Assembly (NCBI RefSeq): GCF_025725645.1
Contig: NZ_CP107007.1
Location: forward strand, 3,100,001 to 3,164,000
Reading direction: 5' to 3'
Source: Halomonas sp. GD1P12
Lineage (GTDB): Bacteria > Pseudomonadota > Gammaproteobacteria > Pseudomonadales > Halomonadaceae
DNA length: 64,000 nt
Shown here: piece after piece, positions 1 through 64,000 of the stretch
Position numbering within the stretch: position 1 is the first letter of the stretch
Layout: every line of letters starts with the position of its first letter
The notes under the pieces: generated by a model
Told to the model about the DNA's origin: nothing
Seen by the model: the letters and a program-made list of their open reading frames with translations, nothing else
Database searches by the model: none
Translations under genes and position numbers: made by a program

Positions 1-125
1 CTTGATATAAGGTGACTTGTCACCCTCATCGGCAAACGCCCACATGAATTGCCTGATCAAATTGTTAAAGAGCTGTTCGACGAACCGTTCGATGACCTGA
101 ACCGCTTGCCCGTCGAGGAAGGCGT
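1..125 (-). promoter_or_regulatory. rRNA operon leader with boxA, 16S gene off the left edge
   Basis: On the minus strand this stretch reads GCTCTTTAACAATTTGATC followed by a GGCAATTCATGTGGGC block. That is the boxA-type antitermination signal and 16S-proximal leader found just before 16S rRNA genes in many gammaproteobacteria. The boxA core lies at about 63-75. A perfect palindrome (GGTGAC-TT-GTCACC, 12-25) sits close to the edge and could belong to the RNase III processing stem. No rRNA sequence is inside the window, so the 16S gene is inferred to start to the left of base 1. Confidence 0.8.
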
Positions 126-153
126 ATTCTACGCATTCCGGTGAATTTGTCAA
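126..153 (-). promoter_or_regulatory. rRNA operon promoter (P1-like)
   Basis: The minus strand carries TTGACA (148-153), a 16-bp spacer and TAGAAT (126-131), followed by a GC-rich discriminator ACGCC. A perfect -35 box, a short spacer and a GC-rich discriminator are the hallmarks of stringently controlled rRNA promoters. It points into the boxA leader at 63-75. The inverted repeat CGCTGAAATCAGCG lies directly upstream of the -35 box. Confidence 0.8.
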
Positions 154-362
154 CCGCTGATTTCAGCGAGTGAAGCGAGCCATTCAAACCTGCCGAACAG
201 TGCTCTAACTTCCTGACAAACCGAAGGTTTTCACCTTTATCCACCGCTGGAAACGCTTGGCGTCCCCGGCAGCGGATGCGTACTTTACGGATTTGGCGGG
301 GCGAGTGCAAGGGCTTTTTTTCAAAAAGATGCGTGCCGTCATCAGGGTGTCATACAGCCGTG

Positions 363-1238
363 TCAGGCACGCCCTTTTTTACGGCCGTTTTTAGCCTTGC
401 GCATAACCGCATGTACCGGGCCGGAAAGCACATAGGCACCGAACAGCAGTAGCAGCATCGCGGACGGTTCTACCGAGATCATCACGAAACCGAGTACCAC
501 CGCCAGCAGTACGACAAATGGCACCGGCTTTTTGAAGTCGAGCTCCTTGAAGCTGTAGTAGCGGATATTGCTGACCATCAAAATGCCCGCCGCGGCCACG
601 ACGACCAGCATCAGAAGCTTGAAGCCAAACGCATCGGCATCGAAGCTGTGAAAGGTCCATACACTGGCCGCAACCAGTGCCGCTGCTGAAGGGCTGGGCA
701 GGCCGATAAACCACTTCTTGTCGGTACTGCCGATCTGTACATTGAAACGCGCCAACCTGAGCGCGGCGCAGGCCACATATAGAAACGCCACTACCCAGCC
801 GGTCTTGCCGATATCCTGAAGTATCCAGGTAAAGGCGACCAGCGCGGGCGCCATGCCAAACGAGATCATGTCGGCGAGGCTATCGTACTCTGCGCCGAAA
901 GCACTTTGAGTGTTGGTCATGCGCGCCACGCGCCCGTCCAGCCCATCGAGCACCATGGCGATGAAAATGGCGATAGCCGCCGAGCTGAAGTCGCCGTTAA
1001 TGCCGGCCACCACGGCAAAGAAGCCGGAAAAGAGCGCCGAGGTGGTAAAGAGGTTGGGCAGCAGGTAAATCCCCTTGCGGCGAATTTTTTTGCCGTCCTC
1101 GACGGACTCTTCGACCACCTCGGTTTCACGTAGAAATGCCGTAGCGAGGTCTTCGTTGCTCACCGAGTCGCTGTCGCGGTCGGGCTTGTAAGGCGGCGGC
1201 GTATGTCCTGGCTCTTGATCGTGAGCATCCTGAGTCAT
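363..1238 (-). CDS. pssA: CDP-diacylglycerol--serine O-phosphatidyltransferase
   Basis: This is an integral membrane enzyme that makes phosphatidylserine from CDP-diacylglycerol and serine, the committed step to phosphatidylethanolamine. The CDP-alcohol phosphatidyltransferase signature DGLDGRVAR...G...D...D starts near residue 100 and is intact, with several hydrophobic segments after it. An acidic hydrophilic N-terminal tail of about 50 residues precedes the first membrane segment. I chose the ATG at 1238 because AGGG lies 9 bases upstream of it; the ATG at 1247 directly abuts that box and is less likely. A TAGAAT hexamer at 1281-1286 (minus) could be its -10 box. It lies downstream of ilvIH but is separated from it by a terminator. 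This is the PssA2-type membrane family, not the E. coli peripheral type. Confidence 0.9.
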   Translation of the reverse strand: MTQDAHDQEPGHTPPPYKPDRDSDSVSNEDLATAFLRETEVVEESVEDGKKIRRKGIYLLPNLFTTSALFSGFFAVVAGINGDFSSAAIAIFIAMVLDGLDGRVARMTNTQSAFGAEYDSLADMISFGMAPALVAFTWILQDIGKTGWVVAFLYVACAALRLARFNVQIGSTDKKWFIGLPSPSAAALVAASVWTFHSFDADAFGFKLLMLVVVAAAGILMVSNIRYYSFKELDFKKPVPFVVLLAVVLGFVMISVEPSAMLLLLFGAYVLSGPVHAVMRKAKNGRKKGRA

Positions 1239-1392
1239 GTGCGTCATCCCTAATCTGAAATCGTTTGTAGTCCGGTTTTCATTCTACACGCTACCCGGCC
1301 GGCGGCTACCGCGATTGCGGCTATCGCAACAGCCTGGCTCAAACGTCGGTAGAGTGCGATAACTACCACACCGCCATGCCTGCAAAGCGCTG

Positions 1393-1422
1393 ACAAAAAA
1401 GCCGCCCCTGGGGGCGGCTTTT
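1393..1422 (-). terminator. Intrinsic terminator of ilvIH
   Basis: On the minus strand AAGCCGCCCCC-AG-GGGGCGGCTT-type arms are followed by a run of T (CTTTTTTG). It lies just past the ilvH stop codon at 1445. Confidence 0.85.
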
Positions 1423-1444
1423 AAACGCAGGCGAAGAGCGAGCG

Positions 1445-1936
1445 CTAGAGCGACAGCACCTTGTCTCCCCGCGCGATACCGGACACCCCGGTGCGCGCCA
1501 CTTCGAGAATGCCCACCGGCGCCATGGCCTGCAGGAACGCGTCGAGTTTGGCGGCGTCGCCGGTGATCTGCACGGTGTAGAGGCTCGGCGTCACATCCAC
1601 CACCTGGGCGCGGAAGATGTCGACCGTGCGTTTGACCTCGTCGCGGGCAGCGCCCAGCGCTTTCACTTTCACCAGCATCAGCTCGCGCTCGATGTGGTTA
1701 CCCTCGGTCAAATCGACCAGCTTGACCACGTCGATCAGCTTGTTGAGGTGCTTGGTGATCTGCTCGATCACGCGATCATCGCCCACCGTGGTGACCGTCA
1801 GCCGTGAGAGCGACGGGTCTTCGGTGGGTGCAACGTTGAGCGTTTCGATGTTGAAGTTACGCTGAGAAAACAAGCCCACCACACGTGATAGCGCACCCGG
1901 TTCGTTTTCCAGAAGAATCGAGATGATATGACGCAT
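1445..1936 (-). CDS. ilvH: Acetolactate synthase small (regulatory) subunit
   Basis: This is the regulatory subunit of acetohydroxyacid synthase, which binds valine and stimulates the large subunit in isoleucine, valine and leucine synthesis. The 163-residue length is typical of IlvH/IlvN. An N-terminal ACT domain (RHIISILLENEPGALSRVVG) occupies about residues 2-75, and the family C-terminal half follows with the AKLDAFLQ region. Its ATG overlaps the ilvI TGA by one base (TGATG), so the two are translationally coupled in a two-gene operon closed by the terminator at 1393-1422. Confidence 0.95.
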   Translation of the reverse strand: MRHIISILLENEPGALSRVVGLFSQRNFNIETLNVAPTEDPSLSRLTVTTVGDDRVIEQITKHLNKLIDVVKLVDLTEGNHIERELMLVKVKALGAARDEVKRTVDIFRAQVVDVTPSLYTVQITGDAAKLDAFLQAMAPVGILEVARTGVSGIARGDKVLSL

Positions 1937-3660
1937 CAGGTACGCTCCGTTTTGGACAGCAGCATGTCACGCATCGCGCCAAGCGGCACTTGCATCGGAT
2001 AGACGTGCTCGAAGGGGTCGACCTTGATATCGAGGAACACCAGTTCGTGCTTGTCTTCGAAGGCACGGGCCAGTGCCGGCTCCAGCTCCTCTTTCGTGGT
2101 CACGGTAATCGCGGTAAAACCGTAGGCCTCGATCAGAAGATGGAAATCCGGCAAGGACTCCATGTAGGAGTGGGCGTGGCGCGACTTGTAGTTCAAGTCC
2201 TGCCACTGGCGCACCATGCCGAGCGACTGGTTGTTCAGGTTAACGATCTTCACCCCTACCCCGTACTGCTTACAGGTAGAGAGTTCCTGCATCATCATCT
2301 GAAAGCTGCCTTCACCGGTGATACACACCACGTCATCATCCGGATAGCTCTTCTTGATGCCCATGGCCGCCGGAAAACCGAAGCCCATGGTGCCCAGGCC
2401 CCCGGAGGTGATCAGCCGGTTGGGCTTGTCGAACTTGTAGTACTGGGCGGCGAACATCTGGTGCTGGCCGACATCGGTGGTGACGAACGCCTCGCCCCGG
2501 GTCACGCGGCAAACTGCCTCGACCACTTCCTGAGGCTTGAGCGCCTCGCCGGGGTTGGACGGCTCATAGAGCTTGCCTTCGCGATCCAGGCGCCAGCCGT
2601 CGATCTTCTCCCACCATTCGTTAAGCGCGTCGGTGTTTTCCACCGTGCGCCCTTGAACGAGGCTAATCATCTCGTTGATGACGCCAGCGGCAGGGCCGAC
2701 GATCGGCACGTCGGCGCGCACGGTCTTGGAGATCGAGCTCGGGTCGACGTCGACGTGAACGATTTTCGCCGTGGGGCAGAATTTCGAGGTGTTGTTGGTC
2801 ACCCGGTCGTCGAAGCGCGCACCGATGGCAATGATCAAATCCGCGTGGTGCATCGCCATGTTGGACTCATAAGAGCCGTGCATGCCGAGCCAACCCAGGC
2901 ACTGCTTGTCGCTTTGCGGGTAGGCGCCGATGCCCATGAGCGTGGTGGTAATCGGAAAGCCGAGTTTCTTGACCAGATCCGTCAAACCTTCGCTGGCACG
3001 GCCGGTGACCACGCCGCCGCCGGTATAGAACACCGGGCGTTTGGCCTTGAGCATCAGCTCGACGGCCTTTTTGATCTGCCCGGTGTGGCCGCGGCTGACC
3101 GGGTTATAAGAGCGCAGCTTGACCTTTTTCGGGTAAGCGTACTCGTAGCGCTCGGTCGGCGCGGTCATATCCTTCGGGATATCGACCACCACCGGGCCCG
3201 GGCGGCCGGTCGAGGCGAGATAGAACGCCTTTTTCAGCACGTCCGGAATTTCGGAAGGGTGACGAATCGAGAAGCTGTGCTTCACGATCGGGCGGGTCAC
3301 GCCGACGATATCGGTTTCCTGAAAGGCGTCTTCGCCGATCAGATGGCTCATGACCTGGCCGCACAGTACGACCATGGGAATGGAGTCCATGTAGGCGGTG
3401 GCGATGCCGGTCACGGCGTTGGTCGCGCCGGGCCCGGAGGTCACCAGCACCACGCCGGGCTTACCGGAGGCGCGGGCGTAGCCGTCGGCGGCGTGGGTCG
3501 CCGCCTGCTCGTGGCGCACCAGAATATGTTTGACATCGTCCTGACGGAAGAGCGCATCATAGATATGCAGCGCCGCCCCACCGGGGTACCCATAAATGTA
3601 TTCGACGCCCTCGTCTTTCAAGAAGCGGGCGATCATGTCTGCGCCGGAAAGCAGTTCCAC
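1936..3660 (-). CDS. ilvI: Acetolactate synthase large (catalytic) subunit
   Basis: This thiamine-diphosphate enzyme condenses pyruvate with pyruvate or 2-oxobutyrate, the first common step of branched-chain amino acid synthesis. At 574 residues it has the normal length. The ThDP glutamate region (YGYPGGAALHIYDAL) is near residue 25, and the GxGSFQMMMQEL ThDP/Mg motif near 450. The start is GTG at 3660, preceded by GGGGAGAA. The leader between a possible promoter at 3975-4003 and this start is about 300 bases and unusually rich in hairpins (see the separate entry). ilvI versus ilvB is a naming choice. Confidence 0.95.
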   Translation of the reverse strand: MELLSGADMIARFLKDEGVEYIYGYPGGAALHIYDALFRQDDVKHILVRHEQAATHAADGYARASGKPGVVLVTSGPGATNAVTGIATAYMDSIPMVVLCGQVMSHLIGEDAFQETDIVGVTRPIVKHSFSIRHPSEIPDVLKKAFYLASTGRPGPVVVDIPKDMTAPTERYEYAYPKKVKLRSYNPVSRGHTGQIKKAVELMLKAKRPVFYTGGGVVTGRASEGLTDLVKKLGFPITTTLMGIGAYPQSDKQCLGWLGMHGSYESNMAMHHADLIIAIGARFDDRVTNNTSKFCPTAKIVHVDVDPSSISKTVRADVPIVGPAAGVINEMISLVQGRTVENTDALNEWWEKIDGWRLDREGKLYEPSNPGEALKPQEVVEAVCRVTRGEAFVTTDVGQHQMFAAQYYKFDKPNRLITSGGLGTMGFGFPAAMGIKKSYPDDDVVCITGEGSFQMMMQELSTCKQYGVGVKIVNLNNQSLGMVRQWQDLNYKSRHAHSYMESLPDFHLLIEAYGFTAITVTTKEELEPALARAFEDKHELVFLDIKVDPFEHVYPMQVPLGAMRDMLLSKTERT

Positions 3661-3974
3661 AGTAATTCTCCCCTAAAGGTCTCGAGTGCGATCCGCAGAT
3701 GGCTGCGGGGTCGAGTGCGGCGGTATGCCGCTGCCGGCGATGCCGACACCTGATGCCAAACCCTGGCATACGGCCCGGTTAGGGCCAGCACTCTCATCGG
3801 AGGCCGTGTTGAAACGGCGTCCTTTCACGGCGGTTCACCGCGTCGGGGCGTTGGCCAGGCCAAGCGGTTGACTTGAGCCCGGAAGTCCTTCGGCGGGTAA
3901 AGGCGAAAGCCTACCCTTCACGCGGGGATAGGGGGTTACCCGTGGGGTCCGCGTCCGCAAATCAGGAACCCACA
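3661..3974 (-). promoter_or_regulatory. Structured 5' leader upstream of ilvIH
   Basis: This GC-rich intergenic stretch has no convincing gene but holds a string of short perfect or near-perfect inverted repeats. They lie at 3693-3708, 3720-3731, 3754-3768, 3772-3786, 3803-3831, 3830-3841, 3895-3916 and 3942-3973. TCGAGTGCG is also directly repeated at 3682-3690 and 3711-3719. No hairpin is followed by a T tract on the minus strand, so a classical transcription attenuator is not evident. No obvious Leu/Ile/Val-rich leader peptide stands out. It could be a regulatory leader, a small RNA or only a stable untranslated region. Confidence 0.45.
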
Positions 3975-4003
3975 AGATTCCAATAGCGCCTCTTGCCTGT
4001 CAA
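3975..4003 (-). promoter_or_regulatory. Possible promoter of ilvIH
   Basis: A perfect TTGACA -35 box (3998-4003) is followed after 17 bp by GAATCT (3975-3980), a poor -10 match. Spacing and position upstream of the leader are suitable, but the -10 is weak. Confidence 0.35.
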
Positions 4004-4040
4004 CCTTTCATCGCCCCAATCCGGGGCGGGTGCACCAAAA

Positions 4041-4070
4041 CAAAAACCCCGCCGGGCTGTCCGGCGGGGT
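4041..4070 (-). terminator. Intrinsic terminator of clpB
   Basis: On the minus strand ACCCCGCCGG-ACAG-CCCGGCGGGGT is followed by TTTTTG. It lies 23 bases past the clpB stop codon at 4093. Confidence 0.9.
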
Positions 4071-4092
4071 CGGTCGATCACATCACGTGCTA

Positions 4093-6681
<2,589 letters not shown>

Positions 6682-6826
6682 GGCATTCTCCCGGGGTGGC
6701 CGCGCGTTTGGACGCGCGGCGTGGCCCTGAACGGTTTCAATTTGCCAGAAGGTTTGGCTTGACAAATTAAATGGTGCCGATTCAGGGCGCTTTCAAGAGC
6801 TCATGCAGGGTTAAATTCGGATTCAC

Positions 6827-7594
6827 TCACACCGGGTCGTTGGCGAGCCAGATGACGCTGGCCATGCGCCCGGTGCGCCCCGAGTCACGGCGGTAGGAGT
6901 AAAAGCGCGATTCGCAGGCGGTACAGAAGTGGCCGCCGCTGATGTGGTGAACGCCCAGAGTCGCCAGGCGAAAGCGCGCCAGCCGGTAGAGGTCGGCCAT
7001 GTAGTGGTTGAGCCGGTAGGGGCTGTGCTCGAAGGCGTCCGCGCTCTCCGGATGGGCACCGACGAAGGCGCCATACACCTCCGGGCCGACCTCGAACTGG
7101 GCGTTGGAGATCGCCGGTCCCAGCCACACCAGAATATCGTCGGCGTCGCAGTTCATCGCCGCGACCGTCGCCTCCAGCACGCCGCTGGCAAGCCCGCGCC
7201 AGCCGGCGTGGGCCACCGCTACCTGGCTGCCCTGGCGGTTGCAGAAGAACACCGGCAGGCAGTCGGCGGTGAGCACCACGCAAGCGTACTCGCTGGTCGT
7301 GGCGATCGAGGCGTCCGCTTTAGGCGGGCTCGCTTGAAAGCTCTGCTGCACGCGGGCGCTGTGAATCTGGTCGAGCCACAACAGCGGGCGGTCGTCGCCG
7401 ACCTCTTTTTGCAGCAGGCGCCGGCAAAGCGCCACGTGATCCGGATGATCGCCAACGTGGCTGGCCGGATTGAAGGCGGCGAAGTCGTTCTGGCTAGGGC
7501 CGGTTTCGCGGGTCGTGACGAAGCCACGAACGTTGTCCGGCGCCGGCCAGTCCGGCACCACCTTACTCGGGTGCAGGTCGATGGCATCGCTCAT
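6827..7594 (-). CDS. pgeF: Peptidoglycan-editing factor / purine nucleoside phosphorylase family (YfiH, laccase domain)
   Basis: This is a YfiH/DUF152 multicopper-type fold protein. E. coli YfiH has been described both as a peptidoglycan editing factor and as a purine nucleoside phosphorylase or adenosine deaminase. Conserved zinc/copper ligands are visible: VAVAHAGWRGLASGV (His), ADCLPVFF (Cys) and GGHFCTACESRFYSYRRD near the C-terminus. The length of 255 residues is normal. Its start overlaps the end of rluD by 4 bases, the usual rluD-yfiH operon, and clpB follows as in many gammaproteobacteria. Confidence 0.9.
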   Translation of the reverse strand: MSDAIDLHPSKVVPDWPAPDNVRGFVTTRETGPSQNDFAAFNPASHVGDHPDHVALCRRLLQKEVGDDRPLLWLDQIHSARVQQSFQASPPKADASIATTSEYACVVLTADCLPVFFCNRQGSQVAVAHAGWRGLASGVLEATVAAMNCDADDILVWLGPAISNAQFEVGPEVYGAFVGAHPESADAFEHSPYRLNHYMADLYRLARFRLATLGVHHISGGHFCTACESRFYSYRRDSGRTGRMASVIWLANDPV

Positions 7595-8550
7595 CGTTTG
7601 GTCTCGCTGTCATCGCGCAGGTAGTCCAGCAGCATCAAGAGCTCGTCGGGCAGCGACGCTCTAAACGTCATGGGCTCTTCGCTGACCGGATGAATAAAGC
7701 TTAACTTTCGCGCGTGCAGCGCCTGGCGGGGAAACTCGCGCAGAATCTCCTTCAACTGCTCACCGGCGCCCGGCGGAAGGCGCGCCCGCCCGCCATAGAG
7801 CGGGTCGCCGATCAGCGGGTAGCGGGCGTGGGCCATGTGTACGCGAATCTGGTGGGTGCGCCCGGTTTCGAGCTGACAGCGCACGTGGGTATGGGCGCGA
7901 AAGCGCTCGACCACGCGGTAGTGCGTGACGGCGGGTTTGCCCGAGGCGGTCACGGCCTGGCGCTTGCGATCCTTCGGGTGGCGGCCGATTGGTGCATCGA
8001 TCGTGGCCCCGGATACGGGCTTGCCGATCACCACCGCATCGTACTGGCGCGAAACGCTTCGCGCCTGCAGCTGTTCGACCAGCCGGGTCTGGGCGGTCAG
8101 AGTCTTGGCCAACATCATCAGGCCGGTCGTGTCTTTATCAAGGCGGTGAACGATCCCCGCCCGAGGAATCTCGGCCAGCGACGGGCAGTGAAACAGCAGC
8201 GCGTTCAGAAGCGTGCCGTCCGGGTTGCCCGCTGCCGGGTGCACCACCATGCCCGCGGGCTTGTTGAGCACGATGACCGCCTCGTCTTCGAACACGATAT
8301 CGAGGGGAATCTCCTGGGCGGCGAAGCGCGTATCCTCCTCGAGGGTAGCGCAAAGGCGCAGGGTCTCTAGGCCGTGGAGCTTTGCCTTGGGTTTGGCGGT
8401 CGCGCCGTCCACGGTCAGCTCGCCGCCATTGATCCACGCTTTCAAGCGCTCGCGGGAGTATTCGCTGAACAACTCCGCCGCCGCCTGGTCCAGGCGAGCG
8501 CCGGCAAGCGTGGCGGGCACCTGGTGTGTGGCTTCGATGATGTGCGACAT
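7591..8550 (-). CDS. rluD: 23S rRNA pseudouridine synthase RluD
   Basis: The enzyme makes pseudouridines in helix 69 of 23S rRNA. An N-terminal S4 RNA-binding domain (about residues 13-75: ARLDQAAAELFSEYSRERLKAWI) precedes the RluA-type catalytic domain. The catalytic motif GIVHRLDKDTTGLMMLAKT holds the active Asp. I set the start at 8550 (MSHIIEATHQV), giving 319 residues; the in-frame ATG at 8613 would add a non-conserved extension. It is divergent from bamD, as in Pseudomonas and relatives. Confidence 0.93.
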   Translation of the reverse strand: MSHIIEATHQVPATLAGARLDQAAAELFSEYSRERLKAWINGGELTVDGATAKPKAKLHGLETLRLCATLEEDTRFAAQEIPLDIVFEDEAVIVLNKPAGMVVHPAAGNPDGTLLNALLFHCPSLAEIPRAGIVHRLDKDTTGLMMLAKTLTAQTRLVEQLQARSVSRQYDAVVIGKPVSGATIDAPIGRHPKDRKRQAVTASGKPAVTHYRVVERFRAHTHVRCQLETGRTHQIRVHMAHARYPLIGDPLYGGRARLPPGAGEQLKEILREFPRQALHARKLSFIHPVSEEPMTFRASLPDELLMLLDYLRDDSETKR

Positions 8551-8712
8551 GCAGAACCTCTTAGGACGCAGACCCGAGCGGCAAAACGCGGTGATGCCTG
8601 CGTTTTGCGCCAAGGTGTTTTATAGTGGGCCAATTGCGACCTATTCTACCATTTCTACTTATGGCCATCTTCGCTTTTCGGTGATTGAGGCTTGTTTGCA
8701 ACGAGGATGATG

Positions 8713-9528
8713 ATGCGCGTTTTCTCCACTGCCCACCGCTTTGGCGCCGTAGCCTTGAGCCTTGCTCTACTAGCCGGCTGTGCCAGCAACAGCAACAACG
8801 ACGACGCCGCCGAGCAGGATGAGGGCGAGTTCTCCAACGTTCAGGAGCGCGAGCTCTACGAGCTCGCTCGCACCGCGCTTGAAGATAACCGCTACCCCAT
8901 CGCCATCGACCGCCTGGAAGCGCTGGATACCCGCTACCCCTTCGGCGCCCATGCCGAGCAGGCCCAGCTCGAGCTGATCTACGCCTACTACGAAAACGGC
9001 AACTGGGAAGAGGCGCGCGCCGCGGCCAGCCGCTTCATCCGCCTGCAGCCGGATCATCCTCAGGTCGACTACGCCTACTACCTGCGCGGGCTCTCTGCCT
9101 GGCAGGCCGGGCGTTTCAGCCTCGAGCGGCTGCGCCTGATCGACATCTCCAAGCGCGATCTTGGCGCTTCGCGGGATGCCTACAACGATTTCCGCGAGTT
9201 GATCCAGCGCTTCCCGCAAAGCGAGTACGCCCCGGATGCCCAGCAGCGTATCGTCTATCTGCGTGAGCTTTTGGCCCAGCACGAGCTGCACGTGGCGGAC
9301 TACTACCTGCGCCGCGGCGCGTATCTTGCCGCCGTCGAGCGCGGACGCTGGGTGATCGAAAACTTCCCCGAAGCCAACGCCACCCGCGACGCCCTGGCCA
9401 CCATGGTCGAAGGCTACCAGGGCCTGGGCATGAACGACCGCGCCGAGGAAGTGCTCGCGGTGCTGCGTGAAAACGACCCCAATCACGAGCAGCTTCGCGG
9501 CGGACGTTTCGTGCCCAAGCACGGCTAA
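8713..9528 (+). CDS. bamD: Outer membrane protein assembly factor BamD (ComL lipoprotein)
   Basis: This essential lipoprotein of the BAM complex works with BamA (59.6-62.0 kb here) to insert outer-membrane beta-barrels. A signal peptide ends in the lipobox LLAGC with the acylated Cys near residue 23, followed by an acidic linker and tetratricopeptide-like repeats (ELYELARTALEDNRYPIAI onward). The C-terminal helix-rich region contains the NDRAEEVLAVLREN segment. ATG occurs three times in tandem at 8707, 8710 and 8713. GAGGA ending at 8708 gives suitable spacing only for the last, which I used. A terminator follows. Confidence 0.93.
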   Translation: MRVFSTAHRFGAVALSLALLAGCASNSNNDDAAEQDEGEFSNVQERELYELARTALEDNRYPIAIDRLEALDTRYPFGAHAEQAQLELIYAYYENGNWEEARAAASRFIRLQPDHPQVDYAYYLRGLSAWQAGRFSLERLRLIDISKRDLGASRDAYNDFRELIQRFPQSEYAPDAQQRIVYLRELLAQHELHVADYYLRRGAYLAAVERGRWVIENFPEANATRDALATMVEGYQGLGMNDRAEEVLAVLRENDPNHEQLRGGRFVPKHG

Positions 9529-9551
9529 TCCCTGCACTGATAGCACTCCAT

Positions 9552-9593
9552 AAAGCCCCTGAACGGCCAAGCGCCGGTCAGGGGCTTTTTTTG
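9552..9593 (+). terminator. Intrinsic terminator of bamD
   Basis: AAGCCCCTGA and TCAGGGGCTT arms enclose a loop that itself contains GGCC/GGTC-type pairing, followed by TTTTTTT. It lies 24 bases after the bamD stop. Confidence 0.9.
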
Positions 9594-9765
9594 TGGGCGA
9601 ACGTTGAGCCTCTTGCCGTTACCCAGAAATTTCTGGCGGCCTTTTTTGCTAGCACTTTTTAACTATCCCTAACAAAAAAATAGCAAAAAATATTATGCAA
9701 TATTTGTACATAGATCTAGTATTGCATCAGCCAATAACAGCCATCGCTACAAGGGAATTGTACGC
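9594..9765 (+). promoter_or_regulatory. AT-rich upstream region of the chemoreceptor gene
   Basis: Bases 9640-9740 are strikingly AT-rich for this chromosome, with runs such as AAAAAAATAG and ATATTATGCAATATTTG. A flagellar sigma-28 promoter is not evident. A weak sigma-70 pair TTATGC / TAGTAT with 18 bp spacing can be drawn around 9693-9722. Ribosome binding site AAGGGAA precedes the ATG at 9766. Confidence 0.35.
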
Positions 9766-11451
9766 ATGCCCGCTCGAAGCCAGCTAAAAATCAGCACCCG
9801 CCTCACCATCGCTTTCTCGATTCTGCTCTTTTTTCTTGCCGCGCTCACCGCCATCGGGATCTATCAAGTGGGCCAGATCAATCGTGACCTGGCCGAGATC
9901 AACGACGTCAATGCCGTCAAGCAGCGCCATGCCATTGACTGGCGCGGCAGCGTTCACGACCGAGCCATTGCCCTTCGCGATCTCGTCATTACCGCCACGG
10001 ACAACCAGTACCGCGACCTGAGTAGCGAAATGCGGCGGCTTCAGGACAACTACCTGAACGCCTCTCAGGAAATGGCAAAGATCACCCGCGACTACCCGGG
10101 GCCGGCAGAGGAAGCGCGTATTATCGAAAGCGTTCAGGCGCAGCAGGCATTAACGCTCGAGCTGACCGACGCGGTGGTCGGCGCACGGCTGGCAGGCGAC
10201 TTCGCCCGGGCGCAAACGCTTTTGATCGAACGGGCGGGGCCGGCGTACGCCGAGTGGCTGTCGCGCATCAATCAGTTCATCGACCTGCAGGAGCGGCTCA
10301 ACAACGTCACCACCGACCACGCCCGCCACGCCGCCGCGAGCTTTCAAAACCTCATGCTCGGCTTGACCCTGCTGGCGCTGATCATCGGCGGGCTCATGGC
10401 ATTCTGGCTGTCGCGCCAGCTGCTGAGCGAACTGGGTGCCGAGCCCTTCGAGGTCCAGGCGTTTTCCAACGCGATCGGTAACGGCAATCTGGCCGTGGCA
10501 AGCGAGCGCCACACGAAACGCGAACGCGGCATCATGGCCTCGCAAGTGGCCATGGCCGGGCAGCTCGAGGAGATCGTATTGAAAGTGCGCGGCTGTGCCG
10601 AGGCGGTGGCCAGCAACAGCGAGCAGATCGCCGAAGGCAATACCAACCTCGCCTCGCGCACCGAGCAGCAGTCAAGCGCTCTGGCCCAAACCGCGGCTGC
10701 CATGGAGCAGCTCAACAGCACCGTGACCCAGAACGCCGACAACGCCGAACGGGCAAGCCAGGAAGCGACGCAGGCAACCGCCACCGCCGCCCAGGGCGGC
10801 AAGGCGGTTCGCGAAATGACCGCGACCATGAACGAACTGGACCAAAGCTCCCAGGAGATTTCCGGCATCATCGCGACCATCGATGCGATCGCCTTTCAGA
10901 CCAACATTCTGGCGCTGAACGCCTCGGTAGAAGCGGCACGCGCCGGCGAACACGGCCGCGGCTTTGCGGTGGTGGCCAGCGAAGTGCGCAATCTCGCCCA
11001 GCGAAGCGCCAGCGCAGCCAAAGAGATCAACGCGCTGATTTCGAAAAACCTCGAGCGCGTCAAACACGGCAACGAGCGCGCAAGCCTTGCGCGCCAGTCC
11101 ACTGAAGAGATCATCAGCGCCATCGAGCGGGTCAACGTCATCATGAACGAGATCAGCAGCGCCAGCGCCGAGCAGAGCGCCGGGGTGCGCGAGATCAACC
11201 AGGCCGTTTCCGAAATGGATCAAATGACCCAGGACAACGCCCACCTGGTCAGCGAAAGCGCCAGTGCCTCCTCGACGCTGCGCCACAATGCACGGGAGCT
11301 CATCAACGCCATGCAGACGTTCAAACTCCCTGCCTCGGCCCAAGCCTCCACCGCGCCGGCCTCAACCGCCAACGCCTTGCCAGCGACTCGCAACACGGCT
11401 TCCAAACCGCTCGTTCAGCGCCCTGCAGAGCCCGCCTGGGAGAGTTTCTAA
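9766..11451 (+). CDS. Methyl-accepting chemotaxis protein
   Basis: This is an inner-membrane chemoreceptor. Membrane segment 1 is about residues 11-33, a roughly 155-residue periplasmic helical ligand domain of the four-helix-bundle type follows, and membrane segment 2 lies near 190-212. A HAMP-like linker and a long cytoplasmic coiled coil come next. The hairpin tip is highly conserved ([36 protein letters not shown], in part, around residue 375-410). The C-terminus ends AWESF, which fits the xWxxF pentapeptide that tethers CheR and CheB in high-abundance receptors. No che genes lie nearby, so it is an orphan receptor; the ligand cannot be read from the sequence. Confidence 0.93.
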
Positions 11452-11470
11452 CCCTCACCGCTTCTGGATA

Positions 11471-11501
11471 CAAACAAGCCAGGCAGTGCCTGGCTTGTTG
11501 C
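11471..11501. terminator. Hairpin between convergent mcp and nadE
   Basis: ACAAGCCAGGCA and TGCCTGGCTTGT form a long perfect stem. The minus-strand exit reads TTGTTTG and the plus-strand exit TTGTTGC, so it may serve both convergent genes, better for nadE. Confidence 0.65.
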
Positions 11502-11531
11502 ATGATCGAGGGCCGCTTACCACGCGACTAG

Positions 11532-13163
11532 TCAGTCACCAGGCTGCCAGCCGTTGACGATCGGGTAGCGGCGGTCGCGGCCAAAGCCTCGGGCGGTGAC
11601 GCGCACGCCGACCGGCGCCTGGCGGCGCTTGTACTCGCAGCGGTCCACCAGCTTGACCACCTGATAGACGTCAGCCTCGGTAAAGCCCTCATTGATGATC
11701 GCCTCGGCGCTCATGTCGCCTTCGATGTAGCGCAACAGAATCGCGTCGAGCACGTCGTAGTCCGGAAGCGAATCGCTATCCTGCTGATCCGGGGCGAGCT
11801 CGGCGCTCGGGGGGCGTTCGATGACCCGCTCGGGGACCGCCGGCGACTGCGTGTTGCGCCAGCGCGCAAGCTTGTATACCCAGATCTTGTAAACATCCTT
11901 GATGGCGTTGTAGCCGCCGACCATGTCGCCGTAGAGCGTGGCGTAGCCCACCGCCATCTCGCTCTTGTTGCCGGTGGTGAGCACCATGAGCCCTTTCTTG
12001 TTGGAGATCGCCATGAGCAGCACGCCGCGACAGCGCGACTGCAGGTTCTCCTCAGTCGTGTCACGCTCGGCACCGGCGAAGCTCTCGGCAAGCGTCCGGG
12101 TGAACGCCTCGACCATCGGCGCGATCGGCATGACGTCATAGTTGACGCCGAGCATCTCGGCCTGCTGCGCGGCATCCTCTTTCGAGATGTCCGCGGTGTA
12201 GTGATATGGCATCATCACCGCCTGCACCCGCTGCGGGCCGAGCGCGTCCACGGCGATCGCCAGTGACAGCGCCGAGTCGATACCGCCGGAGAGCCCCAGC
12301 ACTACGCCCTGGAAACCACTCTTGTTGACGTAGTCGCGAAGCCCGGTGACCAGCGCGCAGTAGAGGCTCTCCTCTGGTGACACCGCCTCTTCGATCTCAC
12401 CGGCTTCCGGTGCCCACGCGCCGTCAGACTCGACAAAGCGCACCGGCATCAGTCCGGCCTGCCAGTAAGGGGCGAGCACCTTGAGCGCCCCGTCGGCGTC
12501 GATCACGCTCGAGCCGCCGTCGAACACCAGCTCGTCCTGCCCGCCAATGGTATTGACGTAGACGATCGGCCGGCTGACCGCGCGGGCGCGCTGCTCGAAC
12601 AGCGCCAGCCGCTCGCTGGGCTTCTCCTGATGAAAGGGCGAGGCGTTGAGCGTCACCAGCACGTCGGCGCCGGCCTCTTTGGCCGCCTCGATCGGCGCGC
12701 TCTCCCACAGATCCTCGCAGATCAAAAGCCCAAGCCGGGCGCCCTTGTGCTCGAATACCAGCGGCTCGCGCCCGGCGGTGAAGTAGCGCTGCTCGTCGAA
12801 CACCTGGTAGTTGGGAAGCGCCTGCTTGGCGTACTCCGCCTGCCACTGCCCGTTATAGAGCACGCCGGCCAGGTTGAACCGCTTACCGTCTCTCACGCCC
12901 GGGTAGCCGATGATCACCAGCACGTCGCGGGCGACTTTCTCGGCCATGGTCGCCCGGGCCTTTTCCAGGCGCGACTCCATCGAGGCTCTCAATAAAAGAT
13001 CCTCCGGCGGGTAGCCGGTCAGAAACAGCTCGGGAAAGACCACCACGTCCGCCCGGTGCTCGATACGCGCCTCGCGAACCGCTTCGATCGCCTTGGCGGC
13101 GTTACCGGCAATATCCCCGACCAGTGGGTCGAGTTGGGCCATGACCAGCGTTAACTCTTGCAT
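11532..13163 (-). CDS. nadE: Glutamine-dependent NAD+ synthetase
   Basis: This two-domain enzyme amidates nicotinic acid adenine dinucleotide to NAD, using ammonia channelled from glutamine. The N-terminal nitrilase-type glutaminase domain shows the Glu (FPELFLTGYP), Lys (KQALPNYQVFDE) and Cys (LLICEDLW) triad. The C-terminal synthetase domain has the PP-loop GLSGGIDSALSLAIA near residue 300. The product of 543 residues is typical. The start at 13163 begins MQELTLVMAQLDP, which matches nitrilase N-termini; the in-frame ATG at 13220 is less likely. Its ribosome binding site is weak (AAGAG, far upstream). Confidence 0.95.
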   Translation of the reverse strand: MQELTLVMAQLDPLVGDIAGNAAKAIEAVREARIEHRADVVVFPELFLTGYPPEDLLLRASMESRLEKARATMAEKVARDVLVIIGYPGVRDGKRFNLAGVLYNGQWQAEYAKQALPNYQVFDEQRYFTAGREPLVFEHKGARLGLLICEDLWESAPIEAAKEAGADVLVTLNASPFHQEKPSERLALFEQRARAVSRPIVYVNTIGGQDELVFDGGSSVIDADGALKVLAPYWQAGLMPVRFVESDGAWAPEAGEIEEAVSPEESLYCALVTGLRDYVNKSGFQGVVLGLSGGIDSALSLAIAVDALGPQRVQAVMMPYHYTADISKEDAAQQAEMLGVNYDVMPIAPMVEAFTRTLAESFAGAERDTTEENLQSRCRGVLLMAISNKKGLMVLTTGNKSEMAVGYATLYGDMVGGYNAIKDVYKIWVYKLARWRNTQSPAVPERVIERPPSAELAPDQQDSDSLPDYDVLDAILLRYIEGDMSAEAIINEGFTEADVYQVVKLVDRCEYKRRQAPVGVRVTARGFGRDRRYPIVNGWQPGD

Positions 13164-13336
13164 GGGGGGTAAAATCTCTTGAGAATCCTTGAAACATACC
13201 GTTTGGACGCGAAGCGCCAAGGCTCAGCGCTCACTCGCCTCCAAACCGTACCGGGTCGCCCGCATTGTCCCGCAAGCGCTCGCCGCTGGCAAAGGGCGCC
13301 CCCGGTTACCCCCTTCCCGCTGGGAGCGATAAAAGG

Positions 13337-13597
13337 ATGAACCTGTTGATCATTCGGCTACTTATTTTTGCGCTGGTGTTTTATGTGGGCCTGAAGCTCT
13401 ACGGCCGGTACCGCCAGCACAAATTGGCAAAGAACGAAACGCCCAAGCGCGTCGAAGGCGGCGCCATGGTGCGCTGTCGCTGGTGCGAGGTGCACGTGCC
13501 GGAAAACGAAGCGCTGCGCTTCGATGAGAAGTGGTTCTGCTCAAGCGCCCATCGAGAGCGCTACATAGAGGAGCAGAAGAAAGACGACCCCGCCTAA
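13337..13597 (+). CDS. PP0621-family small membrane-anchored protein
   Basis: The product is 86 residues with one N-terminal membrane segment (NLLIIRLLIFALVFYVGLKLY). A short metal-binding-like tail follows: VRCRWCEVHVPE and KWFCSSAHRERYIEEQ, giving CxxC...C...H. The pattern fits the PP0621 family of uncharacterised proteins of Pseudomonas and relatives. The ATG at 13337 is preceded by AAAAGG. It converges on thiO with a 4-base overlap of the coding ends. Function unknown; zinc binding is an inference from the Cys/His spacing. Confidence 0.75.
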   Translation: MNLLIIRLLIFALVFYVGLKLYGRYRQHKLAKNETPKRVEGGAMVRCRWCEVHVPENEALRFDEKWFCSSAHRERYIEEQKKDDPA

Positions 13598-14691
13598 AGC
13601 GCCAGCCGCTCTTCGGTCGGCGCAAAGGGCGTCGGGTCGATCAGCGGCGCGCGGCCAAGCAGCGTATCGGCCAGCAGGTGCGTCGAGGCCGGCGCCAGCA
13701 CCAGCCCGTTGCGATGATGCCCGGCGTTGATATAAAGCGAGGCGACTCCCGGAACCGCGCCGATAAAGGGAAGTCCGTTGGGTGAGCCCGGCCGTAGCCC
13801 CGCCCAGTGGTGCGCTACCGGATAGTGGGCGAGCGCCGGCACGATCTCCTCGGCACTTCGAACGAGCGACGCGCGGGCGGCTTCATCAGTGCTCTTGTCG
13901 AAGCCGGCCTCCTCGAGCGTCGAGCCCACCAGCAGCAGGCCATCATTTCGGGGAATGATGTAGCGCCCATCCTTGAGCACGACGCGCTCGACGAGCCCCT
14001 TCGGCGCCCGATAGGCGATCATCTGCCCCTTGACCGGGCGCACCGGAAGCTCGATGCCAAGCGGCGCCAGAAGCGCCGCCGTCCAGGCCCCGGCGCAGAG
14101 CACCACGCGCTGCGCCCGTCGATGCCCTTCTCGAGTTTCGATCCCCGTCACCCGGCCGTGCTCGACGACCAGCCCGCCTACCTGCTGATGCTCATAAAGC
14201 GTCACGCCTTTCATGGCCTCAAGCCGGGCGCGCAGCGCCTGACCCAGGCGTGGGTTACGCACACTGCCAAGCGTCGGCATCCAGAGCGCGCGCTCAGTTG
14301 CGGCGGCCTGGGGCTCCTTGTCGGCCACGAAGGCGCGGCTGACGCGCTCCAGGGGCTTACCGAACTCGCGCGACCAATTGAGTGCCGCCTCATCGTCCTC
14401 GACGCTCAGGTACAAAAGCCCTTTCTGACGATACTCCGGGTCGATCCCGGTCTCTTCCAGCAGGCGCAGCGCAAGCGTGGGGTAGGCGCCTTCCGACCAA
14501 CGCGAAAGCGTCGAGATCGCCGGCCCGTGGCGCCAGGGGTAAAGCGGCGAGACGATACCGCCGCCCGCCCAGGACGCCTCCTGGCCGCACACGCCACGCT
14601 CGACGATCGAGACCGTCTGGCCGGCGTCCGCCAATTGAAGCGCGGTCATCATGCCGATGACCCCGCCGCCCACAATCAAGAAATCGCTCAC
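13594..14691 (-). CDS. thiO: Glycine oxidase ThiO
   Basis: This FAD-dependent amine oxidase converts glycine to iminoglycine for the thiazole ring of thiamine. An N-terminal Rossmann FAD-binding motif (FLIVGGGVIGMMTALQLADAG) is followed by EASWAGGGIVSPLYPW. The C-terminal HHWAGLRPGSPNGLPFIGAVPG and HHRNGLVLAPAS blocks are typical of ThiO. At 365 residues it has the family length. No other thi gene is nearby. A more general D-amino-acid oxidase role cannot be excluded. Confidence 0.88.
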   Translation of the reverse strand: MSDFLIVGGGVIGMMTALQLADAGQTVSIVERGVCGQEASWAGGGIVSPLYPWRHGPAISTLSRWSEGAYPTLALRLLEETGIDPEYRQKGLLYLSVEDDEAALNWSREFGKPLERVSRAFVADKEPQAAATERALWMPTLGSVRNPRLGQALRARLEAMKGVTLYEHQQVGGLVVEHGRVTGIETREGHRRAQRVVLCAGAWTAALLAPLGIELPVRPVKGQMIAYRAPKGLVERVVLKDGRYIIPRNDGLLLVGSTLEEAGFDKSTDEAARASLVRSAEEIVPALAHYPVAHHWAGLRPGSPNGLPFIGAVPGVASLYINAGHHRNGLVLAPASTHLLADTLLGRAPLIDPTPFAPTEERLAL

Positions 14692-14801
14692 GATACCCGT
14701 TCCTTATTTCCTACACGCGTCTGCGCTCGCGCCTACCTTCTTTGATTCGAAGGCTCATTAATCTAGCCTCAGGACACTCGGCGCCTCGGGAGGGCCGACT
14801 C

Positions 14802-15320
14802 ATGCCTCGTTTGCTTAAGCGCTCACCCGCGGCAGGCGGCTTTACCCTGCTGGAGCTGGTCGTCGCGCTGCTCATCGCCGTCATTTTGACCCACGGGGCG
14901 TCCTCTCATCTTCAAGCCCTTGGCCACGCCGTGGCGCTCAAAAGCGAGATCAATCGTTTTCAGCGCGCGTTTTCCCTGGCGCGTAATACGGCGATCACAA
15001 AGCGAAGAACCGTCACACTTTGCCCCATCACCCACGCGCGCCAGTGCAGCAATGACTGGAGCCAGCCGCTGGCGGTCATCGAAACCGCGCTCGATGGGGG
15101 GCATGCGTCGCGGCGCGTGGTACGCATCTTTCCCACGCATCCTGACAGTGACATCACCTACAACCGGGGCTGGCGGCAGGTACGCTACACGCCGCTGGGC
15201 CACACCAGCGGCTTCAACGGAACGTTTTATCTATGCAACGGCGCCGACACCGGCCGGGTGCTCGTACTGAGCCAGCTCGGCCGGCTCCGAGTCAACGAGC
15301 AGCGCCCGGACTGCTTTTGA
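14802..15320 (+). CDS. GspH/FimT family type IV pilus pseudopilin
   Basis: This is a prepilin-like protein of 172 residues. The class III leader ends at GG before FTLLELVVALLIAVILTHG, where PilD-type peptidase would cut and methylate the Phe. After the hydrophobic helix the C-terminal domain has the GspH/FimT pattern, with a Cys pair (TLCPIT...CSNDWSQ) and a final YLCNGA...RPDCF. The start at 14802 has GGGAGGG upstream; an ATG at 14742 would place the pilin leader internally. It stands alone between thiO and trxB, away from the four minor pilin genes at 24.9-26.6 kb, with which it may function. Confidence 0.85.
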   Translation: MPRLLKRSPAAGGFTLLELVVALLIAVILTHGASSHLQALGHAVALKSEINRFQRAFSLARNTAITKRRTVTLCPITHARQCSNDWSQPLAVIETALDGGHASRRVVRIFPTHPDSDITYNRGWRQVRYTPLGHTSGFNGTFYLCNGADTGRVLVLSQLGRLRVNEQRPDCF

Positions 15321-19355
<4,035 letters not shown>

Positions 19356-19381
19356 GCAGTAGATGAACCCAATGCTTGCAT

Positions 19382-19408
19382 GCCCCCACCCTGGTGGGGG
19401 TTTTTTTT
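19382..19408 (+). terminator. Intrinsic terminator of acnA
   Basis: GCCCCCACC-CT-GGTGGGGG is followed directly by eight T. It lies 26 bases past the acnA stop. Confidence 0.93.
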
Positions 19409-19414
19409 CGCCCC

Positions 19415-19445
19415 TAAAAAAGCGCCGCTGCCAGGGCAGCGGCGC
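19415..19445 (-). terminator. Intrinsic terminator of the malic enzyme gene
   Basis: On the minus strand GCGCCGCTGCC-CT-GGCAGCGGCGC is followed by TTTTTTA. It lies just past the maeA stop at 19469 and faces the acnA terminator. Confidence 0.92.
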
Positions 19446-19468
19446 GGGGGCCTGCGCGGCGTGAAGGT

Positions 19469-21145
19469 TTAAACGGCGCGACGGCGGTACTCGCGGTAGT
19501 CCGGGTCCCAGCTCGCGCTTTCGATATCGTGACGAAGCTGGGTGCCGCTGGTGGTCAGCGCCACGCCGTTATGCTGGGCGGTAGCGGCCACTTCAAAAGC
19601 GATCGACTGGCTGATCTCGCGGATTCTGGACAGCGGCGGCAACAGCGCCCCTTTGCCCTCCTTGACCAGCGGCGCTTCGCGCGCCAGCGCCCGGGAAGCG
19701 CTCATCAGCATCTCATCGGTCACGCGGTGGGCTTTCGCCGCGACCACGCCAAGGCCAATGCCGGGGAAAATGTAGGCGTTGTTGCACTGGGCGATCGCGT
19801 AGGTGCGCCCGTTGTGCACCACCGGCGCGAAGGGGCTGCCGGTGGCGACCAGCGCCTGGCCATCGGTCCAACGAATCACGTCTTCCGGCAACGCTTCTGC
19901 CTGAGAGGTCGGATTGGAGAGCGGCATGATCACCGGATTCTCACAGCCGGCATGCATGGTGCGCACCACCTGCTCGGTGAAGATACCGCGCTGGCCGCAC
20001 ACGCCGATCAGAACAGAAGGTTTGATCTGAGCGATGGTCTCCTCGAGCCCCTGACCGTTCCAGTCCTTGACCAGCGAAGGGTCGTGGGCCAGCCGGCGCT
20101 GGAAATCACGCTGCCAGCTCTGATCCGAGGTCATCAATCCGTCGCGGTCGATGACGTAGATCCGCTCGCGCGCTTCGCGCTCCGATAGCCCTTCGGCCTG
20201 CATCGCGACCACGACCTGCTCGGCGATGCCGCAGCCGGCGGAGCCGCCACCGACGAAGACTACCCGCTGTTTGGCGATACTCTCTTCACGCGCGTGGCAG
20301 GCCGCCATCAGCGTGCCCACTACCACCGAGGCGGTGCCCTGGACGTCGTCGTTGAAGCAGCAAAGCTCGTTGCGGTAGCGCTCCAAAAGCGGCACGGCAT
20401 TGGCCTGGGCGAAGTCCTCGAACTGCAGCAGCACGTTGGGCCAGCGGCGCTTGACCGCGGCGATGAAGTCCGCCATGAAGGCGTCGTACTCGTCCTGGCC
20501 GACCCGTTCGTGGCGCCAGCCCATGTACATCGGGTCGTCCAGCAGTGCCTGGTTGTTGGTGCCCACGTCGATCATGATCGGCAGCGTATAGGCCGGGCTG
20601 ATCCCGCCACAAGCGGTGTAAAGCGCCAGCTTGCCGATCGGGATGCCCATGCCGCCGATGCCCTGGTCGCCAAGGCCCAGAATGCGCTCGCCGTCGGTGA
20701 CCACGATCACCTTGACGTTGTCCTTGGTGGCGCTGCGTAGGATGTCGTCCATGTGCTCACGATCCGGGTAGCTGATAAAAAGCCCCCGGTGGTTGCGATA
20801 GATATTGGAAAATTCCTGACACGCTTTGCCGACCGTCGGCGTATAAATGATCGGCAGCATCTCCTCGAGATGCTCGGATACCAGCCGGAAGTAGAGCGTT
20901 TCGTTGTCATCCTGGATCGCTCGCAGGAAAATGTGGCGGTCCAGGTCGTTATGGCACTGCTGGTACTGGCGGTAGCTACGCTCGAGCTGGTCTTCGATGG
21001 TCTCGACCTTCTGCGGCAGCAAACCAATCAGGTTGAACGCGAGTCGCTCCTTTTGAGTAAACGCACTGCCTTTGTTCAATAGCGGCATCTCGAGCAGGGA
21101 AGGACCGGCGTAAGGAATGTACAAGGGGCGTTTGCTTTCAGTCAT
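19469..21145 (-). CDS. maeA: NAD-dependent malic enzyme (malate dehydrogenase, oxaloacetate-decarboxylating)
   Basis: The enzyme oxidatively decarboxylates malate to pyruvate, linking the TCA cycle to pyruvate. The malic signature [21 protein letters not shown] is near residue 165 and the dinucleotide-binding motif [14 protein letters not shown] near 315. At 558 residues it matches the single-domain SfcA/MaeA type, not the longer MaeB with a phosphotransacetylase tail. The start at 21145 ([14 protein letters not shown]) resembles E. coli MaeA; GGGTTC and AGAAGAGAA lie upstream. The in-frame ATG at 21301 is rejected. Confidence 0.94.
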
Positions 21146-21260
21146 GGGGTTCTCTTCTCGTCCATTACTGCTGCAGCGCAGCAATATCAAGCGTTTACAG
21201 TATGACGGCGTAATGTACCACGCTACTACGACAAAGGTGGCACGCGCACCCGTCTGGCGC

Positions 21261-21290
21261 AAAAAAATGCCCCGCTTTTTTAGCGAGGCA
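21261..21290 (-). terminator. Intrinsic terminator of the YeeE-type transporter gene
   Basis: On the minus strand TGCCTCGCT and AGCGGGGCA pair around an A-rich loop, followed by seven T. It lies 22 bases past the stop at 21312. Confidence 0.85.
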
Positions 21291-21311
21291 CGAGACATCA
21301 ATCAGTTAGCG

Positions 21312-22538
21312 TCAGGCGGTTTTCGCCTTCGGCTTGCGCCCTTCTACCCCGGCGAAAAACAGTGGCCGCATTTTGACCCCCAGCATGTTGCCGGCGAAGG
21401 CGGCTGCCATCCAGACCCAACCGTGCAGGCTACCCGAGGCGATGCCGCTGAAGTAGGCGCCAATGTTGCAGCCAAAGGCGAGTCGCGCGCCGTAACCAAG
21501 CATCAGCCCGCCGAGAATCGCCGCCACCACCGAGCGAATCGGGATATTGAAGTTCGGCGCGAAGCGCCCGGCCAGATGCGCCGCCGCCAACGCCCCCAGC
21601 ATGATGCCGATGTTCATGACCGTCGTGATGTCCGAAAAGATGCTGGCGTTGAGCGCCGCTTCGTTGGACGCGGACTGCCAGTAACCCCACTGACTGACAT
21701 CGCCGCCGATGAATTCGAACACCTTCGCCCCCCACAGCGCGAAGGCCGAGGTGATGCCCCAGGGGCGGCCGGCAAGCGCCAGCGTGGCGAAGTTCAAAAG
21801 CGCCAGCGCTACGGCCCCGGCATACAAGGGCCAGGGTCCTGCCAGCCAACGCTCGCGCAGCGGCCGGGTCACCGCCGGCGCCCTTTCGAGCTGGCCGTGG
21901 CGGCGGCGCTCCAGCACCAGCGTGGTCGCGGCGATCGCGGCAAAGATCACCAGGCTAATGGCGATACCTACGCTCGGGCCCGCGACCTCCACCAGCGATA
22001 CCGGCGCGAACGCCGGCAGGCTCTGCCACCAGGCGAAGTGAGCGGTGCCGATCACCGAGCCAACCACAAAAAACAGCAGCGTGATCAGCATGCGCGCGTT
22101 GCCGCCGCCGGCGGTGAAGAGCGTTCCCGAGGCGCAGCCGCCACCGAGCTGCATGCCGAGCCCGAAAATGAACGCGCCGACCACCACGGACACGCCGATG
22201 GGCGCAACGAAACCGGCCACCGGCGTGCCGGAGAGCGACCCCGCGCCGAGGGCAGGGAAAAACAGCACGACGGCAATGGCGAGCATGACCATCTGAGCGC
22301 GCAAGCCCCGGCCGCGGCGCTCGGTGATGAAGGCCCGCCAGGCCGCGGTGAAACCGAAGGCGGCGTGGTAGAGCACGACGCCAAACAGCGCGCCGATGAT
22401 CATCAAAAGCCCGGTATTGGCGCTAAAGAACACGCCGATCAATAGCGCACCGAGTACCGTCGCCGCCATGGCGAGCAGCGGCACCCGGTACTTGTTGGAG
22501 AGTTTTTCGGCCTCCGGTGAGGCAGACGTGGTCGACAT
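21312..22538 (-). CDS. YeeE/YedE family (thiosulfate-type sulfur compound) transporter
   Basis: This is a polytopic membrane protein of 408 residues with about ten hydrophobic segments. The two-fold repeated family motifs carry conserved Cys: LGMQLGGGCASGTLFTAGGG in the first half and GYGARLAFGCNIGAYFSGIASGSLHGW in the second. Members of this family such as TsuA take up thiosulfate by relaying it over these cysteines. The start at 22538 follows GAGGGTGCCTC; the ATG at 22571 is unlikely. It is monocistronic, with no TusA-like gene alongside. The exact substrate is inferred from family only. Confidence 0.88.
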   Translation of the reverse strand: MSTTSASPEAEKLSNKYRVPLLAMAATVLGALLIGVFFSANTGLLMIIGALFGVVLYHAAFGFTAAWRAFITERRGRGLRAQMVMLAIAVVLFFPALGAGSLSGTPVAGFVAPIGVSVVVGAFIFGLGMQLGGGCASGTLFTAGGGNARMLITLLFFVVGSVIGTAHFAWWQSLPAFAPVSLVEVAGPSVGIAISLVIFAAIAATTLVLERRRHGQLERAPAVTRPLRERWLAGPWPLYAGAVALALLNFATLALAGRPWGITSAFALWGAKVFEFIGGDVSQWGYWQSASNEAALNASIFSDITTVMNIGIMLGALAAAHLAGRFAPNFNIPIRSVVAAILGGLMLGYGARLAFGCNIGAYFSGIASGSLHGWVWMAAAFAGNMLGVKMRPLFFAGVEGRKPKAKTA

Positions 22539-22603
22539 GAGGCACCCTCGATGGTTAAGCGTTGATTGCAAGCGCTGATTATAAAACCGGGTAGCGCGCT
22601 GGC

Positions 22604-23629
22604 CTACTCGACAGGATTGTGATCACCCTCTTCGCGCTGAACGTAGAGCTCGTTGATCAACACGAAACCGATTACGGTCAGCGGTGCGGCCAGGAGCACC
22701 CCGGCGACGCCGAAAAGCGTGCTGGCAGCGAAGAGCGAAAACAGCAGCATCGCCGGCGGCAGGCTTACCGCGTGCTGCTGCACCAGCGGCTGCAGCACGT
22801 TGCCCTCGATCTGCTGGATGATCACGTAAGCGATCAGCGCGAACAGCGCGGTTTGGGGACTGACCGTATAGGCGAGCAAAAGTGCCGGCACCGCGGCGAT
22901 CAAGGGCCCGACCAGCGGCACGAAGTCCAGCACCCCGGCAATCAGCCCAAGCCCGAGTGGGGCCGGCACACCGATCAACCACATGCTCACCCCGACCAGA
23001 AAACCGGTGCTTGCCATGGCGATCAGCTGCCCACCGAGCCAATGTCGCAGTGCCTTGCCGCTGGCATCCAGCGCACCGGCCAGTTTGTCGCGACTCTTGA
23101 TCGGCGCGAGCAGCAGCAGTCCGTGGCGATACACCTGCGGCTGGGCAGCGAAGTAGATCATGCCCACGAACAGGGCAAAAAAGTTCACCAGACTCCCGCC
23201 CATGGAAACCACCACCATGCCGAACTGCGCGATGCCGTTTTCGAACATCGACCCGGCGCGCTCGCCGGCGTTGTCCATCAAGGGTTCCAGCGGCGTATCC
23301 TGAAGGCGCTCTCTGAGCTGCTGCCAGGCGTCGGGCAGCAGCGACGTCAGCGACTCGAGCTCCGAGGTCACCTGAGAGCCAAAGGCCAGGCTGATACCGG
23401 CCAGCAGCAGTATCAGGCCGACCACCACGATCAATAGCGCCAACCAGCGCGGCATACCTCGATCGAGCAGCGGATTCATGCAGGTTTGCAGAATACAGGC
23501 CCCGACCACCGCGCCGAAGATCAGCAGCAGCAACCCCACGAGTTTCCAGAGCACCAGCGCCACGACCGCCAGCGCCAGTACGATCATGGCTTTTTCGGTA
23601 AACGTTTGATGACGGTACGTCGATTGCAT
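22604..23629 (-). CDS. AI-2E family transporter (PerM/YdiK-like permease)
   Basis: This inner-membrane protein of 341 residues has about seven or eight hydrophobic segments and a periplasmic/cytoplasmic loop near residues 80-135. The C-terminal half carries GLGLIAGVLDFVPLVGPLIAAVPALLLA and QIEGNVLQPLVQ, both diagnostic of the UPF0118 / AI-2E exporter family. Members are variously linked to autoinducer-2 export or Na+/H+ antiport, the latter plausible for a salt-tolerant host. The role here is not readable from the sequence. It appears monocistronic. Confidence 0.88.
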   Translation of the reverse strand: MQSTYRHQTFTEKAMIVLALAVVALVLWKLVGLLLLIFGAVVGACILQTCMNPLLDRGMPRWLALLIVVVGLILLLAGISLAFGSQVTSELESLTSLLPDAWQQLRERLQDTPLEPLMDNAGERAGSMFENGIAQFGMVVVSMGGSLVNFFALFVGMIYFAAQPQVYRHGLLLLAPIKSRDKLAGALDASGKALRHWLGGQLIAMASTGFLVGVSMWLIGVPAPLGLGLIAGVLDFVPLVGPLIAAVPALLLAYTVSPQTALFALIAYVIIQQIEGNVLQPLVQQHAVSLPPAMLLFSLFAASTLFGVAGVLLAAPLTVIGFVLINELYVQREEGDHNPVE

Positions 23630-23740
23630 TTACTCATTCCTTGTCAATGCGTTGCCCCATAGGACGAAAAGCGCCCGACTCACGGCATCCTTGTCGCCTG
23701 ACTGTAGCTTATGCGCCACGAAACGGTTAGGCACGGCGCT

Positions 23741-23768
23741 AAAAAAGGCCCTGCCTGGCGGCAGAGCC
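23741..23768 (-). terminator. Intrinsic terminator of trpS
   Basis: On the minus strand GGCTCTGCC-GCCA-GGCAGGGCC is followed by TTTTTTAG. It lies about 35 bases past the trpS stop at 23802. Confidence 0.88.
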
Positions 23769-23801
23769 TATCGCTTGCGCGATATTCGGGCGGTGATACG
23801 C

Positions 23802-24821
23802 TTAGCTAAAGCGCCCCAGCCCCATCGCCGAGCGCAGCGTCTCGATGGTGCGCGTGGCCTCTTCGCGGGCGCGCTCGGCGCCCTTTTGCAATACATTTTC
23901 GATATGGCCCGGGTCTTCGAGTAGCGCCGAGTAGCGCTCGCGGGGCGCTTGCAGGTGTGCATTCAGGTAGTCGAACACCTGATTTTTGGCATCGCCCCAG
24001 CCGATGCCGGCAGCGTACTGCTCGCGCATCGCAGCCGCTTCCTCGGCGCTTGCGAAGGCCGCGTAGATTTGAAACAGCGTGCAGGTGTCCGGGTCCTTTG
24101 GCTCGCCAGGCTCCAGCGAGTTGGTCTTGATCTTGCGAACGAGCTTCTGGAGTTTTTTCTCCGGGGCGAACAGCGCAATGGTGTTGTCGTAGCTTTTCGA
24201 CATCTTGCGCCCGTCCAGGCCCTTCAATACTTCGGTTTTTTCGTCCACCACCGCCTCGGGCTGGACGAAGTAATTGCCTTTATAAAGGTGGTTGAAGCGT
24301 CCGGCGATGTCGCGCGCCATTTCGATGTGCTGAATCTGGTCGCGCCCGACCGGCACCTTGTGGGCGTTGAACATCAGGATATCCGCCGCCATTAGCACCG
24401 GGTAACCAAACAGCCCCATGGTCACGCCTTTATCGGCGTCCTGATTGCCCGCTTCCTCGTTATCCGCCACCGCCGCTTTATAGGCGTGGGCACGGTTCAT
24501 CAGCCCCTTGGCGCAGACGCAGGAGAGCATCCACATGAGCTCGGGAATTTCCGGAATGTCCGACTGGCGGTAGAAGACCGCGTTATCGGTATCGAGGCCC
24601 AGCGCCAGCCAGGTCGCGGCGATCTCCAGGCGCGACTGCTGCACCCGCTTGGGGTCCTGGCACTTGATCAGCGCGTGGTAGTCGGCCATGAAGTAGAACG
24701 GCTCCACGTTCGGGTCCTGGCTTGCCTCGATGGCCGGTTTGATGGCGCCGACGTAGTTGCCCAGATGGGGCGTGCCGGAGGTGGTAATCCCGGTCAGCAC
24801 ACGGGTTTTGGCGTTGCTCAT
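23802..24821 (-). CDS. trpS: Tryptophan--tRNA ligase
   Basis: This class I aminoacyl-tRNA synthetase charges tRNA-Trp. The HIGH-type motif is TPHLGNYVG near residue 17 and the KMSKS motif GRKMSKSYDN near 205. The length of 339 residues is typical of the bacterial form. It follows the minor pilin genes by about 50 bases on the same strand and ends at a strong terminator, so it may be the last gene of that unit or have its own promoter. Confidence 0.96.
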   Translation of the reverse strand: MSNAKTRVLTGITTSGTPHLGNYVGAIKPAIEASQDPNVEPFYFMADYHALIKCQDPKRVQQSRLEIAATWLALGLDTDNAVFYRQSDIPEIPELMWMLSCVCAKGLMNRAHAYKAAVADNEEAGNQDADKGVTMGLFGYPVLMAADILMFNAHKVPVGRDQIQHIEMARDIAGRFNHLYKGNYFVQPEAVVDEKTEVLKGLDGRKMSKSYDNTIALFAPEKKLQKLVRKIKTNSLEPGEPKDPDTCTLFQIYAAFASAEEAAAMREQYAAGIGWGDAKNQVFDYLNAHLQAPRERYSALLEDPGHIENVLQKGAERAREEATRTIETLRSAMGLGRFS

Positions 24822-24872
24822 GGTGTGATCGATCCAGCGTCATAAAAATTCGAAAGTGGCTCGATTGTACAC

Positions 24873-25346
24873 TCAATCCCACGAAAACGTCGCCCCGGGC
24901 TCGCGCTCTTCGTCGACCCGCAGCAGTATCGGCGCGCTGTGTGCGGCAAGCTCCCCATTGCTCGCGCGGCTCACGCCAAGTGCCAGCACCCAGCGTTCGG
25001 CGCCCCGCATCACGGGCAGATAAAGACACGAACCCTCGACACAGCGATGCACCGCCGCGGGGTGCGCGGTGACTATCGGCCAGCGAGCATTTTGACCCGG
25101 TTCGAGCGTGGGGGCATTGTGCCAGTCGAGCGTATCAACGGCGGAAAGCGCTCTCGCGGCGGCAGTTTCGGCGCGCATGTGCGCTTTGAGCGCGGCGCGG
25201 TAGTTGGCGGCCTGGCGCTGGTCGACCAGCGCCGACTGAACGCCAACGAGGCCGAGCATCAGCGCGCCGGTCAACACGACCATGACCACCACCAGCGCCG
25301 CACCACGCTGGCGGCCAAGGACGGAGGTAGTCTCAGCGCAGCGCAT
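24873..25346 (-). CDS. PilX-like minor pilin / pilus assembly protein
   Basis: The N-terminus reads RQRGAALVVVMVVLTGALMLGLVGVQSALVDQR, the PilX_N pattern of type IV minor pilins (RG before AALVV, no Phe or Glu5). About 120 polar residues follow, with one Cys pair (HRCVEGSCLYLPVM). I chose the ATG at 25346 inside the end of the preceding gene because pilin leaders are short; the ATG at 25412 would add 22 residues. It is the fourth gene of a tightly packed pilin set. pilX versus another minor pilin name is uncertain. Confidence 0.75.
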   Translation of the reverse strand: MRCAETTSVLGRQRGAALVVVMVVLTGALMLGLVGVQSALVDQRQAANYRAALKAHMRAETAAARALSAVDTLDWHNAPTLEPGQNARWPIVTAHPAAVHRCVEGSCLYLPVMRGAERWVLALGVSRASNGELAAHSAPILLRVDEEREPGATFSWD

Positions 25347-25803
25347 CGGTACTCGCCAGCCCAAATGGGCGCTGAGTGACATGAAAGGCAACCCGCTGCC
25401 CGTTGGGGCCAAGCGGCAGGGCGACGCGAAACACGCCGTTTTGAACGGGCTCGATCAGCGCACCGGTTTGCGCGCAGGCGCCTGGTCCGAGCCTGTCGAA
25501 CGAGACCAGCGGCTGGGCCTCTTCGCGGTCCTGCACGGTACAGCGACACTCACCCGGCTCGCCGCGACACACAAGGTGAAAAGCCGCTGCGGTTTGCGCG
25601 CTAAAGTCACTCGGGCGCCGCAGCCGGTCGGCCATGGCCGTGGCGGTATAAATGAGGGTTTGCTGCTGGCGACCCAGCCGGTCCACCTGCTCGAAGGTGT
25701 GAAAGCTCGACAGCAAAAGCCGCCCGGCGCCAAGCACCACGGCGCTGGAAAGCGCCACCGCGACCAGCGCATCCACCAGCGTCAAACCTCGCTGCCCGTT
25801 CAT
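25333..25803 (-). CDS. PilW-like prepilin-type N-terminal cleavage domain protein
   Basis: The leader is short (MNGQRG) and precedes LTLVDALVAVALSSAVVLGAGRLLL, a type IV prepilin helix with Leu at +1 and Asp in place of the usual Glu5. That substitution is unusual, since Glu5 normally pairs with the +1 N-terminus. The rest (156 residues in all) has a Cys pair (LVCRGEPGECRCTV), as in PilW-type minor pilins. ATG overlaps the previous stop by 4 bases, and the next gene starts inside its 3' end. Confidence 0.78.
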   Translation of the reverse strand: MNGQRGLTLVDALVAVALSSAVVLGAGRLLLSSFHTFEQVDRLGRQQQTLIYTATAMADRLRRPSDFSAQTAAAFHLVCRGEPGECRCTVQDREEAQPLVSFDRLGPGACAQTGALIEPVQNGVFRVALPLGPNGQRVAFHVTQRPFGLASTDALR

Positions 25804-26201
25804 GGGCGCTCCGCCGACCGGGCAGGCAGCTCGAGCCGATACGTCGCAGGGACAAACGACACGCGCGTCACGGTGATCATAAACGCGCAGCCCTGACGCT
25901 CTATCGCGCCCAGGGCGTCACCGGCAAGCAGCGCCTCGCCCTCATCGAACCAGTACTGGCGCCAGCGGCGCTCGACCTGACCGATAGCCATGTCGGCGCA
26001 GGCCGGCGCGCGACGGTACTCAGCCCAGAGCCGCTCCTGGGCATCCAGCGCGGCAACGCTTGCAAGCGCTTGCTGGTACCCTTCGTGGGCACCCTGCAGG
26101 GACTTCAACTGTAGCGCGGCCATGGCGACCAGCCCAAGCGAGAGCACCAGCAGCGCGACCAGCGACTCGACGAGCCCAAAGCCACGCTGACCGGTGCTCA
26201 T
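25800..26201 (-). CDS. PilV-like minor pilin
   Basis: The prepilin leader MSTGQRG precedes FGLVESLVALLVLSLGLVAMAALQL, with Phe at +1 and Glu at +5, the typical PilV/GspI-like helix (GLVESLVALLVLSLGLVAMA). The total is 133 residues with a small C-terminal domain containing Cys at ACADMA and QGCAF. Its ATG directly abuts the upstream TGA, and its end overlaps the next gene by 4 bases. This indicates tight translational coupling. Confidence 0.83.
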   Translation of the reverse strand: MSTGQRGFGLVESLVALLVLSLGLVAMAALQLKSLQGAHEGYQQALASVAALDAQERLWAEYRRAPACADMAIGQVERRWRQYWFDEGEALLAGDALGAIERQGCAFMITVTRVSFVPATYRLELPARSAERP

Positions 26202-26621
26202 TCACCAGCACCGTTCGGGGTGACGCTCGCCGAGCGCGTTCAGAGTAAGCGGCTCACTGCAGCCGTCGTTCTCATCGGTCGTGGCCGTCAGTAGAAAACC
26301 ACCATCGTAGTCCGGCGCCTGCGCATTCGTATTGCCGGGGGTTCGTAGAATGTCGTAGTGGCCATCGGGGGAGGTATCAGGGATGGCGCAGCCGTTGTCG
26401 TAGCTGTAGAGACGGGCGTAGCAGCGTTCGAGCTCGGCGGCGGCGCTCAAAAGCCCGGCCTGGGCATCGGTGCGAAGCGCGTTCTGGGTATAGCGCTGAT
26501 AGCCTGGATAGGCGATGCCCGCGAGGATCGCGACGATCGCTACCACGATGAGTACTTCGATGAGGGTGAAACCGCGCGGGCGCAACGTGGCACCGGCGCG
26601 TGGGTCAAAACGATTGGTCAC
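26202..26621 (-). CDS. PilE-like type IV minor pilin
   Basis: A prepilin with leader ending RPRG before FTLIEVLIVVAIVAILAGIAYPGYQRY, the classic type IVa helix with Glu5. The C-terminal domain has Cys at ERCYAR, NGCAIP, DGCSEP and a final ERCW, fitting PilE-type minor pilins. The start is GTG at 26621, with GAGGCG upstream, giving 139 residues. It is the first of four overlapping pilin genes. No pilY1 gene is present with them. Confidence 0.85.
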   Translation of the reverse strand: MTNRFDPRAGATLRPRGFTLIEVLIVVAIVAILAGIAYPGYQRYTQNALRTDAQAGLLSAAAELERCYARLYSYDNGCAIPDTSPDGHYDILRTPGNTNAQAPDYDGGFLLTATTDENDGCSEPLTLNALGERHPERCW

Positions 26622-26637
26622 GGGGTCGCCTCGTTTT

Positions 26638-26666
26638 AGTTAGCCCATACCTTAAGTATGGCTAAA
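26638..26666. repeat. Palindrome between ispH and the pilin genes
   Basis: TTAGCCATAC-TTAAG-GTATGGGCTAA forms an inverted repeat with one bulged base just upstream of pilE. The minus-strand exit is CTAAAACG, not a T tract. So an operator or an RNA stem is as likely as a terminator. Confidence 0.45.
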
Positions 26667-26682
26667 ACGGGCGTTGAACGCA

Positions 26683-27672
26683 TTAGCCGCTTGCGATCAC
26701 CTGGTCGCGAAGCTCTTTGGGCATTGAGAACACGATGGTCTCTTCGCGGCCGGCAAGCTCCGAGGGGTCCGTCGCCCCGAGCGACTTGAGCCGCTCGATC
26801 ACGCCCTTGACCAGCACTTCCGGGGCGCTGGCGCCGGCGGTCACGCCGATACGTGACACGTTGTCGAGCCAGTGGCCCTCGATCTGATCGGCGTTGTCGA
26901 TCAGATAGGCGGGTGTACCGATGCGCTCGGAGAGCTCGCGCAGGCGGTTGGAGTTGGAGCTGTTGGGGCTGCCCACCACCAGAATGAGATCGTTTTGCGC
27001 CGCCAGATCGCGCACCGCGTCCTGGCGGTTTTGCGTGGCGTAGCAGATGTCGTTCTTGCGCGGGCCCTGGATCTCGGGGAACTTGTCGCGCAGCGCGTCG
27101 ATCACCTTCGCGGTATCGTCCATCGACAGCGTCGTTTGGGTCACGAACGAGAGCGTCGACGGGTCGGCCACGTCGAGCTTCGCCACATCCTCCTCATCCT
27201 CGACCAGGTAGATGCGCCCGCCAAAGGAAGTATCGTAGCGGCCCATGGTGCCCTCGACCTCGGGATGACCTTCGTGGCCGATCAAAATGCACTCCTGGCC
27301 GCGCTTGGCGTAGCGCAGCACTTCCATGTGCACCTTGGTCACCAGCGGGCAGGTGGCGTCGAACACTTTCAAGCCCCGCCGGTCGGCGTCTTCCTGCACC
27401 GCCTGGGAGACACCGTGGGCGGAGAAGATCACGATGACGTCGTCCGGCACCTCGTCGAGCTCTTCGACGAACACCGCGCCGCGCTCTCGAAGCGAATCCA
27501 CGACGAACTTGTTATGGACCACTTCGTGGCGCACGTAGACCGGCGGGCCGAACACGTCGAGCGCCCGGTTGACGATGTCGATGGCACGATCCACCCCGGC
27601 GCAGAAGCCGCGCGGATTGGCCAACTGAATGGTGATCGGCGTCGTTTGAGACTCGGTTTCGGGTGCGTTCAT
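26683..27672 (-). CDS. ispH: 4-hydroxy-3-methylbut-2-enyl diphosphate reductase
   Basis: This is the last enzyme of the MEP isoprenoid pathway, a [4Fe-4S] reductase producing IPP and DMAPP. The three cluster cysteines are seen in [23 protein letters not shown] and [11 protein letters not shown]. The proton-relay Glu lies in VEGTMGRY, and the family [10 protein letters not shown] and [10 protein letters not shown] blocks are intact. The length of 329 residues is normal. It follows fkpB in the lspA-fkpB-ispH order known from E. coli. dxr, an earlier enzyme of the pathway, is at the right edge of the window. Confidence 0.96.
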
Positions 27673-27788
27673 GGTAGCGCCTTGATGCGTGAGCGCATCG
27701 CTGAGTGAATAGTGGCTCGCGGCTCTTGATGCATTGAGACAGCGCCCGGCTCATCGCGTTCGATCGACGCGTGCGCGGGCGATGCGGG

Positions 27789-28232
27789 TCAGTGAGTGGT
27801 CGCGGGGCGAATCTCGAGCACCTCGACCTCGAAGGTCAGTGTACGCCCGGCCAGTGGATGATTGAAGTCCACCTCGACCCGGTCACCGTCGATGGTCTTG
27901 ACCACGCCGGGAAGCTCGGTGCCCGCCTTGTCGGCAAACGACATCACCATGCCGATCTCCGGCTCTTCGTCGCCAAAATCCGCGCGCTTGAGCGTCTGGA
28001 TGTTCTGCGCGTTGTGCTGGCCAAAGGCGTGCTCCGGGGTGATCTCGAACGTGCCGCTCTGCCCCGGTGCGAGCCCCTTGATCGGGTGCTCGAAACCCGG
28101 CGGCAAATTGCCGTCGCCGAAGACGAAGGTGGCCGGGGCTTTCTCTTTGGTCGAGTCCACCACCGTGCCGTCTTCGAGCTTCAGGGTGAAATGCAGGGTA
28201 ATTTCCATACCCTCGTCGATGACGTAGTCCAT
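27789..28232 (-). CDS. fkpB: FKBP-type peptidyl-prolyl cis-trans isomerase (SlpA/FkpB)
   Basis: This is a small cytoplasmic FKBP-fold isomerase and chaperone of the SlyD/SlpA group. It opens with ITLHFTLKLEDGTVVDST and has the insert-in-flap region ITPEHAFGQHNAQNIQ. It ends with VDFNHPLAGRTLTFEVEVLEI, the block most typical of SlpA. The 147-residue length is normal. GAGAAG lies upstream of the ATG at 28232. It sits between lspA (gap 10 bases) and ispH, the conserved position in this operon. Confidence 0.93.
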   Translation of the reverse strand: MDYVIDEGMEITLHFTLKLEDGTVVDSTKEKAPATFVFGDGNLPPGFEHPIKGLAPGQSGTFEITPEHAFGQHNAQNIQTLKRADFGDEEPEIGMVMSFADKAGTELPGVVKTIDGDRVEVDFNHPLAGRTLTFEVEVLEIRPATTH

Positions 28233-28242
28233 GCGCTTCTCG

Positions 28243-28788
28243 CTAGTGGGTGGTTTCGTTGACAGCGGCCTTTTTGCGCCGCCGATCGCCCATGATCGAC
28301 TCCCAGATCAACAGCGCAGCGCCAATCACGATGCCCATGTCGGCCACGTTGAACGCCGGGTAGTACCAGCCGGCGACGTGGAAGGAGAGAAAATCGACCA
28401 CGTAGCCGTGGACCAGCCGGTCGTACAGGTTGCCCAGCGCCCCGCCGATGATCAAGGGCAGCGCCACGGCCAGAATTCTTTCATCGCGGCGGATGCGCGA
28501 AAGCCAGACGGTCAGCGCGACGCTCGCGCCGACCGCAATGATGGCGAAGAACCAGCGCTGCCAGCCCGGGTGGTCGGCCAGAAAGCTGAACGCCGCGCCG
28601 AAGTTGTGCATCAGGCGCAGATCGAAAAACGGCAGTACCTGCACCGGCGCGTTGTAATCCAGCGCGTGGCTGAGCCAGTACTTGGTCAACAGATCGACCG
28701 CGATGACCGCCGCGGCGATCCATAAAAAGCGCAGCGGCCGGCGCATCGGCGCCCTTTCCGCCGCCGGCGCTTGAGTTGCGTTAGGCAT
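28243..28788 (-). CDS. lspA: Lipoprotein signal peptidase (signal peptidase II)
   Basis: This inner-membrane aspartyl protease removes lipoprotein signal peptides after diacylglyceryl transfer. Four hydrophobic segments are present. The conserved blocks are [31 protein letters not shown] (first catalytic Asp region) and [12 protein letters not shown] (second Asp). The length of 181 residues is slightly above the usual because of a polar N-terminal tail of about 15 residues. It overlaps the 3' end of ileS by 8 bases. Substrates in this window include BamD and the two other predicted lipoproteins. Confidence 0.95.
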
Positions 28789-31612
28789 AGCGGCGGACCT
28801 CGCCAGGGCCGTCCGGCAGGTTCAAAATCGAGCGCTCGCAAAGCGTCGGGTGCTCCGGGTGGCTACCCACGTCCGGGCGGCGCTCCCAGCTGCGCTCGCA
28901 CTTCTCATAGGGGCTCGGCGCCACGGCGACCTTCAATCCCTCGAGCTCGCTGTGAGCGCCCGCCTCGGCCTCGGTCAGCGGCTTGAGCGTCGCGTTCGAG
29001 GTGATCAGCACGAAGCGCAGCTCGTCGCCCAGGCGCGCAAGCAGCGCCTCGAGCTCGTCGCTGACATAGAGCGTTACCTCGCTATCCAGCGAGCCCTTGA
29101 TGGTGCCCTCGCCGCGCGCCTCTTCCAGACGCTTGTTGACCGCCTGCTTGACCTCGAGCACCTGCTCCCAGAACTCGCGGCCCATCTCGGCATCGTCGGA
29201 AAGCGGCGTGAGCCCCTCGTAGTAGGTCTCGAGCAGCACGCTGTCGCCGCGCTCACCCGGGATATGCTCGAAGATCTCCTCGGCGGTGAAGGAGAGAATC
29301 GGCGCGACCCAGCGCGAGAGCGCTTCGATCACGTGATACAGCGCGCTCTGGCAGCTGCGGCGGGCCAGCGAATCCGCTTGGGTGGTGTACTGGCGATCCT
29401 TGATGATATCCAGGTAAAAGCCACCCAGATCGCGGGCGCAGAAGTCATGCACCTGCTGGTAGACGTCGCGGAAGCGGTACTCGTCATACGCGGTCTGGAT
29501 GCGCGCCTGGAGCTGGTCGGCGCGGTCGACGATCCAGCGATCGAGCGCGATCATGTCGTCGAACGCCACCATGTCGCGGCTCGGCTCGAACCCGGTCAGG
29601 TTACCCAGCAAAAAGCGCGCGGTGTTGCGAATGCGCCGGTAAACGTCGGCGGTGCGCTTCAGTATCTCATCGGACACCGCCATTTCGCCGGAGTAGTCGG
29701 TGGACGCGGTCCACAGACGCAGGATGTCGGCGCCGAGCTTGTCCATCACCGTTTGCGGCGCGACCACGTTGCCGATCGATTTGGACATCTTGCGCCCCTG
29801 AGCGTCGACGGTGAAACCGTGGGTCAGAAGCTCGCGGTACGGCGGGTGGCCGTCGATGGCCGAGCCGGTCAAAAGCGATGAGTGGAACCAGCCGCGGTGT
29901 TGATCCGAGCCTTCGAGATACAGATCCGCCCGCGGGCCGGACTCATGACCGTGCGGGTGCGAGCCTCGGAGCACGTGGCGGTGGGTGGTCCCGGAGTCGA
30001 ACCACACGTCCAGCGTGTCGGTGATTTTCTCGTACTCATCGGCCTCGGCGCCGAGAAGCTCTAGAGCGTCCATGCCAAACCAGGCGTCGATACCGCCCTC
30101 TTCCACGCGTTTGGCGACCTCTTCCATCAGGCCCACGGTGTTGGGGTGAAGCTCGCCGGTCTGGCGGTGAAGGAAGAACGGAATCGGCACGCCCCAGTTG
30201 CGCTGGCGCGAGATGCACCAGTCCGGGCGGTGGGCAATCATGCTGTGAAGCCGCGCTTGGCCCCAGGCCGGGGTGAAGTGGGTCGCCTCGATGCCCTCGA
30301 GCGCCTTTTCGCGCAGGGTCTTGCCGTCGCGGCCTTCGATGTCCATGCCCACGAACCACTGCGCCGTGGCGCGGTAGATCACCGGCGTCTTGTGGCGCCA
30401 GCAGTGCATGTAGCTGTGGGTGATCGGCGTATGCGCCATCAGCGCGCCGGCATCCGCAAGTGCGGCGACGATCTTCGGGTTCGCCTTCCAGATCATCTCC
30501 CCGCCGAACATCGGCAGATCATCGACGTAGACGCCGTTGCTCTGCACCGGGTTTCGCATGTCGTCGAACTCCATGCCGTAGTCGCGGCAGGTGTTGAAGT
30601 CGTCCACACCGTAGGACGGCGCGGAGTGGACGATCCCGGTGCTGCCGACCTCACTTTCGACGTAGTCGGCCAGATACACCGGCGAGCGGCGATCAAAAAG
30701 CGGATGGCGGAAGTCGATCAGGTCGAGCGTTTCGCCCTTCGCGGTCGCGATTACCTCACCTTCCAGACCAAAGCGCTCGAGGCAGCTCTCGACAAGCTCC
30801 TCGGCGAGCAGCAGCAGGCGCTCGCCGGTGTCGACCAGCGCGTAGGTAAACTCCGGGTGGACGTTCAGCGCCTGGTTGGCGGGAATGGTCCAGGGCGTGG
30901 TGGTCCAGATGACCACCGCCGCGGGCTTGGAAAGCGCCTCCAGTCCGAAGGCCGCGGCCAGCTTGTCCGCGTCGTCCACCGGAAAGGCGACATCGATGGC
31001 GTCGGACTTCTTGTCCTGGTACTCGACTTCCGCTTCGGCGAGCGCCGAGCCACAGTCGAAGCACCAGTTGACCGGCTTCAAGCCCTTGAACACGTAACCC
31101 GCCTCGACCATCTCGGCAAGCGCGCGGATCTCGCCGGCTTCGTTGACGAAGTCCATCGAGCGGTAGGGGTGATGCCAGTCGCCGATCACGCCCAGACGCA
31201 CGAAATCGGTGAGCTGGGTTTCGATCTGAGCGCCGGCGTATTCGCGGCAGAGCTCGCGGGCCTTTTCCGGCGAGAGATGCTTACCGTGAGTGGTTTCGAC
31301 CTTGTGCTCGATGGGCAGGCCGTGGCAGTCCCAGCCCGGCACGTAAGGCGCATCGAAGCCGGCGAGGTTCTTCGACTTGACGATGATGTCTTTCAGGATC
31401 TTGTTGACGGCGTGACCGATATGGATGCTGCCGTTGGCGTAGGGAGGGCCATCGTGCAGCACGAACAGCGGGGAGCCTGCGCGGGCATCGCGCAGGCGCT
31501 GGTAGAGATCCATGTCCTGCCATTTGGAAACCCGCCCCGGCTCCTGCTTGGGCAGCATGCCGCGCATGGGGAAATCGGTATCGGGCAGATTGAGCGTGTG
31601 CTTGTAGTCCAT
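28781..31612 (-). CDS. ileS: Isoleucine--tRNA ligase with altered C-terminal zinc knuckles
   Basis: This class I synthetase charges tRNA-Ile and edits valine. HIGH is intact ([14 protein letters not shown], near residue 65) and KMSKS is intact ([10 protein letters not shown], near 610). The CP1 editing block [19 protein letters not shown] is present. At 943 residues it is full length and ends like bacterial type 1 IleS. However, the two C-terminal CxxC pairs that bind zinc in E. coli IleS read C905-E-R-S908 and C925-E-R-S928 here. Both second cysteines are Ser (codons AGC at 28889-28891 and TCG at 28829-28831, minus). The rest of the knuckle ([15 protein letters not shown]) is well kept. It lies in the ribF-ileS-lspA order. 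Confidence 0.96.
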
Positions 31613-31620
31613 AGGTCCGG

Positions 31621-32724
31621 TCAGCCGTCGTTAGCCTCGGCGTCGCCCGCCGAAGAGAAATCAGAAGAAGCGGCCTCTCGCCCGAGCGGGGCCGAAGCCA
31701 GCCAGGCCTCGAGCGCGCCGCCGTCAAAAGGCGCGCTCGAAACCGATGATTTGACATCCGCCTCAGCGGTGCCTGCGGCGCCCGACGAGGCAGTCTCGCC
31801 GGGGGCAAAATAGCGTCGCGCGCGCGCCTGGTCGCGCTGAATCTGCGCCTTGAGCGCGCCAAAGTCGTCGAACTTCACCTCGCCTCGCAGTCGTGCGCAG
31901 GGGTAAACGGTGAGCCGCTGCCCGTACAGGTCGCCTTCGAAGTCGAACAGGTGCACCTCGAGGGTCGGGCGCTTGGCACCGACGGTCGGGCGAAAGCCGA
32001 CGTTGGCCACCCCCGAATAACGGCGGCCGTCTGCAAGCTCCGCGATCACGGCGAACACCCCGCGCAGGGTCAGCGGCTGCGGCAACAGCGGCAAATTCGC
32101 CGTGGGCGCGCCGATGGTGCGCCCAAGCTGCTGGTCGCGCACTACGCGCCCAGACACCGAATAAGGCCGGCCCAATAAACACTGGGCGGCGGCGAAGTTG
32201 CCGCTGGCGAGCATCGTGCGCACCCGGGAGCTCGAGACGCGCTCACCCTCTAGCGTGAAGGTGCGCGTGTGCTCGACGGCGAAGCCCTCTTCGTCGCCCA
32301 CCGCCTTGAGCAGCGCGAAGTCGCCGCGCCGGTCGCAGCCGAAGCGAAAGTCGTCACCCACCACCAGGTGCTTCACGCCGAGCCCTTCGATCAGAACACG
32401 ATCGATGAACTCACGACCGGTCAGGCTTCGAAGGGCGTCGTTGAAGGCCAAACACAGCACCCGCTCGGCGCCGTGCTGGCCCAAAAGGCGCACCTTTTCG
32501 CGAAGACGGGTAAGCCTGGGCGGGGCCTGCTCGCCGGCGAAGTACTCACGCGGCTGAGGCTCGAACACCACCACCGTCAGCGGCAGACCCAGGCGCGCGG
32601 CGTGCTCGCGGCACTGCTCCATGATCGCCTGATGGCCGCGATGCACGCCGTCGAAATTACCGATCGTCGCCACGCAGCCGCTCTCGCTTGCGCCCAGATT
32701 GTGCAGACCTCGTATAACGTGCAT
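31621..32724 (-). CDS. ribF: Bifunctional riboflavin kinase / FAD synthetase
   Basis: The enzyme makes FMN and then FAD from riboflavin. The N-terminal FAD synthetase domain has [13 protein letters not shown] near residue 20 and the ISSTxxR-like block [15 protein letters not shown]. The C-terminal kinase domain has [13 protein letters not shown] and [24 protein letters not shown]. At 367 residues it is about 55 longer than E. coli RibF. The extra part is a polar, Ala/Ser/Glu-rich tail after [10 protein letters not shown] that looks disordered. The start at 32724 gives a family-like N-terminus. It precedes ileS by 8 bases. Confidence 0.94.
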
Positions 32725-32844
32725 GGCCCCTCTTTCGGTTGAAGCGTGCCAGTCAACGCGTGGGTGAAGATGCTTTTGTGTCAACAAAGCCCTTGATTAT
32801 AACGAACGCGCGGTGAAGGTGCAGTTACGATTGCGCCGCCTCAC

Positions 32845-34416
32845 TCAGCTTGAAAGCCGGAAGTGGCGAAGGCGCAGCCCCCAGGCGGCAAGCCAGGCAA
32901 AATAGAGCCCGCCGCCGAGCGCCATCAATCCTGCCACCCAACCAATTCGCGTCCACAGACTAAAATCGAGCCACGCCTGCCAGGGCGGCGTAAGCAGATA
33001 GAGCGCGGCGCCCATGAGCGCACTTCCGCCGATGAGCTGGATCGCGTAGCGCCCCCAGCCGGGCTGAAACACCAGCACCTTTTCGCGATACAGCAGATAG
33101 CCCAGAAGCCCGGCGTTGAGAAACGCCGACAGCGCCGTTGCCAGCGCCAGCCCCGCGTGAGCCAGCGGCCATATCAACAGCAGGTTGAAGACCATGTTGG
33201 CGACCATGGCAACGATGCCGACCTTGACCGGCGTTTTGGTGTCCTGGCGAGCAAAAAAGCCCGGCGCCAGCACCTTGATCAGCATGAACGCGACGAGCCC
33301 CACGGCGTAGGCGCGAAGGCTCATGGCGGACATCTGGATGTCGCTGTCGGTCATCGCGCCGTAGTGAAACAGCGTGATCAAAAACGGTTCGGCCAGCACC
33401 ACCAGCGCCAGTGCGGCCGGCACGCCCAGCAGCAGCACCACGCGAATCGCCCAGTCGAGCATGGCGGCGAAGTGGCCGCCTGATTTTTCCGCGTGGCGCT
33501 TGGAGAGCGCCGGCAGAATCACCGTGCCGATCGCCACGCCGAAGACCCCGAGCGGCAGCTCCACCAACCGGTCCGAGTAGTAGAGCCAGGAGACGCTACC
33601 CGCGGCCAGAAGCGAGGCCAGCACGGTATCCAGCAGCAGGTTGATCTGTGATACCGACACGCCGAACAGCGCCGGCGCCATCAGTTTCAGGATGCGCTTC
33701 ACCCCGTCGTGGGCGAAGTTGGGCCAGGGCGTGGGCAGAAGCCCCAGCCGGTAGAGAAACGGTACCTGGAAAACGAGCTGAGCGCACCCCGCGATCAGCA
33801 CGCCCCAGGCCAGGGCCATGGCGGGCTCTTCCATCAGCGGCATCAAAAAAAGCGCCGCCCCGATCAGCGAGAGATTCAGCAGCACCGGCGTAAACGCCGG
33901 CACGGCGAAGCGGTTCCAGGTGTTGAGCACCGAGCCGGAAAAAGCGGTTAGCGAAATCAGCAACAGGTACGGAAAGGTCAGGCGCAGCATGTCCGCAGTG
34001 AGCGCGAGCTTTTCCGGGTCGCGGCCGAAGCCCGGCGCGAACAGCCAGATCAGCCAGGGCGCGCACAGCATGGCCAGCGCGGTAATCAGCGCCAGCAGCG
34101 CGGTAAGACTTCCCGCTACCGCGTTCAAGAGCTCGCGGATCTCCTCGCGGTTTTGCCGCGTCGAATACTCGGAGAGCACCGGCACGAAGGCCTGGTTGAA
34201 CGCGCCTTCGGCAAACAGCCGACGCAGAAAGTTGGGAATCTTGAAGGCGACGAAAAACGCATCCGCCCCGCTGCCGGCGCCGAGAAACGTGGCCACCACG
34301 ACGTCGCGGACCAGCCCCATGACCCGGGAGAGCATGGTCATGGCGCTGACGATCAGCCCCGAGCGCATCAGAGTGCGCCGGGGGGCCGCGGCTTGCTGGG
34401 GAGAGGAGTCCGTCAT
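32845..34416 (-). CDS. murJ: Lipid II flippase MurJ
   Basis: This MOP-superfamily membrane protein moves lipid II across the inner membrane for peptidoglycan synthesis. About fourteen hydrophobic segments are spread over 523 residues. The family blocks SAMTMLSRVMGLVRDVVVATFLGAGSGADAFFVAF (in part) near the N-terminus and GAMTDSDIQMSAMSLRAYAVGL near residue 350 are clear. The start at 34416 (MTDSSPQQ) is used; an ATG at 34446 lies inside the rpsT terminator and is unlikely. rpsT-murJ-ribF-ileS is the known neighbourhood, here all on one strand. Confidence 0.95.
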   Translation of the reverse strand: MTDSSPQQAAAPRRTLMRSGLIVSAMTMLSRVMGLVRDVVVATFLGAGSGADAFFVAFKIPNFLRRLFAEGAFNQAFVPVLSEYSTRQNREEIRELLNAVAGSLTALLALITALAMLCAPWLIWLFAPGFGRDPEKLALTADMLRLTFPYLLLISLTAFSGSVLNTWNRFAVPAFTPVLLNLSLIGAALFLMPLMEEPAMALAWGVLIAGCAQLVFQVPFLYRLGLLPTPWPNFAHDGVKRILKLMAPALFGVSVSQINLLLDTVLASLLAAGSVSWLYYSDRLVELPLGVFGVAIGTVILPALSKRHAEKSGGHFAAMLDWAIRVVLLLGVPAALALVVLAEPFLITLFHYGAMTDSDIQMSAMSLRAYAVGLVAFMLIKVLAPGFFARQDTKTPVKVGIVAMVANMVFNLLLIWPLAHAGLALATALSAFLNAGLLGYLLYREKVLVFQPGWGRYAIQLIGGSALMGAALYLLTPPWQAWLDFSLWTRIGWVAGLMALGGGLYFAWLAAWGLRLRHFRLSS

Positions 34417-34444
34417 CGCGTTATCCCTGGACGTATACAGGCAC

Positions 34445-34471
34445 AAAAAAACCGGCCGTAGCCGGTTTTTT
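34445..34471 (-). terminator. Intrinsic terminator of rpsT
   Basis: On the minus strand AAAAACCGGC-TAC-GGCCGGTTTTTTTG makes a stem with a long T tract. It lies between rpsT (stop at 34487) and the murJ start, so murJ probably depends on read-through or its own promoter. Confidence 0.9.
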
Positions 34472-34486
34472 CAAGACGCTGCCGGC

Positions 34487-34753
34487 TTACGCTGCCAGCG
34501 CTTTAATTCGCTTGTTCAAGCGGCTTTTCAGACGAGCGGCCTTTTTCTTGGACAGCACGTCCTTGTCAGCGATGCGGTCGACGACCGGCTGCATCTGCTT
34601 GAACTCTTCCATTGCCTTGCCATGGTCGCCGGTGTGGATCGCCTTGATCACACGCTTGATGTAGGTGCGGACCATGCTGCGCTGGCTGGATTTCAGGGCA
34701 CGACGTGTCTCGGCCTGGCGGGCGCGCTTGCGAGCTTGCTTGCTGTTCGCCAC
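34487..34753 (-). CDS. rpsT: Small ribosomal subunit protein S20
   Basis: This 88-residue basic protein binds 16S rRNA early in 30S assembly. The sequence ANSKQARKRARQAETRRALK and SSQRSMVRTYIKRVIKAI align with S20, and it ends KSRLNKRIKALAA. The start is a GTG at 34753 placed 6 bases after AAGGAG; an ATG further up (34837) lies upstream of the likely transcript start. A non-ATG start is notable because E. coli rpsT also uses a rare start (UUG) in its autoregulation. Confidence 0.96.
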   Translation of the reverse strand: MANSKQARKRARQAETRRALKSSQRSMVRTYIKRVIKAIHTGDHGKAMEEFKQMQPVVDRIADKDVLSKKKAARLKSRLNKRIKALAA

Positions 34754-34799
34754 TGGTATCTCCTTGGAGAATAAAGGTTGCCTGAACGGCAACGAATTA

Positions 34800-34828
34800 A
34801 CTATATGTTGTCGAGTGACTAACGCCAA
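34800..34828 (-). promoter_or_regulatory. Promoter of rpsT
   Basis: The minus strand carries TTGGCG (34823-34828), a 17-bp spacer and TATAGT (34800-34805). The expected transcript start near 34793 gives a leader of about 40 bases before the GTG start of rpsT. Confidence 0.75.
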
Positions 34829-34989
34829 CCTCGACATTACCTAAACAACCAACTGATTTTGCAGGCGTTTTTGCTCTGCCAAACGTGTAACGGCAAGCCC
34901 TGGCCCGCTCGTTCCCACGCTTTTTCTGTCTTAGCTGCCTGAGAGGATGGCGTAGCCTATCACACCTGCCCCGGTCGTGCCAGCGCTTG

Positions 34990-35796
34990 TCAAGCGTTAA
35001 AGTGCTCGCGCGCGCTTTGGCTCCAGACGAAAAAGCTGGGGTTCAAAGGCCTTGCCGGCGTGTGGTAGCCAAGCGCTTCACCGGCTTCATCGACGATCAT
35101 CCCGCCGGCCTGCTCCACCACCGCCTGGGCGGCAGCGGTATCCCAAAGGCTGGTCGGCCCGAAGCGCGGGTAGACATCCGCCCGCCCCTCGGCGATCAGA
35201 CAGGCCTTGAGCGAGCTTCCAAGCGGGGTGAGCTCACACTCACCGAGCGAGGCGAGCCAGGCCTTCAATCGCGGGTCCTGATGCGAGCGGCTGCCCAGCA
35301 CCCGATAGCCCCGGGCCGCATCGAACTCGGCGCAGCGAATCGGCTGCCAGATGCCCTCGCCTTCGACCTTGAACGCGCCCAGCCCACGCCCGGCCAGGTA
35401 GCGTTTGCCAAGCGCCGGGGCCACCACCACCCCAAGCACTGGCTCGCCTTGATGAATCAGGGCGATGTTGACGGTGAACTCATCATTGCGCTTGATGAAC
35501 TCGCGGGTGCCATCGAGCGGGTCGACCAGCCAGTAGGTGCCCTCCACCCCCGGCCCTTCAAAGCGCTCCACACTCTCTTCAGAAAGCACCGGCGTTTGGG
35601 GCGTCAATCGGGCAAGCCCCGCCAGGATCACCTCGTTGGCGCGAAGGTCCGCCTCGGTCAGCGGGCTTTGATCCGCTTTCAGCGTGACGTCGATCTCCCG
35701 GCGGTAGACCGAAAGAATCACCTGGCCCGCCTCCCGGGCGAGCTCATCGATGGCCTCGAGCAGCGCCCGGTCAAGGGCGGGCTGGGCGCCTTGCAT
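34990..35796 (-). CDS. cysQ: 3'(2'),5'-bisphosphate nucleotidase CysQ
   Basis: This inositol-monophosphatase-fold enzyme degrades 3'-phosphoadenosine 5'-phosphate left over from sulfate assimilation. The metal site motifs are SEESVERFEGP (Glu pair), WLVDPLDGTREFIKRNDEFTVNIALI near residue 90 and SLWDTAAAQAVVEQAGGMI near 215. The length of 268 residues is slightly above E. coli CysQ. The enzyme class is lithium- and sodium-sensitive (Hal2 family), which matters in a halophile. Its ATG directly abuts the TAG of the upstream ATPase gene, so the two are one operon. Confidence 0.92.
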   Translation of the reverse strand: MQGAQPALDRALLEAIDELAREAGQVILSVYRREIDVTLKADQSPLTEADLRANEVILAGLARLTPQTPVLSEESVERFEGPGVEGTYWLVDPLDGTREFIKRNDEFTVNIALIHQGEPVLGVVVAPALGKRYLAGRGLGAFKVEGEGIWQPIRCAEFDAARGYRVLGSRSHQDPRLKAWLASLGECELTPLGSSLKACLIAEGRADVYPRFGPTSLWDTAAAQAVVEQAGGMIVDEAGEALGYHTPARPLNPSFFVWSQSAREHFNA

Positions 35797-36519
35797 CTAC
35801 GCTTCCCCGGTATTTGATGCCGGCTCAGGGCCTGGGGCCACCACGTCATCGAGCTCGCGATAGGCCTGGCGCAGCCACACTTTCATGCGCTGACGCTCAG
35901 CGATGTTCATCAGGCGGCGATCATTGGCCACCGCCCAGAAGCTGCTGTCGTTGAAGTCGATTTTCTGGGTCAGCTTGGCGTGAAGCCTTGGCAGCTCGAT
36001 CAGCTGCGCACCTTGAGCCCGCGCCTGGCGGTAGGCCTCGCTTTGGCGAAAACGCTCGAAGCTCTCGCCACGGCCCAGGTTCTGAACCACCACCACGCTC
36101 ACCGGCTGATCGCCAAGGCGCTTCAACAGCGTTTGCAGCAGCGCCACCGAGTCGGCGCCATCATCCATGACGTGCCACCACTGCACGCGTGCACCGAGCT
36201 CGTCGAGCAGCGCGAACACATCGGTTTCATCGAGCCAGCGGCCCAACGCCTGAGACGACTGCGCGGCCAGGTCGATGATCAGGTCGCGCTCGGGATCCGC
36301 CTCCACCGCCATCAGCACGCCGTCCATGCTTTCGTCATCACCGACGATCACGGGTGAGGCGTAGTCCGCGTAAAAGCGTGAGAACGTCTTGTGAGAGGCA
36401 TCGCCATCGAAGCCAATGAATGCCCGGTCGTGGTCGATGTAGTACTGCGCGAGCACGCGCGCGGTCATCGATTTGCCCACGCCCCCCTTTTCACCACCGA
36501 TAAAATGTACGCAGGCCAT
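35797..36519 (-). CDS. ParA/TraL-like deviant Walker ATPase, role unknown
   Basis: A 240-residue P-loop protein with the deviant Walker A box FIGGEKGGVGKSMTARVLAQYY at residues 6-27 and a switch-like FIGFDGDASHKTFSRFYADY. The rest matches chromosomal and plasmid ATPases annotated as ParA-like or conjugal transfer TraL/MobD-like better than MinD or Soj. There is no parB, parS-like repeat or mobilisation gene beside it. The start at 36519 (MACVHFIGG) is chosen over the ATG at 36609, which would add 30 residues. TAG-ATG coupling to cysQ suggests a shared transcript but not a shared function. Function cannot be assigned. Confidence 0.7.
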   Translation of the reverse strand: MACVHFIGGEKGGVGKSMTARVLAQYYIDHDRAFIGFDGDASHKTFSRFYADYASPVIVGDDESMDGVLMAVEADPERDLIIDLAAQSSQALGRWLDETDVFALLDELGARVQWWHVMDDGADSVALLQTLLKRLGDQPVSVVVVQNLGRGESFERFRQSEAYRQARAQGAQLIELPRLHAKLTQKIDFNDSSFWAVANDRRLMNIAERQRMKVWLRQAYRELDDVVAPGPEPASNTGEA

Positions 36520-36647
36520 CGTTACTCGTCTCTGATGAAAACCGAACCCAATCGCGAATTTAGCAAAAAAACCGCGCCGCGCCTTCACTACTTCGTGCCT
36601 GGCGTACATTTATATCCGACGACAAAACATCGGCCACCCGGTCGGCG

Positions 36648-37103
36648 TTAGTTGGCCTTGCGCCAGCCGCCCAGCACGCGGCTGTCCGGACCAAAAAAGA
36701 CCACCCGGTCGTGATCGATCAGGTAGCGGTAGGCGGTTTCGAGCATACCGGTCACGCGGCGAGCATCATCGAGCTCGGCGCAGCCCATGCGCGTGGTGGA
36801 AAGCTCGCCCACCTCGATGCGCTGACTCTCACCGAGGCTCACGCTGCCCTGAAAGTTGTTACAGCCGTCGCTTCCGGTAATACGCCCGTCGCGGCCAATC
36901 TGGAAAAACGCCGTTTGCGGCATCGACAGGCGCTCGTCGGTCCCCATCAGCAGTAGATTCCAGCGCGTGCCGACCAGCGGGCCCGAAAGCGTCCCGCCAC
37001 TGGCGACCGGTGCCGACCCGCCCTGTTGAACCGGGCCACTGCTACACGCGCTCAACAGCAGCGCCGCGCTGACGGCAAGCGCGCCAATAATATGTTTTTT
37101 CAC
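36648..37103 (-). CDS. META domain lipoprotein (HslJ-like)
   Basis: This is a predicted lipoprotein: signal peptide MKKHIIGALAVSAALLLSAC with Cys20 as the lipidation site. A META/HslJ domain follows (GTRWNLLLMGTD, FFQIGRDGRITGSDGCNNFQGSVS and STTRMGCAELDDARRV), with the Cys pair typical of HslJ. It is 151 residues. In E. coli HslJ is an outer-membrane-linked heat-shock protein associated with novobiocin resistance; the role here is only inferred. It follows gloA by 13-odd bases on the same strand. Confidence 0.82.
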   Translation of the reverse strand: MKKHIIGALAVSAALLLSACSSGPVQQGGSAPVASGGTLSGPLVGTRWNLLLMGTDERLSMPQTAFFQIGRDGRITGSDGCNNFQGSVSLGESQRIEVGELSTTRMGCAELDDARRVTGMLETAYRYLIDHDRVVFFGPDSRVLGGWRKAN

Positions 37104-37115
37104 CGATAACGTCCT

Positions 37116-37556
37116 TTACCAGCTGCCGCTGTTGTCCATGGAAGCCCAGGGCTCCTGGGGCTCGAAGGCGTCCCCTTTTTGCAAAAGCTCGACGGAGATG
37201 CCGTCCGGGGATTTCACGAACGCCATGTGGCCATCGCGCGGCGGGCGGTTGATGGTGACGCCGGCGTTCTGCAGCCGCTCGCAGGTTGCGTAGATATCGT
37301 CGACGCGAAAGGCCAGATGGCCAAAGTTGCGCCCGCCGGCGTACTCCTCCGGGTCCCAGTTATAGGTGAGTTCGAGCTCCGGGGCGCTCAGACGCTCGCT
37401 GCGCCCCACGTCGTCTCGCGCCGCCAGAAAGATCAGCGTGAAGCGGCCCTTTTCGCTCTCCTTGCGGCGCACTTCCTCGAGCCCCAGCAGGTCACAGTAG
37501 AAGTGAAGCGAGGCATCGATATCGCTGATGCGTACCATGGTGTGTAGAAACTGCAT
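37116..37556 (-). CDS. gloA: Lactoylglutathione lyase (glyoxalase I) or glyoxalase-like VOC protein
   Basis: This metalloenzyme isomerises the hemithioacetal of methylglyoxal and glutathione. The VOC fold blocks are LHTMVRISDIDASLHFYCDLLGLEEV at the N-terminus (metal His) and TLIFLAARDD. GRNFGHLAFRVDDIYATCE follows, and GHMAFVKSPDGISVELLQKG carries the metal-binding Glu. The product of 146 residues starts at 37556, which has AAGGAGGG upstream. The upstream ATG at 37676 is rejected. The identity as a true glyoxalase I rather than another VOC enzyme is likely but not certain. Confidence 0.85.
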   Translation of the reverse strand: MQFLHTMVRISDIDASLHFYCDLLGLEEVRRKESEKGRFTLIFLAARDDVGRSERLSAPELELTYNWDPEEYAGGRNFGHLAFRVDDIYATCERLQNAGVTINRPPRDGHMAFVKSPDGISVELLQKGDAFEPQEPWASMDNSGSW

Positions 37557-37762
37557 GAGATTCCCTCCTTCGAGCACGAGTTGAAACGATAACGGGAACA
37601 GAATAGCGGCGATTGGGCAATTCATGAAGCGGCACCGCGCTTTTCCTTGAGCGCGCATCATGCAAACGCCTCTCAAAAGAAGAAACCGTGCGGCGCATCG
37701 GCGCGGTGCTACGCTTAAGCTTTTTTTAACCAGCCTTTCTCGAAGGTCATAAAGGAAACCCC

Positions 37763-38854
37763 GTGGATTCGATTACGCAGGCGGCGCTGGGCGCCGCAGT
37801 GGGCGGCGCCGTCATGGGCCGACGCCTTGGTCGCAAGGCGGTGGTGGTCGGCGCGCTGTTAGGCACCCTGCCGGATTTGGACGTTGCGCTGGACTACGGC
37901 GATGCAATCGCCAACGTCACCGAGCACCGGGGGTTCAGCCACTCGCTGTTCGTGCTGACGGGCCTGGGGACACTGCTCGCCCTTTTGAGCCGTTACGCGC
38001 TTGCGGGCCGAGCATCCCTTGCCCGCTGGTGGTGTTTTTTCACGTTGATCTTGATCACTCACCCGCTGCTCGACTCGCTCACCACCTACGGTACGCAGCT
38101 GCTCTGGCCGCTGGATACGCCGCCCGTCGCCTGGCCGATCGTGTTCATCATCGACCCGCTTTACAGCCTGGCGCTGTTGGGCGGCCTCGTCGCCGCCTGC
38201 GTCTCGCGCCGCGTGGTGCACTACTGCGCGCTTGGCCTTGCGCTGTCGTGTGCCTATCTGCTGATGGCGGCGGGCATGAAGTGGTCGGTCGAGATGCGCC
38301 TGGCGCCAGCGCTCGAGGCGCGCGGGCTCGATGCTGCGCCGCTGATCGTCCAACCCACGCCGTTCAACATTCTGCTGTGGCGCGCCACGGCCATCGAGGG
38401 GGAGCGCTATTTTGAAAGCCTGGTCAGCGTGTTCGACGACGACAGCGCTCCGCGTCTCGAGGCGTTCCAGCGTCAGCGTGCGCCGCTCGAGGAGGTGGCG
38501 CTATCCGGCGCGCTTGGTCAGCGCCTGACCTGGTTCAGCGGCCCCTTCCTGCGCTACGAGGTCGAGCCCATCGACGGCGTCGAGACGCTGATCGCCACCG
38601 ACCTGCGGCTGGGATTTCCAGGCTTTCACCCGTTCAACTTCACCCTGGCCACGCGCCAAAACGGCGAGTGGCAGGCAGTGCCTGAAAGTGAGCAGCTCCC
38701 TTCACAGCGCGGACTCAGCGCACAGACGCTGTCGCGCCTGCTCGCCCGCATTGTAGGCAACGAGAAGGCGCTGTGCGCCAGCGACTTCATCGAGCAAAGT
38801 TGGCGCGTTTACGGGGAACGCTACGCCTGCCGCCCCGAGAGCGTGACGGATTAG
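37763..38854 (+). CDS. Metal-dependent hydrolase, DUF457/YdjM-like inner membrane protein
   Basis: The product opens MDSITQAALGAAVGGAVMGRRLG, then LGTLPDLDVAL and HRGFSHSLFVL, the His/Asp motifs of the DUF457 (YdjM/YfhO-like) membrane hydrolase family. About five membrane segments occupy residues 75-175. A soluble C-terminal half (residues about 190-363) carries RLGFPGFHPFNFTLA. The family is called metal-dependent hydrolase from the motif; E. coli YdjM is a LexA-regulated member. Substrate unknown. AAAGGAAA lies upstream. It converges on the next gene, overlapping 4 bases at the ends. Confidence 0.83.
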   Translation: MDSITQAALGAAVGGAVMGRRLGRKAVVVGALLGTLPDLDVALDYGDAIANVTEHRGFSHSLFVLTGLGTLLALLSRYALAGRASLARWWCFFTLILITHPLLDSLTTYGTQLLWPLDTPPVAWPIVFIIDPLYSLALLGGLVAACVSRRVVHYCALGLALSCAYLLMAAGMKWSVEMRLAPALEARGLDAAPLIVQPTPFNILLWRATAIEGERYFESLVSVFDDDSAPRLEAFQRQRAPLEEVALSGALGQRLTWFSGPFLRYEVEPIDGVETLIATDLRLGFPGFHPFNFTLATRQNGEWQAVPESEQLPSQRGLSAQTLSRLLARIVGNEKALCASDFIEQSWRVYGERYACRPESVTD

Positions 38855-39570
38855 TCCGGCGCGATGCCCTGGCCGCAGCCGCTATACTGCTCGCCCTGGT
38901 AGGTGAGGGTCACGCGGGCCGGGTACGGTGCACGGCTTGTCTTGTCAAAACAGGCGCCGGCATCGATGCGCACGCGGAAAAACGGCGCCACGTCGGCGCT
39001 TTCCAGCACCACCCGGCCGGCGTCGTTATCCAGCGTGCTGATCATGTAGGTCAGCCGCTCTGGCGGATTATCGCCGGCTTGCACGGTCAGGGTTGGCGTA
39101 TCGTGGGCAAGGGTGAGCGCCCAGGCCGGCGCCGTCCCAACGCCCTTGAACATCACGCCGGGGTTGTCGGCCCGAGTCATCGCCCGGCGCTCGCCACCGG
39201 CGCTGCAGGCGAGCTGGCCGCGGGGCGTTTCGACCCGCGCGGTGTCGCCGCGCTCCCAAAAACTGATATCGCCGTTTTGATAGCGCGCGCCGCTGGCCAC
39301 CACCGCCTGGGGCAAGCGCCAGGCCCCGTGCAGCGACCAGAGCCGGAGCACCTGGTCGTTGTCCGCACTGATCAAATCCTGGTGGGCGGGCTGGCAGTGC
39401 CAAGCCCTGAAGCGCTCGGCGCTGCCGGGAAAAAGCGACGACGGCAGCAGCGGCGCGTCGCTGTTGGCCACCGGGCGCGGCGGCTGGCTTTCCGGCGATG
39501 TCGCACAACCGACAAGCCACAGCCCCAGGCAAGCGGCGCCAAGCGCCTTGAGCGGTGTTGAATCGAGCAT
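38851..39570 (-). CDS. MliC-like plus COG3650-like lipoprotein
   Basis: A predicted lipoprotein with signal peptide and lipobox LWLVGC (Cys near residue 22). After a Pro-rich linker, residues about 55-135 resemble the MliC/PliC lysozyme-inhibitor fold: RAWHCQP...VVASGARYQNGDISFWERGDTARVE...LACS with the expected Cys pair. Residues about 140-239 resemble the COG3650 domain (RVVLESADVAPFFRVRIDAGACF...YSGCGQG). A role in inhibiting c-type lysozymes is inferred from the first part only. It may follow DUF3087 in one transcript. Confidence 0.72.
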   Translation of the reverse strand: MLDSTPLKALGAACLGLWLVGCATSPESQPPRPVANSDAPLLPSSLFPGSAERFRAWHCQPAHQDLISADNDQVLRLWSLHGAWRLPQAVVASGARYQNGDISFWERGDTARVETPRGQLACSAGGERRAMTRADNPGVMFKGVGTAPAWALTLAHDTPTLTVQAGDNPPERLTYMISTLDNDAGRVVLESADVAPFFRVRIDAGACFDKTSRAPYPARVTLTYQGEQYSGCGQGIAPD

Positions 39571-39633
39571 TGAAGTTCCCTGTAACGCTTTTTTAGGAAG
39601 GGCTAATTTTATCAGGATCGGCGTTTAAAAGGG

Positions 39634-39656
39634 CGGATGAAAAAAGGGTTCATCCT
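39634..39656 (-). terminator. Weak hairpin downstream of the DUF3087 gene
   Basis: GGATGAA and TTCATCC arms enclose a CCCTTTT loop on the minus strand, followed by GCCCTTTTAAACG. It is a possible but poor intrinsic terminator, 8 bases past the stop at 39664. Confidence 0.4.
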
Positions 39657-39663
39657 GAAGAGA

Positions 39664-40170
39664 CTAGCGGCGCGTAAATGCACTCAAATCGTGGGGGTCG
39701 AAGACCGTCACGCGATCCGGTAGCGCCAGCGCCTGGCGGCGTTCCAGTACGCGCTCTTTTTGTGCAACGCGCGCAGGATCCGGCGCTTTGCCGTTGAGTG
39801 CGGCCACCTGATCCACGCCTTCGTGGTAGAAACTTAAAACATCGAGAGCGGCGCGATTGTCCTCATCGACCGCACGCTCGAGCGACGCCTGGTAGCCCTG
39901 AATACGCGAAAGATGGTTTTTAAGCTGCCAGACGTAGCTGATTTCGCCCATCCACGGCCGCTCCTTGAGACCCGCAAAGAGCGCGCTGGTAGCCAAAAGC
40001 CCCAGCGCGATTCCCAAACCGTGAGCCCAAAGGCTACTTTCCATCACCGAGCTCAACAGCAGCGAAAACAGCATACTGAAAATAATCAGCTGACCGACCA
40101 TCATGACGCTGATCATGCGCGCCTTGCGCCGGTAGCGCTTTGGGTCTTTCTCTTGCAGGGTAAAGGCCAT
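39664..40170 (-). CDS. DUF3087 family membrane protein
   Basis: A 168-residue protein with two membrane segments near residues 20-42 (MISVMMVGQLIIFSMLFSLLL) and 50-70. A helical soluble tail follows (RIQGYQASLERAVDEDNRAALDVLSFYHEGVDQVAAL). The pattern, opening with a positively charged YRRKARM, fits DUF3087, a family with no known function in marine gammaproteobacteria. AACGGAGACAAGG lies upstream of its ATG. Confidence 0.78.
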   Translation of the reverse strand: MAFTLQEKDPKRYRRKARMISVMMVGQLIIFSMLFSLLLSSVMESSLWAHGLGIALGLLATSALFAGLKERPWMGEISYVWQLKNHLSRIQGYQASLERAVDEDNRAALDVLSFYHEGVDQVAALNGKAPDPARVAQKERVLERRQALALPDRVTVFDPHDLSAFTRR

Positions 40171-40290
40171 GCCTTGTCTCCGTTAAATAGCCACTATCAT
40201 AAGAGAGTGGCCACGGCATACAAGTCATGGCGTGATCTTCTTTTTTGGGGTGATTCAACCGACACCCGTTCATCGATCGTGACGGCCGCC

Positions 40291-41427
40291 CTATCCCTCG
40301 AAGGAAACGATCTCGACCCAGTTGGCATTCTTACCGGCGGGCGCATCATCGATACGGGTGAGCTCGCCATTTTCAGGGTCTATTCGGTACAGGCCGACGC
40401 GGTCGTCACGCTGACCGGTGACGACCATGTAGCGCCCCGTGTCATCGATCTGGAAGCCGCGCGGCTGACTCTCTACCTCGAGATGATTCAGGTAGGTGAG
40501 TTCGCCGGTATCGGGGTTAGCTTCGAACGTACTGATGACGCTGCTGGTTCGCTCAGACGTATAGACGTAGCGCCCGTCCGGTGTGACCTGAATATCGGCT
40601 GCCCATATACGCGGCGTATCATCGCCCTCGGGTATCGCTTCACGTGCCATGCCCTGGTCGAGGTTCAGCGACTCGACAATACCCGGCTCGACCGATACCT
40701 GGGTCAGCGTGCCGTTGCTGGCATCGAACGCGTAGGTCGTGACGGCCCCCGAAAATTCGCCGAGCAGGTAGACGTAGCGGCCATTGGGAGAAAAGACGAA
40801 ATGACGCGGGCCGGTATCGTCCGGCGTACCGGCGGCGTCTGGGTCGTTCGACTCCAGCCGTCCGGTCTCGGCGTCAAAGCGAAATTGCGCGAGCCGGTCA
40901 TCCCCCAGGTTGGAGGCAAAGGCGTAGCGGTTGTCCGGCGAGGTGTGGATCGCGTGCGCATTGCGGCCGGTTTCGACGGTTTGCTGAGCGTCTCCTACGA
41001 CGCCGTTTTCATCGATGGGGCTGACACTAACGAGGTTGTCGGAATAGGACGCGGAAAACAGATAGGCCCCGCTCTGGTCCGACTCGATATAGGGCATGCT
41101 GGCAGGCAGGGAGCCGCTACCCTGCTGGCTTAGCTTTCCCGTCTCCCTGTCGATTCGATACGTCAGCACTCGGAAAGGCTCGCTGCGCACGGAGGCGTAC
41201 AGGTAGTGCCGGTCGGGGCTGACCGCCATGGGCATGACGCCTTCGCCGGCGGTGGTCGTCTCCAGTGGTTCCAGCGTACCCGCCGCGCGGTCCAGGATAT
41301 AGCTTGTAATCGCACCGTCATCGGCATTGGAAACGTAGACGTAGGTGTTCGCCTGAGCCGTCAGGCCTGTTCCGAGAAGTGTCGCGCCCATTAGAAATAT
41401 CCCTGCCATTCTGGTTGTCTGGTGCAT
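40291..41427 (-). CDS. Secreted lactonase-like seven-bladed beta-propeller protein
   Basis: A signal peptide (MAGIFLMGATLLGTGLTAQA, cut after AQA) is followed by repeats of the type NTYVYVSNADDGAITSYILD and PDRHYLYASVRS. Similar YVY-x-S/T-E blocks recur about every 45-50 residues, giving a 7-blade propeller of the YbhE/Pgl 6-phosphogluconolactonase or muconate lactonase type. Family lactonases act in the cytoplasm, whereas this one looks exported, so a sugar-phosphate role is doubtful. The start at 41427 is chosen for the signal peptide; the ATG at 41583 is rejected. It stands alone; substrate unknown. Confidence 0.82.
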   Translation of the reverse strand: MHQTTRMAGIFLMGATLLGTGLTAQANTYVYVSNADDGAITSYILDRAAGTLEPLETTTAGEGVMPMAVSPDRHYLYASVRSEPFRVLTYRIDRETGKLSQQGSGSLPASMPYIESDQSGAYLFSASYSDNLVSVSPIDENGVVGDAQQTVETGRNAHAIHTSPDNRYAFASNLGDDRLAQFRFDAETGRLESNDPDAAGTPDDTGPRHFVFSPNGRYVYLLGEFSGAVTTYAFDASNGTLTQVSVEPGIVESLNLDQGMAREAIPEGDDTPRIWAADIQVTPDGRYVYTSERTSSVISTFEANPDTGELTYLNHLEVESQPRGFQIDDTGRYMVVTGQRDDRVGLYRIDPENGELTRIDDAPAGKNANWVEIVSFEG

Positions 41428-41618
41428 GATGGGTATCGATTCCTGATCCTTCGAGAAAAACGTATGACATCGTACATCCTGTTCAATGTAATACGTTTCC
41501 ACTACCCAACAACTAGACCAATGGCGTACTGCCGGTCTCAAACGGACGAAGAAGTAGCCACCGCGCTGATCCGCGTCGAACACGAAGCGAATCAGGCGAG
41601 TCCCGGAGCATCAAGGCG

Positions 41619-42683
41619 TCAAGCTAGCCGCTCGGCGGCGGTTTTCAACAGGTGCTCGGTGGTGTCCCAGCCCACGCAGGCGTCGGTAATCGAGACGCCA
41701 TAGCGCATCGCGCCGGGGTTTAGCGCCTGTTTGCCTTCGAACAGGTGGCTTTCGAGCATCAGTGCGACCAGGTTCGCCTCGCCCGCGCGGCGCTGGTCGA
41801 GAACGTCGAGCATCACCTCGCTCTGGCGGCGGTGATCCTTGCGCGCGTTGGCGTGGCTGCAGTCGACCATCAGGCGCGGGTTCTGCCCCGCCGCCTGCAG
41901 GGTCTGGATCGCCTGGCGCACGTGGTGGGACTGGTAGTTGGGTTCACCGTGGCCGCCGCGCAGCACCACGTGCGTATGTGGGTTGCCGGCGCTTTGACGC
42001 ATGATCGGGCGGCCCTGCGCATTCTGGGCGAAGCGCTGGTGCGGGTGGGCAGCGGCCTGCATGGCGTCGATCGCCACCTGTACGTCGCCGCTGGTCGCAT
42101 TTTTAAAGCCCACCGCAGCGCGCAAGTCACTGGCAAGCTCGCGGTGAAGCTGACACTCGGTAGTGCGCGCGCCGATCGCCACCCAGCTCAACAGATCTTC
42201 CAGGTACGGCGCGAGCATCGGCTGCAAAAGCTCGGTGGCCACCGGAAGGCCCCGGGAGGCCACGGCGTGCATCAGCTCCCGCGAGCGGGTCACCCCTTTC
42301 GCCATGTCGCCGGCGCCGTTCAAATCCGGGTCGTAGGCCAGGCCCTTCCAGCCCACGGTGGTGCGCGGCTTCTCGACGTAAACACGCATTACCGGCAGCA
42401 CGCGCTCGCTGATCTCGTCGCCGAGCGCGGCGAGGCGGTCGGCGTACTCGAGCGCGGCATCCGGGTCGTGGATCGAGCAGGGCCCAACCACCACCAGCAG
42501 GCGGGAATCCTCGCCGGTCAGGATGCGCTGCACCGCCTGGCGCTGGCGATCGAGGCGGCTTTCAAGTGCGGCATCGACGTGGATGCGCTCCAAAAGCTCG
42601 CCGGGCAGCGGCAAGGGCGTAGCGCCTTTCTCGGTGGCGGTGGCGGGCTGGGCAGTACGGGTCGTCGTTACTGGGGCGTTCAT
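41619..42683 (-). CDS. aroG: 3-deoxy-7-phosphoheptulonate (DAHP) synthase, class I
   Basis: The enzyme condenses phosphoenolpyruvate and erythrose 4-phosphate, the first and usually feedback-controlled step of aromatic amino acid synthesis. The class I-alpha blocks are VVGPCSIHDPDAALEYA near residue 75, MRVYVEKPRTTVGWKG near 110, GARTTECQLHRELAS, RGGHGEPNYQSHHV, MVDCSHANARKDH and GVSITDACVGWDTTEHLL near the C-terminus. Its 354 residues and sequence match AroF/G/H of E. coli; the effector (Phe, Tyr or Trp) cannot be told. The ATG at 42683 has only a weak GAGATAA box and lies 4 bases after a small ORF, suggesting translational coupling. Confidence 0.95.
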   Translation of the reverse strand: MNAPVTTTRTAQPATATEKGATPLPLPGELLERIHVDAALESRLDRQRQAVQRILTGEDSRLLVVVGPCSIHDPDAALEYADRLAALGDEISERVLPVMRVYVEKPRTTVGWKGLAYDPDLNGAGDMAKGVTRSRELMHAVASRGLPVATELLQPMLAPYLEDLLSWVAIGARTTECQLHRELASDLRAAVGFKNATSGDVQVAIDAMQAAAHPHQRFAQNAQGRPIMRQSAGNPHTHVVLRGGHGEPNYQSHHVRQAIQTLQAAGQNPRLMVDCSHANARKDHRRQSEVMLDVLDQRRAGEANLVALMLESHLFEGKQALNPGAMRYGVSITDACVGWDTTEHLLKTAAERLA

Positions 42684-42687
42684 GGCG

Positions 42688-42840
42688 TTATCTCACGGTC
42701 AAGGGACATCGGTCATTCAGGGTGCCACCCAAACGGGCCCGGTCGGAGGTGGCTACCTGCACCGACCGCGCGCCGCTAAATCGCCAGGCCTGGTAATTAC
42801 CCGAATAGAGAGCGATAAAAGCGTTGCGGTAAGCGGTCAT
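42688..42840 (-). CDS. Aromatic-rich 50-residue leader ORF 2 of aroG
   Basis: A small ORF with a near-ideal ribosome binding site (AAGGAGAG, 5 bases from ATG 42840), far better than that of aroG. It stops with TAA (42688-42690) 4 bases before the aroG ATG. Residues 1-21 contain six aromatics: MTAYRNAFIALY then NYQAWRF; the remaining 29 residues are ordinary. In the DNA of its second half two hairpins exclude each other. One pairs 42741-42746 with 42762-42767 (inner AGGT/ACCT); the other pairs GCCACC with GGTGGC just downstream. I infer a coupled regulatory ORF; it could also be a small protein. No homologue recognised. Confidence 0.6.
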   Translation of the reverse strand: MTAYRNAFIALYSGNYQAWRFSGARSVQVATSDRARLGGTLNDRCPLTVR

Positions 42841-42893
42841 GGTGTCTCTCCTTGAAACGTTACGTGAATCCGGTTTTATAACCGTATAAAAAC

Positions 42894-42930
42894 GCAAAAG
42901 CCCCGGCGGGTGTCCCGCCGGGGCTTTTGC
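42894..42930 (-). terminator. Strong hairpin with T tract in the aroG leader (candidate attenuator)
   Basis: On the minus strand GCAAAAGCCCCGGCGGG and CCCGCCGGGGCTTTTGC pair perfectly around ACA, followed by GTTTTTATA. It lies about 40 bases downstream of leader ORF 1 and about 54 bases upstream of leader ORF 2. It either ends transcription from fre or acts as an attenuator for aroG. Confidence 0.85.
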
Positions 42931-42993
42931 TGTCGGCAGGCTACCTGGAAGGTGTGCCTGCTGGGTTGGCTAGTCGCGAGCCCAGGGCACACC
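42931..42993 (-). promoter_or_regulatory. Alternative hairpins between aroG leader ORF 1 and its terminator
   Basis: On the plus strand GGTGTGCC(TG)CTGGG (42951-42965) is an inverted repeat of CCCAGGGCACACC (42981-42993), so the end of leader ORF 1 can pair with the segment after its stop. The same middle segment (GCCTGC, 42956-42961) can instead pair with GCAGGC at 42936-42941. These 1:2 and 2:3 pairings exclude each other, as in amino acid attenuators. The 2:3 stem does not overlap the terminator stem at 42894-42930, so how it would block termination is not obvious. Confidence 0.55.
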
Positions 42994-43092
42994 GGATCCA
43001 AACCAATAAAAGCCATAGCCCAACGCGCACGCGAAAACGCCCGCCGCGCGAGGCAGCGAAAGCGTTATCAGTGAGCGAGGCGATAGCGTCAT
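42970..43092 (-). CDS. Leader peptide 1 of aroG with Tyr-Phe-Trp cluster
   Basis: A 40-codon ORF from ATG 43092 to TAG at 42970-42972. Its end reads GYGFYWFGSGVPWARD: two Tyr, two Phe and two Trp in 13 residues, of which five lie in the run YGFYWF. The Gly-Ser-Gly-Val codons right after this cluster are arm 1 of the hairpin at 42951-42993, the geometry expected if a stalled ribosome covers arm 1. The ribosome binding site is weak (GGAT). The peptide is not conserved with anything I recall by sequence; the assignment rests on position, composition and the downstream stems. An overlapping longer in-frame ATG at 43323 is rejected. Confidence 0.6.
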   Translation of the reverse strand: MTLSPRSLITLSLPRAAGVFACALGYGFYWFGSGVPWARD

Positions 43093-43193
43093 AGTGTTAT
43101 CCGGTGTGTTATTCAATGGGCGAACCAGCGTTATGGCTTTATCCTGCCTGCCAAAACCGTCAATGGCAATACTCTTTACGCATCGAATGTCGT

Positions 43194-43985
43194 TTAGCTC
43201 GTCGGGCGCGGGGCGTAGGCGAACACGTCCGAGTAGAGCCTCTCCGGCCGGGCGCCATGAGCCTCGAGCACGTCGACGCAGGCGTAGACCATGCCCGGCG
43301 AGCCGGAAAGATAGATATCGCACTCGTTGACCGCCACCGGTTCATTTTCGATGGCCAGGGTCGGCAGCGCGCGCTCGAGCACCTCGGTGATACGCCCCTG
43401 AAAGTGGGCGATGCGCGGCGCGTTAGTCAGCGGTTTTTCGAGCTCGAGTTCGGTGACCGCGTGAAAATGAACGTTGTCGAAACGCGCCGCCCAATCGCTG
43501 GCAAGGTGTTCGGCGTAAAGGTCTCGATGCTCGCGGGCCGCCCACCAGATGAACACGGCGCGCCCCGGCTGCTCGTCGAGCACCGCCTCGACGATCGCTT
43601 TCATCTGGGCGAATCCGGTACCGGCGGCGATCAACAAGAGCGCGCGCTCGCTTTGCACGTCGAGCACGCACTCGCCGCCGGGCAGGCGGATGGTGAGCTC
43701 GCCGGAGAGTGTGAGCAGTTCGCGCAGTCGGGCGGAGTTCTCCCGCTCCGGGCGGTGCTGGATGTGCAGCTCGATCACGCCGTCGCCGCGCCCGTGGCTG
43801 GCAATGGAGAACGGCACCCAGGTGGACGCGTCGAGCTTGAGCTCGAGGTACTGGCCCGGCAGGTGACTGATCGCGTCCGGGTCGCCCTCCAGCGTCACCC
43901 CGAGTACGTCCGGGTTGAGCGCTCGAACGTCGGTGATCCGGCAGATGATCGCTTCCCGCGTGGGGGTCTGGGTGCTCGTGCTCAT
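43194..43985 (-). CDS. NAD(P)H-flavin reductase (Fre-like), next to ubiD
   Basis: A ferredoxin-reductase-fold protein of 263 residues. The flavin-binding block PGQYLELKLDASTWVPFSIAS lies near residue 45-65. The NAD(P)-binding block LLLIAAGTGFAQMKAIVEAV is near 125, and the C-terminal YLSGSPGMVYACVDVLEAHG matches Fre. There is no [2Fe-2S] domain. The start at 43985 has AAGAGG upstream; an ATG at 44246 would read through ubiD. A Fre-type gene beside ubiD is known from Pseudomonas; a link to the reduced flavin used by the UbiX-UbiD system is plausible but inferred. Confidence 0.88.
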   Translation of the reverse strand: MSTSTQTPTREAIICRITDVRALNPDVLGVTLEGDPDAISHLPGQYLELKLDASTWVPFSIASHGRGDGVIELHIQHRPERENSARLRELLTLSGELTIRLPGGECVLDVQSERALLLIAAGTGFAQMKAIVEAVLDEQPGRAVFIWWAAREHRDLYAEHLASDWAARFDNVHFHAVTELELEKPLTNAPRIAHFQGRITEVLERALPTLAIENEPVAVNECDIYLSGSPGMVYACVDVLEAHGARPERLYSDVFAYAPRPTS

Positions 43986-44061
43986 GACAGCCTCTTTTGA
44001 AAACTCAACGCTTTTAAATCTGGCGCTTTTAAAACCTTGCATAAAACCCTGAAACGCTCGC

Positions 44062-45555
44062 TTAGCCGTGGCGCGACGGCGGGCGCTCGATACCGATCCC
44101 CAGCGACTCCCAGCGCTCGTCGACCCGCGCCTTGACCGCCTCATCCATGACGATGGGCGTGCCCCACTCGCGGTCGGTCTCGCCGGGCCACTTGTTGGTG
44201 GCGTCGAGGCCCATCTTGGAGCCGAGCCCGGAGACCGGCGAGGCAAAATCCAGGTAGTCGATCGGCGTATTCTCGACCATGACCGTATCGCGGGCCGGGT
44301 CCATGCGCGTGGTGATCGCCCACATCACATCTTCCCAGTTGCGCGCGTCCACGTCGTCGTCGAGCACGATCACGAACTTGGTGTACATGAACTGGCGCAG
44401 AAAGCTCCATACCCCCATCATTACGCGCTTGGCGTGGCCGGGGTACTGCTTTTTCATGGTCACCACCGCCATGCGGTAGGAGCACCCTTCCGGCGGCAGG
44501 TAGAAGTCGACGATTTCGGGAAACTGCTTGTGCAGGATGGGCACGAACACTTCGTTGAGCGCCACACCCAGGATCGCCGGCTCGTCCGGCGGCCGGCCGG
44601 TGTAGGTCGAGTGATAGATCGCATCGCGTCTTTGGGTCATGCGCGTCACGGTGAAGACCGGGAAGGTATCCACTTCGTTGTAGTAGCCGGTGTGATCGCC
44701 ATAGGGGCCTTCCGGCGCCATGTCGTCCGGGTAGATGAAGCCTTCGAGGATGATCTCGGCAGAGGCCGGTACCTCGAGGTCCGCGTGATGACACGCCACG
44801 AGCTCGGTGCGCGAGCCGCGAAGCAATCCGGCGAAGGCATACTCGGAGAGCGAATCCGGAATCGGCGTTACCGCGCCCAGAATGGTCGCCGGGTCGGCGC
44901 CGAGCGCCACGGCCACCGGGAACGGCTCGCCGGGGTGCTCCTTCTGGAACTCCTGAAAATCGAGCGCCCCGCCGCGATGCGACAACCAGCGCATGATCAG
45001 CCGGTTCTTGCCGATCTTCTGCTGGCGGTAGATACCCAGGTTCTGACGCTTCTTGTGCGGCCCGCGGGTGATGACCAGCGGCCAGGTGACCAAAGGGGCG
45101 GCGTCGCCGGGCCAACAGTGCTGGATCGGAAGCCGGTTCAGATCGACCTCGTCGCCTTCGAACACCACTTCCTGCACCGGGGCGCGCTTGACGCTTTTCG
45201 GCCCCATGCTCAGCACCTGCTTGAAGATGGGCAGCTTCTCCCAGGCATCCTTCAATCCCTTGGGCGGGTCCGGCTCTTTCAAAAACGCCAGCAGCTTGCC
45301 GACTTCGCGCAGCGCCTCGACGGACTCCTGGCCCATGCCCAGCGCCACCCGGGTGGGAGTGCCGAACAGGTTGCCCAGAAGCGGCATATCGTGGCCCTTG
45401 ACGTTCTCGAACAGCAGCGCCGGGCCGCCGGCACGCAGGGTGCGATCGCAGATTTCGGTGATCTCCAGGTACGGGTCCACCTCGACCGTTACCCGCTTGA
45501 GCTCACCGCGCGCTTCGAGTGCCTTGATGAAATCGCGCAAGTCGTTATATTTCAA
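44062..45555 (-). CDS. ubiD: 3-octaprenyl-4-hydroxybenzoate decarboxylase
   Basis: This prenylated-FMN enzyme decarboxylates polyprenyl-4-hydroxybenzoate in ubiquinone synthesis. It opens [22 protein letters not shown] as UbiD does. The catalytic E-R-E region is [31 protein letters not shown] in part, around residue 290-330, and the end is [17 protein letters not shown]. The 497-residue length is typical. The prenyl-FMN maker UbiX is not in the window. The order rho-ubiD-fre on one strand is like Pseudomonas. Confidence 0.95.
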
Positions 45556-45616
45556 AACCTTCCCCCGAAGTATCGCCTTGACAGGCTATCGCCTTACCGC
45601 GCCTGGCGAGGTGCGC

Positions 45617-46876
45617 CTAGCGACGCTTCATCGCTTCGAAAAACTCGATGTTGGTCTTGGTATCCTTCAAGCGATCGATCAAAAACTCCGTGGCGGCGGT
45701 GTCTTCCATCGGGTTCAACAGCTTGCGAAGAATCCACATGCGCTGCATTTCGTCTTCCGAGGCCAAAAGGTCCTCGCGACGCGTGCCGCTGCGGCGAATG
45801 TTGATCGCCGGGAAAACGCGCTTTTCGGCCAGCTTGCGGTCGAGGTGCGCTTCCATGTTGCCGGTGCCCTTGAACTCCTCGAAGATGACTTCATCCATCT
45901 TGGAGCCGGTATCGACCAGGGCCGTGGCGATGATGGTGAGGCTTCCGCCCTCTTCGATGTTACGCGCGGCACCAAAAAAGCGCTTGGGCTTTTCGAGCGC
46001 GTGAGCGTCGACACCGCCGGTCAGCACCTTGCCGGAGCTCGGCACCACGGTGTTGTAGGCGCGCGCCAGGCGGGTGATGGAATCGAGCAGAATCACCACG
46101 TCCTTTTTGTGCTCGACCAAACGCTTGGCCTTTTCGATCACCATTTCGGCGACCTGCACGTGGCGCGCTGGCGGCTCATCGAAGGTGGAGGCAACCACTT
46201 CGCCGCGCACGGTGCGCGCCATTTCGGTCACTTCTTCCGGGCGCTCGTCGATCAACAGCACGATCAGATGACACTCGGGGCTGTTGCGCGTGATCGAGGT
46301 GGCGATGTTTTGCAGCATCAGCGTCTTACCGGCTTTCGGCGGCGACACCAGAAGGCCCCGCTGCCCCTTGCCGATCGGCGCGGTCAAATCGATGATGCGC
46401 GCGGTCAGATCTTCGGTCGAGCCGTTGCCGATCTCCATGCGCAGCCGATCGTTGGGAAACAGCGGCGTCAGGTTCTCGAAGAGAATCTTGTGCTTGGCGT
46501 TTTCCGGGCGGTCGAAATTGATCTGGCTGACTTTCAACAGCGCGAAGTAGCGCTCGCCCTCTTTCGGTGGACGAATCTTGCCGGAGATCGAGTCGCCCTT
46601 ACGCAGGTTGAAGCGACGAATCTGTGACGGCGACACGTAGATGTCGTCCGGCCCGGCGAGATAGGAGCTGTCGGCGCTTCTTAGAAAGCCAAAGCCGTCC
46701 TGGAGAATTTCCAGCACACCGTCGCCGTAGATATCCTCACCGCTCTTGGCGTGCTTTTTGAGGATAGCGAAGATGATGTCCTGCTTGCGCGAGCGAGCCA
46801 GGTTGTCGATCCCCATTTCGCGGGCGATATCGAGCAGCTCGGGAACGGATTTTTGCTTGAGTTCAGTGAGATTCAT
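45617..46876 (-). CDS. rho: Transcription termination factor Rho
   Basis: This hexameric RNA-dependent ATPase ends transcription. The N-terminal helical domain ([21 protein letters not shown]) and the OB-fold RNA-binding domain ([29 protein letters not shown] in part, residues 50-85) are clear. Walker A is [15 protein letters not shown] near residue 178, Walker B is [14 protein letters not shown], and the Q/R-loops follow. The 419 residues match E. coli Rho. It has a long untranslated leader, as expected for an autoregulated gene. No trxA is found upstream, where it lies in many relatives. Confidence 0.97.
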
Positions 46877-47327
46877 CGGTGTGTAAGAACGTTGCTCATG
46901 AAAGCCAGGCGCCGGGCGCCGGGAATAAGACAGGAGGCGTAGTGAGTCCGCCCAGTGGTGCGTTCAGGTCCCGCTAGACAAGTCAAACGGCGGCGAACCC
47001 GGCTTTCTATAGCGCAGGGGCTGCTTGACTCGAAGGTTCGTGGAAGCTGCTTTGTGATCCGCTCAAGGAGTGGGCGGTATCAACGGGTTCTGACGACTTG
47101 GAAATCAGGCCAGTTGGAAGTTTCCGGGTGGACGTGAGGCGACGCTGGTCGAGTCACTCCTGCCGATTCGCCGTGCATTTGGATCAACGCATCGAGACCG
47201 ACAGGCCAGCCGGGAGCAGGCCAGTAGCTCGATGGTAGTCAAGCGCCGGCCTAAACGCAAGCCCCGAGCAATTGACAACGGCTGGCCGGCGACGCAACCT
47301 TGCCTTAGCCCATTGGAAGGAACGCTC
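46877..47327. promoter_or_regulatory. Divergent rho/ppx intergenic region
   Basis: This 451-base stretch holds no gene I can support. No thioredoxin-like WCGPC-type protein is encoded in either strand. For rho, TATAGA at 47004-47009 (minus) is a good -10 candidate with a weak -35, implying a leader near 120 bases. For ppx, TTGACA at 47272-47277 (plus) is a good -35 box without a clear -10. The ppx ribosome binding site GGAAGGAA is strong. Confidence 0.4.
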
Positions 47328-48863
47328 ATGTTACAGGACACCCCGCTCGCCGAGCCCGATGCCTCCCCCGCCGCGGAGGGCTCGCAGCCGACCCGGCTCG
47401 CCGCCATCGACCTTGGTTCGAACAGCTTCCACCTGCTGGTGGCCAACTACGTCAACGAGCGCCTTCAGGTGGTCGCACGGCTAGGCGAAAAGGTTCAGCT
47501 GGCAGCGGGGCTCGACGATAACGGCTATCTCGAAGAGGCGGCCATGCAGCGCGCGCTCGAGTGTTTGGCCCGCTTCGCCCCCTTTCTTAGCGACATCGAC
47601 GCCGCCAATCTGCGCATCGTCGGTACCAACGCGCTGCGCGACGCCCATAACAGCCAGGATTTCATCGATCAGGCCGAAGCGCAGCTTGGCCACGCCATCG
47701 AAATCATCGCCGGGCGCGAAGAGGCGCGCCTGATCTATTTGGGCGCGGCCCACGCGCTGGCAGAAAACGGTCGCCGGCTGATCGTCGATATCGGGGGCGG
47801 CTCCACCGAGCTGATCATCGGCGAGGCTTTTGAGCCCAAAGCCCTCGAAAGCCTGCGCATGGGCTGTGTGACCTACACGAGCCGCTACTTTCCCGACGGC
47901 GAGCTGTCCGAGAAGCGCATGCGCCGCGCCGAGCTCGCCGCACTTTCCGAGCTCGCCAACATTCAGCGCCCCTATCAAAAGCTCGGCTGGGATGACCCGG
48001 TGGGCTCGAGCGGCACCATCAAGGCCGCCGCCAGCGTGCTCCATGCCTACGGCGATACGCCGCAGGAGGGCATGATCACCCGCGCGGGGCTCAGGAAGCT
48101 GCGCGACCGGCTAATCAAGTGCAAAAGTCTCGATAAGGTCGTCCTCGATGGTCTCAAAGAGGATCGCGCCCGGGTTTTCCCCGCCGGCATCGCGATCCTG
48201 AGCGCGATTTTCGAAGCCTTCGATCTAAAAGAGATGCGCTTTGCCGACGGTGCGCTGCGCGAGGGCGTGCTGTTCGACATGGCCGGGCGCAACACCGCCG
48301 AGGACATTCGCGCCAGCACGCTTGCCAACCTGCAGCAGATCTACGATGTCGATGTGCGCCAGGCCGATAACGTGGCCCATACCGCGCGGGCGCTGTTCGA
48401 ACAGGTGAGCCGCGCCTGGCGGCTCACCCCGGAGCAGGGCCATTTTCTGGAGTGGGCGTGTCTGGTGCACGAGATCGGCCTTGCGATCTCTCACAGCCAG
48501 TTTCATCGTCACGGCGCGTATTTGCTCGAACACTCGGATCTGGCCGGCTTTTCGCGCCCGGAGCAGCAGCTTCTGGCGCAGCTCGTTCGCGCCCACCGGC
48601 GCAAGTTTCCGGTCAAGGAGTGGCAGTCGCTGCCCGCGGCGCAGCGCGACGCCTGTACCAAGCTTGCGCGCCTTTTGCGCCTGGCGGTACTGCTCAACCA
48701 CTCGCGCCCGGAAGAGCCGCCGGCCACGCCGACTATCACGGCAAGCGAGCAGACACTGACCGTGACGCTGCCGGCAAGCGACGAGCCGACGCTGTTAAGC
48801 ACTGATCTCGAGCAGGAGCAGGCCGCGCTTCAGGCCGCCGGATTCTCGCTAAAGCTCATTTAG
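47328..48863 (+). CDS. ppx: Exopolyphosphatase
   Basis: This enzyme removes phosphate from the ends of polyphosphate and, in the wider Ppx/GppA family, pppGpp. The ASKHA-type phosphate motifs are AAIDLGSNSFHLLVANY near residue 25 and IVDIGGGSTELIIGE near 155. A C-terminal HD-like region (ACLVHEIGLAISHSQFHRHGAYLLEHSDL) is near 380. The 511 residues match E. coli Ppx. The start at 47328 is supported by GGAAGGAA; an in-frame ATG at 47232 is rejected. No ppk is adjacent. It converges on tilS with a 15-base overlap of the coding ends. Confidence 0.94.
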   Translation: MLQDTPLAEPDASPAAEGSQPTRLAAIDLGSNSFHLLVANYVNERLQVVARLGEKVQLAAGLDDNGYLEEAAMQRALECLARFAPFLSDIDAANLRIVGTNALRDAHNSQDFIDQAEAQLGHAIEIIAGREEARLIYLGAAHALAENGRRLIVDIGGGSTELIIGEAFEPKALESLRMGCVTYTSRYFPDGELSEKRMRRAELAALSELANIQRPYQKLGWDDPVGSSGTIKAAASVLHAYGDTPQEGMITRAGLRKLRDRLIKCKSLDKVVLDGLKEDRARVFPAGIAILSAIFEAFDLKEMRFADGALREGVLFDMAGRNTAEDIRASTLANLQQIYDVDVRQADNVAHTARALFEQVSRAWRLTPEQGHFLEWACLVHEIGLAISHSQFHRHGAYLLEHSDLAGFSRPEQQLLAQLVRAHRRKFPVKEWQSLPAAQRDACTKLARLLRLAVLLNHSRPEEPPATPTITASEQTLTVTLPASDEPTLLSTDLEQEQAALQAAGFSLKLI

Positions 48864-50177
48864 CGCGATCAACGTGACATCGCGGGCCTGGAACAGCACC
48901 CGGTCAGGCGTGACCCGGTCAGGCGTGACCCGGTCTGGCGTGACCCGGTCAGGCCCGGCGAGTGCGGCCAGACAGCGCTCTCCCTCCATCACCACGATCA
49001 CGCCCTCGCGCCGCCAGGGCGGAAGCCCCGCCTCCTGCAACAGACGCTTGAGATCGCGCCGCCCGCGCCCGGCCAGATCGATCACCTCGCCGCCCCGGCG
49101 AAAGCGCAGCGTCACCCGCCGCGCCGGGTAGAGGCGGACCCGAAGGGGTCCCAGCGGCGTGGCGATCCCCTCTTCACCGTTCCAACTCACCTGCCACGCC
49201 GGCAGCGCCTGGCGCGGCGCCATCAGATAGAGCCCGCCGCGCCAGCGCCGCGCCTCGGCCCCGGGCCAGCGAAGGTGAACCCGGGCATCGTCGGCCGCGC
49301 CGAGCTGCTCGAGCAGGCTCTCCAGCCGCGCTGCCGGCGGCGTGGGAAGCTCGAGCGTTTGGCACAGCGTGCGGATCAATAGCCGCTGGCGGGCGGGAGA
49401 GTGCGCGCGAAGCCCCTCGACCTCGAGACAGCCCGGCCCGCGGGAGAGCGCTTCAAGATCCTGCACGGCGTAGTCAAAAAGCAGTGCATCGGCCTCGCCG
49501 GCAAGCCGCGCGCTGCGCGCCAGCATCCTGGGGCCGCTCGCGCCAAGCGCCGGCAGTACGCGGTGGCGTAGCCGGTTGCGCAAAAGCGCAAGATCGTCGT
49601 TGGTCGGGTCGTCACACCAGTCAAGCGAGCGCGCCCTGGCAGCGGCTTCGAGCTCGGCACGCGGCCGCTCGAGCCAGGGGCGCACCAGCGTACGGCCCCG
49701 CCACTGACGTCTTTCGGGCATGCCCGCCAGCCCCCGCACGCCGCTGCCTCTGAGCGCGCCGAGCAGAAAGGTTTCGGCCTGATCGTTCTGGTGCTGGGCG
49801 AGCCACAGCGTATCGCCCTGTGGGACGTGGGTCTCAAACGCCCGGTAGCGGGCGGCGCGGGCAGCGGCCTCCAGGCCCTCGCCGTTGAGCGCGACGTCCA
49901 CATGGGCCACCTCCAACGCCACGCCGAGCGACTCACACAGCGTGCGGCAGTGAACCTCGAAATCCCTGGCGGCGGCCTGCAAACCGTGGTTGACGTGAAG
50001 CGCCGCAAGCTCTCGCCCGGCGCGCTGGCAGACGCCGGCGGCCAGGGCGAGCAGCAGCGTGGAGTCGAGCCCGCCGGAGAGCGCCACCCAAACAGAGCGC
50101 CCCGGCGCGGTGTGCGCCAGGGCGTCGGTCAACAGCCGTTCAAGCGGGGTAAGCGGCTCAGGCGGCCGGGGCGCCAT
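48849..50177 (-). CDS. tilS: tRNA(Ile)-lysidine synthase TilS with C-terminal repeat
   Basis: TilS makes lysidine at the wobble base of the minor tRNA-Ile(CAU), which changes both its codon reading and its charging to isoleucine. The PP-loop [16 protein letters not shown] is near residue 33 and the central block [23 protein letters not shown] near 125. The C-terminal substrate domain ends with [17 protein letters not shown] and [29 protein letters not shown]. Near its end DRVTP is tandemly repeated (15-bp DNA unit, 48902-48955). At 442 residues it is otherwise normal. The start at 50177 overlaps the 3' end of accA by 20 bases. Confidence 0.94.
48902..48955. repeat. 15-bp tandem repeat in the 3' end of tilS
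   Basis: GGTCAGGCGTGACCC is repeated three times head to tail (48902-48946, one mismatch in the third) with a partial fourth copy. Being 15 bp it keeps the reading frame and encodes repeated DRVTP. It is a likely slippage-prone microsatellite-like array. Confidence 0.85.
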
Positions 50178-51114
50178 AGCTCATGAGGCGCTCATAGCGG
50201 CGCGCAAGCAGCGTATCGGTATCCAGCCGCTCAAGGCGCTCGAGGCTATCACTGAGTGCCTGCTTGATGCGCTCGGCGGTAGTGGCCGGGTGGCGGTGAG
50301 CACCGCCCAGCGGCTCCTTGATCAGCTCGTCGACGAAACCGAGCTCCTTCAGGCGCTCGGCGGTAATGCCCATCGCCTGGGCGGCCTCGGAGGCCTTCTC
50401 GGCGCTTTTCCAGAGAATCGAGGCGCAGCCTTCCGGCGAGATCACCGAATAGGTGGAGTACTGCAGCATGTGCAGCTCGTCGCATACGCCGATCGCCAGC
50501 GCCCCGCCGGAGCCGCCCTCGCCTACCACGGTGGAGATGATCGGCGTTTTCAGCCGCGACATCACCGCCAGGTTATAGGCGATCGCCTCGGATTGGCCGC
50601 GCTCTTCGGCGTCGATACCCGGGTAGGCGCCGGGGGTGTCGATGAAGGTCAGCACCGGCATCTTGAAGCGCTCGGCCATCTCCATCAGTCGGCACGCCTT
50701 ACGATAGCCTTCCGGGCGCGGCATACCGAAGTTGCGGCGCACCTTCTCTTTTACGTCGCGGCCTTTTTGATGGCCGATCACCATCACCGGGGCATCATTG
50801 AGACGCGCCACGCCGCCAACCAGCGCGGCGTCATCGGCAAAGTTGCGATCGCCGTGGAGCTCGTCGAAGTCGGTGAAGATGGAGGCAAAGTAGTCCAGCG
50901 GATAGGGGCGCTGCGGATGGCGCGAAATCTGCGACACCTGCCAGGGCGTCAAATCCTTGAAGATCGACTCGGTCAGCTTGCGGCTTTTCTCTTCGAGCCG
51001 GGTAATTTCGTCGGAAAGATTGACCTGGTTGTCGGAGCTTACCAAGCGCAGCTCCTCAATTTTTGCCTGAAGCTCTGCTATGGGCTGTTCAAAATCGAGA
51101 TAGTTGGGATTCAT
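50158..51114 (-). CDS. accA: Acetyl-CoA carboxylase carboxyltransferase subunit alpha
   Basis: This is the alpha half of the carboxyltransferase that makes malonyl-CoA, the first step of fatty acid synthesis. It begins [23 protein letters not shown], as AccA does. It carries the [18 protein letters not shown] and [39 protein letters not shown] blocks around residues 90-240. The 318-residue length is typical. It follows dnaE on the same strand by about 120 bases, the conserved dnaE-accA-tilS order. accD is not in the window. Confidence 0.96.
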
Positions 51115-51233
51115 CGGCTCTGCCTGTAAGCGTCCTGTGAAAAGAAGCTTGAGTGAAAATGTCGTGATGAAAATATCGTCAAACGTGCATTATCGCACCT
51201 GGGCCGGCGCGCGCAAGGCGCGCGCGCCAAACG

Positions 51234-54200
51234 CTAGCGGTAGCGCAGCTGGATACCGACCTGGCCCTCGACGTCGCGAAGCGTCTGCAGCAGGTCGTCG
51301 CTGGGCGTCACACTCCAGCTTTCGTCGAGCGAAAGCCACCCGGTGGCCTCTTCATGGCGGTAGTGCAGATGCACCGGAAGCCCGGCCTCGTCGCGATACG
51401 GGCTCAGGCAGTCGCGCAGGCTCTCGACCAGACGGCCGTTGATTTTGCTCGCATCCAGCGCGATCTCCACGCCCTGGCCATACTTGAGTCTGGCCGCCAC
51501 CATCGGCGTGACCTCCTTGCCGCGAAGCTTGAGCCCACCGGAGAAGTCATCACTCGAGACATCGCCTTCGACGATCAACACCTGCCCGTCGAGGCTTTGG
51601 CCTCGAAGCTGCTCGAACAGTTCGCCAAAGATCGAGGCCTCGATACGCCCGGTACGGTCATCGAGGGTGACGAAGGCCATGGTGTCGCCGCGTTTGGACT
51701 TCATGGTACGCATCGCTACCACCAGCCCCGCCACCCGCTGCGGCTCCCAGGAGGGCTTGAGCTCGCTGATGCGCGTGGAGACGAAGCGCTTGAGTTCACG
51801 TTCGTACTCGTCGATCGGATGACCGGTGAGGTAGAGCCCAAGGGTATCCTTCTCGCCGGCCAGGCGCTCACGATCCGACCACTCCCGGGCGTGGCGGTAC
51901 TCGGTGTAGACGTCACTCGCCTCTTGTTCCTCGGCCGGGGCGAAGGCGTCGCCGAACATGTCGAGCATCCCCAGGTTCTGGTTGGCGTGGCTCTGCGCCG
52001 CCGCCTTGAGCGCGTCCTCCATGGCGGCGAACAGCACCGCCCGGTTGGGGCCGAGGTTATCGAGGGCCCCGGAGCGAATCAGCGCCTCGAGGGTGCGCTT
52101 GTTCATGCGTTTGGGGTCGATGCGCCGGCAGAAGTCGAACAGATCCTTGAACGGTCCGCCCTCCTCACGCGCGGCGACGATCGCCCCGATCGGGCCTTCG
52201 CCCACGCCGCGAATCGCCCCGAGCCCGTAGACCACGCGGGCCTCCACATCGACGGTGAACTTGTAGCCGCCCACGTTGACGTCCGGCGGCGTCACGGTGA
52301 GCTTGAGATTGCGACACTCCTCGATCAGCGGTACCACCTTATCGAGGTTGTCCATCTCGGTGGACATGACCGCGGCCATGAACGGCCCCGGGTAGTGCGC
52401 CTTGAGCCACGCGGTCTGGTAGGAGACCAGCGCGTAGGCGGCGGAGTGCGACTTGTTGAAGCCGTAGCCGGCGAACTTCTCCACCAGGTCGAAGATGTTG
52501 CCCGCCAGATCCTTGTCGATGCCGTTGGCCGCGCACCCTTCCATGAAGCCGGCGCGCTGCTTGGCCATCTCCTCGGGCTTTTTCTTGCCCATCGCCCGGC
52601 GCAGCATGTCGGCCTGACCGAGGCTATAGCCGGCCATCACCTGGGCGATCTGCATCACCTGCTCCTGATACAGGATGATGCCGTAGGTGGGCGAAAGCAC
52701 CGGTTTCAACAGCTCGTGCTGGTAATCCGGGTGTGGATAAGAGACTTCCGCGCGGCCGTGTTTACGGTTGATGAAATCGTCGACCATGCCGGATTGCAAA
52801 GGCCCTGGCCGGAACAGCGCCACCAGGGCGATCATGTCGTCGAGCGAATCCGGCAAGAGCCGCTTGATCAGCTCCTTCATGCCGCGGGATTCGAGCTGGA
52901 ATACCGCCGTGGTCTCGGCGCGCTTCAACATCTCGAACGTCTTGCCGTCATCGAGCGGAATGGCGTCGATGTTGAGCGGGCCTTCACCGGCGGCGTCGCG
53001 CACCTTGTCGACCATCTCCAGCGCCCAGTCGATGATCGTCAGCGTTCGAAGGCCCAGAAAGTCGAACTTGACCAGCCCCGCCTCTTCGATGTCGTTCTTG
53101 TCGAACTGCACCACCAGCCCCGAGCCGTCCTCATCGCACAGAAGCGGCGAGAAGTCAGTGAGTTTGGTCGGGGCGATGACCACGCCGCCGGCGTGCTTGC
53201 CGGTACCGCGGGTGGTGCCCTCGAGTTTGAGCGCCATCTCCCAGATCTCTTCGGCTTCCTCGTCGGTGTCGATGAACTCCTTGAGCGCCGGTTCCTGCTC
53301 GATCGCCTTGCCAAGCGTCATGCCGACTTCAAAGGGGATGAGCTTGGAGAGCTTGTCACCGAGCGAGTAGGGCCGGCCCTGGGCACGGGCGACGTCGCGC
53401 ACCACCGCCTTGGCGGCCATGGTGCCGAAGGTGACGATCTGGGACACGGCGTTACGCCCGTAGCGGTCCGCCACGTACTCGATCACCCGGTCGCGCTTCT
53501 CCATGCAGAAGTCGACGTCGAAGTCGGGCATCGAGACCCGCTCCGGGTTCAAAAAGCGCTCGAACAGCAGATCGTAGCCAATCGGGTCGAGATCGGTGAT
53601 CTTCTGCGCATAGGCCACCAAGGAGCCTGCACCGGAGCCGCGCCCCGGCCCGACCGGCACGTCGTTGTCCTTGGCCCACTGGATGAAGTCCATCACGATC
53701 AAAAAGTAGCCGGGAAAACCCATCTGGATGATGACGTTGAGCTCGAACTCCAACCGCTCGCGGTAGCGCGCATCGATCGTTTTATACTCGTCGCTGTCAC
53801 GCGGGTAGCGATCCACCGGGAACAGAAAGTCGAGGCGCTCGGTCAGTCCGTCGTGGGAGACCTTTCTGAAGAACTCGTCCTGGGTCATACCCTCGGGAAT
53901 GCCGAACTCGGGCAGGAATATCTCGCCCAGACGTACGTCGACGCTGCAGCGCCGAGCGATCATCACGCTGTTCTCGAGCGCCTCAGGGATGTCCGAGAAC
54001 AGCTCCGCCATCTCTTCCGGGCTTTTAAGATACTGCTCCTCGGTATAGCGCCGTTCGCGGCGGGGGTCGTCGAGTGCCTTGCCCTCGCCGATCGCTACCC
54101 GCGTCTCGTGCGCCCAGAAGTCGTCGCGCTCCAGAAAGCGCACGTCGTTGGTCGCGACCACGGGGGTGCCGGTCTCGACGGCAAGCGCAACGCTTTGGTG

Positions 54201-54743
54201 AACGCAGGCTTCTTCCAGCGAGCGCCCGGTGCGGATCAGCTCGAGATAAAAGCGGTCGGGAAACGCCGACTGCCACTCCTCTAAAAGCGCGCGCGCCTCG
54301 CGCTCGTGATCGCTCAACAGGTGGCGACCAATATCGCCTTCACGCCCGCCGGAGAGCGCGATCAGTCCTTCGCTCTGCGCGAGCACCCAGCGCTTATCGA
54401 GAATCGCGCGGCCCTGGCGCTGGCCGTCGCTCCAGCCCTTCGAGATCAGCTCGGTGAGGTTGCGATAGCCGACGTCGTTCATCGCCAGCAGCGTAATGCG
54501 GTACGGGTGCGCCTCGTCATGCGGGTTGGCAAGCCACAGGTCACTGCCGATGATCGGCTTGAGCCCCGCCCCCTGGGCGGCCTTGTAGAACTTCACCAGC
54601 CCGAACAGGTTCGTCTCGTCGGTCAGCGCCAGCGCCGGCATGGCGCGGGCAGCGGTCGTACTGACCAGCGACTTGAGCTTTACCAGGCCGTCGACCAGGG
54701 AGTATTCGCTGTGCACCCGAAGATGAACGAAGGGAGACGTCAT
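51234..54743 (-). CDS. dnaE: DNA polymerase III subunit alpha
   Basis: This is the replicative polymerase catalytic subunit. The PHP domain begins at [20 protein letters not shown]. The C-family palm carries [24 protein letters not shown] and [19 protein letters not shown] with the catalytic aspartates near residue 400. The helix-hairpin-helix and OB-fold regions follow. The 1169-residue length is normal. I set the start at ATG 54743 ([10 protein letters not shown]), although its ribosome binding site is poor (GGTGAA); the in-frame ATG at 54917 lies inside rnhB and is rejected. Its start is 32 bases downstream of the rnhB stop. Confidence 0.97.
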
Positions 54744-54774
54744 AAGAGGTTCACCACTAGATAGATGAGTGTGC

Positions 54775-55395
54775 CTACGCCGGCGCCTGCTGGCGCTTGA
54801 CCGGCCCAAAGCTTTGTCGATGCTCCAAAAGCGGCCCGTGCTCGGCGAGCGCCGCGAGATGCTCTCTGGTCGGGTAGCCCTTGTGACGGGCGAAACCGTA
54901 CTGCGGGTAGCGCGCATCGAGCGTAAGCATCTGAGCGTCGCGCGCCACCTTGGCGAGAATCGACGCCGCAGCGATGGCCGGGTGGCGCGCGTCGCCCTTC
55001 ACCACCGCCTGGCCGGGAAGCGCGTGACCGGGCAGCCGGTTGCCGTCCACCAGCAGATACTCGGCCTGTGGTGCGAGCCCGTCAATCGCCCGGCGCATGG
55101 CCAGGTGCGTGGCGTGAAAAATATTGAGCGCATCGATCTCTGCCGGGCTCGCCTCGGCGATGCAAAACGCAAGCGCCGACTCGCGAATGAGCGCATCCAG
55201 CGCCTCGCGCTTTTTGGCGCTCAGCGTCTTGGAATCTCCCAGCCCCTCGATCGGCTGCTCGGGGTCGAGAATCACCGCCGCCGCCACCACGCTGCCGACC
55301 AGCGGCCCGCGCCCGACCTCGTCGACCCCGGCCAGCAGCGTGCCGGTGTAGGAGATGACGAGCGGCGGATGATCGTCGCGAGATATTTTAGCCAT
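54775..55395 (-). CDS. rnhB: Ribonuclease HII
   Basis: This enzyme cuts RNA in RNA-DNA hybrids and single ribonucleotides embedded in DNA. The first catalytic Asp and Glu are in [22 protein letters not shown] near residue 20. The LLVDGN motif holds the next Asp, and [19 protein letters not shown] is typical of RnhB. At 206 residues it has the usual length. The start at 55395 overlaps the 3' end of lpxB by 8 bases; an upstream ATG at 55503 is rejected because it would lie deep in lpxB. The lpxB-rnhB-dnaE order is conserved. Confidence 0.95.
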
Positions 55396-56569
55396 GAGTC
55401 TCCTGGACGGTGTCGGGCAGCGCCGCGCCTTTCGCGACGGCTTCGATCGCGCGCGCGGCGCGCTCGCTGGCACCGCGCTGAAGCCCTGCGTGCATCTGCG
55501 CAAAGCGCGCCTCCAGCGCCTGACGGGCGGAAGCGTCGCTCAACAGCGCATCGAGCCTTGCGGCAATCGCTTCGCTGGTGGCCTCGTCCTGAATGAGCTC
55601 AGCCACCAGATCCTCCTGGGCGATCAAGTTGGGCAGCGAGATCCAGCGCGTCTTGACCAGCTTTTTGGCGAGCCAGTGGGTCGCCGGGGCCATCTTGTAG
55701 GCCACCAGCATCGCCCGATGACAAAGCATCGCTTCCAGCGCGGCGGTCCCGGACGTCAAGAGCACCGCATCGCTTGCGACCATCGCCTCGCGGGCGCCGC
55801 CCTGGGTCAGCGTCACCCGGCCCTTGAGCGCCGGGTAGCTCGCCAGAAGCGCAGTGAGCTCGTCAAAGCGCGCCTCGGTGGCGGCGGGAATCACTACGCC
55901 AAGCGCTTCATGGCGCGCGCAGAGCGTAATGAGGGCCTCCATGAACGTTGCGCCCATAAAACGGATTTCGTTGGCCCGCGAGCCTGGCAGCACCGCCAGC
56001 ACCGGGGTGCTGGCCTCGAGGCCGAGCGCCTGATGGGCCGCGACGCGGTCGTTGGTGAGCGGCATTTCGTCGGCCAGCGGGTGGCCGACGAAAGCGACGG
56101 GCACCCGATGGCGCGCGTAGAAGTCGGCCTCGAAAGGCAAAAACGTGAGCATGGCGTCCACGGCGCGGGCAATCTTCTTCACCCGCCCCTGACGCCAGGC
56201 CCATACCGAAGGGCTGACGTAGTGAGCGGTCTTGATACCCGCCTGGCGCAGCTTGAGCTCGAGTCCCGTGTTGAAGTCCGGCGCATCGATACCGATCATG
56301 ACGTCCGGCTGCCAGGCCAGCGCCTCATCATACAGCGTACGCCGCACCCGGATGAGCGCCGGCAGATGCTTGAGCACCTCGACCAGCCCCATCACCGAGA
56401 GGGTTTCCAACGGAAAGCGGCTCTCGAGGCCTTCGCGCTGCATGTTGGGTCCGCCGATACCGCGAAACTCGACCCCGGGGTGACGGGCGCGCAGCGCGCG
56501 CATCAGCCCGGCGCCCAGCTGATCGCCGGAGAGCTCGCCGGCGACGAGGTATACGCGCGCAAGCGTCAT
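55388..56569 (-). CDS. lpxB: Lipid-A-disaccharide synthase
   Basis: A membrane-associated glycosyltransferase that joins lipid X and UDP-diacylglucosamine to the lipid A disaccharide. It begins [38 protein letters not shown] in part. It carries [33 protein letters not shown] in part near residue 100 and a nucleotide-sugar site [24 protein letters not shown] in part near residue 270. The 393 residues match the family. The start is set at 56569; the in-frame ATG at 56596 lacks support. It follows lpxA by about 66 bases. Confidence 0.95.
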
Positions 56570-56635
56570 GCTCGATCTTCCTGTAGCGTTGAACAAAGCG
56601 CGCCGGCCGAGCCGGGCGCGCTTTTAAAATGGGGG

Positions 56636-57403
56636 CTAGCGAACGATGCCGCGGGTGGAGCGCTCGATCGAGTCGGCGAAGTGGGTGACTTCCGCCAGAT
56701 CGAAGCGGCTGCGCATCTCTTCGAGCGCCTGCTCGACGGTCAGCCCCTGGCGATAGACCAGCTTGTAGGAGGCGGTGAGCGCGCTGATCGCCTCGCGGCT
56801 AAAGCCGCGGCGCTTGAGCCCCACCAGATTGAGTCCGCGCGCCTCGGCGGGGTTGCCGTTGATCATCATGTAACACGGCGTGTCCTTGGTGATGATCGAG
56901 CCGCCGCCGGCCATGGCGTAGTCGCCGAAGTGGCAGAACTGATGCACCGCCGAGAGCCCGCCGAGAATCGCGTGATTGCCGACGACGACGTGGCCGGCCA
57001 GGGTTACCTGGTTGGCGAGGATACAGTCGTCGCCGATCACGCAGTCGTGGCCGACGTGGACGTAGGCCATGAACAGATTGCGCGAGCCGATGGTGGTTTC
57101 GCTGCGATCCTGTACGGTGCCGCGGTGAAGGGTCACGCCTTCGCGCACGACGTTGTCGTCCCCCATCACCAGGCGCGTGGGTTCGCCGGCGTACTTCTTG
57201 TCCTGGCACTCCTCACCCACGGAGGCGAACTGGAAGATGCGCGTACGCTTACCCAGTTTGGTGGGCCCCTTGATCACCACGTGGGGGCCGATGACGGAGC
57301 CCTCGCCGATCTCGACGTCCGGGCCGATCACCGTGAACGCGCCGACCTCGACATCATCGGCCAGGCGGGCGGTCGGGTCGACCAGTGCGGTAGGATGTAT
57401 CAA
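56636..57403 (-). CDS. lpxA: UDP-N-acetylglucosamine acyltransferase
   Basis: First enzyme of lipid A synthesis, acylating UDP-GlcNAc with a hydroxyacyl-ACP. Left-handed beta-helix hexapeptide repeats run from residue 1 to about 190 ([41 protein letters not shown] in part). The catalytic His region [23 protein letters not shown] is present, and the helical C-terminal tail is normal. The 255-residue length is typical. It overlaps the 3' end of fabZ by 4 bases. Confidence 0.96.
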
Positions 57404-57843
57404 GTGACCTTCCTCTCGGCACAGATGATTTCCGCCTCGCAGGCGAGTTCGCCATCCACGGTGCCCTGGCAGGCGAACTTCCAGATGCCGCGCTTGCCTT
57501 TGATCACGTTCGCCTCCAGGCGAAGCTGGTCGCCGGGCATGACCGGACGTTTGAAACGCACGTTGTCGCTACCGACGAGGTAGTACACGTAGCCGTCGGC
57601 GGGCCGCTTGTTGACGGTCTTGAAACCCAGGATACCGCAGGCCTGGGCCAGCGCCTCGATCACCAGCACGCCGGGCATGATCGGGTGATGGGGAAAGTGG
57701 CCGTTGAAGAAGGGCTCGTTGATGCTGACGTTCTTGAACGCGACGATGGATTCGCCCACAGTCAACTGCGTGACTCGATCCACCAGCAAAAACGGGTAGC
57801 GGTGGGGCAAGTACTCGCGAATTTCGTTGATATCCATAACCAT
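57400..57843 (-). CDS. fabZ: 3-hydroxyacyl-[acyl-carrier-protein] dehydratase FabZ
   Basis: This hot-dog-fold enzyme dehydrates beta-hydroxyacyl-ACP in fatty acid elongation and competes with LpxA for hydroxyacyl-ACP. The catalytic His lies in [23 protein letters not shown] near residue 55 and the Glu in the same block. It opens [22 protein letters not shown]. The product is 147 residues; ATGs at 57843 and 57837 are both possible, and GAGG upstream fits the first. A gap of about 135 bases separates it from lpxD. Confidence 0.95.
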
Positions 57844-57978
57844 CGTGACGACCTCGAAAAAGACAAAAAACCCGACTGCGCATCAGGTAAAGGCCGGTAC
57901 TCCTGCCGGCAAAAGGTGCGAAATTATACCCTTGCACCCGGGCAAAGAACCACCGCCTGGCACCGTTAACCTGATGCC

Positions 57979-59016
57979 CTACTCACTGCGATGATTTTTC
58001 TCCAGCTTGTTCAACCGCTTGGCGATATCGTCGAGCTGTTTGAAACGCACGGCGTTCTTGCGCCACTGGGTATTGTTCATCGCCCCGGTGCCCGAGGAGT
58101 AGACGCCAGGCTCGGTGATGGAGTTGGTCACAAGACTCATGCCGGTGACCTGCACGCCGTCGCAGAGGGTGAGATGCCCGGAGAGCCCGACCCCGCCGCC
58201 GAGCATGCAGTGCTTGCCCACCCGGGTGGAGCCGGCGATACCGACACAACCCGCCAGCGCGCTGTGATCGCCGATGATGACGTTGTGAGCGATCTGGACC
58301 TGGCTGTCGATCTTGACGTCATTGCCGATCAGCGTGTCGCCCAGCGCCCCGCGGTCGATGCTCGAGCAGCTGCCGACTTCGACATCATCGCCCAGCACCA
58401 CACCGCCGAGCTGGGCGATCTTGTGCCAGCCGGCACCGTCGTGGGCGAAGCCAAAGCCGTCGCCGCCAATCACACAGCCGCTTTGCAGGATCACCCGCTT
58501 GCCGATCACGCTGCCGTGGCAGACGGTGACGTTGGCGTGCAGTCGGCTGCCCTCGCCGATCGCGCTGTCCGCACCGACGACGCTACCGGCGCCGATGACG
58601 ACCCGGTCCCCCAGCGTTACCCCGGGCTCGATCACGGCGTTGGCCTGAATCGATACCCCTTCTCCCAGCACCACGTCGTCGGCCACCACCGCGGTGGCGT
58701 GAATACCGGGCGTATCGCGGGCGACGAGCGGGTCGAAAAGTTGGGAAACCCTGGCGTAGGCGAGATAGGGGTTTTGCGTTTCGAGCCGGGGCACCGGGCA
58801 GTTTTTGCCGTGCTCCGGGTGGAGCAGCACCGCCGCGGCGCGGGTGCTGGCCAGATCCTTGAGGTAGGCGCGATTGGCCAGAAAAGCGATCTGGTCGGGC
58901 TCGGCCTCCTTGAGCGTCGCCAGCCCTCGAATGGGCTGGTCGACGTCGCCGTCGACGTCGATATCCAGGTGGCGGGCGATATCGGCCAGCGTGATGGTGT
59001 GAGAAGCGTGCGTCAT
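57979..59016 (-). CDS. lpxD: UDP-3-O-acylglucosamine N-acyltransferase
   Basis: Third step of lipid A synthesis, adding the N-linked hydroxyacyl chain. A small N-terminal uridine-binding domain (about residues 5-105: ITLADIARHLDIDVDGDVDQPIRGLATL in part) is followed by hexapeptide beta-helix repeats. The catalytic His is in GGDGFGFAHDGAGWHKIAQLG near residue 245. It ends with a short helical tail. The 345-residue length is typical. The start at 59016 (MTHASHTITL) is chosen; ATG 59028 is 4 codons upstream. It lies 50 bases downstream of skp. Confidence 0.95.
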   Translation of the reverse strand: MTHASHTITLADIARHLDIDVDGDVDQPIRGLATLKEAEPDQIAFLANRAYLKDLASTRAAAVLLHPEHGKNCPVPRLETQNPYLAYARVSQLFDPLVARDTPGIHATAVVADDVVLGEGVSIQANAVIEPGVTLGDRVVIGAGSVVGADSAIGEGSRLHANVTVCHGSVIGKRVILQSGCVIGGDGFGFAHDGAGWHKIAQLGGVVLGDDVEVGSCSSIDRGALGDTLIGNDVKIDSQVQIAHNVIIGDHSALAGCVGIAGSTRVGKHCMLGGGVGLSGHLTLCDGVQVTGMSLVTNSITEPGVYSSGTGAMNNTQWRKNAVRFKQLDDIAKRLNKLEKNHRSE

Positions 59017-59067
59017 AAGAGCCCACAAGTGCGCGGGTGCGGCCGTGGCGCACCCCCATCGTTTGAT

Positions 59068-59565
59068 TTAGAGTGAGTCGAAAATCTGCGTGACTTCGTT
59101 GGTGACGTTCGGCAGATCCGTCGAGGAGTGCAGTACGCCCTGGGGCTCGACCAGCACGTCGATGTTGCGCCGCGCCAGCACCTGCTCTACCGCCTGCTCG
59201 AGCTTGGTCTCGGCGCTTTGCAAAAACTGCTGCTCGGAGTTTTGCTGGGCCTGGAGCACCTCGCGGCGCAGCTGCTCGAAACGGCTGCCCTTTTGCTGGA
59301 GCTCGCTGATCAACGCGTCGCGCTGGGCCTGGCCCATGGTCTCGCCTTCGTTTTGCAGGCGCTGCTGAAGCTGCTGAAGCTCGTTACCCAGCGCCTGGGC
59401 CTCACGCTGCTGGCTACCGATCTGGCCTTCCAGCTGGCTCAGCGAGGTTTGCGCGGACTGGGTATTCATCAGCGCCGCGCGCCAGTCGAGCACCGCGACT
59501 TCGGCGCTGTAGGCCGGTAGTGCCATGACCCCGAAAAGACACGCGGCGGCCGTCAATTTACGCAT
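59068..59565 (-). CDS. skp: Periplasmic chaperone Skp/OmpH
   Basis: This trimeric periplasmic chaperone holds unfolded outer-membrane proteins on their way to BamA. A signal peptide (MRKLTAAACLFGVMALPAYSA, about 20 residues) precedes a short strand VAVLDWRAALMNTQSAQ. A long Gln- and Glu-rich coiled-coil follows (residues about 40-130), and the final strand QGVLHSSTDLPNVTNEVTQIFD closes it. The 165-residue length is normal. The start at 59565 is set by the signal peptide and AGGAG upstream. It follows bamA as in most gammaproteobacteria. Confidence 0.93.
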   Translation of the reverse strand: MRKLTAAACLFGVMALPAYSAEVAVLDWRAALMNTQSAQTSLSQLEGQIGSQQREAQALGNELQQLQQRLQNEGETMGQAQRDALISELQQKGSRFEQLRREVLQAQQNSEQQFLQSAETKLEQAVEQVLARRNIDVLVEPQGVLHSSTDLPNVTNEVTQIFDSL

Positions 59566-59631
59566 ACTCACTCCTTTCTTAAGCTGGCCCGCGCCAAACC
59601 GCCGGGGCACTCCCGGCGGCCGACGGCCGTA

Positions 59632-61983
59632 TTAGAACGTTTGTCCCAACGAGAACTGGAAGAACTGGGTATCGTCGCCGCTTTCATCATTGAGCGGCTC
59701 GGCCACGCTGAAGGTCAGCGGGCCTACCGGCGTCAGCCAGGAAAGACCGATACCTGCGCTGTAGCGCAGATCGCCCAGATCGACGCCGGAGCTGCAGCGC
59801 TGGCGGCCGGCGTCTTCGTCCAGCACGTCGTAGCAGGAGTCGAGGAAGGTGTTACCCGCATCAAAGAACAGTGACGTCTGGATCGAGCGCTGATCTTCGA
59901 CGAAGGGCAGCGGGAAGAGCACCTCGGCGCTGCCCTCGACCAACACGTTACCGCCCAGCGTGCGGTCACGGCCGCCTTCGCGAGCAGGCGTGGTGCGCTG
60001 ACCCAGGGTGTTGGAGGTGAAACCGCGCACCGAACCAAGGCCACCGGAGTAGAAGTTTTCGTAGAACGGGAACGGGTCGTTAGTGCCCAGGGTATCGGCG
60101 TAGCCGAGGTTACCGGTGAACTTCAGCGCCCAGGTCTCTTCCTCGTTGATCGGGAAGAGCTGCTGGGCGCGAGCGCGGGCCTTGTAATACTGAGCGTCGC
60201 TGCCCGGCACGCCGGTTTCCAGCGACAGCCGCTGGTAGCTACCGGCGGTGGGCATGATGCCGCGGTTCAAATTGTTGCGCGTCCAGCTGGCCGTAAGCTT
60301 GAGGCTCTGCGCGTCCTCGCCCTGGTCCTCGACGTAGCGGCGAATTTCCGAGGCGGTGTCGAAGTAGGTCTTGATCGTCAGATCCTCGACGCTGGCGCCG
60401 AAGTTGAGCCTGGAGAGCTCGCTGACCGGATAGCCGAAGTTGATGCCGGCGCCATAGGCGTCGGTCGAGAACGTCGAGATGTCCGAGTCGGCGTAGTCGG
60501 TTTCGCGATAGAACACGTTATAGCCGCGCGAAATGCCGTCCAGCGTCCAGTAGGGGTCGGTGAAGGCGAAGTTGACGCTGGTGAAGGTGTCGCTTCGCTG
60601 GGCGCCGACGTTGACGCGGTTACCGGTACCGAGGAAGTTGTTCTGAGCAAGACCCACGCCGTAGATGATACCCGCGCTTTGCGAGAAACCCACACTGGCC
60701 GACACCGAGCCCGAGGGCTGCTCTTCGACGTTGTAGGTCACGTCCAAAAGATCCGGCTGACCGGGGACCGGCTGGGTGTCCACTTCCACCTGGCTGAAAA
60801 AGCCCAAACGCTCGAGGCGCTGGCGCGACTGGGTGATCGACTCGGTGGAGGCAGGCGCCCCCTCCATCTGGGTCATTTCACGGCGCAGCACTTCATCCTG
60901 GGTGGTGGTGTTGCCATAGAATTCGATCCGACGAACGTAGGCGCGCTGGCCCGGATCGACGGCGATCACCAGATCGACGGTGTCGTTGCTTCCGGTCTGC
61001 TCCGGCACGCCACGGACCTCGGCGAAGGCGAAGCCTTCGGCACCCAGGCGGCTTCGTAGCGCCTCGGTGGAGGCGTTGACATCGGCGCGAGAGAACACGT
61101 CGCCGCTTTGCACTTCCAGAAGCTGTCGCGCCTCACTCTCACTGATCTGCAGGTCGCCGGCAAAGCGAATGTCGCCGACGCGAAACTGCTCGCCCTCGTC
61201 CACGTTCAGCGTGATGTAGATCTCGGACTGCTGCGGGCCGATCGACACCTGGGTCGAGGTGACGTCGAAGTTGACGTAGCCACGGTCGAGATAGAACGAG
61301 CGCAGCCGCTCGATATCACCGGCGAGCGCCTCGCGCGAGTATTCATCGTTGGAGAACCAGCCGAAAAAGCGCCCCGGGCGGTCCTCGAGTTCGAAAACGC
61401 TGCGCAGCGTATCGTCATCGAAATCCTCGTTGCCGACGATGTTGATCTGTCGGATGGTCGCCACGTCGCCCTCGTCGACGTTGATGTTGACCTGCACGCG
61501 GCCCGTGTCGATCTCCTGAACGTCGGTGCGAATGGAGGCGTTGTAGCGCCCCTGGGACTGGTAGACGCCTTCGAGCTCGCGCTGAATCTCCTCGAGCGTG
61601 GAGAGCTGTAGCACCTGGCCCTCGGAAAGCCCGGACTGGCGCAGGCCGCGGCGCAGGTCGTCATCGGCGATTTCACTGTTGCCGGTGATGTTCAGCCGCG
61701 CGATGGTCGGGCGCTCGACGACCTGGATGACCAGCACGTCGCCTTCGCGAACGAGCGACACGTCTTCGAACAGGCCGGTGGCGAACAGGTTGCGCGCGGC
61801 GGCGGCCAGCTCCTGCTCGCTGACGCGGTCGTTGGCGCTGACGGGAAAGGCATTGAAGACCGAGGCGGCAGATACCCGCTGCAGTCCTTCCACACGAATG
61901 TCCGAAACGTCAAAGGATTGTGCCTGGGCGCTGCTGGACGCCGCCAGCAGGAGTGCCGCCATTCCAAGGGTCTTGATTTTCAT
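59632..61983 (-). CDS. bamA: Outer membrane protein assembly factor BamA
   Basis: This is the central BAM subunit, a periplasmic five-POTRA arm plus a 16-stranded outer-membrane barrel. A signal peptide (about 22 residues, cut after AQAQ) precedes FDVSDIRVEGLQRVSAASVF. POTRA repeats run to about residue 420. The barrel contains SVRGFTSNTLGQRT, the conserved VRGF of loop 6, near residue 655. It ends with aromatic QFSLGQTF, the Omp85 C-terminal signal. The 783-residue length is typical. It sits between rseP and skp, the conserved position. Confidence 0.97.
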   Translation of the reverse strand: MKIKTLGMAALLLAASSSAQAQSFDVSDIRVEGLQRVSAASVFNAFPVSANDRVSEQELAAAARNLFATGLFEDVSLVREGDVLVIQVVERPTIARLNITGNSEIADDDLRRGLRQSGLSEGQVLQLSTLEEIQRELEGVYQSQGRYNASIRTDVQEIDTGRVQVNINVDEGDVATIRQINIVGNEDFDDDTLRSVFELEDRPGRFFGWFSNDEYSREALAGDIERLRSFYLDRGYVNFDVTSTQVSIGPQQSEIYITLNVDEGEQFRVGDIRFAGDLQISESEARQLLEVQSGDVFSRADVNASTEALRSRLGAEGFAFAEVRGVPEQTGSNDTVDLVIAVDPGQRAYVRRIEFYGNTTTQDEVLRREMTQMEGAPASTESITQSRQRLERLGFFSQVEVDTQPVPGQPDLLDVTYNVEEQPSGSVSASVGFSQSAGIIYGVGLAQNNFLGTGNRVNVGAQRSDTFTSVNFAFTDPYWTLDGISRGYNVFYRETDYADSDISTFSTDAYGAGINFGYPVSELSRLNFGASVEDLTIKTYFDTASEIRRYVEDQGEDAQSLKLTASWTRNNLNRGIMPTAGSYQRLSLETGVPGSDAQYYKARARAQQLFPINEEETWALKFTGNLGYADTLGTNDPFPFYENFYSGGLGSVRGFTSNTLGQRTTPAREGGRDRTLGGNVLVEGSAEVLFPLPFVEDQRSIQTSLFFDAGNTFLDSCYDVLDEDAGRQRCSSGVDLGDLRYSAGIGLSWLTPVGPLTFSVAEPLNDESGDDTQFFQFSLGQTF

Positions 61984-62081
61984 GCAGTCAGTTCGCTCGC
62001 GTTGGTCTGCCGGTTGTTAAACAGGCACCATATACATTTGTGCAGGCGGATGACAAGGCATCCCACGCGCTACACGCGTCA

Positions 62082-63440
62082 TTACCAAAGGCGCATCAGA
62101 TCGAAGTAGAGCGCCATGATCATTAGCGTCCCCACCATGGCGAGCCCGATACGCAGCCCCATTGCCTGGGTGTGTTCTGAAACCGGGCGACCCCGCACGA
62201 TCTCGATAAAATAATAAAGCAAGTGCCCACCATCGAGCACCGGAATCGGCAGCAGGTTCAAAACGCCGAGACTGATGGAAAGGTACGCTAAAAAGCCGAC
62301 GAACGCTTCCATTCCCGCGCGGGCGGAGTCACCGGAAATCTGGGCGATGGTGATGGGTCCGGAGAGGTTGGAGGGCGAAATGAGCCCCACCAGCATCTTG
62401 CGGATCGCATCGACCGTCAAAACGATCATTTCACCGGTGCGCGAAAACGCCTGCCCCACCGCCTCGAGCGGCCCATAGCGGATCTCACGGGTAAGCTCCT
62501 CGGGCCAGTCGACCTGCTCTACCCCTGCGCCAATGTACCCAACCTCGGCGCTGTTCTCCAGTGGTTTGCTTTCCGGGGTCAGCGACAGCGTCAACGGCGC
62601 ACCGCCGCGCTCGATGCGCACCGAAAGCGGCTGCCCTGCGCTTTCGCGAATGATGCCGACGAACGCCATCCAGTTCTCGACCGGTGTGTCGCTGACCGCC
62701 AGAATCCGATCGCCGGGCTCAAGACCAGCGCCAGCGGCGGCGCCATCGTCGAGCACCTGGCCGAGCACCGCAGGCACCGGCGGGCGCCAGGGCGTGAGAC
62801 CCAGGCTTTGCAGCGGCTGGGGGGGATCCTGGCGGGCGAGATAGTTTTGTACCGGCAGTGAATAGGTGCGCGCAGGGCTCGATGCGGTTTCCCGCGCGCT
62901 AAAGGTGAGCTCGCCGCTGTAACCGATCAGCGAAACGAGCTTTAAATTGATCTCCTCCCAGGAGCGCATGGGATCAGCCTGAATCGCGGTGATCTCGGCG
63001 CCTTCCGGCAGGCCCGCCTCATACGCCGGCGAGTCCTGGGCGACGTTACCGATAAGCGGTGTGACGGTGGTGGTGCCGGCGACGAACAGCGCCCAGTAGG
63101 CGATCAGCGCCAACAGAAAATTGGCGATCGGCCCGGCGGCGACGATGGCGATGCGCGCCCAGACACTTTTACGATTGAAGGCTTGACCCAGCTGCTCCTC
63201 TGGCACGGGCGCTTCGCGCTCGTCGAGCATCTTGACGTAGCCGCCCAACGGGATCGCGGCCACGGCGAACTCGGTGCCATGACGGTCGGTCGTCGACCAG
63301 AAGGGTTTACCAAAGCCCACCGAGAAGCGCAGCACCTTTACGCCGCAGCGTCTGGCGACCCAGAAGTGGCCGAACTCGTGAAAGGTGACCAGAAGCCCCA
63401 ACACGACGATGACCGCCAACACGTTCTGTAATAGTCCCAC
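62082..63440 (-). CDS. rseP: Regulator of sigma-E protease RseP (site-2 metalloprotease)
   Basis: This inner-membrane zinc protease makes the second cut in the anti-sigma factor RseA during envelope stress and also clears signal peptides. The zinc motif is FHEFGHFWVARRCGV near residue 20 and the second site LLPIPVLDGGHLLYYFIEI near 395. Two PDZ domains lie between (VAQDSPAYEAGLPEGAEI and VLDDGAAAGAGLEPGDRIL). The start is a GTG at 63440 with AAAGGAGG upstream, giving 452 residues; the upstream ATG at 63530 overlaps dxr and is rejected. It lies 20 bases after dxr. Confidence 0.95.
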   Translation of the reverse strand: MGLLQNVLAVIVVLGLLVTFHEFGHFWVARRCGVKVLRFSVGFGKPFWSTTDRHGTEFAVAAIPLGGYVKMLDEREAPVPEEQLGQAFNRKSVWARIAIVAAGPIANFLLALIAYWALFVAGTTTVTPLIGNVAQDSPAYEAGLPEGAEITAIQADPMRSWEEINLKLVSLIGYSGELTFSARETASSPARTYSLPVQNYLARQDPPQPLQSLGLTPWRPPVPAVLGQVLDDGAAAGAGLEPGDRILAVSDTPVENWMAFVGIIRESAGQPLSVRIERGGAPLTLSLTPESKPLENSAEVGYIGAGVEQVDWPEELTREIRYGPLEAVGQAFSRTGEMIVLTVDAIRKMLVGLISPSNLSGPITIAQISGDSARAGMEAFVGFLAYLSISLGVLNLLPIPVLDGGHLLYYFIEIVRGRPVSEHTQAMGLRIGLAMVGTLMIMALYFDLMRLW

Positions 63441-63460
63441 GCGCGCCTCCTTTCGGCCGC

Positions 63461-64000
63461 TTACCCGCCGGTCTGGTTCTCGCTGGAACGCGCGGTCTCG
63501 AGCAGCAAGCTTGCCTGCTCTCGCGCCCACTGATCGGCGGCCAGAATCGCCTCGACGCTATCCGCACGGTGCGCGTGCGGGGCCTGGACGACGCCGGCCA
63601 CTACTTCGGCAATGCCGCCAAAGCGCAGCTGGCCGCTTAAAAACGCCTCCACCGCCACTTCGTTGGCGGCGTTCAAAATCGCCGGCGCCGCCCCGCCCTG
63701 CTGCATCGCCTCCCGCGCCAAGCGAAGGCAGGGAAAGCGCACCTCGTCCGGCGCTTCGAAATCGAGCCGCGCGATCTGGAAAAGATCGAGCGTTTCGACA
63801 CCGGAATCGATCCGCTCCGGCCACGCCAGGCCATAGGCGATGGGCGTGCGCATGTCGGGATTGCCGAGCTGGGCGATCACCGAGCCATCATCAAAAGCGG
63901 CCATGGAGTGGACCACGCTTTGCGGGTGCACGACCACCTGAATGTGATCCGGGTGGGCGTCGAACAGCCAGCACGCCTCGATCAGCTCCAGGCCCTTGTT
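63461..64000 (-). CDS. dxr: 1-deoxy-D-xylulose 5-phosphate reductoisomerase, C-terminal part
   Basis: The gene is cut by the right edge; its N-terminal NADPH domain is outside. The enzyme makes MEP in the non-mevalonate isoprenoid pathway that also needs ispH (27 kb). Inside the window the frame is open to base 64000 and reads [32 protein letters not shown] in part. The substrate-binding loops [18 protein letters not shown] and [14 protein letters not shown] follow, all matching the C-terminal half of Dxr. About 179 residues are visible. It is first in the run leading to rseP and bamA. Confidence 0.95.

Follow-up and report, generated by a model that had tools for sequence, protein, structure and literature searches.

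The DAHP synthase gene aroG of Halomonas sp. GD1P12, which stands first in aromatic amino acid synthesis, lies behind a leader region that we regard, with high confidence, as an attenuator of aroG, and comparison of this region among related genomes makes it likely that the element is a five-arm transcription attenuator, ribosome-mediated and with an inverted logic. The leader is found in the window, i.e., the 64,000-nucleotide stretch that was analyzed (contig NZ_CP107007.1, positions 3,100,001 to 3,164,000). The sequence-only reading had proposed an aromatic attenuator of aroG that reads Tyr, Trp, and Phe jointly, and this proposal is supported by the conserved codons and the conserved, covarying stems described below. 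Comparison of loci shows that the two putative leader open reading frames and all arms are conserved and that the stems covary; they are as follows, with the flanking features.

43141 to 43169, minus strand: promoter-like site 5' of ORF1, TTGCCA - 17 nt - CAGGAT (cross-locus comparison)
42970 to 43092, minus strand: leader ORF1, 40 codons, C-terminal ..GYGFYWFGSGVPWARD (ATG at 43092, stop codon at 42972-42970; open frame and Tyr/Trp/Phe cluster kept)
42986 to 42993, minus strand: arm 1, GGTGTGCC (partner, arm 2)
42951 to 42961, minus strand: arm 2, GCAGGCACACC (partner, arm 1 or arm 3)
42934 to 42945, minus strand: arm 3, GGTAGCCTGCCG (partner, arm 2 in stem 2:3 or arm 4 in stem 3:4)
42909 to 42920, minus strand: arm 4, CGGCGGGACACC, upper 5' arm and loop of the terminator (3:4 covariation)
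42894 to 42930, minus strand: intrinsic terminator (4:5) with T tract (hairpin scan, covariation)
42688 to 42840, minus strand: leader ORF2, 50 codons, MTAYRNAF..NYQAWRFSGARSVQVATSDRARLGG.., Shine-Dalgarno (SD) sequence AAGGAGA (frame and start kept across loci)
42762 to 42771, minus strand: ORF2 arm A, GCGCGGTCGG (A:B pairing, covariation)
42737 to 42753, minus strand: ORF2 arm B, GCCACCTCCGACCGGGC, partner A or C (covariation of A:B and B:C)
42724 to 42729, minus strand: ORF2 arm C, GGTGGC (B:C pairing, covariation)
41619 to 42683, minus strand: aroG, DAHP synthase (TIGR00034, aroFGH)

The gene order on the minus strand is a flavin-reductase-like gene (ending at 43194), the promoter-like site, ORF1, three RNA arms, the terminator, ORF2, and aroG (ATG at 42683), the last of which scored 417 bits against TIGR00034 (cut-off of 173). 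Re-reading of the minus strand confirmed where ORF1, the two inverted repeats, and the terminator had been placed. The six aromatic residues that had been noted are present in YGFYWFGSGVPW, but they span 12 residues rather than 13; the 3:4 pairing, ORF2 (42840-42688), and the promoter-like site (43169-43141) were absent from that reading. With 17 pairs and a tail rich in T, the terminator hairpin at 42930-42894 is one of four terminator-like sites in 42300-43800 (1.1 expected from shuffles), of which the other three have 5 pairs each. The flavin-reductase-like ORF as listed (43194-44246) carries a 98-residue N-terminal extension ahead of its family match and runs into the end of the ORF upstream of it (44062-45555), and translation of the flavin-reductase-like gene probably starts at an internal codon.

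A search for aroG gave a match in all 61 same-genus genomes, and the upstream regions were read for 60 of these (G045 was left out). The core TAYTGGTTTRG was present in 60/60 same-genus loci, with TAC only in L058, as were the arms and the terminator, with arm 3 shortened in L060. Among 121 loci, none had a stop codon of the ORF1 frame in the 45 nt 5' of the core, compared with 39 and 40 for the other two frames, and the cluster of Tyr, Trp, and Phe codons together with the open frame was found in 121/121. From this keeping of the frame, we infer that ORF1 is translated. An ATG with an SD-like site was recognized in 91/121 loci and was absent in the window and 29 others. The stop codon of ORF1 lies 0 to 16 nt past arm 1 in 103/106 loci. 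The last Trp and Phe codons start 12 and 9 nt 5' of arm 1, respectively.

The sequence-only reading had suggested a check on conservation and covariation in relatives, and this showed that the aromatic codons and the stems are kept and that the stems covary. Stem 1:2, whose core in the window pairs GGTGTGCC (42993-42986) with GGCACACC (42958-42951), inside the repeat first given as 42981-42993 and 42951-42965, was paired as a whole in 98.5% of cells (59 distinct same-genus rows), and stem 2:3, with its core of GCAGGC (42961-42956) and GCCTGC (42941-42936), was paired in 91.5%. Both stems covary, and the 8-mer combinations of arms 1 and 2 do so across genera. On 54 family sequences, the terminator stem 4:5 was paired in 90.0% of cells, and 66 cells had changed on both sides (0/500 shuffles). 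Folding of the 60 sequences with RNAalifold chose 1:2 plus 3:4 unprompted; in the window, 3:4 joins 42945-42934 to 42920-42909 with 10/12 positions paired (-19.1 kcal/mol). In an alignment (A3) of 54 family sequences from the 102 parsed loci, 3:4 was paired in 92.3% of cells and 12 cells had changed on both sides (0/500 shuffles), compared with at most 61.1% pairing for slid versions of the duplex in the same 54 sequences; only 3 pairs carried the two-sided change, and 90/500 shuffles reached that number. The duplex beat 95% of its shuffles in 85/102 parsed loci, but not in the other 17; four loci beyond the 102 were unparsed in this test (L010, L034, L130, and L142). Among the matches listed from named genomes, 55/68 loci passed. 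The letters of the 3:4 pair have changed repeatedly between genera while the two arms stayed complementary: divergent sequences keep it as GGTTGCC/GGTAACC, GGGTTGCC/GGCAACCC, and GGGCTGCC/GGCAGCCC, L022 has GGTGACC/GGTTACC, and L197-L200 have GGCTGCC/GGTAGCC.

Formation of 3:4 excludes 4:5, and formation of 2:3 excludes 3:4; 3:4 is likely the antiterminator and 2:3 the anti-antiterminator. A caveat had been raised that 2:3 does not overlap the terminator stem. This is correct, and the 3:4 pairing resolves the gap: arm 3 reaches into the terminator hairpin, binding its loop and 5' arm, and supplies the link that was missing from the switch as drawn. With five arms rather than four, the logic that had been proposed therefore inverts.

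We compared the sequences 5' of ORF1 for a shared promoter. A scan of 42300-43800 for sigma-70 sites gave no promoter; the site at 43169-43141 came from the comparison, in which TTGYCA-N16/17-YAGGAT occurred 5' of ORF1 in 45/60 same-genus loci and 30/44 other family loci (0 expected from shuffles). It was not found there in the remaining 15 and 14 loci, respectively, nor in any of 17 loci mostly from other families, and was present in 7/67 named loci among the matches listed. No site of this promoter type was found 3' of the terminator in 189 loci (the named ones again being those among the matches listed). In L055, L056, and the seven loci read from genus g4, the terminator stands directly before aroG, and only 31 nt separate its GC stem from the aroG ATG in L055 and L056. 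The promoter-like site and this short spacing suggest that the terminator may share one transcript with ORF1 and aroG. Transcription of aroG starting 3' of the terminator had been named as an observation that would speak against attenuation; the comparison does not indicate such a start, the putative promoter site having been found 5' of ORF1 and in none of 189 loci past the terminator.

These results bear on the possibility that ORF1 and the terminator make up an independent small RNA (P15), or else belong to the upstream operon as its end, with the aroG promoter placed after the terminator. The Pseudomonas version of the element is filed in Rfam as type Gene under the name "Pseudomonas sRNA P15" (RF00627), with neither a leader peptide nor aroG in the entry line; P15 is named among the sRNAs detected by Livny et al. 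(PMC2375449); and a strong terminator does stand between the upstream gene and aroG. We nevertheless find this explanation improbable, since the promoter-like site is kept 5' of ORF1 and no site of this type was found past the terminator in 189 loci (promoters of other types may lie there), the 31-nt spacing in L055 and L056 is short, ORF1 behaves like a translated frame with an aromatic run, and 71/80 named loci among the matches listed sit before DAHP synthase.

The P15 model starts within the aromatic codons of ORF1, spans arms 1 to 3, and ends within the terminator. Its gathering score was reached by 10 of 21 sources tested, and these ten were all Pseudomonas-type loci or, in two cases, from family f43. 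The window matched the model over its full length with 23.5 bits, below the gathering score of 70, and 10/10 other Halomonadaceae leaders did so with 30 to 42 bits, also below 70. In our reading of these matches, P15 is the Pseudomonas version of the aroG leader, and its detection as an sRNA would fit a terminated leader; this would give a likely function to a family that Rfam carries as the gene of a small RNA. None of the Rfam leaders, including the T-box, matched anywhere in the window at its gathering score; the best one below threshold was His_leader (27.9 bits vs 49), with model positions 84-123 on the terminator. In Pseudomonas-type leaders, Gly-Tyr codons GGGTAT are complementary to ATACCC past the ORF1 stop (47/68 named loci among the matches listed), a pairing that is part of the first hairpin of P15 and was found in 0/104 loci of the window's family. 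It may set a different default in Pseudomonas-type loci, as a possible default-OFF arm.

ORF2 is very likely a second regulatory leader. None of 108 loci had a stop codon of its frame in 45 nt, compared with 36 and 41 for the other frames, and an in-frame ATG with an SD-like site was found in 106/108; L051 and L059, which lack this combination, come from genomes that are 89% and 80% complete. TGGCGATTTA or a one-base variant was present in 65/68 named loci with DAHP synthase in reach (among the matches listed). Pairing of A with B was seen in 98.0% of cells, with 11 cells changed on both sides (0/500 shuffles), and 9/10 of these pairs form in the window; B was paired with C in 100% of cells, with 3 changed on both sides (1/500 shuffles). 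The two pairings are mutually exclusive. The alignment used (A2) leaves out L021, L047, L049 (variant TTTAAC), L055, and L056 (no ORF2). Arm A of the window starts 15 nt past the ORF2 TGG, near the spacing of arm 1 in ORF1, and in same-genus loci the tail of ORF2 extends as far as the ribosome site of aroG. ORF2 probably tunes either aroG translation or a second read-through step of the same geometry.

TGGCGATTTA in ORF2 and a CGATGT near its end (CGAAGT in some loci) are near-invariant at the DNA level (42786-42777 and 42711-42706, respectively, in the window). A covariation scan of 97 sequences yielded no usable partner for CGATGT; three A:B pairs were in its top six. In-frame tandem repeats occur in ORF2, with a 12-bp unit near the end in L021 and a 6-bp Gly-Tyr unit in L035. 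In the Pseudomonas-type loci L194, L208, L209, and L210, the stretch from the ORF2 stop codon to the SD sequence of the DAHP synthase gene seems, by eye, to contain a GC-rich hairpin.

ORF2 could also be the true aromatic sensor, acting by translational attenuation through A:B and B:C, with the ORF1 terminator being constitutive. The framing of ORF2 is at least as good as that of ORF1, its stems covary, and its tail comes within reach of the aroG ribosome site in same-genus loci; however, no ORF2 was seen in the seven loci read from genus g4, or in L055, L056, L188, L191, and L197-L200, where ORF1 and its arms remain. Because ORF2 was not seen at those loci, the ORF1 device occurs without it. 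Moreover, folding gave no consistent change in exposure of the SD sequence between the two ORF2 states (18 loci up and 12 down of 102), and we give this alternative little credence. A thermodynamic SD switch by ORF2 was rejected on the same folding, with mean SD-to-AUG exposures of 0.52 (stall) and 0.51 (arm A masked) and no trend over the 102 loci. Pairing of arm B as an anti-SD with the aroG SD (CTCC with GGAG, plausible by eye) was dropped as evidence, since any SD sequence complements such a stretch.

Returning to the five-arm attenuator, we infer the sign, kinetics, and starvation response of the switch as follows. ORF1 would be translated while being transcribed. If Tyr-, Trp-, or Phe-tRNA were short, the ribosome would halt on the aromatic run, whose end is approximately one ribosome front 5' of arm 1; arm 1 would be free to form 1:2, and arm 3, also left free, would form 3:4 and capture the terminator loop and 5' arm, giving read-through into aroG. 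With ample charged tRNA, the ribosome would run on to the stop codon, which sits in the 1:2 loop, and mask arm 1; arm 2 would then pair with arm 3 (2:3) ahead of the synthesis of arm 4, and the terminator 4:5 would form. A ribosome with the usual footprint would leave arm 1 free while waiting at Tyr or Trp and would cover all or much of it at the stop codon; a Phe codon in the A site would bring about 4 nt of arm 1 under the ribosome. For folding, the ribosome was represented by masks whose distances follow general ribosome footprints. With the stall and arm 4 out, 1:2 plus 3:4 was obtained in 93/102 loci, and with the ribosome at the stop codon before arm 4, 2:3 was obtained in 93/102. For the stall with the RNA ending at arm 3, 1:2 formed in just 77/102 loci. 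When arm 4 was out and the ribosome sat at the stop codon, folding at equilibrium preferred 3:4 in 74/102 loci, including the window, and kept 2:3 in 19. Because equilibrium favors 3:4 in those 74 loci, the OFF branch must be kinetic, with 2:3 forming first and then holding, and this modeled branch is the weakest step of the proposal. An untranslated leader would be read through under the five-arm model, the opposite of the outcome in the Escherichia coli trp operon.

The earlier idea, in which a stalled ribosome masks arm 1 and thereby shifts the stems, was not supported. When the helix position was left unconstrained (best 1:2 helix, 116 loci), arm 1 began 11 to 16 nt past the first base of the TGG in 98/116 loci, and, given 3:4, a covered arm 1 would favor termination, which is the wrong sign. 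A classical four-arm switch, with arm 1 covered by the stalled ribosome and 2:3 as the antiterminator, is very improbable: 1:2 and 2:3 exist and are mutually exclusive, and trp and phe leaders work in this way (part of PMC2659441 gives a general description), but in the aroG leader arm 3 is outside and 5' of the terminator and pairs with its 5' arm and loop, the aromatic codons end 5' of arm 1, and, with 3:4, masking of arm 1 would mean more termination on starvation.

Across genomes, the element was followed with two models, R1 built on the ORF1 element and R2 on the ORF2 element. R1 matched at most 189/201 genomes of the family and at most 66/244 of the order; both counts are upper bounds, as terminator-only matches pass, and in three loci with R1 matches (L203-L205) no leader was seen. 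R2 matched 145/201 family genomes and 9/244 order genomes, 7 of the latter being from the window's own family, and its single match in the window's genome is at aroG. The family loci that were read (L127-L172) represent 16 genera by label, the window's genus included. Of 23 chosen family genomes, 6 matched aroG with an E value of 1e-120 or lower, a count from which no inference was drawn; some without such a match (g7 and g15) still have the leader (L134, L201, and L202). Outside the family, R1 and R2 matches showed an identical arrangement ahead of DAHP synthase in three families (f21, f43, and f20). For L190 of f43, the best match among the named loci listed was Alcanivorax L251 (74% over 1072 bases). 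A pattern scan of named genomes gave at least 119 stretches, of which 80 were taken as loci. Among the matches listed, 71/80 lie before DAHP synthase (L215, L260, and L267 by eye), 6 were too short, and 3 (L218, L257, and L268) were discarded as chance pattern matches. The genera among the matches listed are Pseudomonas, Stutzerimonas, Halopseudomonas, Denitrificimonas, Alcanivorax, Halomonas, Billgrantia, Chromohalobacter, Salinicola, and Halotalea.

In the E. coli trp and phe attenuators, there are four arms, the stalled ribosome masks arm 1, and arm 3 is the 5' arm of the terminator. The aroG leader has in common with them a leader peptide containing the regulated codons, mutually exclusive hairpins, and an intrinsic terminator before the structural gene. 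It differs in having five arms, with an antiterminator made of arm 3 and the 5' arm and loop of the terminator; in the position of its regulatory codons 5' of arm 1, such that a stall would free arm 1 rather than mask it; and in the reading of Tyr, Trp, and Phe by one leader, which is followed by a second leader ORF.

Three further systems can be likened to the aroG leader. Corynebacterium glutamicum aroR-aroF also places aromatic codons ahead of a DAHP synthase gene, with a Phe-Tyr-Phe leader on which stalling leads to read-through (PMC11802643, PMC4046766), but it belongs to another phylum, has one leader, and responds to Phe and not Tyr (PMC11802643). The uORFC-13-1 motif is a candidate leader ORF with one or more Phe codons and a terminator upstream of the DAHP synthase gene aroF (PMC8632094); it differs in being limited to Acholeplasma and environmental sequences and in having a single leader with Phe. 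In the model for Shewanella leuA, an extra stem competes with the antiterminator (PMC2659441); there, the leader-coding sequence forms an anti-antiterminator that is opened by the stall, whereas the leader-coding arm of aroG would protect the antiterminator. No paper on a leader peptide before aroG or aroF in Halomonadaceae or Pseudomonas was found in the open-licence PMC literature, which is not proof that none exists; the main text of PMC8297930 contains neither "PA1750" nor "phosphoheptulonate".

Taken further, the five-arm reading leads to a two-stage gate, for which we see about an even chance: the ORF1 element, its codons placed to free arm 1, would decide transcription, ORF2 (WRFS), built with a like ribosome-front spacing, would govern translation or a second termination, P15 would be the terminated product of stage one, and the whole would be an old device of the Pseudomonadales. 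If the five-arm wiring is right, it would add to leader-peptide attenuation a working layout whose sign is preserved by an odd arm count combined with a shifted stall site, and it would open the control of DAHP synthase by aromatic amino acids to direct tests in Pseudomonas as well as Halomonas. That a single gene is preceded by two successive leader ORFs also raises the question of why two sensors are present.

The second DAHP synthase gene was read in six loci (L061-L066; in the window's genome, G000:C1:1691740-1692840), and no leader with an aromatic cluster was found before it; four ORFs there that contain aromatic residues were judged by eye to be due to chance. Upstream of this gene, a common block, ..GTGTTACGCGTT..GCATCAAGC..ACAATTGATTTTTA.., was recognized by eye in the six loci and is perhaps the site of a regulator.
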